Shown: in pieces, positions 1 through 54,100 of the stretch
Layout: every line of letters begins with the position of its first letter
Position numbering within the stretch: the stretch's first letter is position 1
Assembly: GCF_001896955.1 (NCBI RefSeq)
Contig: NZ_MKRN01000203.1
Coordinates: 1 to 54,100, forward strand
Reading direction: 5' to 3'
Length of the DNA stretch: 54,100 bases
Origin: Nitrobacter sp. 62-13
GTDB taxonomy: Bacteria > Pseudomonadota > Alphaproteobacteria > Rhizobiales > Xanthobacteraceae
Notes under the pieces: model-generated
Seen by the model: only the letters and a program-made list of their open reading frames with translations
Told to the model about the DNA's origin: nothing
The model's database searches: none
Made by a program: the position numbers and the translations under genes

Positions 1-31
1 CCAAGGTCAGGACAACTTTGCGCATAGTCAT
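1..31 (-). CDS. 5' end of a protein truncated by the window edge (MTMRKVVLTL...)
   Basis: Reverse complement reads GGAG-tatcga-ATGACTATGCGCAAAGTTGTCCTGACCTTGG: RBS-like GGAG followed by ATG and an open frame to the edge. Confidence 0.4.
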   Translation of the reverse strand, partial: MTMRKVVLTL

Positions 32-168
32 TCGATACTCCTTTTGAATGGGATGCCCTGCGAACAACTCCGCGCTGCGCTGCTCCGTTCCGAATGAAAG
101 CGTCACTGGAACCTGTGAACCAATCTCATCTGCAAACGTTGGCATCCCTTCTAGCGAAGGAGAAACTG

Positions 169-528
169 ATGGCTGTCGAAGCAAATACTGGAAACCTGAT
201 CTCCAGCGACAAAGAGTCGGGGAAAGCCATCTATGGTGCCGAAGACAAGAAGATAGGTTCCATAGAACACGTCATGATCGACAAGAGCACCGGAGAGATT
301 GCTTACGCCGTTCTGAGCTTCGGTGGGTTCATGGGAATTGGCAACGATCACTACCCGGTGCCGTGGAAAGTGCTCAGATATGACTCCGAGCTTGGCGGCT
401 ACCGCAGCGACATAAGCGGAAATCGGCTGAAGGGCGCACCGAAGCACGGCTCCGAGTTGTATGACTGGTCAGCCCGACGCGCAGAGCTGGACGACTACTA
501 CAACGATGTCGTGATACGTCCAGGCTAG
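169..528 (+). CDS. PRC-barrel domain-containing protein
   Basis: ORF MAVEANTGNLISSDKESGKAIYGAEDKKIGSIEHVMIDKSTGEIAYAVLSFGGFMGIGNDHYPVPW; GAAGGAG RBS just upstream of internal ATG at 169. Confidence 0.85.
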   Translation: MAVEANTGNLISSDKESGKAIYGAEDKKIGSIEHVMIDKSTGEIAYAVLSFGGFMGIGNDHYPVPWKVLRYDSELGGYRSDISGNRLKGAPKHGSELYDWSARRAELDDYYNDVVIRPG

Positions 529-611
529 ATCGCTTTGGATGAGATGCAGATGGACGGGCCAAGATTGTGGCCATTCCACTTTATGTCAGCAAGTCATGCT
601 AAGGAGGGATT

Positions 612-764
612 ATGGCAAAGATTGAAGACGGACATATCGTCGAGACTGCAAGAGAAGCGCGAGGAGCAGAACGCGGACCCACGGTACGTAACGTGTTGGT
701 CGCCGGAACTGGACTGGTCGTAGCTGCCTTCGTGATTGTTTACCTCGTGTACTTCGGAGCCTGA
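612..764 (+). CDS. Small (50 aa) single-TM membrane protein
   Basis: Hand translation MAKIEDGHIVETAREARGAERGPTVRNVLVAGTGLVVAAFVIVYLVYFGA*; AAGGAGG RBS at 601; terminator hairpin follows; below the ORF-track length cutoff. Confidence 0.7.
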   Translation: MAKIEDGHIVETAREARGAERGPTVRNVLVAGTGLVVAAFVIVYLVYFGA

Positions 765-796
765 GTCCAAACAGGGCTCCTCTCAACGTCAATTGA

Positions 797-824
797 CCCG
801 CCGGAATATCCGGCGGGTTTTTCT
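797..824 (+). terminator. Rho-independent terminator
   Basis: CCCGCCGG-AATAT-CCGGCGGG followed by TTTTTC. Confidence 0.85.
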
Positions 825-883
825 TGCGACCTGGGTATTTTCCGTGCGCAAACGTCGCGGATGCGTGCGGCAGGAGCCTGACG

Positions 884-1672
884 TTATTTCCCGCCCTTAA
901 GCACTTTGCGAACCGCATCGAAGGTTCGCTGTTCGTCTGGCTCTACCTGCTCGAACCAATGGCCGGGAGGATATTTGGCGATACGGCGAGCAAAAAACGA
1001 AGCGGGCTGCCATTCATCACGATTCATCTTTGTAAAAATAATGACGCCGCTATGCGTGAAGTACGACGGACCTGTAATGTCGCAATTCACCGAAAGCTGT
1101 AGCCGCCAAAGATCATCCTTCGCCATCTTTTCCGGCAGAACGACGTAGTCAAGCGAGACAGGGTTGCCGATCGTGCAACGTCCTTTCTTCAAAAGATCGC
1201 CCAGTCCACCCTGTGCGGTAGCGACAAAGTCGTAGTTGGACGCATCGTGCAGGAAGGCCACGTTGGGCTGCGGATATCCGTCCGCGATCTCGCGGGCAAT
1301 AAGCGACAGCGCAAAGGGTCGCCAGCCGAGTTCCATCGTCCTCACTCGGGCCGGCCCGAGTGACACCACACCATCGGCCGAAACGTCCCATGTAATTTCG
1401 TGTTCGTCGTCACGCGTGTCGCTTGGACTTCTGGCCCAGGAAAGGGACGCGAAATCGTCGGAACCATGCTTCTGTTCGCTGTCCCACTCTCTCGGGACGA
1501 AGTGGGCGACCTCGGAAACACGGGACAGTATCTCATCGATCGTCGCTCCGTCCTGGGCCCGCCAGGTCGTCTTGATGCGTTTTATAAAGGCGTCTTCTTC
1601 GGCATGCCCATAACCGAAAATTGCGCTTGCGATTACCAACGTAGCAAAGAGCAACGGCCAGCGATGAGTCAT
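884..1672 (-). CDS. Hypothetical secreted protein
   Basis: ORF starting MTHRWPLLFATLVIASAIFGYGHA (signal peptide-like). Confidence 0.6.
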   Translation of the reverse strand: MTHRWPLLFATLVIASAIFGYGHAEEDAFIKRIKTTWRAQDGATIDEILSRVSEVAHFVPREWDSEQKHGSDDFASLSWARSPSDTRDDEHEITWDVSADGVVSLGPARVRTMELGWRPFALSLIAREIADGYPQPNVAFLHDASNYDFVATAQGGLGDLLKKGRCTIGNPVSLDYVVLPEKMAKDDLWRLQLSVNCDITGPSYFTHSGVIIFTKMNRDEWQPASFFARRIAKYPPGHWFEQVEPDEQRTFDAVRKVLKGGK

Positions 1673-1810
1673 ACGGACTGTCCCAATCAATTTGCATCAT
1701 CCAAACATACGGGTGTCTTCTTACCCCTGTACAAATAGTCGCAGAGCGGTCATAGTCGACAACTGGCCCGAAGGGAGCGAAGTCAACAAGACAACACAAG
1801 AGGGAGGCAC

Positions 1811-2326
1811 GTGATGGACGAACACAACCACTCTAGTCGGTTGATCGGTGGCATTGTCATTCTCGCCGCGGTGTTTTTCGGCAGCGTGGGCTTGGTATGG
1901 AGTTCCGGCGCCCCGCTTCCGTCGAAAGCGATGGCAGAAGCTCCGCCGAAACCGAAAGCGGCAGTCGCCTCCGAAGCTGAGGTCGCCGGACTTGACAAGC
2001 GAATGGCCGCGCTCGAAGCCAAGGTGCAAGCTCCTGCCCCAGCCGTAGATACTTCGCAAATCGAGGCGCAGATCAAGGGACTGGAATCGCGGCTCGCCGC
2101 CATGCACACGCAACTGGGCACGTTCAAGGCGTCCGATTTCGACGCGCTCAGGACCAAGCTAGACAATGCCGGGACCACTCCGAAGTCTGTCAAGACGACC
2201 ATCGAGTCGCTCCAGACGGATGTAGGAAACCTGCGGACACGCTTCGATCAGCTTTCGCAACAGGTCGCGTCCGAGACAGCATCGGAGAGCAAATCAAGCT
2301 CGCATAAATCGCATTCAAAGAGATAG
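1811..2326 (+). CDS. Membrane-anchored coiled-coil protein
   Basis: ORF with one N-terminal TM segment (GGIVILAAVFFGSVGLVW), A/P/K-rich linker and heptad-like coiled coil; RBS GAGGGAGG. Confidence 0.65.
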   Translation: MMDEHNHSSRLIGGIVILAAVFFGSVGLVWSSGAPLPSKAMAEAPPKPKAAVASEAEVAGLDKRMAALEAKVQAPAPAVDTSQIEAQIKGLESRLAAMHTQLGTFKASDFDALRTKLDNAGTTPKSVKTTIESLQTDVGNLRTRFDQLSQQVASETASESKSSSHKSHSKR

Positions 2327-2394
2327 TGCAGTCATCTTCGCCGCGAAGTCACGGCCCGTCAGAGCGATTCCAAATTGAAATGGATCGCGAGCCT

Positions 2395-2423
2395 CCCCGC
2401 TTCTGATTTCATCAGAAGCGGGG
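2395..2423 (+). terminator. Terminator hairpin
   Basis: CCCCGCTTCTGAT-TTC-ATCAGAAGCGGGG perfect 13-bp stem, T-rich sequence downstream. Confidence 0.7.
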
Positions 2424-2662
2424 CTCAATGATTTTATTTGCGTTTTGAGGATGAGGTCGGCCTATCCGGGGGATCCGCTCGAGGACATGCGTCCCTCAGA
2501 AACAGGCGTCCCTCAGAAAAACGGCTGCACGACGAACCCGCCGCCGCTGACTGACGTCGCTGGGCCAATGCACTGGCATCGACCGGAAAACTGAGTTCCC
2601 GAGGTTGTCGGGACAATTGCCTTGCGCTATAAGTTTCCATATTAGGAAACTATTGGCGCGCC

Positions 2663-3343
2663 ATGACGCTCACGCTCTACATGCACCCGCTGGCCTCGTT
2701 CTGCCACAAGGTGCTGATCGGACTATACGAAAACGGAACCGCTTTCGAGAGTCAGACAGTCGATTTCGCAGATTCTGGCTCGGCGGCCGCTCATCTCGAA
2801 CGATGGCCGGTGGGAAAGATCCCGGTCCTCCATGACAGTGTGACAGGGCGCATCGTCCCGGAGACCAGCATCATCATCGAGTACCTGCAGGCACACTACC
2901 CGGGACCTGTTCGGCTGCTGCCCAGCGATGCCGAGCAGCAATTACAGGTGCGTCTGTGGGATCGCTTTTTCGATCTCTATGTGAGTGTGCCGATGCAGAA
3001 GATCGTCACGGACAAAATCCGTCCGGCGAATGCAAGCGATCCTCTTGGTGTTGGCGAAGCGAGATCGACGCTCGACCAGGCCTACTCGATGATCGAAGAC
3101 CAAATTCGGGACAAGCACTGGACCACCGGCGACGACTTCACCATGGCGGACTGTTCGGCTTTGCCTGCACTCTTCTTCGCGTCCATCGTCCATCCGTTTT
3201 CCCGCGACCAGCGACATGTGGCCGCATATCTGGAGCGCCTGATGCAGCGTCCGTCAGCCAGCCGCGTGATCGCCGAAGCTCGGCCCTACTTTGCCCTGTT
3301 CCCCTTCCGGGACGCGATGCCGAAGCATTACCTTCAAACGTAG
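2663..3343 (+). CDS. Glutathione S-transferase family protein
   Basis: MTLTLYMHPLASFCHKVLIGLYENGTAFE... thioredoxin-like N-domain with PETSIIIEYL motif. Confidence 0.9.
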   Translation: MTLTLYMHPLASFCHKVLIGLYENGTAFESQTVDFADSGSAAAHLERWPVGKIPVLHDSVTGRIVPETSIIIEYLQAHYPGPVRLLPSDAEQQLQVRLWDRFFDLYVSVPMQKIVTDKIRPANASDPLGVGEARSTLDQAYSMIEDQIRDKHWTTGDDFTMADCSALPALFFASIVHPFSRDQRHVAAYLERLMQRPSASRVIAEARPYFALFPFRDAMPKHYLQT

Positions 3344-3345
3344 CG

Positions 3346-3690
3346 GTGACCGCTTTGCCCGCGGCCGGCTTCGATCGGGTATTCCACGCTCTCTCCGATC
3401 CATATCGAAGGGAGTTCGTCGAGCAGCTTGCCAAGGGCCCTGCTTCCGTGAAGGAACTGGCAGCGTCGGCCGATGTGGGCCTGCCCGCGGTTCTCAAGCA
3501 CCTGCGCGTCCTTGAGGAGGGCGGCATCGTGGTCTCCCAGAAAGTCGGACGGGTTCGGACTTATCGTATGCGACAGGACGCCTTTCACGCGATCAACGGT
3601 TGGATCGAACAGCGACATGCGGAGATGAACGCCGCCTTCGACCGATTATCGTCGTTGATGGCGGAAGTGCCCGAAGAAAAGGATCATTGA
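3346..3690 (+). CDS. ArsR-type HTH transcriptional regulator
   Basis: Likely GTG start in the 2956-3690 frame; VFHALSDPYRREFVEQLAKGPASVKELAASADVGLPAVLKHLRVLEEGGIV is a canonical winged HTH. Confidence 0.85.
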   Translation: MTALPAAGFDRVFHALSDPYRREFVEQLAKGPASVKELAASADVGLPAVLKHLRVLEEGGIVVSQKVGRVRTYRMRQDAFHAINGWIEQRHAEMNAAFDRLSSLMAEVPEEKDH

Positions 3691-4172
3691 TGGGCGTCAG
3701 TGTGGATCATCGTACGTTCGTCATCACGCGCGATCTACCCGGTGGAACGGGGCACGCGTTCCGTTTCTGGTCGGATCACCGGTTGAAGCGGCTCTGGAGC
3801 GCCTGTCATCCCGATTGGCAAGTTACCGAAGACCATTTCGATTTCAGGATGGGCGGCAGCGAGCGGCTGATCTGGCGAACTCCCAGTGGTACAGAGCATG
3901 CGATGCTCGCCCACTACCTCGACATCTCACCCCGCCAGCGCATCGTCTACGCCTACGCGATGCGCTCGGGCGAAAGAAGCATCTCATCCTCCCTGGTGAC
4001 GGTCGAGTTTACGGGAGCGGCCGGCGGGACGATTATGACGTTCACAGAGCAGGCCGTTTTCAACGACGCCAGGGATGGCGACTTTCGCGAGAGCGGCACC
4101 GGCGTTGGATTCGAACGCCTCCGTGAGGTCATGGCCGCGTCGTTGATGCGCGGAGCAGCTTCGGCTGAGTGA
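3690..4172 (+). CDS. SRPBCC / AHSA1-like domain protein
   Basis: Start overlaps the upstream stop (TGATG); MGVSVDHRTFVITRDLPGGTGHAFRFWSDHRLKRLWSA...; typical partner of ArsR regulators. Confidence 0.85.
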   Translation: MGVSVDHRTFVITRDLPGGTGHAFRFWSDHRLKRLWSACHPDWQVTEDHFDFRMGGSERLIWRTPSGTEHAMLAHYLDISPRQRIVYAYAMRSGERSISSSLVTVEFTGAAGGTIMTFTEQAVFNDARDGDFRESGTGVGFERLREVMAASLMRGAASAE

Positions 4173-4483
4173 TCCCATGCCCTGTTAAGGGAAACGAGCG
4201 AAATTTTCAGCGCAAGTCACGCATGGTCCGGAAGTTGATCGCGACGAGCCGCCTTCGCCATGAGAGGACCTTCCCTCGTCGTCAGTACACGATCCCATCG
4301 GCGCACCGTGAAGTAAAGGTTAAGAAGAATATCCTGTCTCCGAGGTTCGCTGCACCGGCGTGATGCGTCGCACCTTGTCGCTATCTCAAAGTTCCTCATG
4401 CGCTGTCGCATTGACGCGCTCACGCCCTCTTTGACATAATGGCGCCGGGACAAGACAAAATGCCGGGTTAAGAGCGGAACACC

Positions 4484-4834
4484 ATGAAAAATGGGCTGTA
4501 TTCGGTTCATGTCGCCTTGCTTGACGGGCGTGTGGGCAAAGGCAGCGGAGTCGTGATGTTTCGCGACGGCAAGATCCTCGGCGGCGATGCCTATCTGTTC
4601 TATACCGGCAGTTATTTCACAAAAAGCGACGGTACGTTCAGGGGCGAGGTTCTGGTCCAGTGCCACACGCCGAGCCCTGACGGAAACCTGCTGTTCAGCA
4701 GCACTGAACCCGTGGGCGTCGGCGTGACCGGCACATTCACCGATACGACCGGCACGATGAACGGCACGGCTCTGGTCGGAAAGGCCAGCCAGATTTTTCA
4801 GGCGACGCTGCGCAAATTGGCCGATACGGACTGA
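4484..4834 (+). CDS. GrlR-like regulatory protein
   Basis: MKNGLYSVHVALLDGRVGKGSGVVMFRDGKILGGDAYLFYTGSY... matches GrlR family organisation. Confidence 0.75.
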   Translation: MKNGLYSVHVALLDGRVGKGSGVVMFRDGKILGGDAYLFYTGSYFTKSDGTFRGEVLVQCHTPSPDGNLLFSSTEPVGVGVTGTFTDTTGTMNGTALVGKASQIFQATLRKLADTD

Positions 4835-4931
4835 CGCTCCGACGCTCGCGATTTTGAGGCCAAAGTCCATCGCACGCACCTTCGCTGCGCATTTGCCGCG
4901 AACAACGCTGGGTATACGCAAGTCCGGGCTG

Positions 4932-7613
4932 CTACTCCGCTGCCAGCTCCATCGGAGCGATGCGTGGCAAAACGATGCGAATCCGCGTGCCCTCTCCGGA
5001 TCCCGAGTCGAGATCGAGGCGCCCGCCGAGACGGTTCGTCACGATGTTGTAAACGATATGCAAGCCGAGACCGGTGCCACCCTGATCGCGCCGCGTGGTA
5101 AAGAACGGGTCGAAAGCCTTGCGCCGGACATCGGGACTCATGCCGCATCCGTTATCGGAAAACAGGATCTCGACATTGTCCTGGTTGACTTCCCGTACGT
5201 TGATATCAACCGCGCCGCCCTCGCCGTCCGGAAACGCATGCGCCAACGAGTTGAGAAACAGATTGGTGAGCACCTGCCCGTAAGGGCCGGGATAGCTGTT
5301 CATCATAAGATTGGGTTCGCAATCGACGGTCAGCGTCACGTTTTGTTTGCGCAGGCCCGGACGCAGACTCATGACGACCTGCTCGGTGAGTTCGCCGAGG
5401 TCGAAAATCCGCTTGTCCGAATAATTACGATCGGCGGCAACCTGCTTGAACGATTGAACCAGTTCGGCCGCGCGATTGAGATTGGCGACAAGCTGCGAGG
5501 CCGCATCGCGATTGGTCGCGACAAAATCGTTCAGGCTCGAGCGCCGCAGCTCGCCGCGTTCGACTTCCTCGGCGAACACCGCGATCTTGCGCTCCAGGGA
5601 CGACGCTACTGTCAGGCTGATGCCGACAGGATTGTTGACTTCGTGAGCGACGCCCGCCACGAGACGGCCGAGCGCCGCGAGTTTCTCCGCCTCGATCAAC
5701 GAGTTCTGGGTCTCGCGCAGGTTGCGCAGCGCCGCTTCGGCCGCATCCTTGGCCTGCCGCATTTCCTGCTCGTTGCGCTTGCGGTCGGCGATGTCGAGCG
5801 CGACCGTGACGATGTTCTCGATACGACCATCGGCACCACGGATCGGCAGCTTGTTGACCAGCCATTGTCGCATCGCGCCCGACGAATCCTCGTATTCCTC
5901 TTCGTAGAAGCCAAGCTCCTTGCCGCTCTCAAGAACACGCTTGTCGTTTTCGTCGGTCTTGGCAGCTCCGTAACGCGACATCAGATCGCTCGTCGTTCGG
6001 CCGATCGCATCTGCGGGCTCGATCCCGAAGATGCCTGCCATGTAACGGTTCATCAGCACATAACGCAGGTCGGCGTTCTTGACGTTGATCACCGCCGGCA
6101 CGGTGTCGACGACGAGTTGCAGCACGCGCCGTCCTTCCGCGATCGCCTCCTCGGCCCGCCGCTGGTCAGTAATGTCGCGAACCACGCCTTCATAGCGAAC
6201 GATAAGACCGTTCTCATCGCGCACGGCGGTCGCGCTGTCGGAAAGCCAGAGAATGCTGCCGTCGCGGTGACGGACCTGATACTCGAACTCGCGAACCGTC
6301 CCCTCGCGTTCCATCCGCAACTGGTATTCAACGCGCGCCTTCGGGTCGATATAGATCGTCTGCGCGATATCGCCGATATCGCGGATCAGATCTTCTGACG
6401 TGTCATAGCCCATGATCCGCGCCAACGCCGGATTGGCGTCAAGCAATTGACCGGCCGGCGTCGTGACATAGATGCCATCGACCGATCCTTCGAACAGCTT
6501 GCGGTAGCTCTCCTCGGCGAGCCGCTGCTCGGAGAGCGCGCGAACGGCAGCTTCCCGCGCCGAGTCGGCTTCAGCAAGCGTCCGGCGAAACACTTCGGCG
6601 GCGCGCGCGATATCGCCGATCTCGTTATCGACGTGCGTTGCGGGAATCGAGGTTTCCTTTTCGCCGCCCGCCACTCTCCGGATCGCTCGCGCGATGGCCT
6701 TCAAGGGCCGGATCGTGCGCCGCACCACGAACATGGCGGCAAGCAAGCCGATTATGATTCCCGCACTGCCGAAAACGATGCTCTGCCATTTGGTTTCGGC
6801 TAGCGTCCGCGCGAAATCGCGCGACAGCACCTGCTCGCGCTGCGCGCTGAGTTCGCGCAACAATTTGGTGACCCGGCCGATCAGCCTGCCTTCGGTGCCC
6901 AACACATCCCGGTCGATATCAGCGATCTGACGCTCCCGCAGGGATATTGCGATAACGGCGTCGGCATAGGCCTCGACGGCATCACGTACCGCAGGTGTGC
7001 CGATCCGGATGGCGCGCATCTTTTCCGCCGATTGCTCTGCAGCAGCGGGGTCATGCCCGAGCAGGGCTGCGGCGACATCGCTCTGGGCCCGAAACAACGT
7101 TTTTGAGGCCAACTGATCGGCAGCCTGCTCGGTTACGGCTTCGAGCTTCTCGCGAAGCCGGGGGAGAGTTTCGATCAACTGCGCGCGGCTTGCGATCAGG
7201 TCACTCACCCGGGCGATACCGCTACGGTAAGCTTCCAACCGTGTCGTAACGCCGTCGATCATCTCCTGCTGTTCCGGCGCAAGCTCGATGCGGGTCTTCT
7301 TGAGCACCTCATTGAGCGATGATGCGGCTCCCCACACCTGGCCGGACTGCGCGCCGGGATCGGTGACGTAGTCTCGCGCTGCAAGACGAAGCTCGTTCAT
7401 GCGGCGATCGATTTCCTCGGCAAGGTCGCCGACCTTGTCCAGCCGCTGCAACTCGGCGAAGGTATTATCGAGATGACGGGTCGCGACAACATTGGCCACG
7501 CTGGTTATCGCGATGATCGACAGCACCAGCAAAAATCCGCCGAAGGTAATCTGACCGATCGACAGCGATGACGATCGCATCCGCTGAACAAGTGCTCCGA
7601 ACCTGGATTGCAT
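4932..7613 (-). CDS. Hybrid-sensor-type histidine kinase (TM, HAMP, two PAS/PAC, HisKA-like, HATPase)
   Basis: 893 aa; PAS motifs, VAGVAHEVNNPVGISLTVASSLE H-box, DNGCGMSPDVRRKAFDPFFTTRRDQGGTGLGLHIV. Confidence 0.9.
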   Translation of the reverse strand: MQSRFGALVQRMRSSSLSIGQITFGGFLLVLSIIAITSVANVVATRHLDNTFAELQRLDKVGDLAEEIDRRMNELRLAARDYVTDPGAQSGQVWGAASSLNEVLKKTRIELAPEQQEMIDGVTTRLEAYRSGIARVSDLIASRAQLIETLPRLREKLEAVTEQAADQLASKTLFRAQSDVAAALLGHDPAAAEQSAEKMRAIRIGTPAVRDAVEAYADAVIAISLRERQIADIDRDVLGTEGRLIGRVTKLLRELSAQREQVLSRDFARTLAETKWQSIVFGSAGIIIGLLAAMFVVRRTIRPLKAIARAIRRVAGGEKETSIPATHVDNEIGDIARAAEVFRRTLAEADSAREAAVRALSEQRLAEESYRKLFEGSVDGIYVTTPAGQLLDANPALARIMGYDTSEDLIRDIGDIAQTIYIDPKARVEYQLRMEREGTVREFEYQVRHRDGSILWLSDSATAVRDENGLIVRYEGVVRDITDQRRAEEAIAEGRRVLQLVVDTVPAVINVKNADLRYVLMNRYMAGIFGIEPADAIGRTTSDLMSRYGAAKTDENDKRVLESGKELGFYEEEYEDSSGAMRQWLVNKLPIRGADGRIENIVTVALDIADRKRNEQEMRQAKDAAEAALRNLRETQNSLIEAEKLAALGRLVAGVAHEVNNPVGISLTVASSLERKIAVFAEEVERGELRRSSLNDFVATNRDAASQLVANLNRAAELVQSFKQVAADRNYSDKRIFDLGELTEQVVMSLRPGLRKQNVTLTVDCEPNLMMNSYPGPYGQVLTNLFLNSLAHAFPDGEGGAVDINVREVNQDNVEILFSDNGCGMSPDVRRKAFDPFFTTRRDQGGTGLGLHIVYNIVTNRLGGRLDLDSGSGEGTRIRIVLPRIAPMELAAE

Positions 7614-7762
7614 GGCGCTTTGGACCGCCCTCCCGACGGTTCAATATAGGCCGGATTGCCGCTGCGGGAAACATCGAGTCGTTGTTAACCCGGCGGGGCA
7701 ACCGCCACGTTAATATTTGGGAGAACCGGCGCGCGTCCTTGGAGAGCTACGCCGCCGTCGTC

Positions 7763-10700
7763 TTATTCCGCGGCGATCTGCCGTGGCGCCGGTGGAGTGT
7801 CCGCAAGCTCGCGCATTAACTCCGAATGGCGAATCCTGGCGCCGGCCACCGCCATTTCCTTGACCGGACCGTAGCCGCGAATGCGATCCGGCAGCGACAG
7901 CAACTCGACCGCGCCCTCGGCATTGGCCGGCGAAAGCCTGTCCAGAACGAAGGCGACGTCCTTCTCGTACCCTGCGATCAGATCGCGCTCCAGCCTGCGC
8001 TCGGCGCTATAGCTGAACACATCGAAGGCGGTACCGCGCAGGCCCTTCATCTTCGCCAGCAGACGGAAGGCCGGCATCATCCGTGACCCGCTATATGACT
8101 TTTTGACAGGGCGCCCGAGCGCATCCGTCTTGCTGGAAAACATCGGCGGCGCGAGATGGAAGCTGATCTTGTAGTCGCCCTCGAACTGATCGCCAAGCTG
8201 CTTTTCGAAGTGGCCGTCGGTGTAGAGCCGCGCCACCTCGTACTCGTCCTTGTAGGCGAGCAGCTTTGCGTAATTGACGGCGACCGCCCGCGGCAACGCG
8301 TCGCCATAACCGCCTTGCACCGCCACGTTCCTGACGCGATCGACCATCACGCGATATTTCTCCGCAAGCCTTCTATTCTGGTAGTCGGCAAGATAGGCCG
8401 AGCGGTGCGCGACAATCTCGTCGAGCGACATCTGTTCGAGCGTCTTCACCGCTTTCGGCTCGTCATTTCCCTTCATCATCTCCGTGAGGCGCGCAGAGTC
8501 GATCACTGCAAGCCGTCCGAGCCGAAACGCCTCGATATTCATCTTGACCGCGACGCCGTTCACCCCGATCGCCTGCTCGATCGCTTCCGCCGTCAGCGGC
8601 AGCAGGCCTTTCTGATAGGCATATCCCATCATCATCATGTTGGTGGCAATGGAGTCGCCGAGCAATAACTCGGCCGGCGTGGTGAAGTCCATGAAAGTCG
8701 CGTCCTTGCATAGCGCCGTTTCAAGGACGCGGCCGACCTTGCCGCTTTGAAAATTGAAGTCCCGGTTGAGGACGAAATCCGCGGTCGGAATAAGATGGGT
8801 GTTGATGACGCCATGCGTGCGGCTCGACTCGCATAGCGTCATCGTGTCCTTGGCCGCCGCAACCACCTCATCGGCGGCGATGACAAGATCGGCGGTACCG
8901 GTGACGATCCGCGAACAGGTTACCTCGGCAGGATTCCGCGACAACCGGACATGGCTCAGAACCGCACCGCCCTTCTGGGCGAGGCCGGACATGTCCAGGA
9001 TCATGCTGGCCTTGCCTTCGATATGCGCGGCCATGCCGAGCAGTGCGCCGATGGTCAGCACGCCCGTGCCGCCGACGCCTCCGACCGCAATGTTGTACGG
9101 CTGCTCCAGCGATGGCCGCGACGGCGGTTCCGGCAGTTCTCCGATCGCGCCGAGATCCGCTGGCGCACGCTGGCGCAGGTGACCGCCGTCGACCGTAACG
9201 AACGACGGGCAGAAGCCCTTGATGCAGGAATAATCCTTGTTGCACGACGACTGGTTGATGGTGCGCTTGCGTCCCATCTCGGTCTCGAGCGGCTCCACCG
9301 AAATGCAGTTCGACTGCACGGAGCAGTCGCCGCAGCCCTCGCAGACGGCCGGATTGATCAGAACGCGGCGCTGCGGATCTTCCATGGTGCCGCGTTTGCG
9401 TCGCCGGCGCTTCTCGGCGGCGCAGGTCTGCACGAACACGATCGCCGAAACGCCCTTGGTCTCCCGGCAGGTTTTCATGACCGTATCGAGGTCGTCGCGA
9501 TGCGCGGTTCGGGTCCCCGGCGCGATATCGGCGGCCGGGTAAGCGTCCGGATTTTCGGAGACGAGATAGATGTCGCGGACACCTTCGGCGTGAAGTTGAA
9601 AGGTGATCCGCTGCGGCGACAGATCGCCATCGACATGCTGGCCGCCAGTCATGGCGACGGCATCATTATAGAGAATCTTGTAGGTGATGTTCGCCTTGGA
9701 AGCGACCGCCTGGCGGATCGCGAGGCTTCCCGAATGGAAATAGGTGCCGTCGCCGAGATTGGCGAAGATGTGCTTCTCATTGGTGAACGGCGCAATTCCG
9801 ACCCACGGCGCGCCTTCGCCGCCCATGTGGGTAAAGGTTTCTGTATTGCGATCCATCCAGATCGCCATGTAGTGGCAACCGATGCCGGCGGTGGCGCGAC
9901 TGCCTTCGGGCACCTTGGTCGAGGTGTTGTGGGGGCAGCCCGAGCAGAAATAAGGCACGCGCGCGATCGGGGACGCCGCTTGCATTTGCGTAGCCTGCCG
10001 GCCGTTGAACCAGTCGGCCTTGGCGCGCAACATCTCGGCGATTTCCGGGTTGAGGTTCAAACGCAGCAACCGTTCGGTCAGCGATGTCGCCAGCGACGCG
10101 ACGCTCAATTCCTCCGCGAACGGCAGGAACCGCTTGTCGTGATCGTCCATTTTGCCGACGATGCGCGGCCGCACGTCGTCGCGCCAGTTGAACAACTCCT
10201 GCTTGACCTGGTTCTCGACGATTTCGCGGCGTTCCTCGACGATGAAGATTTCCTCGAGACCGACGGCGAATTCGCGCACGCCCTGCGGCTCCAGCGGCCA
10301 TGGCATGCCGATCTTGTAAAGTCGCAATCCGATCCGCGCGGCAATCTGCTCGGTGATTCCGAGTTCGCGCAACGCCTGCCGCATATCTTCGTAGCTTTTT
10401 CCGGACGCCATGATGCCGAACCGCGCGTGCGGCGAGTCCATGGTGATGCGGTTGATTCTGTTGGCGCGCGCGAACGCGACGGCGGCAAAACCCTTATAAT
10501 CCTGCAAGCGCCGGTCCTGATCGTAGCGATCGTCGGGCCAGCGCAGGTTCAGGCCGCCGCGCGGCATCTCGAAATCGGGCGGCATGACAAACGGTGTCAA
10601 TTCGTCGGCCAGGTCGATCTCGGCGGTGGTCTCAACCGTTTCGGTAACGACCTTCATCCCGACCCAGCAGCCGGAATAGCGCGACATTGCGATGCCAAGC

Positions 10701-11257
10701 AGACCCATCTGGATCATTTCATGGATCGAGGACGGATAGAGGTAGGGCATCAGCGCCGCGATGAATGCGTGGTCAGACTGATGCGGCACGGTGGAGGATT
10801 TGGCGCCATGGTCGTCGCCGGCCAGGCACAGCACGCCGCCGTGCCTCGCCGAACCCGCGGCATTGCCGTGCCGGAACACGTCGCCGCAGCGGTCGACACC
10901 GGGACCTTTGCCGTACCAGATCCCGACCACGCCGTCGTAGGCCGCACCGGGCGAAAGATGGAGCTGTTGCGAACCCCAGACCGCGGTCGCCGCGAGATCC
11001 TCATTCACGCCGGGCTGGAATTTGATGTTGTAGCGTTCGAGATGGCTGCGCGCGGCGAAGAGCTGCTGGTCGTAACCGCCGAGCGGCGAGCCGCGATAGC
11101 CGGAAATGAAGCCGGCAGTATTAAGGCCCGCGGCGCGGTCGCGACGGATTTGCGCCATCGGCAAACGAACAAGCGCCTGGAGGCCCGTTGTGAAGATGTG
11201 ACCGGTACCCTGGGTGTATTTCTGATCGAGACTGATCGGACCTTGGTCGATTCCCAT
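7763..11257 (-). CDS. Indolepyruvate ferredoxin oxidoreductase family protein (fused alpha/beta)
   Basis: 1160+ aa; TPP domain (GDGTYFHSGSLAIRQA), 4Fe-4S cysteines (CEGCGDCSVQSNC), gamma domain (NIAVGGVGGTGVLTIGALLGMAAH). Confidence 0.92.
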   Translation of the reverse strand: MGIDQGPISLDQKYTQGTGHIFTTGLQALVRLPMAQIRRDRAAGLNTAGFISGYRGSPLGGYDQQLFAARSHLERYNIKFQPGVNEDLAATAVWGSQQLHLSPGAAYDGVVGIWYGKGPGVDRCGDVFRHGNAAGSARHGGVLCLAGDDHGAKSSTVPHQSDHAFIAALMPYLYPSSIHEMIQMGLLGIAMSRYSGCWVGMKVVTETVETTAEIDLADELTPFVMPPDFEMPRGGLNLRWPDDRYDQDRRLQDYKGFAAVAFARANRINRITMDSPHARFGIMASGKSYEDMRQALRELGITEQIAARIGLRLYKIGMPWPLEPQGVREFAVGLEEIFIVEERREIVENQVKQELFNWRDDVRPRIVGKMDDHDKRFLPFAEELSVASLATSLTERLLRLNLNPEIAEMLRAKADWFNGRQATQMQAASPIARVPYFCSGCPHNTSTKVPEGSRATAGIGCHYMAIWMDRNTETFTHMGGEGAPWVGIAPFTNEKHIFANLGDGTYFHSGSLAIRQAVASKANITYKILYNDAVAMTGGQHVDGDLSPQRITFQLHAEGVRDIYLVSENPDAYPAADIAPGTRTAHRDDLDTVMKTCRETKGVSAIVFVQTCAAEKRRRRKRGTMEDPQRRVLINPAVCEGCGDCSVQSNCISVEPLETEMGRKRTINQSSCNKDYSCIKGFCPSFVTVDGGHLRQRAPADLGAIGELPEPPSRPSLEQPYNIAVGGVGGTGVLTIGALLGMAAHIEGKASMILDMSGLAQKGGAVLSHVRLSRNPAEVTCSRIVTGTADLVIAADEVVAAAKDTMTLCESSRTHGVINTHLIPTADFVLNRDFNFQSGKVGRVLETALCKDATFMDFTTPAELLLGDSIATNMMMMGYAYQKGLLPLTAEAIEQAIGVNGVAVKMNIEAFRLGRLAVIDSARLTEMMKGNDEPKAVKTLEQMSLDEIVAHRSAYLADYQNRRLAEKYRVMVDRVRNVAVQGGYGDALPRAVAVNYAKLLAYKDEYEVARLYTDGHFEKQLGDQFEGDYKISFHLAPPMFSSKTDALGRPVKKSYSGSRMMPAFRLLAKMKGLRGTAFDVFSYSAERRLERDLIAGYEKDVAFVLDRLSPANAEGAVELLSLPDRIRGYGPVKEMAVAGARIRHSELMRELADTPPAPRQIAAE

Positions 11258-11602
11258 TGCACCCTCTGCTCGTGGCTGCGACGGCTCTTTCACAGGTAGT
11301 TATGCCTAGCCGTTAGGACCAGTCTTTGCCACGTCACCAACGGAATGCTTTACAACTTTTCGATCTGGTGCAAGCGTCCCAGGGCGCAATTTCGTTACTG
11401 AAGAATTGCCGAGGACAGCAGCTTGTGTCGTAACAGGCTCTCCTTAGGCAACGACATGACCGCAAGTCTCTCGTCGGACATGAACGGAAGGCGACAAGCC
11501 GAACGCGGCCTTATCACGCATCACGACCAATTGCTGTGCGGGCCGGAACCCTGACAACCCAAACGATTTGCCTTGTCGGAGAATAGAGGACAGGGACGAG
11601 GC

Positions 11603-12187
11603 ATGCCTCTTGATGATAAACCGCAACCCGATCCGGCCCTTGCCGAACGTCCGGCCCGCGGCACCCGCATCGCCGTCCATGCGGCCGCTATCGTGGTCAT
11701 CCTCAGTACGGTGTTCCATGGTCTCAACACCTCGGCAGGCCCCACCGTAAAGAAGGCGGCCACACCGCAATCGATCGAGACAAGTGAGACCACACCGCAA
11801 TCAACTAGTCCGAACACGGCGCAGAACAACGCCTCTAAGCCGCCGGCAGCGCCTCGCAAGCGTGAGGTGACGCCCTCCAACACGCAACCGGGCGTCACGA
11901 TCGGCGCCGCCTCGGCCAACTCAACGGAGGCGACAAATCCGCAGAGCAGCAATACACCGGCTCCGACGCCACCACGTAACCGTGAGTTCGGCGCCGGAGC
12001 GGCGAGCATCCCCGCTGCCGCTCGCCATTCTTTGCACCGCAGAAGCTTCAGACGGCAAACATCGCATTCAGCTCGCCGCCGGGGTGGGCGGCACCGAGCC
12101 CATCGAACGTACCATTCTCGGCGATCTCATTCGCCGCGTGTAAAAAGCCACTCCACGCCACGCGCGCCAAGGCGCCGCCGACGCTGA
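11603..12187 (+). CDS. Hypothetical TM protein with low-complexity S/T/P/A-rich region (3' end uncertain)
   Basis: ORF from MPLDDKPQPDPALAERP; one TM segment (IAVHAAAIVVILSTVFHGL); basic C-terminal tail overlaps a convergent gene. Confidence 0.45.
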   Translation: MPLDDKPQPDPALAERPARGTRIAVHAAAIVVILSTVFHGLNTSAGPTVKKAATPQSIETSETTPQSTSPNTAQNNASKPPAAPRKREVTPSNTQPGVTIGAASANSTEATNPQSSNTPAPTPPRNREFGAGAASIPAAARHSLHRRSFRRQTSHSARRRGGRHRAHRTYHSRRSHSPRVKSHSTPRAPRRRRR

Positions 12188-12863
12188 TGCGACGGACGCC
12201 GAGATCGGCGGCCTCGGCGACGCTCAGTCCCGGCCAACCGATCAGCAGGTTGAACGGTTTGGGATAAACAGCCTTCACCGCGGTGGCGATGTCATCTTTC
12301 GATTTCAGGCCCGGTGCATACAGGCAGTCGGCGCCCGCCTCTGCATAGGCCTGTAACCGGTCTATCGTCAGTTTGAGATCAGGCATCCCCCAGAGGAAAG
12401 CCTCGCAACGCCCGACCAGCAGCACGCCGCTGCGATCGGAATCGATGGCCTTGCGCGCTGCGCGGATGCGTTCGATCGAAAGCGTCCTGTCGTAGAGGGG
12501 GTCGGCGCTGTCGCCGCTGGAGTCTTCGATCGACAATCCGGCGACGCCTGTCTTTGTCGCGCGCGATACGTTGGCTGCGACGCCGTCCGGCTCGACGGCG
12601 AAGCCATTTTCGAAATCGGCATTGACGGGAAGATCCACCGCCGCGCATAGCGCGGTCAGATGGTCACACACGTCGTCCAATGTGATGTGGTTGTCGGCCT
12701 TGCCGATCGACCAGGCTAACCCGGCGCTGGTCGACGCCAACGCCTTGAAGCCCATGCCCTGCAACGCCTTGGCGCTGCCGACATCCCAGGGGTTGGGAAT
12801 CACAAAGCAGCCGCTCTCGTGAAGTTTGCGGAATGCAGCGCGTTTTTCGGCCGTCGATGGCAT
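12048..12863 (-). CDS. Isocitrate lyase / phosphoenolpyruvate mutase family protein
   Basis: MPSTAEKRAAFRKLHESGCFVIPNPWDVGSAKALQGMGFKALASTSAG...NADFENGFA...ISIEDSSG-like; N-terminal start chosen at MPSTAEK. Confidence 0.92.
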   Translation of the reverse strand: MPSTAEKRAAFRKLHESGCFVIPNPWDVGSAKALQGMGFKALASTSAGLAWSIGKADNHITLDDVCDHLTALCAAVDLPVNADFENGFAVEPDGVAANVSRATKTGVAGLSIEDSSGDSADPLYDRTLSIERIRAARKAIDSDRSGVLLVGRCEAFLWGMPDLKLTIDRLQAYAEAGADCLYAPGLKSKDDIATAVKAVYPKPFNLLIGWPGLSVAEAADLGVRRISVGGALARVAWSGFLHAANEIAENGTFDGLGAAHPGGELNAMFAV

Positions 12864-12941
12864 CTCAAAATCTCCTTCCGTCACATGACAGGCGACTGGT
12901 GCAAGCGATCGCATAAACATATACCCGCTTTCTCGACGCGA

Positions 12942-13670
12942 ATGCTTCGGCTAGGATCAAAGTATGAAACCGGCCCCGATATCGCCGTGGTTGCCGCGCT
13001 GGTCGGCGATCCCGCGCGCGCCAATATTCTCACCGCGCTGATGACCGGCCGCGCGCTTACTGCGAGCGAGCTTGCGCAGGAGGCCGCCGTCACACCGCAG
13101 ACCGCGAGTTTTCATCTCGGTCGGCTCGAGGCCGGCGGCCTGATCGAACCCGAGAAACAAGGTCGTCATCGCTACTACCGTCTCACCGGCCCTGACGTGG
13201 CCGCCGTGCTGGAGGGGCTGGAAGGCCTCGCAGCGCGCGCCGGTCATCTGCGGGTGCGGACCGGGCCGAAGGAGCCGGCGCTTCGTCGCGCACGCATCTG
13301 CTACGATCACCTCGCGGGCGACCTCGGCGTACAAATGCTTGACGCGATGACCCAGAAGAAACTGATCCGCCACCACAGGACTGCCATCGCTCTCACCCCG
13401 GAAGGCGAGCGCTTCGTGGGACAGAAGCTCCAGATCGATCTCACGGGGATTACGCGTACGCGACGGCCTCTCTGCAAAGTCTGTCTTGACTGGAGCGCAC
13501 GCCGCCATCACCTCGCCGGCGCCCTGGGCGCAGCCATCCTGACGCGCTTTGCCGAGTTGAAGTGGACAGTTCGCGATTCGGCTACGGGCAGCCGCGTTAT
13601 TAACTTCACCAGCATCGGCGAAAAGCAGTTTGCAGCGTTATTCGGCTCTCTGCCAAAGCAAACCGCTTAA
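12942..13670 (+). CDS. ArsR-family winged-helix regulator
   Basis: ALVGDPARANILTALMTGRALTASELAQEAAVTPQTASFHLGRLEAGGLIEPEKQGRHRYYRL. Confidence 0.88.
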   Translation: MLRLGSKYETGPDIAVVAALVGDPARANILTALMTGRALTASELAQEAAVTPQTASFHLGRLEAGGLIEPEKQGRHRYYRLTGPDVAAVLEGLEGLAARAGHLRVRTGPKEPALRRARICYDHLAGDLGVQMLDAMTQKKLIRHHRTAIALTPEGERFVGQKLQIDLTGITRTRRPLCKVCLDWSARRHHLAGALGAAILTRFAELKWTVRDSATGSRVINFTSIGEKQFAALFGSLPKQTA

Positions 13671-13857
13671 TCAATGTTTCGTCGGAAACAAAATAGTCTT
13701 ACCTGCGTTACCTGCGCGTCTTCGACGCGGATGACATTGCTTTTGCAACACTTAGGAGCCCACAGCGTCGCCAGATTTTCGACAGAGTTATTGACCAATT
13801 TCACCATGCGAGTCACTGAAGCTGCCGCATTGTCGCGGCCAACCAAGAGGACAATCG

Positions 13858-14109
13858 ATGAAGGCATTTTTTGCAGCAGCACTTCTGGCCGGATCCGTTG
13901 CGACCTTCGGTATAGCCGATGCCATGCCGCTGGCGCCGCCGGCATCAGGGGTGAACGCCGATGTCATTCAGGTCGCGGGCGGCTGCGGTCCCGGCTTCCA
14001 TCGCGGGCCCTACGGCGGATGCCGAGCAAACCGGGGGCCTGTGGTGCGCCCGCATCGTCGTTGCCGCTATTGGGGTCCGGGCCGTCGCGTTTGCCGCACC
14101 TGGTGGTAA
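13858..14109 (+). CDS. Small secreted GCG-type (GCG_CRPN-like) protein
   Basis: Signal peptide MKAFFAAALLAGSVATFGIADA then GGCGPGFHRGPYGGCRANRGP...CRYWGPGRRVCRTWW. Confidence 0.8.
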   Translation: MKAFFAAALLAGSVATFGIADAMPLAPPASGVNADVIQVAGGCGPGFHRGPYGGCRANRGPVVRPHRRCRYWGPGRRVCRTWW

Positions 14110-14133
14110 GGCATTCCCACTGAATTAAAAAAA

Positions 14134-14160
14134 GGGCGGGATCAATCCCGCCCTTTTTCT
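14134..14160. terminator. Bidirectional terminator between convergent genes
   Basis: AAAAAAAGGGCGGGATCAATCCCGCCCTTTTTCTTT. Confidence 0.9.
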
Positions 14161-14206
14161 TTCAGCCGTTCAGATCACCTTTGGCGGTTTTTTCCGGCGC
14201 GACGTC

Positions 14207-16327
14207 TCAATGCGCCAGAACCCCCAGCAACAGCAGCGCCACGATGTTGGTGATCTTGATCATGGGATTGACCGCCGGACCCGCCGTGTCCTTGTAGGGA
14301 TCGCCTACGGTGTCGCCGGTCACCGCGGCCTTGTGCGCCTCGGAGCCCTTCCCGCCATGATGGCCGTCTTCGATATACTTCTTGGCATTGTCCCACGCGC
14401 CGCCGCCCGAGGTCATCGAGATCGCGACGAACAGGCCGGTCACGATCACGCCGAGCAGCATGGCGCCCACCGCCGAGAACGCGGCGGACTTGCCGGCAGC
14501 CCCGCCGCCGGCGATCGCGTAGATCAGGAAGTAGACGACGATCGGCGACAGCACCGGCAACAGCGACGGAATGATCATTTCCTTAATCGCCGCCTTGGTC
14601 AGCAGGTCGACGGCCTTGCCGTAATCGGGCTTGTCGGTGCCCCGCATGATGCCGGGCTTGTCACGGAACTGGCGACGCACCTCCTCCACGATCGCACCCG
14701 CCGCGCGTCCCACCGCGGTCATGCCCATGGCGCCGAACAGATACGGCAGCAGGCCGCCGAACAGCAAGCCGACCACGACGTAGGGATTGTTCAGCGAGAA
14801 GTCCGGATTGACGCCCTGGAAGTAGGCGTGATTTGCGGCGTCGCCGATGAAGAACTTGAGGTCCTGATTATAGGCCGCGAACAGCACCAGCGCTCCGAGG
14901 CCGGCGGAGCCGATCGCGTAGCCCTTGGTGACGGCCTTCGTAGTGTTGCCGACAGCGTCGAGCGCGTCGGTCGACTTGCGAACTTCTTTCGGCAGCCCGG
15001 CCATTTCCGCGATGCCGCCGGCATTGTCGGTCACCGGACCGAACGCGTCCAGCGCAACGACCATGCCGGCCAGGGCCAGCATGGTCGTGGTCGCGATGGC
15101 GATGCCGAACAGGCCGGCAAGGCTATAGGTGACAAGAATGCCCGCAATGATGACGATAGCCGGAAGCGCCGTGGCTTCCATCGAGATCGCCAGTCCCTGA
15201 ATGACGTTGGTGCCGTGTCCGGTCACCGAGGCCTGGGCGATCGACTTCACCGGCCGATAGTCGGTGCCGGTGTAGTATTCGGTGATCCAGATGATCAGCC
15301 CCGTAACGACGAGGCCCGCTACACCACAGGCAAACAGTTCGAGACCGGTATAGCTGACGCCAGCCAGCGGACCGAAGCCAACCAGCCAATAGATCGCCGC
15401 GCCGACGCCGATCAGGGACAGGATGCCGGTGGCGATCAGGCCCTTGTAGAGCGCGCCCATGATCGATTCGCTGGTGCCAAGCTTGACGAAAAACGTCCCG
15501 ACGATCGAGGTGATGATGCAGATGCCGCCGATCGCGAGCGGCAGCGTCATCATGTTCACGAGCAACGGCGAGGTCGCGAAGAAGATCGCGGCCAGCACCA
15601 TGGTGGCGACCGCGGTCACCGCGTAGGTTTCGAACAGGTCCGCGGCCATGCCGGCGCAGTCGCCGACATTGTCGCCGACGTTGTCGGCAATCGTCGCCGG
15701 ATTGCGCGGATCGTCTTCCGGAATGCCGGCTTCCACCTTGCCGACGAGGTCGCCGCCGACGTCGGCGCCCTTGGTGAAGATGCCGCCGCCGAGGCGGGCG
15801 AAGATCGAGATCAGCGAGGCGCCGAAGCCGAGCGCGACCATCGCGTCGACAACCGTGCGGCTGTTCGCGGCGTAACCGGCGAAGTGCGTCAGGTAGGCGA
15901 AATAGATGGTCACGCCGAGCAGCGCCAGACCGGCGACCAGCATGCCCGTGATCGCGCCGGCCTTGAAGGCAAGCTCAAGCCCGCCAGCCAGCGACTTGGT
16001 CGCAGCCTGCGCGGTGCGCACGTTGGCGCGAACCGAAACGTTCATGCCGATGAAACCGGCCGCGCCCGACAGGATCGCACCGATGGCGAAGCCGACGGCC
16101 ACCAGCACGCCGAGGAAATAGGCGAGCAGTCCGAAGATCACGACGCCGACCATTCCGATCGTCGTGTACTGTCGGCGCAGATAGGCTTGCGCGCCCTCCC
16201 GTACCGCCGCGGCGATTTCCTGCATCCTCGGATTTCCCGCATCGGCCCGCAATACGGACGAGGTCGCCCAGATGGCATAAACGATCGAAAGCGCTCCGCA
16301 GAGCACAATCACTACTAGTGCTGTCAT
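14207..16327 (-). CDS. hppA: K+-insensitive membrane-bound pyrophosphate-energized proton pump
   Basis: 706 aa; [57 protein letters not shown]. Confidence 0.96.
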
Positions 16328-16545
16328 TGAATTTGCCTCAGAATCCCTGAAGTTGCCCCGACAAAGCCGCGAGCCCGCGAACGGACATACCGGAAAACGA
16401 AGTCCGCCTCGTTGCAAGGCGACCTCAAATCGGGCGGGACCATGCCAAAATCGAACCTCCGGCGCAACGCCGCCTTACGGCTAAACCGCCGAATTTCGTA
16501 AGGAATTGCAATAAAATGCCGGCGCTTGCGGAGAGCCGCAGAGCC

Positions 16546-17733
16546 TCAGGCCAACCATCGCGCAATTCGAGCGACGGCTTCGCGCATCTCGGCGGCCGAG
16601 CGGGCATAGGAAAATCTCAGGAAAGAGCGGCCGCGAAGCGGATCGAAGTCGACGCCGGGGGTTGCGGCGACATGCGCCTCTTCCAGCATCTTCCGCGCAA
16701 ACTCGTAACTGTCGGAGGTGAACTTCGAGACATCGGCATAGAGGTAGAACGCGCCGTCCGCCGGCAGGAATTCGCTTAATCCGGCTTGCGGCAAACCCGC
16801 GATCAAAACATGGCGGTTCGCCTCATAGCCGCGCTTGACGATCTCCATCTCCTCGCGACCCGAAAATGCCGCCTCGGCCGCGATCTGGGACAGCGTCGAC
16901 ACCGAAATCGAGAGGTTCTGCTGCAGCCGTTCGATCGGGCGCACCAGTTGCTCGGGCACCACCATCCAGCCGACCCGCCAACCTGTCATGCAGAAATATT
17001 TCGAGAACGAATTGATCACCACGGCGTGCGGCGACAGCTCCGCGGCGGTCACGGCCGGAAACGCGTAGTCGAGGCCGTGATAGATCTCATCGGAAATGAA
17101 GCGGATGCCTTCGCTTTCGGCGGCCGCCATCAAATGCGTCAGCGCCTCGCGCGACATCATCGTGCCGGTGGGGTTGGCCGGGCTCGCGACCAGCACGCCC
17201 TTCAGCGGCGTTTTGCGGTGCGCTTCCAGCAACGCCTCACCGGTCAGGGCGTGACGGTTCTCGCTCGACGTCTCGATCGGCACCGGCTCGCAGCCGAGCG
17301 CCGTCAGGATATGCCGATACGGCGGATAGCCCGGGACCGTCACCGCAACCCGGTCGCCGGGCTCGAACATCGAAAGAAACGCGAGGATGAAGCCGCCCGA
17401 TGATCCTGTCGTCACGACGATGCGTTCGGGATCGACCGTGCAGCCATAGGCGTCGCGGTAATATTGCGCGATCCGCGTCCGCAGCGACGGAATGCCGAGC
17501 GCGGAGGTGTAATCGATCCGGCCGCGATCGAGCGCGGCGCGGGCCGCATCCAGCGCCGCGCGGGGCGCCGGCGCCGATGGCTGGCCGACCTCCATGTGAA
17601 TGACGTCGCCGCCGGCGGCCTCGATCCGCGCCGCCGCCGCCATCACGTCCATGACCATGAAGGGCGGAACCTGGCTGCGGCCAGATGCCGCCAGCAAGCC
17701 TTCAGCCCGGTCTCTCAATGTCGCATCGAGCAT
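16546..17733 (-). CDS. PLP-dependent class I/II aminotransferase
   Basis: VASPANPTGTMMSREAL, INSFSKYFCMTGWRVGWMV (PLP lysine motif). Confidence 0.92.
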   Translation of the reverse strand: MLDATLRDRAEGLLAASGRSQVPPFMVMDVMAAAARIEAAGGDVIHMEVGQPSAPAPRAALDAARAALDRGRIDYTSALGIPSLRTRIAQYYRDAYGCTVDPERIVVTTGSSGGFILAFLSMFEPGDRVAVTVPGYPPYRHILTALGCEPVPIETSSENRHALTGEALLEAHRKTPLKGVLVASPANPTGTMMSREALTHLMAAAESEGIRFISDEIYHGLDYAFPAVTAAELSPHAVVINSFSKYFCMTGWRVGWMVVPEQLVRPIERLQQNLSISVSTLSQIAAEAAFSGREEMEIVKRGYEANRHVLIAGLPQAGLSEFLPADGAFYLYADVSKFTSDSYEFARKMLEEAHVAATPGVDFDPLRGRSFLRFSYARSAAEMREAVARIARWLA

Positions 17734-17837
17734 GGAAATCTGTTAATGCGCTCTCGCCCGCGCCCACGTCGCTGAAGCCGCGTTGCCGCCGTATTCGGCG
17801 GGTTGTTAGGACATATACCGTATTCGGACCAGGTCCA

Positions 17838-19274
17838 ATGATTCCAAGAGCGGTCACCAAAGGAACGATGACCCGGCGCCCCACCCCCGTGCGCCGAGTC
17901 TTGTCGAAGTTCACCGCGCTGGTCACCGCCTGCGCGCTCGCGAGCGCCTCGCTGCCGGCCCACGCCCAGCGGTCCAAGGGACCGCCGGTGCTGCGCGATA
18001 CCGAGACAGAGCAACTGCTGCGCGACTATACGCGCCCGATCCTGCGCGCCGCGGGACTGGAGAAGCAGAAAATCCAGATGGTCATCATCAACGACAAGTC
18101 GTTCAACGCCTTCGTCGCCGACGGCCGCCGGATCTTCGTGAACTACGGCGCGATCCTGCAATCGACCACGCCAAACCAGTTGATCGGCGTCCTCGCGCAC
18201 GAGACCGGGCATCTCGCCGGCGGGCATCTATCCAAATTCCGCGATCAACTCGCGCGAACCCAGACCCAACTGATCATCGCCATGCTGCTCGGCGCGGGAG
18301 CGCTCGCCGCGGGAGCCGCCGGTGCCGGCGGAAGCAATGGCGCCGCCAGCAATATCGGCGCGGCCGCGATCAGCGCACCGCAGGAAATCGCGCGCCGCAG
18401 CCTGTTGTCCTACCAGCGCCAGCAGGAGGAGAACGCCGATCGCGCCGGCGTGAAATTCCTGAACGCCACCGGTCAATCCGCCCGCGGCATGTACGAAACC
18501 TTCAAGCGCTTCACCGACGAAAGCCTGTTCGCGGCCCACGGCGCCGACCCCTATGTGCAATCGCATCCGATGCCGGCCGACCGCGTCGCCGCGCTCGCCG
18601 AACTCGCCAAGACGAGTCCCAATTGGGACAAGAAGGACGATCCCGCCCTGCAAATGCGTCACGACATGGTGCGGGCCAAGATATCGGCGTTCATGGAACG
18701 CCAGGACACCGTATACCGCCGCTATCCGATGTCCGACACCAGCCTGCCCGCCCGCTACGCGCACGCCATCAGCACCTATCTGCACGGCGATCTTCGCGCG
18801 GCCGTCGAGCAAATCGACGCGCTGATCAAGCTGCAGCCGCAGAATCCCTATTTCTACGAAGTGCGTGGACAGGCCCTGCTCGAGGGCGGGCGTCCGGCGG
18901 AAGCGATTGCCCCGCTGCGGCGCGCGGTCCAGTTATCCCACAATGCCCCGCTCATCGAGATGCTGCTCGGGCAGGCGCTCGTGGCCTCGAACAATGCGGC
19001 CAACACCAATGAAGCTATTGCAATCCTGCGCGCGGCGCTCGCCAGCGAGCCTGAAGCGCCGCTGGGATATATGCAGCTCGCGATGGCATACGGCCGCAAG
19101 GGCGATTACGCCCAGGCCGATCTCGCCTCAGCTCAGGCCGCCTTTCTGCGCGGCGACAACAAGACAGCGCGTGAACTCGCATCGCGCGCAAAAACCCGTT
19201 TCGCCATCGGCACACCCGGATGGGTCAAGGCGGACGACATCGTTTCAGCCAAAATGCCTGACAAGAAAGACTAG
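17838..19274 (+). CDS. M48 family metalloprotease with C-terminal TPRs (BepA-like)
   Basis: GVLAHETGHLAGGHLSKF (HExxH), QEENADRAGVKFL, TPR-like C-terminus; start at MIPRAVTKG. Confidence 0.92.
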   Translation: MIPRAVTKGTMTRRPTPVRRVLSKFTALVTACALASASLPAHAQRSKGPPVLRDTETEQLLRDYTRPILRAAGLEKQKIQMVIINDKSFNAFVADGRRIFVNYGAILQSTTPNQLIGVLAHETGHLAGGHLSKFRDQLARTQTQLIIAMLLGAGALAAGAAGAGGSNGAASNIGAAAISAPQEIARRSLLSYQRQQEENADRAGVKFLNATGQSARGMYETFKRFTDESLFAAHGADPYVQSHPMPADRVAALAELAKTSPNWDKKDDPALQMRHDMVRAKISAFMERQDTVYRRYPMSDTSLPARYAHAISTYLHGDLRAAVEQIDALIKLQPQNPYFYEVRGQALLEGGRPAEAIAPLRRAVQLSHNAPLIEMLLGQALVASNNAANTNEAIAILRAALASEPEAPLGYMQLAMAYGRKGDYAQADLASAQAAFLRGDNKTARELASRAKTRFAIGTPGWVKADDIVSAKMPDKKD

Positions 19275-19362
19275 AACATGATCCCGGATCCGAAAGGCCG
19301 CGCCAGCGCAAGAAGGGTCGCGCCAGCGCAAAGTGAACCGGTTTTCGGACAAGATCATGCTC
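19274..19362. repeat. Dispersed GAACATGATC...AACCGGTTTTCGG...GATCATGCTC palindromic repeat, interrupted copy
   Basis: Shares ends and core (reverse orientation) with 44294-44342; carries internal 13-nt repeat CGCGCCAGCGCAA at 19299-19311 and 19319-19331. Confidence 0.75.
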
Positions 19363-19537
19363 GATCAGTAAAGCTGGATGAGAATCCGATTCAACGCAGT
19401 TGGATTAAGACTCCAACGGAGTTGATTTGACATTCGCCGCAACCTGCTGCGGTCTCGCAATGCGAATGCCAGAACCGGACCACCAGACGGCACCAGCCAC
19501 GCGCCCGAACAACGAGACACTCCTAAAGGATTTTGAC

Positions 19538-20305
19538 ATGCCCTCGCACCGGTTTCTCGCTCCCGTTTTTTTTGCGCTTGCACTCGGAGTTGCGCCCGCG
19601 GCTGCTTCCGCACAGAATTTCTCCGACAGCCAGCGCAGCGAGATCGAACAGATCGTCAAAAGCTATCTGCTCGCCCATCCCGAGGTTCTCGAAGAGGTCT
19701 CGGCCGAACTCAACAAACGTCAGGCAGCGGCCGAGGCGCTCAAGCATGAGGCCGCGGTTACCGAGAATGCCAAGGCCATCTTCAATTCGCCGCGCGGCGT
19801 CGCGCTCGGCAACAAGGACGGTGACGTCACCTTCGTCGAGTTCTTCGACTACAATTGCGGCTACTGCAAGCGCGCGATGGCCGACATGCTCGATCTCCTG
19901 AAGTCGGATCCGAAACTCAAGGTCGTCTTGAAGGAATTTCCGGTACTCGGCCCCGGCTCGGTCGAAGCCGCACAGGTCGCAGTGGCCGTCCGCATGCAGG
20001 ACCCCGGCGGCAAGAAATATCTCGATTTCCATCAACGGCTGCTCGGCGGCCGCGGCCAGGCCGACAAGGCGCGAGCGCTCGCCGCCGCCAAGGACGCCGG
20101 TCTCGACATCGCTCGGATCGAAAAGGACATGAACAGTCCCGAAGTCCGTACAACGTTGGAAGAGAACTTCAAACTTGCCGAGGCGATGGGCATGAACGGA
20201 ACGCCGAGCTATGTGATCGGCAAGCAAGTGGTCGTCGGTGCAGTGGGCCTTGAGACGCTCAAGGAGAAAATCAGCACGGCGCGGTGCGGAAAGGCATCTT
20301 GCTGA
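19538..20305 (+). CDS. DsbA family thiol:disulfide oxidoreductase
   Basis: Signal peptide; FFDYNCGYCKRAM (CGYC) active site, cis-Pro GTPSYVIG. Confidence 0.92.
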   Translation: MPSHRFLAPVFFALALGVAPAAASAQNFSDSQRSEIEQIVKSYLLAHPEVLEEVSAELNKRQAAAEALKHEAAVTENAKAIFNSPRGVALGNKDGDVTFVEFFDYNCGYCKRAMADMLDLLKSDPKLKVVLKEFPVLGPGSVEAAQVAVAVRMQDPGGKKYLDFHQRLLGGRGQADKARALAAAKDAGLDIARIEKDMNSPEVRTTLEENFKLAEAMGMNGTPSYVIGKQVVVGAVGLETLKEKISTARCGKASC

Positions 20306-20339
20306 TCGCTCTGTCGTCGATCGCTCTGTCCTCAAACGT

Positions 20340-20367
20340 AAGGCCCCCGCTCACAGCGGGGGCCTTT
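20340..20367 (+). terminator. Rho-independent terminator
   Basis: AAGGCCCCCGCTCACAGCGGGGGCCTTTT. Confidence 0.9.
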
Positions 20368-20508
20368 TCGTTGGCTGCAATGAGTCCGCGTAACAGTCCG
20401 TTTATCTCGCATTCAGAAAACAAATCCGGCGGAACCCGGATCGCATCGGAACATAGGTCCTCGGTGAGCCGTTGTCGGGCGGGCATTGCAACAAGTGAGG
20501 AGACATCG

Positions 20509-21294
20509 ATGACCAAACACTTTCTTCTATCGACGGCGGCTGCGGCGCTGATTGCCGGAACGGGATTCGCCTACGCGCAGGGAACTGGCATGGGGGGCAG
20601 CAGCAGCGGCTCGACCATGCAGCAAAGCGCACCGTCGACGGAACAGGGCCGCGGCTCCGCGACCACTCCGATGCATAACGATAGCGGCATGTCGAAGGAA
20701 GGCACGAGCCGCGGAAGCGAGTCCGGACACCGTGCTCAGGACACTCATTCCGGCAAGATGAAGAACGAACGATCCGCCGAAGAGTACGGGAAAGGCGACC
20801 ATTCCAAGGGAATGCGCTCGGAGCGCAATGAATCGGGCAAGTCCGACAAGGGCATGCGTGCCGAGGATCACAACGGAAAGACCGAGGAACGGAACCGGCG
20901 AACCGAAGACCGCAATGGAAAGGCCATGGATCACAACCGGAACGCCGAAGAGCGCAACGGAATGAAGTCCGATTCCTCGCGGAACGCGGCGGACACCAAC
21001 AAATCATCGACCACGACGACGGGTCAGGCCGGTGCCGGCGCCAAGCTTTCGACGGAGCAAAGGACCAAGATCACGACCGTGATCAGGAACCAGCATGTGC
21101 AGCCGACGACGAACGTCAATTTCTCGATCGCTGTCGGCACGCGGGTGCCGCGCACGGTGAGTTTCCATCCGTTGCCGACGGAGATCGTTGACATTTATCC
21201 GAGCTGGCGCGGCTACGAATTCTTCCTGGTTCGTGACGAGATCATTGTCGTCGATCCGCGGACCCTTGAGATCGTCGCGGTTCTTGAGGCCTGA
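20509..21294 (+). CDS. DUF1236 domain protein with charged low-complexity region
   Basis: MTKHFLLSTAAAALIAGTGFAYAQG signal; C-terminal VPRTVSFHPLPTEIVDIYPSWRGYEFFLVRDEIIVVDPRTLEIVAVLEA. Confidence 0.85.
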   Translation: MTKHFLLSTAAAALIAGTGFAYAQGTGMGGSSSGSTMQQSAPSTEQGRGSATTPMHNDSGMSKEGTSRGSESGHRAQDTHSGKMKNERSAEEYGKGDHSKGMRSERNESGKSDKGMRAEDHNGKTEERNRRTEDRNGKAMDHNRNAEERNGMKSDSSRNAADTNKSSTTTTGQAGAGAKLSTEQRTKITTVIRNQHVQPTTNVNFSIAVGTRVPRTVSFHPLPTEIVDIYPSWRGYEFFLVRDEIIVVDPRTLEIVAVLEA

Positions 21295-21578
21295 TCCGAA
21301 ATTCGTCACACAGCGCACAAGCGGGGCCAATCCTGGCCCCGCGACGGCTGGTGCGGGAGTTCCGATCGCGGCTGCGGGCCGGCGTTCTTGACCGGGTTCA
21401 CGCTCCCGGCCTTGGTTAACAAGTAATTTCCGTATGTTCCGCCTCGCTTTTCGTGAAAAAAGTGAGGTTTTTGAAGCCGAATGCGAGAGCGTTCAGGCTT
21501 CCCCTTGGCTCTCTTGTTACATATAACGACCCGAAACTTCGGTGCACGGCGCCGGAACGACCGTTTTCGGGATTTCAG

Positions 21579-22049
21579 ATGGCCAGGACAATTTACGTGC
21601 TCAACGGCCCGAACCTTAACATGCTCGGGACCCGGGAGCCGGAAATCTATGGCCACGCCACCCTGGCGGACGTCGAAAAGCTCTGCGCCGATACGGCTGC
21701 GGACTTCGGATTGACCGCGGATTGCCGGCAGTCCAACCGCGAAGGCGAACTGATCGACTTCATCCATGACGCTCATGCGAAGCGGGCGGCCGGCATCGTC
21801 ATCAATGCCGGTGGCTACTCGCACACCTCGGTTGCGCTTCACGATGCGCTGGTCGCGGCGAGTCTCCCCACCGTCGAGGTTCATATCAGCAACATCCATG
21901 CGCGCGAGACCTTCCGTCACCATTCCTTCACGGCAAGCGCTGCTTTTGCGAGCCTTTGCGGCTTCGGAATCGACGGTTACCGCCTCGCAATCAACGGCCT
22001 TGCCGCCAGGATCGGCGCGGTGAAGTCCGGCGAAAAAGTCAAATCCTGA
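21579..22049 (+). CDS. aroQ: 3-dehydroquinate dehydratase, type II
   Basis: [62 protein letters not shown]. Confidence 0.96.
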
Positions 22050-22090
22050 CGTATCAGCGTCATCCACAAAGAAAGTTTCGGATCGAGCAC

Positions 22091-22585
22091 ATGGCCCCGC
22101 AGCCTGGAGACGCAGCAAAGACCAAAACCGGTGACGAACGACGCGAGGAAAGCGATGTAATCCGCGAACTCGCCGCGCTTCTGGACGAGACCAAGCTCAC
22201 CGAAATCGAGATCGAGCGCGACGGACTCCGGGTACGGGTCGCACGCAATGTCACCGTGGGCGGGGCAATGCCCGCGAACTATCCGTCTGCGGCCGTGGGG
22301 CCGTTGCCTGCCGCCGCACCGGCTTCCGGCGCCGCCGATGTCAGCAAGCACCCTGGCGTGGTCCCCTCGCCGATGGTCGGCACGGCCTATTGGGCGTCGG
22401 AGCCTGGCGCCAAGCCCTTCATCGAGGTCGGTTCCAAGGTCACCACAGGCCAGACGCTGCTGATCGTCGAGGCCATGAAGACGATGAACCAAATTCCATC
22501 GCCGCGAGCCGGCACCGTCACGCAGATTCTCGTCGAGGACGGCCAGCCCGTCGAGTTCGGCGAGCCGCTGGTCATTATCGAATGA
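22091..22585 (+). CDS. accB: Acetyl-CoA carboxylase biotin carboxyl carrier protein
   Basis: [21 protein letters not shown]...[19 protein letters not shown] (biotinylation EAMK[TM]M). Confidence 0.96.
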
Positions 22586-22610
22586 TGCCGTTCGAACCGC
22601 AGGCGCAGTA

Positions 22611-23966
<1,356 letters not shown>

Positions 23967-24087
23967 TCGTTCGCCCCGGCGTCCCTACCTCCCGTTTTGA
24001 CAAAAATCAGGGACGGCGGGAACCGGTCGCCCGTTCAAGCGTTTGAGCAATAGCCAGGCATGAAGACCGTGCGGGGACCCCATATTA

Positions 24088-25650
24088 TTGACCGAGGCTG
24101 ATCACCATCTTGTGGCGTCAAGCCGCGGCAGGTCATCGCCTCACGCGTTCGGCCAAATCATCCTGCTCGCCGCAGGTCTGGTAATCCTGACACTGATCAG
24201 CGCCACCTCCGTGTACCTCGTCAACAAGACCCGCGAAGCCTCCCGCTCGACCGTGCATAGCATGGAGGTCGAGAACGAAATCTCGCTCACCCAATTGCAG
24301 ATGCGGCGCGCGGAAAGCGCGCAGCGCGGCTTCCTGCTGACGCAGCGCCCGGAATTTCGTCATGCATTCGAGGAGGCAGCCAGCGAAATTCCGCCGAGTT
24401 TCGAACGGCTGAAGGCGCTGACGATCGACAATCCCTACCAGCAGCAGCGGCTCGACCAGATCGTCCCGCAAACCAACCAGCGGATCGCGCATTTACGACA
24501 CAACATCGAACTCGTTCAGGCGAACAGGCTCGCCGAAGCGACCGAAATGGCCCAGCAGGAAGCCTCCCGCGATGCGATGGGTCAGATCCGCAGCCTCGCC
24601 AACGAGATGCGGGCTGAGGAAGACCGCCTGTTCGCGGCCCGGATGAAGTCGGCCGATGCCAGCCAGTCGCTCTCGGCCGCCGTCACCAGCGTCGGATCGG
24701 GCCTGATCGTGGTGTTCGCAGGATTGTCGATCTTTCTGGTGCGCCGATCGAGCCGGGCGCGCGACGTGGCCGAAAGTCAGTTGCGCGACAACTATCTCAA
24801 CCTCGAATCGACGGTGGAGAGTCGCACCGCCGACCTTCGCGAGGCCAATGATGAAATCCAGCGCTTCGCCTACATCGTCAGCCACGATCTGCGCTCGCCG
24901 CTGGTCAACATCATGGGGTTCACCAGCGAACTCGACGAACTGCGCGGCGACATATTCAAGCGCATCGCGACCCTGAGCCGACCGGAGGGCGCTCCGCCGC
25001 CGGCTGCCGACGAGACGGCCGCCGAGGTCGAACCGGTTCTCGAGGAGCCGGACAAGCAATTGTCGCAGGACTTCTCCGAGGCGCTCGGCTTCATCAAGTC
25101 GTCGATCGCCAAGATGGATCGGCTGATCAGCGCGATCCTCAACCTCACCCGCGAGGGCCGGCGCGAATTCCACCCCGATCGGATCGCCACGCGCGATCTG
25201 ATCGAGAACATCGCCTCAACCATGGCGCATCAGGCCGCCGAGGCCGGCGCTCAGATTCGGGTCGAGCCGCTCCCGGACATCGTCAGTGATCGCCTGGCCC
25301 TCGAGCAGATTTTCTCGAATTTGATCGATAATGCGTTGAAGTATCTCAAATCCGACGTTCCCGGCGACATTGCCATCCGCGGCAGGCGCAAGCTCGGATT
25401 TGCCATTTTTGAAATCACCGACAACGGCCGCGGCATCGATCCGAAGGATCACCAGCGAATCTTCGACCTGTTCCGGCGCGCCGGAACGCAGGATCGGCCG
25501 GGCCAGGGCATCGGCCTCGCGCACGTCCGCGCGCTGGTCCGCAGGCTCGGCGGAACCATGTCGGTCTCGTCGGAACTTGGCCACGGAAGCACATTTACTG
25601 TTACCCTTCCCACCGCCTGGACAGGCATCAACCGGGACAAGCAATCATGA
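24088..25650 (+). CDS. CHASE3-type sensor histidine kinase
   Basis: Two TMs flanking a CHASE3-like domain, IVSHDLRSPLVNIMGF, DNGRGIDPKDHQRIFDLFRR; likely TTG start. Confidence 0.88.
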   Translation: MTEADHHLVASSRGRSSPHAFGQIILLAAGLVILTLISATSVYLVNKTREASRSTVHSMEVENEISLTQLQMRRAESAQRGFLLTQRPEFRHAFEEAASEIPPSFERLKALTIDNPYQQQRLDQIVPQTNQRIAHLRHNIELVQANRLAEATEMAQQEASRDAMGQIRSLANEMRAEEDRLFAARMKSADASQSLSAAVTSVGSGLIVVFAGLSIFLVRRSSRARDVAESQLRDNYLNLESTVESRTADLREANDEIQRFAYIVSHDLRSPLVNIMGFTSELDELRGDIFKRIATLSRPEGAPPPAADETAAEVEPVLEEPDKQLSQDFSEALGFIKSSIAKMDRLISAILNLTREGRREFHPDRIATRDLIENIASTMAHQAAEAGAQIRVEPLPDIVSDRLALEQIFSNLIDNALKYLKSDVPGDIAIRGRRKLGFAIFEITDNGRGIDPKDHQRIFDLFRRAGTQDRPGQGIGLAHVRALVRRLGGTMSVSSELGHGSTFTVTLPTAWTGINRDKQS

Positions 25651-26087
25651 GTAAACCAGTCGTCATCATCATGATCGAAGACGATGAAGGTCACGCGCGG
25701 CTAATCGAGCGCAACATACGGCGTTCCGGTGTCAACAATGAGATCAAGCCGTTCAGGAACGGTACAGACGCCCTCAATTACCTTTTCGGCGCAAACGGCG
25801 ACGGGCTGCCTCACAAGGGAGAGACGCTGCTCATTCTGCTCGATCTCAATCTGCCTGACATGACCGGAATAGATATCCTGCGGCAAGTGAAGGAAAATAA
25901 ATTCCTGAAGTGCGCACCGGTGGTCGTATTGACCACGACCGATGATTCCCAGGAGATCAAGCGATGCTACGAACTGGGATGCAACGTCTACATCACGAAG
26001 CCGGTGAACTACGAAAGTTTCGCCAACGCAATCCGGCAACTCGGTCTGTTCTTCTCCATCATCCAGGTTCCCCGGACCACCTCATGA
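25647..26087 (+). CDS. Response regulator (Rcp1-like single REC domain)
   Basis: MSKPVVIIMIEDDEGHARLIERNIRRSG...LLILLDLNLPDMTGIDIL...VVLTTTDD...YITKPVN; overlaps upstream stop by 4 nt. Confidence 0.93.
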   Translation: MSKPVVIIMIEDDEGHARLIERNIRRSGVNNEIKPFRNGTDALNYLFGANGDGLPHKGETLLILLDLNLPDMTGIDILRQVKENKFLKCAPVVVLTTTDDSQEIKRCYELGCNVYITKPVNYESFANAIRQLGLFFSIIQVPRTTS

Positions 26088-27172
26088 GCGCAAAGCCAGC
26101 CCTGCTGTACATAGACGATGACAAGGCGCTCGCCCGGCTGGTCCAGCGCGGCCTGACACGCCATGGATTTTGCGTGGAGCACGCTCCCGATGGCGAATCC
26201 GGGCTTGCACGCATCGCGCAGGGCGGCATCGATGTGATCGCGCTCGATCAATATATGCCCGGTCTCGATGGCCTGGAGACGCTGAAGCGAATTCAGGCAA
26301 TCCCCGACGCGCCGCCGGTCGTGTTCGTCACCGCGTCGCAGGATTCCAAGATTGCCGTGACCGCGCTCAAGGCCGGCGCCGCCGACTATCTCGTCAAAGA
26401 CACGCTCGGCGAATTCGTTCCCCTCTTGCAGGTCGCGGCCGAAGTGGCGATCCGGCAGGCTCACATCCGGAAAGCGCGCGACCAGGCCGAGGCCGAAGTC
26501 CGCGCCTCGCGCGATCGCTATGCGGCCCTGGCGAGCGAGCGCGAGGTGTTGCTGCGCGAGGTCAATCACCGCATCGGCAACAGCCTGCAGATCATCGCCT
26601 CGCTGCTGCACCTGCAGGCCAATTCCAGTCCCGACGAAAACATCAAGGTTGCGCTGAGCAGCGCGATGGGGCGGGTGGCCGCCGTGGCTCAGGTGCATCG
26701 GCGCCTCTACACGTCACACGATCTGAAGAGCGTGCTGCTGAACCAGTATCTTGAAGCGCTGCTCGAGGATCTCCGGCGCTCCACCGAAAGCAACCGGATG
26801 TCGCGGCTCGATCTGAAGGCGGAACCCATCGAGATCGACCCGGATCGCGCCGTCGCAATCGGAATCATCGTCAACGAGCTGGTGATGAACGCAGTCAAAT
26901 ACGCGTATCCGGACGGTCCCGGTCCGATCCACGTCGAACTCGCGATCGACGGCGGCGACATCGAGCTTTCGATCGCAGACGACGGCGTCGGCCTCAACGC
27001 AAAAACCGATCCTCGCTCGACCGGAATGGGCCAGCGTATTGTTTCAGCGATGGCGCAGAAACTCGACGCCCAGGCCGAACGCGATCCCACCCATGCCGGA
27101 ACCCGCATCGTGTTGCGGTTCCCGCTCCAGCTCTCACCGAACGCAAAACTCACGCCGGCAACTGCGGCCTGA
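26084..27172 (+). CDS. REC domain-HisKA_2/HATPase hybrid histidine kinase
   Basis: ALLYIDDDKALARLVQRGL...; LLREVNHRIGNSLQIIASLLHLQ (HisKA_2), MVNELVMNAVKYAYPDG-like; overlaps upstream stop (ATGA). Confidence 0.9.
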   Translation: MSAKPALLYIDDDKALARLVQRGLTRHGFCVEHAPDGESGLARIAQGGIDVIALDQYMPGLDGLETLKRIQAIPDAPPVVFVTASQDSKIAVTALKAGAADYLVKDTLGEFVPLLQVAAEVAIRQAHIRKARDQAEAEVRASRDRYAALASEREVLLREVNHRIGNSLQIIASLLHLQANSSPDENIKVALSSAMGRVAAVAQVHRRLYTSHDLKSVLLNQYLEALLEDLRRSTESNRMSRLDLKAEPIEIDPDRAVAIGIIVNELVMNAVKYAYPDGPGPIHVELAIDGGDIELSIADDGVGLNAKTDPRSTGMGQRIVSAMAQKLDAQAERDPTHAGTRIVLRFPLQLSPNAKLTPATAA

Positions 27173-27256
27173 GCCGGTTTGCGGTAAACGCGTCCTTCCG
27201 CGTATTCTCGCAGATTATCGGCCCGGCGGCGCTCCAGCTCTGCTATAAGGCGAACG

Positions 27257-27931
27257 ATGTCACGCGAGACCGCAGCCTCCGAGATCACGCCCGAGTTGCT
27301 GCTGCGCGCCTATGCCTGCGGTATCTTCCCGATGGCGGAGAGCGTCGACGACCCGACGCTGTTCTGGGTCGAACCGAAGATGCGCGGTGTGATACCGCTC
27401 GAAAGTTTTCGAATCCCTTCGCGGCTCGCGCGCACGGTGCGATCGGACAGTTTCACCGTCACGGTCGATACCGCCTTCAAGGCGGTGATCGACGGCTGCG
27501 CCGCGCCGCAGCCCGGCCGCGACAACACCTGGATCAACCGCCGCATTCGCGAACTCTACATCGCCTTGCACGAACTCAACCACTGTCACAGCGTCGAGGT
27601 CTGGCAAGGAGATCAACTCGCGGGCGGTCTTTACGGGGTCAGGCTCGGCCGCGCCTTTTTTGGCGAGAGCATGTTTCATGTCGTGCGGGACGCGTCGAAG
27701 GTCGCGCTGGTGCATCTGGTCGCACGATTGATCGCAGGCGGATTCGTGCTGCTTGATACGCAATTCGTGACCGATCATCTGCGCGGTTTCGGCGCGATCG
27801 AAATCCCGCGCAGGCGTTACCGGATGCTACTGGACGCCGCGCTGGAAGGCCGCGCCGATTTCGGGGCCCTGCCCTTGGACAGGCCGGTGCCAGGTGCGGA
27901 CGCACTCCAGGTCTTCGCCGGCCGCACGTGA
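27257..27931 (+). CDS. aat: Leucyl/phenylalanyl-tRNA--protein transferase
   Basis: [66 protein letters not shown]. Confidence 0.96.
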
Positions 27932-28003
27932 CATCTTGGGGACTCGCCGCAGGGTCTGAAGTCGAACGCGCTGGACGCCTTTTACGCGCCCAGCGCGGTG
28001 TCT

Positions 28004-29761
28004 TTACGCAGCCCGAACCGAGTTCAGGAATTTCCCGACTTCGAGCTTAAGCCGGTTGCCGTCACTGGATAGCGACTGCGCGGCCGACAACACCTGCGAC
28101 GAGGCTGAGCCTGTTTCCGTCGCACCGCGCTGGACGTCAGCGATATTGGACGATACCTGCTGGGTCCCTTGCGAAGCCTGCTGCACGTTCCGCGAGATTT
28201 CCTGCGTCGCGGCCCCTTGTTCTTCCACCGCGGCCGCGATGATCGAGGCAATCTCCGAGAGCCTTTCAATCGTGCCGCCGATCTCCTTGATGGCGTCGAC
28301 CGAATGCTGCGTCGCGCCCTGGATGCCTGAGATTTGCTGGCCGATCTCGCCGGTGGCTTTCGCTGTCTGCTCGGCAAGCGCCTTCACCTCGGAAGCGACC
28401 ACCGCAAAGCCCCGGCCCGCCTCGCCCGCCCGAGCCGCCTCGATCGTGGCGTTGAGGGCAAGCAGGTTTGTCTGACCTGCGATTGTGTTGATCAGCTCAA
28501 CGACGTCTCCTATGCGGCCCGCGGCGCGAGACAGCTCGCCGACGCGATCATTGGTTTTGCGGGCCTGGTCGACCGCTTCATTGGCAATGCGCGCAGATTC
28601 CTGCACCTGACGGCCGATCTCGGTGACGGACGATGCCAGCTCCTCGGTTGCGGCGGCGACTGAATGGACGTTGGTCGATGCTTCCTCGGAAGCCGCGGCA
28701 ACCGTCGTGGTTACGTGCTGGGCCCGCTCGGCCGTGGAGGTCAGCGTGCTGGCCGAGGCTTCCAGTTCGGTCGAGGCGGACGCGACTGTTTCGACGATCT
28801 CGCCTACGGCGGCTTCGAACGAATCGGCCAGCTTGATCATGTCGGCCTTCCGCTGCTGGGCGGCAATCTCGTCCTGCTTCCTCTTGGCTTCGGCTTCCTC
28901 GCGAGCTTTTTGTTCGGACACGACCTTGAACCTCTCGACGGCGGCGGCGACGGCGCCGACTTCGTCCTTGCGGCCAAGTCCTGGCAGCACGACGGAGAAA
29001 TTGCCTTCCGCCAGCTCCAGCATGGATTTGGTCAGCGCCGAGATCGGTTTGGCGATCGTGACGATCGACAGGACGCAGGCGCCGACCAGCAGCAGGGCGA
29101 CCGCGAGACCAAGTATCATCGAAATCCGCTGGGCGGAGGCTTCTTCCCGTGCCGCCGCAGCCTTCTCCTCTTCAACGCGCCCCTTGGCGAACTCGACGAC
29201 CTTCTCCGAAACTTCGGCCAGCTCCTTCGCCGTCGGGAGGGCGACTTCCTTCGTCAGCCGGACCGCCTCATGCCCAAGCTTGGCGAGCTGCGCGCCGGCG
29301 TCGGCCTTCATGTCGGCACCCTGTTTCGCCTCGATCTCCAGCAACTCGCCGCGAACCGCGGCAATCGGCCTGGCCCCATTGTTCAGATACTGATCGGCAA
29401 GCCGGCTCATCTTCTCAAGTCGCGCACGGTTTTCAGCCGACTTCGAAAGCTTGAGGGCCTCACCGATAAATCCCCGTGCAGCGTTGTAATGATTAACGAC
29501 GTCTTCCCGTGCGGCCAGCAACTGCGCCGGCGTGCTTGCGAGACGAATATCACGAACTCCGATCACCATGCCGCGAGTCGACGATTTAGCTTCGATGCCT
29601 TTCATTGCGAGTAGATTCTGACTTTCCGCTCTCTCGTTGGCTTGGCGCACCGCATCGCTGCCGCTCATCTGAACATAGATCAGCGCGACAACCATGATGA
29701 TGCTGAGCAACGATGTAACTGCGAGCTTTGTGCCGATTCGCAGGTTTTCAATGAAACGCAT
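28004..29761 (-). CDS. Methyl-accepting chemotaxis protein
   Basis: Two TMs, HAMP, MCP signalling hairpin ([52 protein letters not shown]). Confidence 0.95.
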
Positions 29762-29966
29762 CGCAAGTGGCTCCGGAAAAATATGGCTACGTCACCGTAT
29801 GGGGATGATCAGCAATGTTTCGAATCGCCGACGATAACGGGACGGGACAATATCGCGCTCAAATGCGAATGAATCGTTATAGCACCAGACACATTACGGC
29901 AGCGCCGCCGAAAGATTTGCATCCGGACGACCAACCAAGGTTGGGCTCGTAGCGCTTTTGCCGGGG

Positions 29967-30890
29967 CTATCGCCCGAACGGCGGAAAGAACGGATTGCTG
30001 CGAGGTTGCTGCTGCGGCGGCGGCGGAGGCGACGCCGGTTGCGGAGGCGGCGCCGGCTGACGCGGCTGGCGTGCGGATTGCCGCGGCGTTCGCTTGGCTG
30101 GCGGCGGCGGCGCCGGTTTCGGGGGATCCGGCTGCGCGTTGACGACTGTCGTTTCCGGATCCTTGCAGTCGGTCAGCCAGACGTCATAGATCGGATGCTC
30201 GACGCCATGCAGACCGGGGCTCGCCGCGAACATCCAGCCGGAGAAGATCCGCTTCACTTCGCCCTGGAGGGTGATCTCGTCGACCTCCACGAAGGCGTCC
30301 GTGTTTGCGGCTTCGGTCGCGGGACGCGTGTAGCAGGCGTCGGTCTTCACCCGCAGCGCGCCGAACTGCACGGTCTCTCCCACATCCTCGTCGAAGTGGA
30401 TGATGCGGCCGGTGATCTTGTCGAGGCCGGAAAAGACCGCTTTCTTGTTGATGATCTTCTGCGCCGGCGGCTCGGTTACGACCTCGTCGCCCGGTTGCAG
30501 CGTGGCCGGCGCGGGCGGAGCCGAGCGCGGCGGATGTTGTGCGGACGGCTGGTTGAGCGCAGGCGGCGCGACCGCAACGCCACCGGGCGCGTTCTGCGGA
30601 ACCACGGTGGTGCCGGGCGGAGGCAGCGGCTGGGTCTGGACCGGTCCCGGCGGCGCAACGCCCTGCCCGGGATTCAACGGCGCCGGCAGCACGCGGCCCT
30701 GCCGCGGCAGATCCGGCACGTCTTCCTCATCGTCCTCGGGCGTCCCCTGCCCGCGCGGAATGGCAGCCGGCGGGCGCGGCACGGGATCCGAAAAAATGTT
30801 TCCGATTTGCGCGCGCGCGGGCGACGCTGCCGCGATCAGGCCGGCGATCATGAAAGCCGCACAACCGGCTATGATAAGGGTTCGGAACAT
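29967..30890 (-). CDS. DUF2155 domain-containing proline-rich exported protein
   Basis: Signal peptide, KAVFSGLDKITGRIIHFDEDVGETVQFGALRVKTDACYTRP...GWMFAASPGLHGVEHPIYDVWLTDCK. Confidence 0.88.
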   Translation of the reverse strand: MFRTLIIAGCAAFMIAGLIAAASPARAQIGNIFSDPVPRPPAAIPRGQGTPEDDEEDVPDLPRQGRVLPAPLNPGQGVAPPGPVQTQPLPPPGTTVVPQNAPGGVAVAPPALNQPSAQHPPRSAPPAPATLQPGDEVVTEPPAQKIINKKAVFSGLDKITGRIIHFDEDVGETVQFGALRVKTDACYTRPATEAANTDAFVEVDEITLQGEVKRIFSGWMFAASPGLHGVEHPIYDVWLTDCKDPETTVVNAQPDPPKPAPPPPAKRTPRQSARQPRQPAPPPQPASPPPPPQQQPRSNPFFPPFGR

Positions 30891-31377
30891 CTCGCGCGGC
30901 TTTGTCTGGCTCGAATCAGGGCCGGAACATTGTACAGAAATTTAATGGCTCCAAGCCGCTCGCAGGCGCTCGGTTAACACGGGGAATGCGGCGGGGAAAG
31001 GGCGGCATGCGCACCCAGTTGGATGCTCTGCCGTCTGGTTCGCGGATCGCAGATCGCGGCGCGTCCGATGAAGCCGCATCAGCGATGGTCGCCGATCTTC
31101 GGCGATGACAACTCCCGCGGCAGATCTGAAAAGCGCGCATCATCGCGGTCGAGCTTGATCCGTTTCTTGCGCTTGCTGCCCTCGACTCCGGTCAGCACAC
31201 CCCGACGTAACCAGGTTTCAGCGGCAAACATACGGCAGTGGATTTAGAGCAACAGATGGCATCATTCGAGTCTTGAATGGTATTTCGGTAGGTCTACGGG
31301 GTTGGCACGTTCGTGGTGTTCAGGGCTATATTCGAGGCTATACTCGCCTTTTCAGTTTTGCGTGTCGAGGAATTGCC

Positions 31378-33120
31378 ATGAGCCGGACGGGGGCGCTTCA
31401 GCTTGCAATAACGACGGCTGTGCTGGCGATTTGCGGCGCGACGGCGCAGGCCCAGCAGGTCGGCACCGCATCGGCGGTCAACCCGGCTGCGACCGCGAAC
31501 CTGAAGACCATCATCATCGGCCAGTCGATCGCGCATAAGGAGCGCATCCAGACCAAGTCCAGCGGCTCGGTGCAACTGCTGTTTCTCGACAAGACCTCGA
31601 TGACCATCGGTCCGAACAGCGACCTGACGATCGACGAATACGTCTACGACCCCAGCGCCAACACCGGAAAGCTGGCGGCGACGCTCAGCAAGGGCGCGCT
31701 TCGTTTCGTCGGCGGCCAGATCAGCCACAACGGCGACGCCGAGATCAAGACCGCGTCGGCCTTGATCGGCATCCGCGGCGGCGTGATGATGATCGACGGC
31801 AAAGGCGGCATCTATGCCGGTTACGGCACGATGACCGTGAACTCCAGCGGTCAGACCGTGACGCTCGGGGCCGGTGAATTCACCCAGACCCAATCGGGCG
31901 GTCCGCCGACTCCGCCCGGCCTGCCCCCGCCGGGATTCGTGCAGCGGCAGATCGCGCTCTTTCAGAGCGCCGCCGGCCAAACGGGCGGCGCGCGCGCGGG
32001 CGCGGCATCGGCGGCGAATGTCGCAGCCGCAGAGCACAGCGCGACCGGATCGCCCGGCGGACTGGTGACGGGATCGGGCGCGCCGCCCTCTCCCACTCCG
32101 CCCACCATCGTCCAACAGATCAACGCGATCACGTCCGCGTTCACCCAGTCGATCCAGACCTCCAATCAGGCGACGGGGGTGCAGGAGATCGCGGATCGGC
32201 CGAAGGGCGACAGCAACACGCCGCCTATCGACAACAACCCGCGCCCTTCGGCGACGCTGACCGGGTACGTCGGGGGACTGGACGTCGTTAACCTGAACCA
32301 GAACCATACGAATTATCAGCCACCGATTACAGATCCGATCACCGGCACGGCGGCGATCAACCTCGACGCGGCCAACAATCGTGTTCAGGGCACTCTGGAT
32401 ATATACGCCTATGACCCGGCGAATCCGTTCACGCAGCTCGCGCACAGTATTCACGCGCTGCTCCAGTTCGGATCGACTGGATCGACCGGCCCCGCCAACA
32501 GCGGCTATTCCGATTACAATAATTTTTATGCGAACATCCCCGACAACTCCATCGTCAACAACAAAGCGGTCACCGGCGTGGTCGTGTCGGCCAACGGCGT
32601 CGCAGCGAACCAGGTCGTCACCAACGCGATTCCCAATCTGACGCCGTGTCAGTGCGATTATACGCGCTGGGGATTCTGGGCGGTCAGTGCATCCAACGGC
32701 AATGCGACGCCGGACGAAGCGCTTATTGGCACCTGGGTCGCCGGTCGGCCGGTGGGCAGCATCAGCGATGTGCCAACCACGGGCACCGCAACCTACACCG
32801 GCCATGTCATCGCCAACGTGAACAGCGCAGGCTTCGTCGCCGGCGGCTTCTCCAACGCCGTAGACTTCGGTGCGCGATCCGGCGCGGTCAGCGTGACCAA
32901 CCTCGACAGCACCAATTATTCCGGCACCGTGAATTTCAATACCGACCCGCGCAATTTCGGCGGCACCATCGCGGGCGATGTCGGCGGCCGCAACATGACG
33001 TTGCAGGGCAGCTTCTTTCAGGGCCCAAACAGTCCGGTCGGCGAGATGGGCGGAAGCGTCGCGATTTCAGGCGCCAACAATTATCTCGGCAGCGGCATTT
33101 TTGCAGCGACCAAGCGCTGA
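31378..33120 (+). CDS. FecR domain protein with C-terminal beta-barrel-like/TbpB-like region
   Basis: GQSIAHKERIQTKSSGSVQLLFLDKTSMTIGPNSDLTIDEYVYDP (FecR); C-terminal NYSGTVNFNTDPRNFGGTIAGDVGGRNMTLQGSFFQGPNS...GAFAA-like. Confidence 0.8.
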   Translation: MSRTGALQLAITTAVLAICGATAQAQQVGTASAVNPAATANLKTIIIGQSIAHKERIQTKSSGSVQLLFLDKTSMTIGPNSDLTIDEYVYDPSANTGKLAATLSKGALRFVGGQISHNGDAEIKTASALIGIRGGVMMIDGKGGIYAGYGTMTVNSSGQTVTLGAGEFTQTQSGGPPTPPGLPPPGFVQRQIALFQSAAGQTGGARAGAASAANVAAAEHSATGSPGGLVTGSGAPPSPTPPTIVQQINAITSAFTQSIQTSNQATGVQEIADRPKGDSNTPPIDNNPRPSATLTGYVGGLDVVNLNQNHTNYQPPITDPITGTAAINLDAANNRVQGTLDIYAYDPANPFTQLAHSIHALLQFGSTGSTGPANSGYSDYNNFYANIPDNSIVNNKAVTGVVVSANGVAANQVVTNAIPNLTPCQCDYTRWGFWAVSASNGNATPDEALIGTWVAGRPVGSISDVPTTGTATYTGHVIANVNSAGFVAGGFSNAVDFGARSGAVSVTNLDSTNYSGTVNFNTDPRNFGGTIAGDVGGRNMTLQGSFFQGPNSPVGEMGGSVAISGANNYLGSGIFAATKR

Positions 33121-33307
33121 AAATTGCTCAATCGCACCAGGCCTCGGATGGGTTTGGTTAAATCGTCCGACCATCACCTGACGCTTCATCGCACGCTCGT
33201 CCTGAATGAGCGCACCGTGCAACGGCACTGCCATCAAGTTGCGCGGCCGGCGTAACGCAATCGGTGCAGGTATGTGTCGCGGGTTGAGATACGGCGCGCC
33301 CAGCGCC

Positions 33308-33718
33308 CTATTTCCCCGGCGTCCAGGGCTGGTAATCGCCGGTCGCCTTGGGGCGGTGGCCGCTCACCAGCGTCGAGCCGGGCGGGCGATAGGCAGCCGG
33401 CGTCCCGGTCATGTTCGGCACATGCGGCTTCTGCCATTCACGCGGCTTATAGTTTTCCTTGGTCGGCGGAATATCCACAATGTGATGAATCCAGCCATGC
33501 CACTCCGGCGGAATGCGGCTGGCTTCCGTATAGCCGTTGTAGACCACCCAGCGCCGCTCGAAACCGAGCGTCGGGTCGATCTTTCCGCCCCGCGTCCGGT
33601 AATAGCGGTTGCCCTGGCTGTCCTGCCCGACCAGCTCGCCGAAGCGCCACGTCCAGAGCTGCGTGCCGAAGGTCTGGCTGTTCCACCAGGTAAAGAGTTT
33701 GAGGAAAAACTGCTTCAT
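33308..33718 (-). CDS. NADH:ubiquinone oxidoreductase subunit NDUFA12 family protein
   Basis: MKQFFLKLFTWWNSQTFGTQLWTWRFGELVGQDSQGNRYYRTRGG...ERRWVVYNGYTEASRIPPEWHGWIHH. Confidence 0.94.
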   Translation of the reverse strand: MKQFFLKLFTWWNSQTFGTQLWTWRFGELVGQDSQGNRYYRTRGGKIDPTLGFERRWVVYNGYTEASRIPPEWHGWIHHIVDIPPTKENYKPREWQKPHVPNMTGTPAAYRPPGSTLVSGHRPKATGDYQPWTPGK

Positions 33719-34017
33719 GGCCGGATTCCATCGCCGAAAGGGCATAGCGCCTTGATTTGATGGCATCCCGCCGCGCGCTTGTCCAGCACGACCCGCAGCC
33801 GAATGACGAGACCCAGCCTGCGGCCAACGGGCGCGGATCGATCCAAGCGGATCGGTCCAAATTGGCGGGTTGCGCCTTCGGCTAAGCTGCCCTACAGAGC
33901 CCCCGCTCCTCCGTCCGGGCGATATCGTATCCGTGATCGAATGCTGCGCGCTGTTGACGGACAAGATAGAACCCTGAATGTTGCCGTTGCAGGCGCGAAA
34001 AACATAAAGGCTGCGAA

Positions 34018-34299
34018 ATGTCCGAAGTCGTCAACAACATGGAAAAACATCGCTACGAACTCGAAGTGGACGGGCACATCGCTGCAGCCTACTATCGATT
34101 TCTGGACGGCATCATCGTGTTCACCCATACCCAGGTTCCGCCCGAACTCAGAGACAAGGGCGTTGCCTCGGAACTCGTGCAAGGCGCAATGGATCAAGTG
34201 CGCGCCGACAGATTCAGGGTCGGCGCTCAATGCCCCTTCGTGAAAGACTGGCTCGAGAAGCATCCGGATTATGCCGATCTGCTGAGGCCGAATTTGTGA
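34018..34299 (+). CDS. GNAT family N-acetyltransferase (small YjdJ-like), paralog 1
   Basis: RYELEVDGHIAAAYYRFLDGIIVFTHTQVPPELRDKGVASELVQGAMDQVR...CPFVKDWLEKHPDYADLL. Confidence 0.9.
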   Translation: MSEVVNNMEKHRYELEVDGHIAAAYYRFLDGIIVFTHTQVPPELRDKGVASELVQGAMDQVRADRFRVGAQCPFVKDWLEKHPDYADLLRPNL

Positions 34300-34385
34300 G
34301 GATGGGCGCGACATCGTCTCAACCACGGCCGCGTTCTTGAAAAGGCGGTCCTGCGTGGCCCCGATGCGCCGTCGGGATCGCCCGG

Positions 34386-34464
34386 CTAGTACCGCCGATT
34401 TGAAATTCCTGCACCACTTGCAGCGGGTTCGTCTTCGGGAATTTCAAATCGAAAGCGGTACCAG
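34386..34464. repeat. Inverted-repeat element A
   Basis: CTAGTACCGCCGATTTGAAATTCC (34386-34409) vs reverse complement of 34438-34464, CTGGTACCGCTTTCGATTTGAAATTCC; inner hairpin CTGCA-CCACT-TGCAG. Confidence 0.85.
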
Positions 34465-34478
34465 AATCATAAAGTTGC

Positions 34479-34553
34479 CTAGTACCCTTTGCTTTCCGAA
34501 GTTCGTTAAGGGAGTGTTGCGGTGTCTCACGAACTTCGGAAAGCGGGTACTAG
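34479..34553. repeat. Inverted-repeat element B
   Basis: CTAGTACCCTTTGCTTTCCGAAGTTCGT (34479-34506) vs reverse complement of 34529-34553, CTAGTACCCGCTTTCCGAAGTTCGT. Confidence 0.88.
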
Positions 34554-34603
34554 TGTCCTTCACCGTTTAACGGAAACGGCGAAAGGCTTCAGACTTTTGA
34601 TTT

Positions 34604-34650
34604 GACGCGTTTTCTTCACGCGAACCGAATTTCACTTCGCTCGAAAACGC
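34604..34650. repeat. Third palindromic repeat (GCGTTTTC...GAAAACGC)
   Basis: GACGCGTTTTCTTCACGCGAACCGAATTTCACTTCGCTCGAAAACGC; 8-bp terminal inverted repeat. Confidence 0.6.
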
Positions 34651-34693
34651 CGTGGTGCCATGATGACCCCGTGGAGGAACCCACGCGCGAACC

Positions 34694-34966
34694 ATGGCCG
34701 CCGTCTACGACAACAAGGATCTGAGCCGTTTTGAACTGGACGTCGAAGGCGGGATTGCCTTCGCGAATTACCGCCTTGCGCCCGGCACGGTCATCATCAC
34801 CCACACCGAAACGCCGCGCGAGCTGCGCGGCCGCGGCATCGCCTCCCTGCTCGTCAAGGGCGCGCTGGCGCTGATCCGAGCCGAGGGCCTGAAGGTGGTC
34901 GCCGGTTGCGGGTTCGTCGCCAACTATCTCGACAAGCATCCCGAAGAAGCCGACCGCGTGGTGTGA
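34694..34966 (+). CDS. GNAT family N-acetyltransferase, paralog 2
   Basis: RFELDVEGGIAFANYRLAPGTVIITHTETPRELRGRGIASLLVKGALALIR...CGFVANYLDKHPEEAD. Confidence 0.9.
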   Translation: MAAVYDNKDLSRFELDVEGGIAFANYRLAPGTVIITHTETPRELRGRGIASLLVKGALALIRAEGLKVVAGCGFVANYLDKHPEEADRVV

Positions 34967-35017
34967 GCCCGCGAGTCAGACTCTTGAAACAACCGCGTCA
35001 GTGGACGCCAGCCAGCA

Positions 35018-35389
35018 TCAGTGCTTCATGTCAGGCGGCAGCTTGCCGCCGTTGGCTGCGAGTTGAGCCATCATCTGCTTGTGCAGCCAGATGTTCATCG
35101 CCGCTGAATCGTTGGTGTCGCCGGAATATTTCAGATCCTTCGCCAGTTCCTTGCGGGCGCTCAGGCTGGAGTCGATATCGAGCGCCTTCATCAGATCGAC
35201 GATCGATGTCCGCCATGCCAGCTTTTCCTTCTTGGCGGCGACGGCCTTGTCGAGAATGGCTGCGACATCAACGCTGCCTGCGGGCGCACCGCCTGATGAG
35301 GTGACCGCGCCGCCTGTTTCAGGCGCAGGTGTTGCCGCTTCGGCGTGCGTGCCGAAGATGGCGCCCATGATCTTTCCGAAAATGCTCAT
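35018..35389 (-). CDS. DUF3597 domain-containing protein
   Basis: MSIFGKIMGAIFGTHAEA...VDVAAILDKAVAAKKEKLAWRTSIVDLMKALDIDSSLSARKELAKDLKYSGDTNDSAAMNIWLHKQMM. Confidence 0.9.
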   Translation of the reverse strand: MSIFGKIMGAIFGTHAEAATPAPETGGAVTSSGGAPAGSVDVAAILDKAVAAKKEKLAWRTSIVDLMKALDIDSSLSARKELAKDLKYSGDTNDSAAMNIWLHKQMMAQLAANGGKLPPDMKH

Positions 35390-35835
35390 TGTGCCGCTCC
35401 CAATAGCTTCACATCGTGTGCAGATCGAGCCGAGGCGGAACCTCGCGTCTGTGTCCGTCCGGTCACGAAAAGAGTAGCCGCCTCGTTGCGGCTTGCCAAT
35501 GCGGCAATGGCGGGCCGCGCGGGAACGTATGCGCCGCCTGTCGCGGACGACATCACAATGTCGCATTTGAATTGTCGCGCTTTGCGAATGCGCTCGCTCG
35601 CATGCGATTCAAAGTCGCGACGACATGACGTCCTGTTACCGCACCATCCGACGACCAAAAAAAAATCACTGAAGCGTGAGCAACGAAAACCGGAGATAGG
35701 GATTAGAATTGCCTTACAGGTCGCGGCAAGACCAGGTTCCTTGCTCTCGCGTCTGGGCTTGATCGTGATCGTTTCCGAAGGGGCAAAACTTGCGCCTTCT
35801 GACGGCGTGAGGTTCGGCCCCGCGAAAGGGAGACA

Positions 35836-36777
35836 ATGAACATGGCCACCTCTTATCCTGTTGACGCCCCGTCACGCCTACAACCAGGAATGGTCGCCAC
35901 CGACAGGCCGGTTATCCGGCACATCGGCCTCTCCGACCTTCTTGATGCGTTGCGGCTGGGCTGGGAAGATTTCAAGGCGGTCCCCAGCCACGCCATAGTC
36001 CTTTGCGTGATCTATCCCGTGCTCGGAATCGTACTGGCCCGAATGGTGCTCGGCTATTCGGTCTTGCCGATGCTGTTTCCGATCGCCGCCGGCTTTGCCC
36101 TGATCGGGCCGTTTGCAGCGCTCGGACTCTATGAATTGAGCTATCGCCGCGAACTCGGCATGGAGGCGTCCGCATGGCATGCGCTCTCTGTGATGCGATC
36201 GCCGTCGTTCGGATCGATGCTCGGATTGGGCGCGCTGCTCCTCGTTATTTTCTTCGTCTGGGTAGCAACCGCGCATGCGATCTATGTCTCCACCTTCGGC
36301 AACGCGCCAGCATCGGCAGTGCCCGATTTTGTCACGCGGGTTTTAACCACGTCTGAGGGCTGGCGCTTGATCGTGGTCGGCTGCGGCGTCGGATTCCTGT
36401 TTGCGGCCGTCGCCTTGTGCATCAGCATCGTGTCGTTCCCGCTGATGCTCCACCAGCATGCCGACATGACCGATGCCATGTGGACGTCGATGCGCGTAGT
36501 TGCGAAGAATCCGATCGCAGCCGCGGAATGGGGTTTGATCGTTGCTGTCCTGCTGGTGCTCGGAACGATTCCCTTCTTCCTCGGCCTTACCATCGTGATG
36601 CCGTTGCTCGGTCATGCGACATGGCACCTCTACCGCAAGGCGATCGAAACTCCCTTGACCTCGCCATCGCACGAGATCCCGCCGGTTGAGAGGGAAAAGC
36701 GTTATGCGGCGGATTTCCCGTCCGTCTTGTTCCCTCCTTACGGGCGCAAGCAACAATTCTTCGATAGTTCGGATTGA
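35836..36777 (+). CDS. DUF2189 domain-containing integral membrane protein
   Basis: IRHIGLSDLLDALRLGWEDFKAVPSHAIVLCVIYPVLGIVLARMVLGYSVLPMLFPIAAGFALIGPFAALGLYELSYRRELG. Confidence 0.9.
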   Translation: MNMATSYPVDAPSRLQPGMVATDRPVIRHIGLSDLLDALRLGWEDFKAVPSHAIVLCVIYPVLGIVLARMVLGYSVLPMLFPIAAGFALIGPFAALGLYELSYRRELGMEASAWHALSVMRSPSFGSMLGLGALLLVIFFVWVATAHAIYVSTFGNAPASAVPDFVTRVLTTSEGWRLIVVGCGVGFLFAAVALCISIVSFPLMLHQHADMTDAMWTSMRVVAKNPIAAAEWGLIVAVLLVLGTIPFFLGLTIVMPLLGHATWHLYRKAIETPLTSPSHEIPPVEREKRYAADFPSVLFPPYGRKQQFFDSSD

Positions 36778-36801
36778 TGGAAGACGTACGCGCGTTCATG
36801 C

Positions 36802-36829
36802 GGCCGTCTCGAGCAATCGAGACGGCCGT
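36802..36829. terminator. Strong hairpin, possible terminator without T-tract
   Basis: CGGCCGTCTCGA-GCAA-TCGAGACGGCCG: perfect 12-bp stem with GNRA-type loop. Confidence 0.5.
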
Positions 36830-36902
36830 CGCGCAAGGAACGTCAGTAAATCCCCCGTGGCCACGCCCACGCTGACCGCCGGATTCTTGAAAGTGCGGAC
36901 CT

Positions 36903-36936
36903 CCAGTAGCAATGAATATTCATTCATTATTACTGG
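36903..36936. promoter_or_regulatory. AT-rich imperfect palindrome upstream of trmFO
   Basis: CCAGTAGCAATGAATATTCATTCATTATTACTGG. Confidence 0.45.
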
Positions 36937-37045
36937 ATGGATGCAATAGCCTCACGCAACGGAAAGCGGCGCGCCGTTTATTCTGTGATCGCTGCAGCCG
37001 GAAAGGCGATTCCCCTTGGCCGGAAAACGCGCTACCCCTTCGCCC

Positions 37046-38479
37046 ATGACACAGATCGACTTCTCCAGCGCCGCCGTCCATGTCGTCGGGGCCGGCCTCG
37101 CCGGCTCGGAAGCCGCCTGGCAGGTTGCCAATAGCGGCGTTCGGGTGGTGTTGCACGAGATGCGGCCGCACCGGATGACAGCGGCACACCAGACCGGCGG
37201 CCTGGCCGAACTTGTCTGCTCCAATTCGTTCCGCTCCGACGATGCGGCGAACAACGCGGTCGGGCTGCTTCATGCCGAGATGCGCCGGCTGGGATCGTTG
37301 ATCATGCGCTGTGCCGACGCCAATCAGGTGCCGGCCGGCGGCGCGCTGGCGGTGGATCGCGAGGGCTTTTCGTCCGCCGTGACCAAAGCTCTCGGCGATC
37401 ATCCGTTGATCGAGATCAGCCGGGCCGAGGTCGCCGGCCTGCCGCCGCCGGACTGGCGCAATGTCATCGTCGCTACCGGTCCCCTCACCTCGGCTCCGCT
37501 CGCCGATGCGATCCGTACGCTCACCGATGAATCCGCCCTGGCTTTTTTCGACGCGATCGCGCCGATCGTGCACCGCGACTCCATCGATATGTCGAAGGCC
37601 TGGTTCCAGTCGCGCTATGACAAGGTTGGTCCGGGCGGCAGCGGCGCCGATTACATCAACTGCCCGCTGACCGAGGCACAGTATCACGCCTTCGTGGAGG
37701 CGTTGATCGAGGGCGAGAAAGCCGCCTTCAAGGACTGGGAGACCGACACGCCCTACTTCGACGGCTGCCTGCCGATCGAGGTCATGGCGGAGCGCGGCCG
37801 CGAGACCTTGCGCCATGGTCCGATGAAGCCGGTCGGCCTCACCAATCCGCACGAGCCCACGGTGAAACCCTACGCCATCGTTCAATTGCGACAGGACAAC
37901 AAGCTCGGCACACTTTACAACATCGTCGGATTCCAGACCAAGCTGAAGCACGGCGCGCAGACCCGCATTTTCCGCACCATTCCGGGTCTTGAAAACGCGG
38001 AGTTCGCCCGCCTCGGCGGCTTGCACCGTAACACGTTCCTGAATTCGCCGAAACTGCTCGACGCACAGATGCGCTTGCGCGCCGAGCCGCGGCTGCGCTT
38101 CGCCGGGCAAATGACGGGGTGCGAAGGCTACGTCGAATCCGCCGCCATCGGGCTGATTGCGGGACTCTACGCCGCGTCCGATGCACGCGCGCGGATGCTT
38201 TCGGCTCCGCCGCCGACCACCGCGCTCGGCGCGCTGCTCGGCCACATCACCGGCGGCCACATCGAAACCATCGACGCCGGACCGCGCTCGTTCCAGCCGA
38301 TGAACATCAACTTCGGATTGTTTCCGCCGCTCGCCAATCCGCCGACAAAGAAACCGGATGGCACGCGGCTGCGCGGCAACGAAAAGACGGCAGCGAAAAA
38401 ACAGGCGATCTGCGCCCGCGCGCTCACCGATCTCGACCGCTGGATCGCGGATGCGCTTCGTCCGGCGGCAGCGGCATAG
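37046..38479 (+). CDS. trmFO: Methylenetetrahydrofolate--tRNA-(uracil(54)-C(5))-methyltransferase (FADH2-oxidizing)
   Basis: [56 protein letters not shown]...[20 protein letters not shown]. Confidence 0.96.
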
Positions 38480-38503
38480 TTCAACGCACTTTCAGGATCG
38501 TTC

Positions 38504-39604
38504 ATGTCTCTTCCGAAACAGGACGCCGCATTCCTGTCCACAACCTGGACCGAGGGTGTCCTGCTGAAACGCGACGTGTTTTCAACCGTCGAGCGCGGAC
38601 GTTTCCGAACGGACTCCGGCGAGGTCGGCGCGGTGCTGCGGCGGCTCGATCAGGTGCCGTGGTGGTCTTATCCCGTCGCGCGGCACCTGTTCGAGCGCGA
38701 ACGCAAGGCATTGACGCTCGCACGCGATCTCGGCGTCGGCCCGAAGCTGTTGTGGAACGGCCGCCGCTCGCTGGTGCGCAGCTTTGTCGACGGCGTGGCG
38801 CTGCATCTTGCCAAGCCTTATGACGACCTCGCATATTTTCGATCCGCCAAGCTGGCGCTGCGCAGGCTGCATCGCGCCGGCATCTGCCACAACGATCTCG
38901 CCAAGGAACAGAACTGGCTGCGCGGCAGCGACGGCCGCGCCTACCTGACCGACTTCCAGCTTGCGGCCTGCTTCACGCGCCGCTCGCCGCTGTTTCGCAT
39001 CGCCGCTTACGAAGACCTGCGGCATCTCCTGAAGCACAAGCGCACGTATGCGCCGGATGCCCTGACGCCGCGCGAGCGCAGGATTCTTGCACGCAAGTCG
39101 GTTATCGCGCGGATCTGGCTGATGACCGGCAAAAAGGTGTATCAGGCCATCACGCGCGGGCTGTTCAGCTTCACCGACCGCGAAGGCGGTGGCCGTCGGC
39201 TCGTCAACGACGCACCGGTGCTGATCGCGCGCATCAAACAAAACCCCGCGGTGCGCGACGCCGCCATCGTCGCATTCGCCGACCGCCGCAGCGGCGTCGG
39301 GCTGTACGCCTTTGTGGAAGCCGATCAAGCCGGACTGGAAGCGCAGTTGCGCTCGGCGCTCGGCTCGGCGCGCGAACCAAAGTCCCCGGAGCATATCCAA
39401 GTCGTTCCTCATCTGCCGCGCGACGCGAGCGGCAAGGTGCGCACGGAAATCCTGCAGCTCATCGCGATGAACCAGATCGATCTGATCGAGCCGCTGATCA
39501 CCAGCCCCGCGGACCGTGAGTTCTTCCGCGGCATCCTGGAGAGCCGGAAAAACCTGCGCGACCGCTTCAACTTTGCTTCGACCGACCAGGCACTCCCATC
39601 CTGA
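38504..39604 (+). CDS. Protein-kinase-like protein with C-terminal AMP-binding-enzyme (acyl-CoA synthetase) C-domain
   Basis: GICHNDLAKEQNWL...AYLTDFQLAA (kinase catalytic/DFG-like); VRDAAIVAFADRRSGVGLYAFVEA...PEHIQVVPHLPRDASGKVRTEILQLIA. Confidence 0.8.
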   Translation: MSLPKQDAAFLSTTWTEGVLLKRDVFSTVERGRFRTDSGEVGAVLRRLDQVPWWSYPVARHLFERERKALTLARDLGVGPKLLWNGRRSLVRSFVDGVALHLAKPYDDLAYFRSAKLALRRLHRAGICHNDLAKEQNWLRGSDGRAYLTDFQLAACFTRRSPLFRIAAYEDLRHLLKHKRTYAPDALTPRERRILARKSVIARIWLMTGKKVYQAITRGLFSFTDREGGGRRLVNDAPVLIARIKQNPAVRDAAIVAFADRRSGVGLYAFVEADQAGLEAQLRSALGSAREPKSPEHIQVVPHLPRDASGKVRTEILQLIAMNQIDLIEPLITSPADREFFRGILESRKNLRDRFNFASTDQALPS

Positions 39605-39607
39605 TCG

Positions 39608-40483
39608 TCAGCCGCGACACGGCCTCGCGCGGGAGGCGCGCCACAACGTCCACAGAATGCGCAGCCGCGATGCGGGCCGCGGCATGAAGGGATCGTTATC
39701 CGCGCGAGCCTGGGCGTTCAACGCACGGCGCACCATCGCGAGCGAAAGATAAACTGTTCGCGAGTCCGGCGGGACGTCCGGCAGCATGGCCATCGCATTT
39801 TTCAGATGCGATCGCGCGTCTTCCGCGAGTGCGCGGAGGGCCGCGCGAAGCGCCGGCGTGTCCTGGCCCGCAAACATCTTTTCCGGATCGACGCCGTGCT
39901 GCTCCAGCAATTGCAGCGGCACGAACGACTGCCGCCGCGACGCGTCAAAACCCAGCCGCGCGATCACCTGCGCGATGCCGTGCGCAAGGCCGGCGTGGTG
40001 CGCCAGATGATCCATCGCATCGGTCTCGTGTCCGACGACGCGCGCGGCGAGCGAAAACAGCGCGCATGACGTATCGCAGAGATATTGTTCGAGCGCCATC
40101 ATGTGCGGCATCGGATCGTTGTAGAGGTCGAATTGATGCGCCTCGATCAGCCGCGACAGACGCTCGACCGGCAGACCATGGTCACGAACCGCGAGCAACA
40201 GTTCGGCCGCGACCGGATTGCCTTCGACCCCGCCGTGGCCGGCGCCCGCGAGCATATCGGCCCACCATTGCAGGCGGATTTCGCCCGGCAGCGGCTGCGT
40301 GATCTGCTCCCGAACCTTGGCGATCTCGACGTTGAAGGCATAAAGGGCCAGCAGCGCGCGGCGGCAACGCAGCGGCGCGAACAGCGTCGACGCATAGTTT
40401 TCGAAATCGTGGTTGCGCACAAGCTCCGTGCAGAACGCGGCGGACGAACTTTCAGATGCCCCGCCACTCATGACGTCACCCAC
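39608..40483 (-). CDS. Squalene/phytoene synthase family protein (NDUFAF6-like)
   Basis: CRRALLALYAFNVEIAKVREQITQPLPGEIRLQWWADML...GLAHGIAQVIARL. Confidence 0.9.
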   Translation of the reverse strand: MGDVMSGGASESSSAAFCTELVRNHDFENYASTLFAPLRCRRALLALYAFNVEIAKVREQITQPLPGEIRLQWWADMLAGAGHGGVEGNPVAAELLLAVRDHGLPVERLSRLIEAHQFDLYNDPMPHMMALEQYLCDTSCALFSLAARVVGHETDAMDHLAHHAGLAHGIAQVIARLGFDASRRQSFVPLQLLEQHGVDPEKMFAGQDTPALRAALRALAEDARSHLKNAMAMLPDVPPDSRTVYLSLAMVRRALNAQARADNDPFMPRPASRLRILWTLWRASRARPCRG

Positions 40484-40514
40484 AGGATCGTCGGGTACCG
40501 TTTCGTCATCGCGC

Positions 40515-40590
40515 TTGTCATGGAACGGCTATCAGCGCCGTCAGGCGCTGCCGGTGCGGTGAGGTTGTCATGGAACGGCTATCAGCGCCG
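40515..40590. repeat. 26-nt exact direct repeat, 50-nt period
   Basis: TTGTCATGGAACGGCTATCAGCGCCG at 40515-40540 and 40565-40590. Confidence 0.9.
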
Positions 40591-40954
40591 CCGCGACCCG
40601 GCGCCGCTCGCCCAGCATGATGTTGTAAGTCCGGATCGCCGCTCCGGTCAGCATGGTATCCACTCCGACGCTGACGCGGCGCAGGGCGTCGCGCAGTTCG
40701 GAAGGAGCAAGCCAGACCTCGGTGCCGGTGCCGATCAGCAATGTATCGATCGCGGCCGAGTCTGCGAAGACGCGCGCCAGCGCATGGCGGTCGATCTCAT
40801 GCGGGCGGGTCACGGGCCACGCCCAGATGCCGTCCGGCAGGCACAGCAGCGAGCCGCGGTGCGACATGGTGTCGAAACGGAAACCGCCGCTGCCATAGGC
40901 CTCGATCGCCGCAGGCCGCGGCAGGTGCGGCACCTCCGGCAGGTCGCCGCTCAC
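40568..40954 (-). CDS. Mth938-like domain protein (DUF498; NDUFAF3-like)
   Basis: IEAYGSGGFRFDTMSHRGSLLCLPDGIWAWPVTRPHEID...DTLLIGTGTEVWLAPSELRDALRRVSVGVDTMLTGAAIRTYNIMLGERRRVAAALIAVP. Confidence 0.92.
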   Translation of the reverse strand: MSGDLPEVPHLPRPAAIEAYGSGGFRFDTMSHRGSLLCLPDGIWAWPVTRPHEIDRHALARVFADSAAIDTLLIGTGTEVWLAPSELRDALRRVSVGVDTMLTGAAIRTYNIMLGERRRVAAALIAVP

Positions 40955-42096
40955 GGCTTCGATGGCTTCCGAGCTTTGGCCGGCTTTTCGGGCTTGACCG
41001 GTTTTTCTGGTTTAGCCGTCTCCTCGGACCTGGCTGTCTTCTCGGGCTTGGCCGTCTCGGGCTGCTTGGCCGCCTTGTCGGAAATGGCGACCTCAGGCTT
41101 GGCCGGCTTCTCCTCGACATCGGCGCGATGGTCGCCGACACCAAGATAGATCAGAATCGGCGCGGCGATGAAGATCGAGGTGTAGGTGCCGACCAGCACC
41201 ACGCCGAACATCATCACGGCGGTGAAGCTGTGAATGGCCGGTCCGCCGAACAGCAGCAGCGCAAGCAGCGCCAGCGTGACCGTGACGTGGGTGATGATCG
41301 AGCGCGACAAGGTCGAGTTGATCGACTCGTTGAGCAACGCCGGCATCGGCATTTTCTTGTAGCGCCGCAGCATCTCGCGGATGCGGTCGTAAATAACGAC
41401 AGTGTCGTTCAGCGAGTAGCCCAGAATGGTCAGAAGCGCGGCGATGCTGGTGAGATCGAAATCGACCTGCGAGATCGACATGAAGCCGATCGTCAGCACG
41501 ATATCGTGCACGTTGGCGATCATGGCGCCGAGCGCGAACTGCCACTCGAACCGGAACCACAGATAGATCAGGATGCCGAGGATCGCCAGCATCAGGCCGA
41601 CCATGCCGTAGGCGAGCAGCTCGCCGGACACGCGCGGGCCGACCACCTCAACGCGGCGATAGGTGACGCTGTCGCCCAGCGCGCCCCGCACCTTCTGCAC
41701 CGCCGCCTGCTGCGCGGCGTCGCCGCCCGGCTGCTCGGCAACGCGGATCAGCACTTCGGTCGGGCCGCCGAACTGTTGAAGCTGGACCTCGCCGAGACCG
41801 AGGCCGTTCAGCGTGCTGCGCATGCTCGCCAGGTTCGCATCGCCCGACTTCGACTGAACCTCGAGCAGCGTGCCACCCTTGAAATCGATGCCGAAATTCA
41901 AGCCGTGCGTGAAGAACAGCGTGATGGCGACGATCGACAGCACCGCCGAAATCGGAAAGCTGATGCGGCGGAAGCGCGTGAAGTCGAAATGCGTGTCGTC
42001 GGGGACGATCCGCAGCGACGGCAGCAGGCCGAACCAACTGACGATGGTCAGCACGACGATGAGGGCACCGAGCCCGAGCAAAATCCAGTGAGTCAC
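40951..42096 (-). CDS. secF: Protein translocase subunit SecF
   Basis: GLNFGIDFKGGTLLEVQSK, GYSLNDTVVIYDRIRE, SRSIITHVTVTLALLALLLFGG; K/P/E-rich C-terminal tail. Confidence 0.96.
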   Translation of the reverse strand: MTHWILLGLGALIVVLTIVSWFGLLPSLRIVPDDTHFDFTRFRRISFPISAVLSIVAITLFFTHGLNFGIDFKGGTLLEVQSKSGDANLASMRSTLNGLGLGEVQLQQFGGPTEVLIRVAEQPGGDAAQQAAVQKVRGALGDSVTYRRVEVVGPRVSGELLAYGMVGLMLAILGILIYLWFRFEWQFALGAMIANVHDIVLTIGFMSISQVDFDLTSIAALLTILGYSLNDTVVIYDRIREMLRRYKKMPMPALLNESINSTLSRSIITHVTVTLALLALLLFGGPAIHSFTAVMMFGVVLVGTYTSIFIAAPILIYLGVGDHRADVEEKPAKPEVAISDKAAKQPETAKPEKTARSEETAKPEKPVKPEKPAKARKPSKP

Positions 42097-42112
42097 AGCC
42101 GGCTCCGCGTCA

Positions 42113-43711
42113 TCAGATCGGCACGTTTTGCGGCCGCTTCCAGCGCACCCATGTCGCGACGATCAGCCGGGTCACCTCGAATGCGGTGAACACCGTGGTG
42201 ATGATGCCAATGCCGAGCGTCACGGCGAAGCCGCGCACCGGGCCGGTGCCGATGTAGAACAGCACTGCGGCGGCAATGAACGTCGTGATGTTGGAATCCA
42301 GAATCGTCGCCAGCGCCCGCTTGAAGCCGGCGTCGATCGCCGAAATCGCGGTGCGGCCGCCGCGGATCTCCTCGCGGATGCGCTCATAGATCAGCACGTT
42401 GGAATCGACGGCGATGCCCACGGTCAGCACGATGCCGGCGATGCCGGGCAGCGTCAGCGTCGCGTTCAATAGCGACAACACGCCGAAAATCATGGCGACG
42501 TTGACGGCGACAGCGATATTCGCGAACACCCCGAACAGCCGATAGGTCAGCAGCATGAACAGGATGACCATGATCGAACCGACATAGGCGGCGAGTTCGC
42601 CTTTTTCGATCGAATCCTGTCCGAGGCCGGGACCGACGGTGCGTTCCTCGATGATCGTCAGCGGCGCCGGCAGCGCGCCGGCGCGCAGCAGGATCGCAAG
42701 GTCGTTGGCCTCCTGCACCGTGAAATTCCCGGAAATCTGCCCGGAGCCGCCGGTGATCGGTTCGCGGATGACCGGCGCGGAGATCACCTCGTTGTCGAGA
42801 ATGATGGCGAACGGCTGTCCGACGTTTTCCGATGTCGCCTGCGCGAACTTGCGCGCGCCGTTGCTGTTGAAGCGGAAGGTCACGATCGGCTCGCTGGTGC
42901 GCGAGTCGAATCCGGGCTGCGCGTCGGTCAGGTCGCCGCCGGAGACGAGCACCTGCTTCTTGACGACATAAGGCGTCTTGGGCGCCTGCGAACTCATCAG
43001 CACTTCGGAATCGGCGGGCACCCGGCCCTGCAGGGCCTGCTCGGGCGACACGCTCGAATCGACCATGCGGAAGTCCATCTTCGCGGTCTTGCCGAGGATT
43101 TCCTTCAGCCGCGTCGGATCCTGCAGTCCCGGCACCTGAACCAGAATGCGGTCAGTGCCCTGACGCTGGATCAGCGGCTCGACAGTGCCGAGTTCGTTGA
43201 CGCGCTTCTCGATGATCTGGATCGATTGCTCGACAGACTGGCGGATACGGTCGGTGACCGCGGCTTGTGGAACCGTCAAGCGGATCAGCCCGCCCTCACC
43301 ACTGACTTCGAGACTGCGCTGACCGCTGGAGCCGAGCAGGCCTCCGAGCGGCTGCGACAGATCGCGCAACTTGCCGAGCGCGGTCTGGAATTCATCATCC
43401 TTGCTGATGCGCACTTCGACAGCGCCGTTCTTGACGGCAAGGCCGGTATAGGCAATCCGCGCGTCGCGCAGCGTCTTGCGTGCGTCGTCGCGGACCTGAT
43501 CGAGTTTCTCTTTCTTGACGTAGTTGGAATCGACCTCGAGCAGCAGATATGAGCCGCCCTGAAGATCGAGTCCCAGCACGAGGTGGCGCTGCGCCCATTT
43601 CGGCCAGGTCTTGACCTGCGCTTCCGGAAAGAAGTTCGGCACCGCGCACAGGCAGACCAGGAAGGCGGTTACGACGATCGCCAGCGCTTTCCACCGCGTA
43701 AAGTACAGCAT
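42113..43711 (-). CDS. secD: Protein translocase subunit SecD
   Basis: HLVLGLDLQGGSYLLLEVD; GIVLTVGIAVDSNVLIYERIREEIRGGRT; ILDSNITTFIAAAVLFYIGTGPVRGFAVTLGIGI. Confidence 0.97.
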   Translation of the reverse strand: MLYFTRWKALAIVVTAFLVCLCAVPNFFPEAQVKTWPKWAQRHLVLGLDLQGGSYLLLEVDSNYVKKEKLDQVRDDARKTLRDARIAYTGLAVKNGAVEVRISKDDEFQTALGKLRDLSQPLGGLLGSSGQRSLEVSGEGGLIRLTVPQAAVTDRIRQSVEQSIQIIEKRVNELGTVEPLIQRQGTDRILVQVPGLQDPTRLKEILGKTAKMDFRMVDSSVSPEQALQGRVPADSEVLMSSQAPKTPYVVKKQVLVSGGDLTDAQPGFDSRTSEPIVTFRFNSNGARKFAQATSENVGQPFAIILDNEVISAPVIREPITGGSGQISGNFTVQEANDLAILLRAGALPAPLTIIEERTVGPGLGQDSIEKGELAAYVGSIMVILFMLLTYRLFGVFANIAVAVNVAMIFGVLSLLNATLTLPGIAGIVLTVGIAVDSNVLIYERIREEIRGGRTAISAIDAGFKRALATILDSNITTFIAAAVLFYIGTGPVRGFAVTLGIGIITTVFTAFEVTRLIVATWVRWKRPQNVPI

Positions 43712-43723
43712 CGAGATAACCCG

Positions 43724-44125
43724 TCAGCTTGCGGCGTTGTCGTCCTTGGCGTCCTCGCCCTTGGCGCGTCCCTTTGCCGCTTCACCCTTGGTCGGCTCAC
43801 CCTTCGCCGGCTCTCCCTTGGCGCGGACGATCGAAATCATCTGCCGCATCTGCCGCACCCGGACGCCGTCCGCGATTTCGAACTCGATCTGGTCGTCGTC
43901 CACCACCTTGGTGACCTTTCCGACGAGACCGCTTGTCGTGATGACGGTGTCGCCGCGGCGGATATTCTTCACAAGCTCGTTATGCTCTTTCGCCTTTTTC
44001 TGCTGAGGCCGAATAATCAGAAAATACATGATGATGAAGATCAGCGCGAACGGCAGCAGCGACATCAGCAGGTTGTTGGTATCGCCGGCACCGGCGGCCT
44101 GAGCAAACGCGGGGGTCATGAACAT
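43724..44125 (-). CDS. yajC: Preprotein translocase subunit YajC
   Basis: LMSLLPFALIFIIMYFLIIRPQQKKAKEHNELVKNIRRGDTVITTSGLVGKV; KGEPxKGE low-complexity C-terminus. Confidence 0.95.
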   Translation of the reverse strand: MFMTPAFAQAAGAGDTNNLLMSLLPFALIFIIMYFLIIRPQQKKAKEHNELVKNIRRGDTVITTSGLVGKVTKVVDDDQIEFEIADGVRVRQMRQMISIVRAKGEPAKGEPTKGEAAKGRAKGEDAKDDNAAS

Positions 44126-44293
44126 TCGGACGATTCCTTGAAACGGAGCAGGCCGGCGCGACGGCAGAGTCGCCCGGTCGAAGCAAATTCGCGCGGACTA
44201 TAGCGGCCACGGTCCCAATTGCAACGCCGCCAGACCCTTGATCGGGCCTCATTATTTCGGCTGCTTGCGGGGGCCCGGGTCCCTGTTCTAATT

Positions 44294-44342
44294 GAGCATG
44301 ATCTCATCCGAAAACCGGTTTCCACTTTCGGGACCATGCTCT
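44294..44342. repeat. Dispersed GAGCATGATC...AAACCGGTTTCCACTTTCGG...CATGCTC palindromic repeat
   Basis: GAGCATGATCTCATCCGAAAACCGGTTTCCACTTTCGGGACCATGCTC; reverse-orientation relative of 19274-19362. Confidence 0.75.
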
Positions 44343-44373
44343 GACTAAAAGCGCGCGCTCAAGAAAGGCAAAG

Positions 44374-45336
44374 ATGGCGAGAAAGTCAGGGAAAACCGGC
44401 TCCCGTAAAACGCCGAAGGCTCGCGCGGGCAGCCGCGGCAGCGGCGCGACAACACGTCCGAAACCGGCCGCGGCGCCTGCCGCCGACGAACGGATCGCGA
44501 GCGCGCTCGAGGCGATCGCCGCAGCCATGTCCGCGGCGACAAAACCCGACAACGGCGCTGCGCTGACACGCGCGGACGCCTTCGTCTGGCATCCGGAGGG
44601 ACGGCTGATACCGGTGCCGCGCGTCAGCCGGGTCGACCTCGGCCTGCTCAAGGGAATCGACCGGATGCGCGACATCCTGATCGAGAACACCGAACGCTTC
44701 GCCAAGGGCCTGCCCGCGAACAACGCCCTGCTCTGGGGCGCGCGCGGCATGGGCAAGTCGTCGCTGGTCAAGGCGGCGCATGCGAGCGTCAACGCCCAGG
44801 CCGGCGGCCGGCTCAAGCTGATCGAAATTCACCGCGAGGACGTCGAGAGCCTGCCGGGCCTGATGGAACAGCTCCGCTCATCGGAATTCCGTTTCATCGT
44901 GTTCTGCGACGACCTGTCATTCGACGGCAATGACGCCTCCTACAAATCGCTGAAAGCGGTGCTCGAGGGCGGCATCGAGGGACGCCCCGACAACGTCATC
45001 CTGTACGCGACGTCGAACCGCCGCCACCTGCTGGCGCGCGACATGATCGAGAACGAGCGATCGACCGCGATCAATCCCGGCGAGGCCGTCGAGGAAAAGG
45101 TCTCCCTGTCGGACCGCTTCGGCCTCTGGCTCGGCTTCCATCGTTGCAGCCAGGACGAATATCTCGCGATGGTGCGCGGCTATTGCGCCCACTTCGGCAT
45201 CGAACTCGACGACGCCGACCTTGAACGCGAAGCGCTGGAATGGGCGACCACGCGGGGCTCGCGATCTGGACGCGTCGCCTGGCAGTTCACGCAGGAACTG
45301 GCGGGACGACTCGGCGTACGGATCACGACGAAATAG
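44374..45336 (+). CDS. DUF815 family ATP-binding (AAA-like) protein
   Basis: NNALLWGARGMGKSSLVKAAHA (Walker A), FIVFCDDLSFD (Walker B), NVILYATSNRRHL. Confidence 0.92.
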   Translation: MARKSGKTGSRKTPKARAGSRGSGATTRPKPAAAPAADERIASALEAIAAAMSAATKPDNGAALTRADAFVWHPEGRLIPVPRVSRVDLGLLKGIDRMRDILIENTERFAKGLPANNALLWGARGMGKSSLVKAAHASVNAQAGGRLKLIEIHREDVESLPGLMEQLRSSEFRFIVFCDDLSFDGNDASYKSLKAVLEGGIEGRPDNVILYATSNRRHLLARDMIENERSTAINPGEAVEEKVSLSDRFGLWLGFHRCSQDEYLAMVRGYCAHFGIELDDADLEREALEWATTRGSRSGRVAWQFTQELAGRLGVRITTK

Positions 45337-45369
45337 TTCTTGCAGGCAGACGTCTCTTGCAAAACCCGA

Positions 45370-45465
45370 CATGATACCCGCGACGGCGGGCATCGCGCGC
45401 CTTGTCCTTTTCAATCAGCGCGAGACGCTCCGGATACCGGATCACCTGCGTTCGCGGTGACGGCG
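45370..45465. repeat. Diverged copy of the intergenic repeat also seen at 52435-52549
   Basis: CATGATACCCGCGACGGCGGGCATCG ... CCGGATACCGGATCACCTGCGTTCGCGGTGACGG matches end motifs of 52435-52549. Confidence 0.45.
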
Positions 45466-45488
45466 CCGCATCGGTGATGCTGCCGGCC

Positions 45489-46820
45489 TCACGCCCCGCT
45501 GAGGAAATGAAGCGGGTCAACCGGTGAAGATCCTTTTCGGATCTCGAAGTGGAGCTGCGGCGACGCCGCTTCGCCCGACTGACCCGACTTGGCAATGACC
45601 TGGCCGCGCTTGATGGTATCCCCGCGCTTCACCAACAATTCACTCGCATGGGCATATGCGGTCACGTAACCGTTGGGGTGCCGAACCAGGATCAGGTTGC
45701 CGTAACCCTTGAGTTCGTTGCCGGCATAAGCAACGACGCCATCCTCGGCAGCCTTCACCGGCGTCCCCTCGGGCACCGCGACGTTGATGCCATCATTTGA
45801 CTTGCCGTTGGTCCGGGCGCCGTAGGCCGCGATCACGCGGCCGCGCACCGGCCAGCGGAATGTCGGCAGCGCCCCGGTCGCTTCGGCGGTTTTCGCCGCC
45901 GGCTTGACCACGGCCTCCTCGGGCGTCGTCGTCGCAACCGCGAGGTTGACTTTTTGCACCGGCCCTTCCGGCGCCGCCGCCGCGGTGTGAACCACAGGCG
46001 CAGCCGCAGCGGGAGGCGCGGCCGCAGCAGCAACAGGCTGGGCGGCCACGGCGGCAACCTTCGTCGGCACCGTTATCTTCATGCCGACCTTTAACGTCGC
46101 ACCCGGTCGCAGGCCGTTGGCGCGGGCGAGCTCGCCGACCGCGATATGATTGTGGCGCGCGATGCTCATCAGCGTGTCGCCGCGATTGACGTAGTGGACG
46201 GCGGAGGCGGCCTCAGCGACCGCGACGGGCTTCGCGGCCGGAGCGGCATGGGTTTCCGCCGCCGCTGCGCGCTTCGGAATGATCAGTTGCTGGCCGGGCT
46301 GCAACCGGCGCGGACCACGGTAGCCGTTGGCCTTGAGGATTTCGGCGGTCGAGACGCCATAGCGGTGCGACAGCCCCTCCAGCGTGTCGCTGGTACCGAC
46401 GATGATCGGGGTGCCGCCGTTGTGGTTCCAGCCGTCCCGTGATGCGACAGGCTTGGTGGACTCGATCGGACGTGCCGGCGGCGTATACGAGTGGACGCTT
46501 CGCCCGTTACCAGAGGCGCTTGACGCCACCGGATAGGTTTTCGGCGTCGAGATCGGTGGCGGCAACGGCTGGGACTGATATTGCGACCGCGAGTACTGCG
46601 GCAACTCGCGACGGACGACAGGGGCTGCGGGCGCCGGCGCCACCGAGCCGGTCGACTCGCGCTGCCATCCGAAACCACTTGATTGCTGCGGACCACTGTC
46701 CATCTGCGCAAGGCGCGAGGACATGTCCGCACTGCATCCGGCAAAACCGATCGACACCAGCGCCAGCACCGCGACCTGCGGTACGCGACGCGAGCAAAGC
46801 ACCTCGACGACACGGGACAT
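45489..46820 (-). CDS. Peptidoglycan DD-metallopeptidase family protein (two LysM plus M23; NlpD-like)
   Basis: Lipobox-like VSIGFAGCSAD; LysM repeats; GRVIAAYGARTNGKSNDGINVAVPEGTPVKAAEDGVVAYAGNELKGYGNLILVRHPNGYVTAYAH; PQLHFEIRKG. Confidence 0.94.
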   Translation of the reverse strand: MSRVVEVLCSRRVPQVAVLALVSIGFAGCSADMSSRLAQMDSGPQQSSGFGWQRESTGSVAPAPAAPVVRRELPQYSRSQYQSQPLPPPISTPKTYPVASSASGNGRSVHSYTPPARPIESTKPVASRDGWNHNGGTPIIVGTSDTLEGLSHRYGVSTAEILKANGYRGPRRLQPGQQLIIPKRAAAAETHAAPAAKPVAVAEAASAVHYVNRGDTLMSIARHNHIAVGELARANGLRPGATLKVGMKITVPTKVAAVAAQPVAAAAAPPAAAAPVVHTAAAAPEGPVQKVNLAVATTTPEEAVVKPAAKTAEATGALPTFRWPVRGRVIAAYGARTNGKSNDGINVAVPEGTPVKAAEDGVVAYAGNELKGYGNLILVRHPNGYVTAYAHASELLVKRGDTIKRGQVIAKSGQSGEAASPQLHFEIRKGSSPVDPLHFLSGA

Positions 46821-46978
46821 GGTTACTCACTCGACGCAACTTAACTACAAAATCGACTAAACACGCCCCGAGTAAACAAGGCTTTAACCGTTCGAACAAC
46901 GCATTGCGGCAGCGACCAAAGTTTGCGCGCTCCGAAATTCGCGGAGGGCGCTACACAGTCGGCAAACTTTTATTCGGG

Positions 46979-47632
46979 CTAAAGTTCGCGGGCGATACCC
47001 GGCAGCGCGGGCACGAAGCGGACGTCGATCAGCTCCTTGCGGACCAATCCGGCGGTGGTCCGCCGGAGAAGGATCAGCGTCTGCCGTCCGTTGTGCGGCC
47101 CGACCGGTGCGATCAGAAGCCCGCCGGGCTCGATCCGGGCTATCAGCGCGTCCGGAATCTGCTCCATCGCCGCCGTCACCAGAATACGGTCGAACTGTCC
47201 CGCTTCCGCAGGAATGTCGAAGCCATCGCCCAGCATGACCTCGACGTTATCGCAACCGAGTTGCTCCAGTCGGGAGCGAGCGCGATCGGCAAGCTCGCGA
47301 AATCGCTCGATGGTCACGACCTCCCGGCACAGATGCGACAAAATTGCGGCCTGGTAACCGGAGCCCGTGCCGATCTCCAGCACCCGGTTATCGTCGCGCA
47401 ATTCCAGCCGCTCGGTCATATAGGCCACGACGAAAGGCTGGCTGATGGTCTGGCCGCAGGCAATGCCGAGCGCGGTGTCCAGCCACGCATCGTCGCGATC
47501 GGCCTCCTCCACGAAGACATCGCGCGGGACGTCGTCCATCGCGCGCAGCACGCGCTGATCGCTGATGCCGCGTCGCCGCAGATTGAGCTGAAACATCATC
47601 TTCTCGGGCGGCGGACGATCGACGAAAGGCAT
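46979..47632 (-). CDS. pcm: Protein-L-isoaspartate O-methyltransferase
   Basis: [23 protein letters not shown]...[17 protein letters not shown]...[28 protein letters not shown]. Confidence 0.95.
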
Positions 47633-47942
47633 CAGGTGAACTCTCGAGCGCTGGCGCTTGGCCGCAGCGGGAAATCAAGATGACATCAAGACAAGGTGAT
47701 GCAATCTGCGCGGATCGTCTGCCGGGTCAATCCGAGGAGTCAAATTTTTGTTCCCGGCCGGCAGAGCCGGCCCGCGCCACCCCTTGGCCACGGGGCCGCC
47801 ACCCCCCAATTTACACCCTAAGGAGAAGCTGCAATCGCCCCCGCAATACCTTATCATCCCGCCGGCGGCGGCGGCATTGCATTGCCTTCGTCAGCGTAAT
47901 TTGCGATTCTGTAGCAGGAATTGAAGGGATCGGATCTTTTCT

Positions 47943-48332
47943 ATGGCGCCCGTAAAGCCGCCCGGTGGCTCGGTGTTCCTCGTCGAGGACGAGGTCATGA
48001 TCCGCATGATGGTCGCGGACATGCTGGAGGAGCTGGGATACAGCATCGCCGCCGAATCCGGCGACATCGATCACGCGCTCAAGCTCGCGCAGACCGCCAA
48101 CTTCGACATCGCTATCCTCGACGTCAACGTCAACGGAAAGCTGATTTCCCCTGTGGCCGAAGTGATCGAGGGCCGCAACCGGCCTTTCATTTTCGCAACC
48201 GGCTACGGCATGCAGGGCCTGCCGCCGGAATATCGCAACCGCCCGGCGTTGCAAAAACCATTTCAGATGGAAAACCTCGCGGTCATGATCGAGAGCACGC
48301 TCAACGGCACCGCCGCAGCCGAGCGCACCTGA
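47943..48332 (+). CDS. Single-domain response regulator
   Basis: GSVFLVEDEVMIRMMVADMLEELGYSIAAESGDIDHALKLAQTANFDIAILDVNVNGK...FATGYG...LQKPF. Confidence 0.92.
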   Translation: MAPVKPPGGSVFLVEDEVMIRMMVADMLEELGYSIAAESGDIDHALKLAQTANFDIAILDVNVNGKLISPVAEVIEGRNRPFIFATGYGMQGLPPEYRNRPALQKPFQMENLAVMIESTLNGTAAAERT

Positions 48333-48411
48333 ACATCGCGGTGGCCGGCAATCGTAGCGCCGGTCAGCCGTCCGGCATCATTTTTCCTGCGAGAGAAACC
48401 AACGGCCCACC

Positions 48412-49179
48412 CTACTTCAAGGCCGTCGTCAGGACCTCGAGGAAAGCATCGTCGGTGCGATCCAGCCGCAGCGGCGTCACCGAGACGCACCGCGACGCGA
48501 TCGCGGCGAGATCGGTCCCCGCCGCCGGGGTATCCGCAGCATCGGCCTTCTCGAATCCGATCCAGAAATACGGATTGCCGCGGCCGTCGCGGCGTTCGAC
48601 GATCTTGAGAAAGCCGAGATTGCGCTTGCCCATCCGCGTCACCAGCACCCCTGCCACCTCCTCCGGCGCACAGGCCGGAAAATTGACATTGACCACCGTG
48701 TTTTTGGGAATGCCGGCGTCGATCACTCTGCGCAGAATCTGCGGCCCGAACGTGAGCGCGGTTTCCCACACCGGCCTGTCGCCGGTCTCCATGCTGAATT
48801 CCTGCGACAGCGCGAACGACGGCAGGCCGAGCATCGTGCCCTCGAGCGCGCCGGCGATGGTGCCGGAATACACCACGTCCTCGGCGACGTTGCGCCCCCG
48901 ATTGACCCCGGACAACACGAGATCCGGCCCCTTTTTGCCGAGAATGTGCCGCGATCCCATGATCACGCAATCGGTCGGCGTGCCCTTTACCGCGAAATGA
49001 CGCGGTCCGACTTCGCGCAGCCGCAGCGGATCGTTGAGCGACAGCGAATGCGAGACGCCGGATTGATCGTGCTCGGGCGCGACCACCCAGACATCGTCGG
49101 ATAACTCCCTTGCGATTTGCTCGATGGTCGTGAGGCCCGGCGCGTTGATGCCGTCGTCGTTGGTGCAGAGAATTCGCAT
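48412..49179 (-). CDS. surE: 5'/3'-nucleotidase SurE
   Basis: [54 protein letters not shown]...[28 protein letters not shown]. Confidence 0.97.
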
Positions 49180-49380
49180 TCGTGAGGTTGCCTTTTTCGG
49201 CCGCTGCCAGCGCCGTTCGGCCACCTCTTATCCGGCCCGGCCGGGCCTGGCAAACCCGACGGTCCGGCCGGCTCGGAGGATTTTTTCGTTCGAGTGACGC
49301 ATCTCACATCGCCGGCTGAACCATGCGTCTATGCCGGATGTCGCGACCGGGAATGCCCGGTTTTATGACAGGAGCGACAG

Positions 49381-49581
49381 ATGCATAGCGACATACGAGA
49401 GCTGACCGCAGGCGAACTCAATGCGGTCGGCGGCGGCGAGATCACCGTCGTCGCCGACAAGGACTATGTTGGAATCGAGGTCAGGGTCGGCGGTTACGGC
49501 TTCGCCGTCTGGGTGACCGGCGGTCAGGTCTGCGGCGCGACCTACACGCCTCACCACAACGGCGGGACGTGCATTCCCTGA
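49381..49581 (+). CDS. Small double-glycine-leader (RiPP/bacteriocin-like) peptide
   Basis: MHSDIRELTAGELNAVGGGEITVVADKDYVGIEVRVGGYGFAVWVTGGQVCGATYTPHHNGGTCIP; AGGAG RBS ('gacaggagcgacagATG'). Confidence 0.75.
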   Translation: MHSDIRELTAGELNAVGGGEITVVADKDYVGIEVRVGGYGFAVWVTGGQVCGATYTPHHNGGTCIP

Positions 49582-49629
49582 AAATCTCCGAGGGCGGCGT
49601 CACACGCGCCGTCCCGGACCATTCTGCCG

Positions 49630-50961
49630 TCACGGCGCGTTTCCGGTCGCGCAGGCGCTGTCCGCGCGGGCGCGTTGCAAGAACCCCTTGGCCAGTGCGT
49701 GATAGACGCCTTCCTTGCAGACCAGCCGCGAACTGCCATAGGCAATCAGCGCCGCCGCCATCAGCGGCACCACCATGGCGTGATTATCGGTCATTTCCGT
49801 CACGATCACGAAGGCGGTGATCGGCGCCTGCACCACGCCCGCGAAATAGGACACCATGCCGAGCAGCAGGATTGCGCCCAGCGGCGTGCCCGGAAAAAAA
49901 TGGGCCACGTTGGATCCGAGGCCCGCGCCAGCCGCGAGCGAGGGTGAAAAGATACCGCCGGGAATGCCGCTCACGGTCGAGAGCAGGGTTGCGAGCAGCT
50001 TCAGCAATCCGAAACTCTCGGGTAGCGGCGCGCCGCTCTCCAACGCGTGTTTCACCTGCGCATAGCCCGTGCCGTAGATCGTGTCGCCGGACAGGTATCC
50101 GCACACGGCGACGCCGAGCCCGCATGCGAACGCAAACGGAAGCGGATGGCGCTTGATGAGCGAGCCGAGCCGTCCCGGAAGCCCGAACGCCAGCAGGATC
50201 ACAAGACGGCTGAACAATCCGCCGGCAAGGCCGCCGACGACGCCGCAGATCGGCACCGCCAGCCAGTCGACGCCATGGCCGAGCGTGGTCGCGGTGTGGC
50301 CGAAGTAGGCGTAATTCCCGACCAGCGCCAGCGAGGTCAGCCCGGCCGCGATCACGGTGCCGATGATCAGGCCGCTGGTGCGAACCTCGAATGCGCGGCT
50401 CATTTCCTCGATGCCGAAGACGATTCCCGCAAGCGGCGTGTTGAAGGCCGCGGCGACGCCGGCAGCCGCTCCCGCAAGGATCAGTCCGGGCTGGCGGCGC
50501 GGCGACATCCGCCCGATCGCGAACATGACGGACGCGCCGACCTGCACCGTCGGCCCCTCGCGCCCGACGGAGGCGCCGCAAAGCAATCCCAGCACCGTCA
50601 GAAGAATCTTTCCCACGGCGATGCGGAACGAAACCAGCCGGCCGCGCGCCTCGTAGTCGCCGAGCTGACGCGCGGCGATGGCCTGCGGAATGCCGCTGCC
50701 TTGCGAATTCGGAAAGAAGCGCGAGGTAAGAAACACCGACAGCACGAATCCGAGCGGAGTGACGACGAACGACGCGTAGCGCCATTTCTCGAGCAGCCGC
50801 GCGAACAGGAACTGGGCCAGGTCCGAGGCCTGCGTCAATCCCACCGCAGCCGCGCCGACGGCAAGGCCGCCCGCGACAAAAATGACCCGCCGCTGCCACC
50901 GGGTCGAGATGACCCGGACCGATCGCAACTGCCGTTCGGTGAGGTGCGGTCTCTGCATCAT
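49630..50961 (-). CDS. ClC family chloride channel/antiporter
   Basis: [42 protein letters not shown] motifs; start overlaps serS stop. Confidence 0.95.
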
Positions 50962-52394
50962 CCCTCGCGGCCGATCGCCTTGAGGCCGCCCATATAGGGC
51001 TGCAGCACGTCGGGCACGGCGATGGAGCCGTCGGCCTGCTGATAGGTCTCCATCACCGCGATCAGCGCGCGGCCGACCGCGGTGCCGGAGCCGTTCAGCG
51101 TATGCACGAAGCGCGGCTTGCCGTCGTTTGCCCGATAGCGCGCGTCCATGCGCCGCGCCTGGAAATCGCCGCACACCGAGCAGGACGAAATCTCGCGGTA
51201 AGCGCCGCCCTCACCCTGCCCCGGCATCCACACCTCGATGTCGTAGGTCTTTTGCGAAGCGAAGCCCATGTCGCCGGTGCACAGCGTCATCACGCGGTAA
51301 TGCAGATCGAGCCGGCGCAGCACTTCTTCCGCGCATGACAACATGCGCTCGTGCTCGTCTTTTGATGCTTCCGGCGTCGTGATCGAGACCAGTTCGACCT
51401 TGCTGAACTGGTGCTGGCGGATCATGCCGCGGGTGTCGCGCCCCGCCGCGCCCGCTTCGGCGCGGAAACACGGCGTCAGCGCGGTGAAGCGCAGCGGCAG
51501 TTCTTTTTCATCGAGGATGGATTCGCGAACGAGGTTAGTGAGCGGGACTTCGGCGGTGGGAATGAGCCAATGATGGTTTACTAACGATTCTTTTGAGATA
51601 AATTCGCGCGCTTTGTCCAATCGGTCTAACGTTAATTTTAGTACTCCGTTTTCAACCCATTGGGGAAACCGGAAGTTGATCATGTGAATTTGGGCAGCCA
51701 TCTCTTCGAATCGATCCAAAGAAGATGAAGCCGCGAATTGATCCTCCCGAAACTTCGGCAATTGCGCCGTGCCGAACATCGCATCGTCGCGCACAAGCAG
51801 CGGCGGATTGACTTCGGTGTAGCCGTGCTCGCCGGTATGGACATCGAGGAAGAATTGCCCGATGGCGCGTTCGAGCCGCGCCAGTCCTCGTTTCAGCACG
51901 ACGAAGCGCGCGCCGGACAGTTTCGCCGCCGCCTCGAAATCCATGTCGCCGAGCGCGCCGCCGAGATCGTCATGCGGTTTCGGCGTGAATGCGTAGTCGC
52001 GTTTTTTTCCGAAAATATGATGCTGCACGTTGCCGTGCTCGTCGGCACCCTCGGGCACCTCGTCGAGCGGCAGGTTCGGAATCTCGGCCAGCGCCTTTCT
52101 CAACTCCTCGTCCGCCGTCTTCGCCGCGGTTTCCATTTGCGGCATGGTGGTCTTGAGTTCGGCGACCTCGGCCATCAGCTTCGCGGCGCGCGCCTCATCC
52201 TTGGCCTTCTTGGCCTCGCCGATTTCCCTTGAGGCCGCGTTGCGCCGCGCCTGCGCCTGCTCCGACACCAGAATCGCCGCGCGGCGCTTCTCGTCGATCG
52301 CGAGCAGCGACGGCGAGGCGGGAGCCAGCCCGCGCCGCTTCAGCGCTTCATCGAATGCTTGCGGATTGTCGCGGATCGCCTTGATGTCGTGCAT
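50958..52394 (-). CDS. serS: Serine--tRNA ligase with an unusual internal insertion
   Basis: [23 protein letters not shown]...[60 protein letters not shown]...[15 protein letters not shown]...[40 protein letters not shown]. Confidence 0.96.
51570..51734 (-). other. AT-rich in-frame insertion-like segment within serS (55 codons)
   Basis: Hand count 70 G+C of 165 (about 42%); TTA/CTA/TCA/AAA codons; encodes [55 protein letters not shown] between DQF and WLIPTAEV. Confidence 0.7.
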
Positions 52395-52434
52395 GGAAGT
52401 CAGTCCAAAAGAAAAGAAGCGGCCAGACCAGCGG

Positions 52435-52549
52435 CGTCATGCCCGCGAAAGCGGGCATCCAGTAACCCGAATGGGCGGGATTGGAAACCTTTGGCGGTCC
52501 GGAATACCGGATCGCCCGCCGAAGCCGGACCCATTGGCGGACGATGACG
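52435..52549. repeat. Intergenic repeat with CGTCATGCCCGCGAAAGCGGGCAT ... CGATGACG ends
   Basis: CGTCATGCCCGCGAAAGCGGGCATCCAGTAACCCG...GGTCCGGAATACCGGATCGCCCGCCGAAGCCGG...GGACGATGACG; inverted CGTCAT/ATGACG termini and GCCCGC-GAAA-GCGGGC hairpin. Confidence 0.7.
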
Positions 52550-52594
52550 ACGGGAATCGGGGAGATGATAGCAGATTAGCCCAGCGGACCCGCC

Positions 52595-53404
52595 CTACTC
52601 CGCCGGATTTCCCTCCGGGGGCGAGGTGGCGGTCGCGCCGGCCGCTTTGGCGGCCTTCTTCTCGACCATGCCGACGGCGATGATCGAGCCTTCGTAGAGC
52701 AGGAGCAGCGGCAGCGCCAGCGAGGTCTGGCTCAGCACGTCGGGCGGCGTCAGCACCGCCGCGATGACGAAAGCTGCGACGATGAAATAGCGGCGCTTGG
52801 CGCGCAGCATTTTCGAGGTGACGACGCCGATCCGCCCGAGCAGCGTAAGGATCACCGGCAGTTGAAAGGCGATGCCGAAGGCGAAGATCAGCGACATCGT
52901 CAGCGACAGGAATTCGCCGACCTTGGGCAGCAACTGGATCTGCGCGGTTTCGGGACCGGACATCTGCTGCATGCCGAGCGAGAAGCGCACGATCATCGGC
53001 AGCACGACGAAATACACCACCAGCGAGCCGAGCACGAAGAAAACCGGGGTGGCGATCAGGTACGGCAGGAACGCGTTACGTTCGTGTTTGTAGAGACCCG
53101 GCGCCACGAATTTGTAGATCTGCGTCGCCACGATCGGAAACGAGATAAAGCCCGCGCCGAACAGCGCGAGCTTCAACTGGGTGATGAAGTATTCGAGCAG
53201 CGCGGTGTAGATGAATTTCGAATTCTCCGGCCCCGCGACCCAGACGAACGGCCATATCAGGACGTTGTAGATCTGCTTGGCGAAGAAGAAGCAGAAAATG
53301 AACGCGACGCCGAAGCCGACCAGCGCCTTGATCAGCCGCGAGCGCAGCTCGATCAGGTGATCCATCAGCGGGGCCTTGCTGGCCTCGATGTCTTCTACGC
53401 TCAT
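52595..53404 (-). CDS. tatC: Sec-independent protein translocase TatC
   Basis: [43 protein letters not shown]...[37 protein letters not shown]...[23 protein letters not shown]. Confidence 0.96.
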
Positions 53405-53970
53405 GACGCTTTGGCATCCTTGACCGCTTCGTCGTTGCCGACCTCATCCGGCGTCTCATGCGGGACCGGATCCGGCTTGGCGGGAGCGGTACTCTGAAAA
53501 TTGCGCGTGATCGCCAGCGGCTCGGATGCGGGCCTCTCTGATGCCGATCCACCGGCGTCCGCCGCCGCGCCCGTCTCGGGGACCGCGGCCTCCGGCGGAG
53601 CCAGCAGGCTTTCGGAAGCATCGCCGACGGACGCCGCCGGCTTCTCGGACGCCGGCTCGCCGGGCGCAGGTTTGTCGAGGTCCTCGAGCCTCGGCGGCTC
53701 GCCCAGCGATTCGCTCAGCCTTGTCATCAGCTTGCCGCTGGTCAATCCGCTGGTCGCGTCGCGCACCTCGTCGAAGGATTTTTTCAGGTCGGCCATTTCG
53801 GCCTCGCGCATCGCTTCGTTGAACTGGCCCTGGAATTCGGCGGCCATCCGGCGCGCCTTGCCCATCCACTGTCCGAGCGTTCGCAGCACGCCCGGCAGCT
53901 CTTTCGGGCCGATGGCGATCAGCGCGACGACCGCGATGACGACCAGTTCACTCCAGCCGATATCGAACAT
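53401..53970 (-). CDS. tatB: Sec-independent protein translocase TatB
   Basis: [62 protein letters not shown] overlap with tatC. Confidence 0.95.
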
Positions 53971-54100
53971 GAAATCTTCCGCTCACGCGAGGGATCAACG
54001 CGCGTCGACAGCTCTGCCGTGCCTTCGTCCTCGCATCATTGCCGCGGATTCGCGACCTTGCAGCCGTGTCGCGTCAGACCGTCTTGCCGACGTCGGACCG

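Follow-up and report, generated by a model that had tools for sequence, protein, structure and literature searches.

Why should a seryl-tRNA synthetase (SerRS), an enzyme of the kind that serves as an example of slow, vertically inherited core genes, carry an AT-rich block of codons directly in front of its active-site loop, and how did the block come to be there? The question is raised by the serS gene in a 54,100-nucleotide stretch of DNA from the nitrite-oxidising bacterium Nitrobacter (hereafter the window; its genome is referred to as G000). The initial annotation of the window described the block as foreign in composition and proposed that the lineage had gained it recently, either by gene-internal recombination or as a coding mobile element. 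Here, we compare SerRS as read from ~130 genomes, with one genome per species, and find at this site an insert that is replaced faster than species diverge.

serS and its AT-rich segment

The following features of the gene are referred to throughout the text:

50958–52394 (including the stop codon), minus strand: serS, seryl-tRNA synthetase, 478 aa, with the Pfam domains Seryl_tRNA_N and tRNA-synt_2b
52080–52334, minus strand: coiled-coil tRNA-binding arm, residues ~21–105, normal in the window SerRS
51735–51764, minus strand: conserved 10-residue block directly before the insert
51570–51734, minus strand: variable insert, SerRS residues 221–275, G+C 0.42, GC3 0.44, modelled as strand-helix-hairpin-helix-strand
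51546–51569, minus strand: conserved WLIPTAEV block directly after the insert

The gene order tatB-tatC-serS is common to the window and its congeners G008, G004 and G002, and we therefore regard the window serS as the housekeeping copy. The WLIPTAEV block is the serine-binding TxE loop of the enzyme. The insert in front of it (51570–51734) comprises exactly 55 codons, in frame, with 42.4% G+C, compared with ~0.65 for serS outside the insert and 0.62 for serS with the insert included. When all 165-nt windows of the 54.1 kb are scanned (mean G+C 0.624, sd 0.051), the minimum (0.412) starts at 51561, on the insert, and the coordinates first assigned to the AT-rich segment are exact. The codons TTA, CTA and GTA, noted at the outset as rare elsewhere, are within serS all confined to the insert (3, 1 and 2 occurrences, respectively, and none in the rest of the gene), whereas CTG is absent from the insert and occurs 21 times outside it. 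With the G+C minimum of the window and the foreign codons both falling on the insert, its description as foreign in composition is borne out. The peptide itself required a correction: the 53 letters originally read had missed two residues, the insert being 55 aa long and beginning AASSSLDRF; the rest of the reading stands. The statement that SerRS of the E. coli type has only a short linker here also proved right. Bacterial structures in the PDB have ~6–15 residues at this place, and when phmmer aligns the window SerRS with its counterparts from P. aeruginosa, K. pneumoniae and E. coli, the match is interrupted exactly from residue 221 to residues 268–276.

Elsewhere in the window, positions 34439–34605 are the sole other spot at which a 165-nt stretch falls as low as 45% G+C. 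Downstream of serS and a ClC channel, on the plus strand, positions 49381–49581 hold a small ORF (MHSDIRELTAGELNAVGGG...) whose leader is of the double-glycine, bacteriocin-like type, and a homologous stretch appears conserved in G008 (L164).

Position and predicted fold of the insert

In an AlphaFold2 model built on a 49-sequence alignment (mean pLDDT 88 for the full window SerRS), the insert is predicted to form a strand (residues 221–225), a helix (228–242), a hairpin (~246–252), a second helix (256–267) and a return strand (272–277), with pLDDT values of 78–93 as means of 10-residue blocks. The model portrays the window insert as a confident helix-hairpin-helix, seated on the loop leading into the TxE strand, where the initial annotation had placed it. 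Modelled alone (pLDDT 77), the insert gave no Foldseek match in the PDB with E below 1.

The same catalytic-domain loop, just before the TxE strand, harbors insertion II of eukaryotic SerRS (human G254–N261); when the window protein is aligned with human SerRS, the match picks up again at its residue 270, the counterpart of human residue ~260. In higher eukaryotes insertion II is reported to lie near the active site and, in human SerRS, to be negligible for aminoacylation (PMC10817482), and human SerRS uses it for DNA binding, a non-translational function (PMC4057782). We infer that the bacterial enzyme, too, can probably gain surface at this loop without harm to catalysis. In position, the insert thus resembles the stable lineage-specific insertions of aminoacyl-tRNA synthetases (aaRS). 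Eukaryotic insertion II, however, is 8 aa long and lineage-stable, whereas the inserts of Nitrobacter and other Hyphomicrobiales span 37–97 aa and are unrelated between sister species.

Two alternative explanations draw on this structural setting. The tip of the loop might tolerate any foldable peptide, with illegitimate recombination bringing in foreign AT-rich DNA, no arms race involved, and differences between inserts that are near-neutral and retained for folding or solubility alone; the negligible part played by insertion II in aminoacylation favors such tolerance. Alternatively, the insert might be a docking domain for a lineage-specific partner (a tRNA-modifying enzyme, a regulator or another synthetase), with turnover that follows the partners rather than any escape; the DNA binding of human insertion II is in keeping with this, as are the predicted folding of the inserts and the constraint on them.

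Inserts at a single site among relatives

In most Hyphomicrobiales outside the family of the window, the DxF block is separated from the LIPTAEV block by 6 residues (e.g., RTTDGR). At the insert site, Bradyrhizobium has a mostly stable loop of 20–24 aa (WAIKGELLAAPDHERLKTERL and variants), Tardiphaga, some Afipia and some Rhodopseudomonas have 11–12 aa (AAGAIGSGGEGY type), and ~45 genomes have inserts of 31–97 aa. All readable Nitrobacter genomes (G001–G006 and G008) carry an insert of 52–76 aa at the exact site, mostly of unrelated sequence and with only a few related pairs, while the insert of G007 is truncated yet homologous to that of G001. The proposal of a recent gain by this lineage is not supported by the comparison, since every readable Nitrobacter has an insert there and it is the sequences that differ. 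Nor is this an ancient loop of the same length and composition in all close relatives that tracks their phylogeny: lengths and sequences vary, the insert is not conserved within the lineage, and it does not follow the gene tree. An all-against-all phmmer comparison of 43 inserts yielded approximately eight multi-member families and many singletons; G122, G222, G064 and G007 joined insert families later, from further genome searches.

This distribution bears on two of the alternatives. A chimeric assembly or contamination could be suspected from the state of the window genome, which is assembled in 215 contigs and is 89.8% complete. However, inserts of the same kind occur in G004, a single-contig 3.4 Mb congener, and in many further assemblies, where the reading frame is invariably kept and the codon boundary is the same, and G122 holds a homologous insert; refuted by independent genomes, an artefact retains a negligible probability. 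For a loop that simply tolerates insertions the distribution cuts both ways: Rhodopseudomonas and Afipia have a mixture of long, mid and empty alleles, as tolerance would allow, but an insert is kept in every readable Nitrobacter even though most of them differ.

Replacement between sisters and sharing across genera

In a maximum-likelihood tree of the SerRS core (59 rows, arm and insert removed), the sister of G000 is G006 (support 100/89). The flanks of these two proteins are 94/98% identical in amino acids, and their inserts are not alignable. Between G000 and G122, which belongs to a different genus, the flanks are 74/84% identical and the insert is 73% identical by global alignment (80% over the local match); between G000 and its congener G008, the insert is 38% identical and the flanks 91–92%. 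Not one of the seven multi-member insert families in the core tree forms a clade. Long, mid and short alleles are interleaved inside Rhodopseudomonas, Afipia and Bradyrhizobium; Rhodopseudomonas AAP120, with an insert of 76 aa, is sister to R. palustris XCP, with 12 aa, and one 97 aa insert is nested within Bradyrhizobium.

The insert is swapped wholesale between sister species and shared between genera at a fixed site, and conserved flanks, unrelated inserts in sisters and related inserts across genera together make up the pattern of an exchangeable hypervariable segment. The suggestion of gene-internal recombination is accordingly upheld as far as replacement within serS is concerned, with homologous recombination as the presumptive route. 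Next to the insert, the core gene shows only a slight rise in synonymous divergence (0.55 over the 10 codons closest to the insert on its 5' side), which argues that the import tracts are short or have been eroded.

Turnover of this kind suggests that something forces the surface of the enzyme to keep changing. A housekeeping partner, by comparison, should not change completely between sisters whose SerRS are 94–98% identical, and no co-encoded partner is seen in the conserved tatC-serS neighbourhood; we consider a docking domain quite improbable. The recurrence of related inserts at the same site in distant genera also speaks against a loop that accepts whatever DNA arrives.

Composition and selection

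GC3 averages 0.55 over 43 long inserts and 0.82 over the sequence that flanks them (Wilcoxon p = 7.5e-12). Linkers 9–24 aa long resemble their flanks in GC content, and some inserts of more distant taxa (G017, G049, L150 and G036) have normal GC and may have been inherited vertically. A GC3 near 0.5 fits DNA that is unadapted to its host, as would be expected of foreign sequence captured by a permissive site. Within insert families, however, the protein sequence is conserved and synonymous change is close to saturation: pN is 0.16 and pS 0.97 for the G000/G122 insert, pN is 0.12 and pS 0.91 for the G001/G007 insert (C-terminal flank pS 0.42), and dN is 0.14 and dS 1.25 for the G032/G222 insert (dN/dS ~0.11). 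The inserts are under purifying selection within families and are therefore functional protein rather than decaying captured DNA, which speaks against near-neutral differences. That synonymous divergence is higher within the insert may reflect a greater age of the alleles than of the gene around them, weaker codon selection on them, or both.

Searches for a source

Outside serS, the window insert has no homologue in its own genome as assembled, in 300 genomes of the family, in 399 genomes of the phylum or in the viral contigs of IMG/VR, the last of which were searched with the window insert family only; in its own genome, only scraps of 14–24 nt occur beyond the serS copy. Nine other inserts searched against 389 family genomes gave 13 matches, of which those inspected lie in serS and the rest coincide with known serS positions, and 21 inserts had no homologue among plasmids and phages. 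Within the databases and genomes searched, the inserts have no homologue outside serS.

These searches weigh on the second route originally proposed, a coding mobile element inserted in frame in the manner of Rickettsia palindromic elements (RPEs) or other coding MITEs. The insert is short, coding, in frame and foreign in composition, and RPEs do insert in frame in housekeeping genes (PMC10969869). Unlike such elements, it has no copies at unrelated loci and no palindrome or terminal inverted repeat, and many unrelated sequences occupy one fixed site rather than one sequence occupying many. Because no homologue of the window insert turned up outside serS in any of the sets searched, a mobile-element origin is unsupported for it, and we hold such an origin to be very improbable. 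The failure to find source DNA in the searched genomes, plasmids, phages and viral contigs also counts against illegitimate recombination into a tolerant loop tip.

The initial observation that the segment shows neither a terminal palindrome nor an intein motif stands, with only imperfect inverted repeats of 12–15 nt nearby, and its RNA folding is unremarkable (z -1.19). Inteins have splicing motifs, are followed by C, S or T and are typically over 130 aa in length; the insert, with its 55 aa, an A at its start, a W after its end and no Pfam or NCBIfam intein match, was rejected as an intein. A 16 nt match in the insert (TTTGGATCGATTCGAA) to a palindrome (ATGGTTTTGGATCGATTCGATCCAAAACCAT) that is repeated ~9 times per Mb in congeners is absent from the G122 homologue and is probably due to chance.

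No convincing domain hit was obtained for 45 inserts in Pfam and NCBIfam, or for a few inserts in PHROGs and PADLOC. The only lead comes from a family other than that of the window (G049, G051, L081, L152 and L153), two members of which score below threshold against the VbhA antitoxin domain of Pfam (E 3e-4, 21.1 bits vs a cut-off of 25.9), and a PDB profile search gave no corroboration. The second SerRS of G051 was considered as an insert donor and rejected, being a distant paralogue beside biosynthetic-type genes. It is located in L180 (G051:C28) at ~4115–5776, next to radical-SAM, aldo/keto reductase, dioxygenase and adenylation-like genes, and the region is possibly a self-resistance or seryl-tRNA-dependent biosynthetic cluster.

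A probable explanation of the turnover

We think it probable that the insert is a hypervariable, exchangeable surface cassette of SerRS, swapped by recombination and kept diverse by an external recogniser. The window segment would then be one allele of an exchangeable insert domain at the hairpin tip between the LPKF block and the TxE strand. The alleles would be folded modules of 37–97 aa, belonging to many old families and housed in the ordinary SerRS of Nitrobacter and many other Hyphomicrobiales. Their transfer between strains and genera takes the form of replacement inside serS, for which the simplest route would be homologous recombination in the conserved flanks, which encode the TxE loop and the LPKF block; replacement within the gene would leave sisters holding unrelated inserts and distant genera holding related ones. 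Once acquired, an insert is kept by purifying selection. The turnover itself would reflect pressure from a recogniser of the SerRS surface (for example a phage protein, a protein toxin or some other interfering partner), and a new insert would alter the recognised face while leaving catalysis untouched.

Lineage-specific synthetase insertions and exchangeable recognition segments are each already known. HsdS target-recognition domains and hypervariable phage-receptor loops are exchangeable specificity regions, and the SerRS insert shares with them a conserved frame, wholesale replacement of a segment, cross-species alleles and a low-GC variable part; here, however, the segment belongs to an essential cytosolic enzyme of translation, in which it is not known to have any recognition role. 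The self-immunity aaRS variants directed against Trojan-horse antibiotics are likewise synthetases altered under inhibitor pressure (agrocin 84 and LeuRS, PMC5059758; albomycin and SerRS, PMC9032320), but those are duplicate, resistant enzymes set against small molecules, whereas in the window genome the swapped surface domain is part of the sole housekeeping copy found. In the literature searched, we found no description of a hypervariable exchangeable insert in a housekeeping SerRS or AspRS. The existence of cross-genus serS alleles and their fast replacement imply strong, so far unnamed selection on the translation machinery.

Other synthetases and other genes

ThrRS and ValRS of the genus have no internal variable block and LeuRS has no large one. 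AspRS, by contrast, has a hotspot of its own, at which ~7 of 60 relatives have a long insert:

aspS hotspot at the GLGYI-(W/F)RE...GA loop: L212/L276 (G006), L270 (G013), L271 (G024), L273 (G037), L274 (G038), L275 (G007) and L277 (G002)

In this GAD-domain region, a loop of 9–12 aa is replaced by AT-rich inserts of 36–60 aa in G006, G007, G013, G024, G037 and G038; the AspRS of G022 shows a similar break, and that of G002 has a divergent AT-rich segment through the GAD-loop region, plus ~41 aa. Where measured, GC3 is 0.30–0.58 for the AspRS inserts vs 0.62–0.80 for the gene. One insert family is common to G007 and G024, which belong to different genera, and the AspRS inserts are otherwise mostly unrelated. 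In the SerRS of G004 (L016/L165) the coiled-coil arm is replaced by a divergent AT-rich arm (GC3 0.54), with ~0.45 identity to congeners in the arm as against 0.94–0.97 in the core; the best match of this arm among 298 genomes of the order is 46% identical. The IleRS of G005 has a divergent AT-rich stretch in its editing region.

An unbiased screen of G004 against G002, covering 0.8 Mb and 149 further ortholog pairs, turned up internal divergent segments of at least 25 aa in four genes: aspS, two genes with repeat-like insertions and one with a low-complexity linker. Only aspS had an AT-rich, non-repeat segment comparable to the SerRS insert, and serS fell below the identity cut-off of the screen because of its own two replaced segments. 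In the sample screened, the occurrence of replaced segments is biased towards aaRS. An effect present in SerRS and AspRS and absent from ThrRS, ValRS and LeuRS is a further argument against a loop that merely tolerates insertions, and we regard that account as rather unlikely.

If diversity is maintained by an external recogniser, the rarer changes in the AspRS GAD-domain loop, the SerRS arm and the one IleRS editing region would fit the same pressure on synthetase surfaces, and the involvement of two synthetases together with a swappable tRNA-binding arm would fit the binding of a factor to the synthetase surface or to the complex with tRNA. More tentatively, aaRS (SerRS above all and AspRS next) might be direct targets in a protein-level conflict with phage or competitor factors that bind the synthetase, escape being provided by a Hyphomicrobiales-wide pool of cassettes. 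Should an adversary be found, the SerRS case would come closer to a new kind of conflict, and the insert offers a handle in the search for phage proteins, toxins or antibiotics directed at SerRS or AspRS. Caution is also warranted in the use of serS and aspS as phylogenetic markers in Hyphomicrobiales.

The genus may in addition have repeat-like (RPE-like) coding insertions that are unlike the SerRS inserts in look. GC-rich, repeat-like, in-frame insertions follow QWFIAMD in IleRS (e.g., SPPPARGGEGSGVGS...PSPTRGEG) in L239 (G001), L241 (G005) and L233 (G007), and similar ones are seen in ORFs of G004 and G002 that resemble adenosylcobalamin (B12)-dependent ribonucleotide reductase and UvrA.
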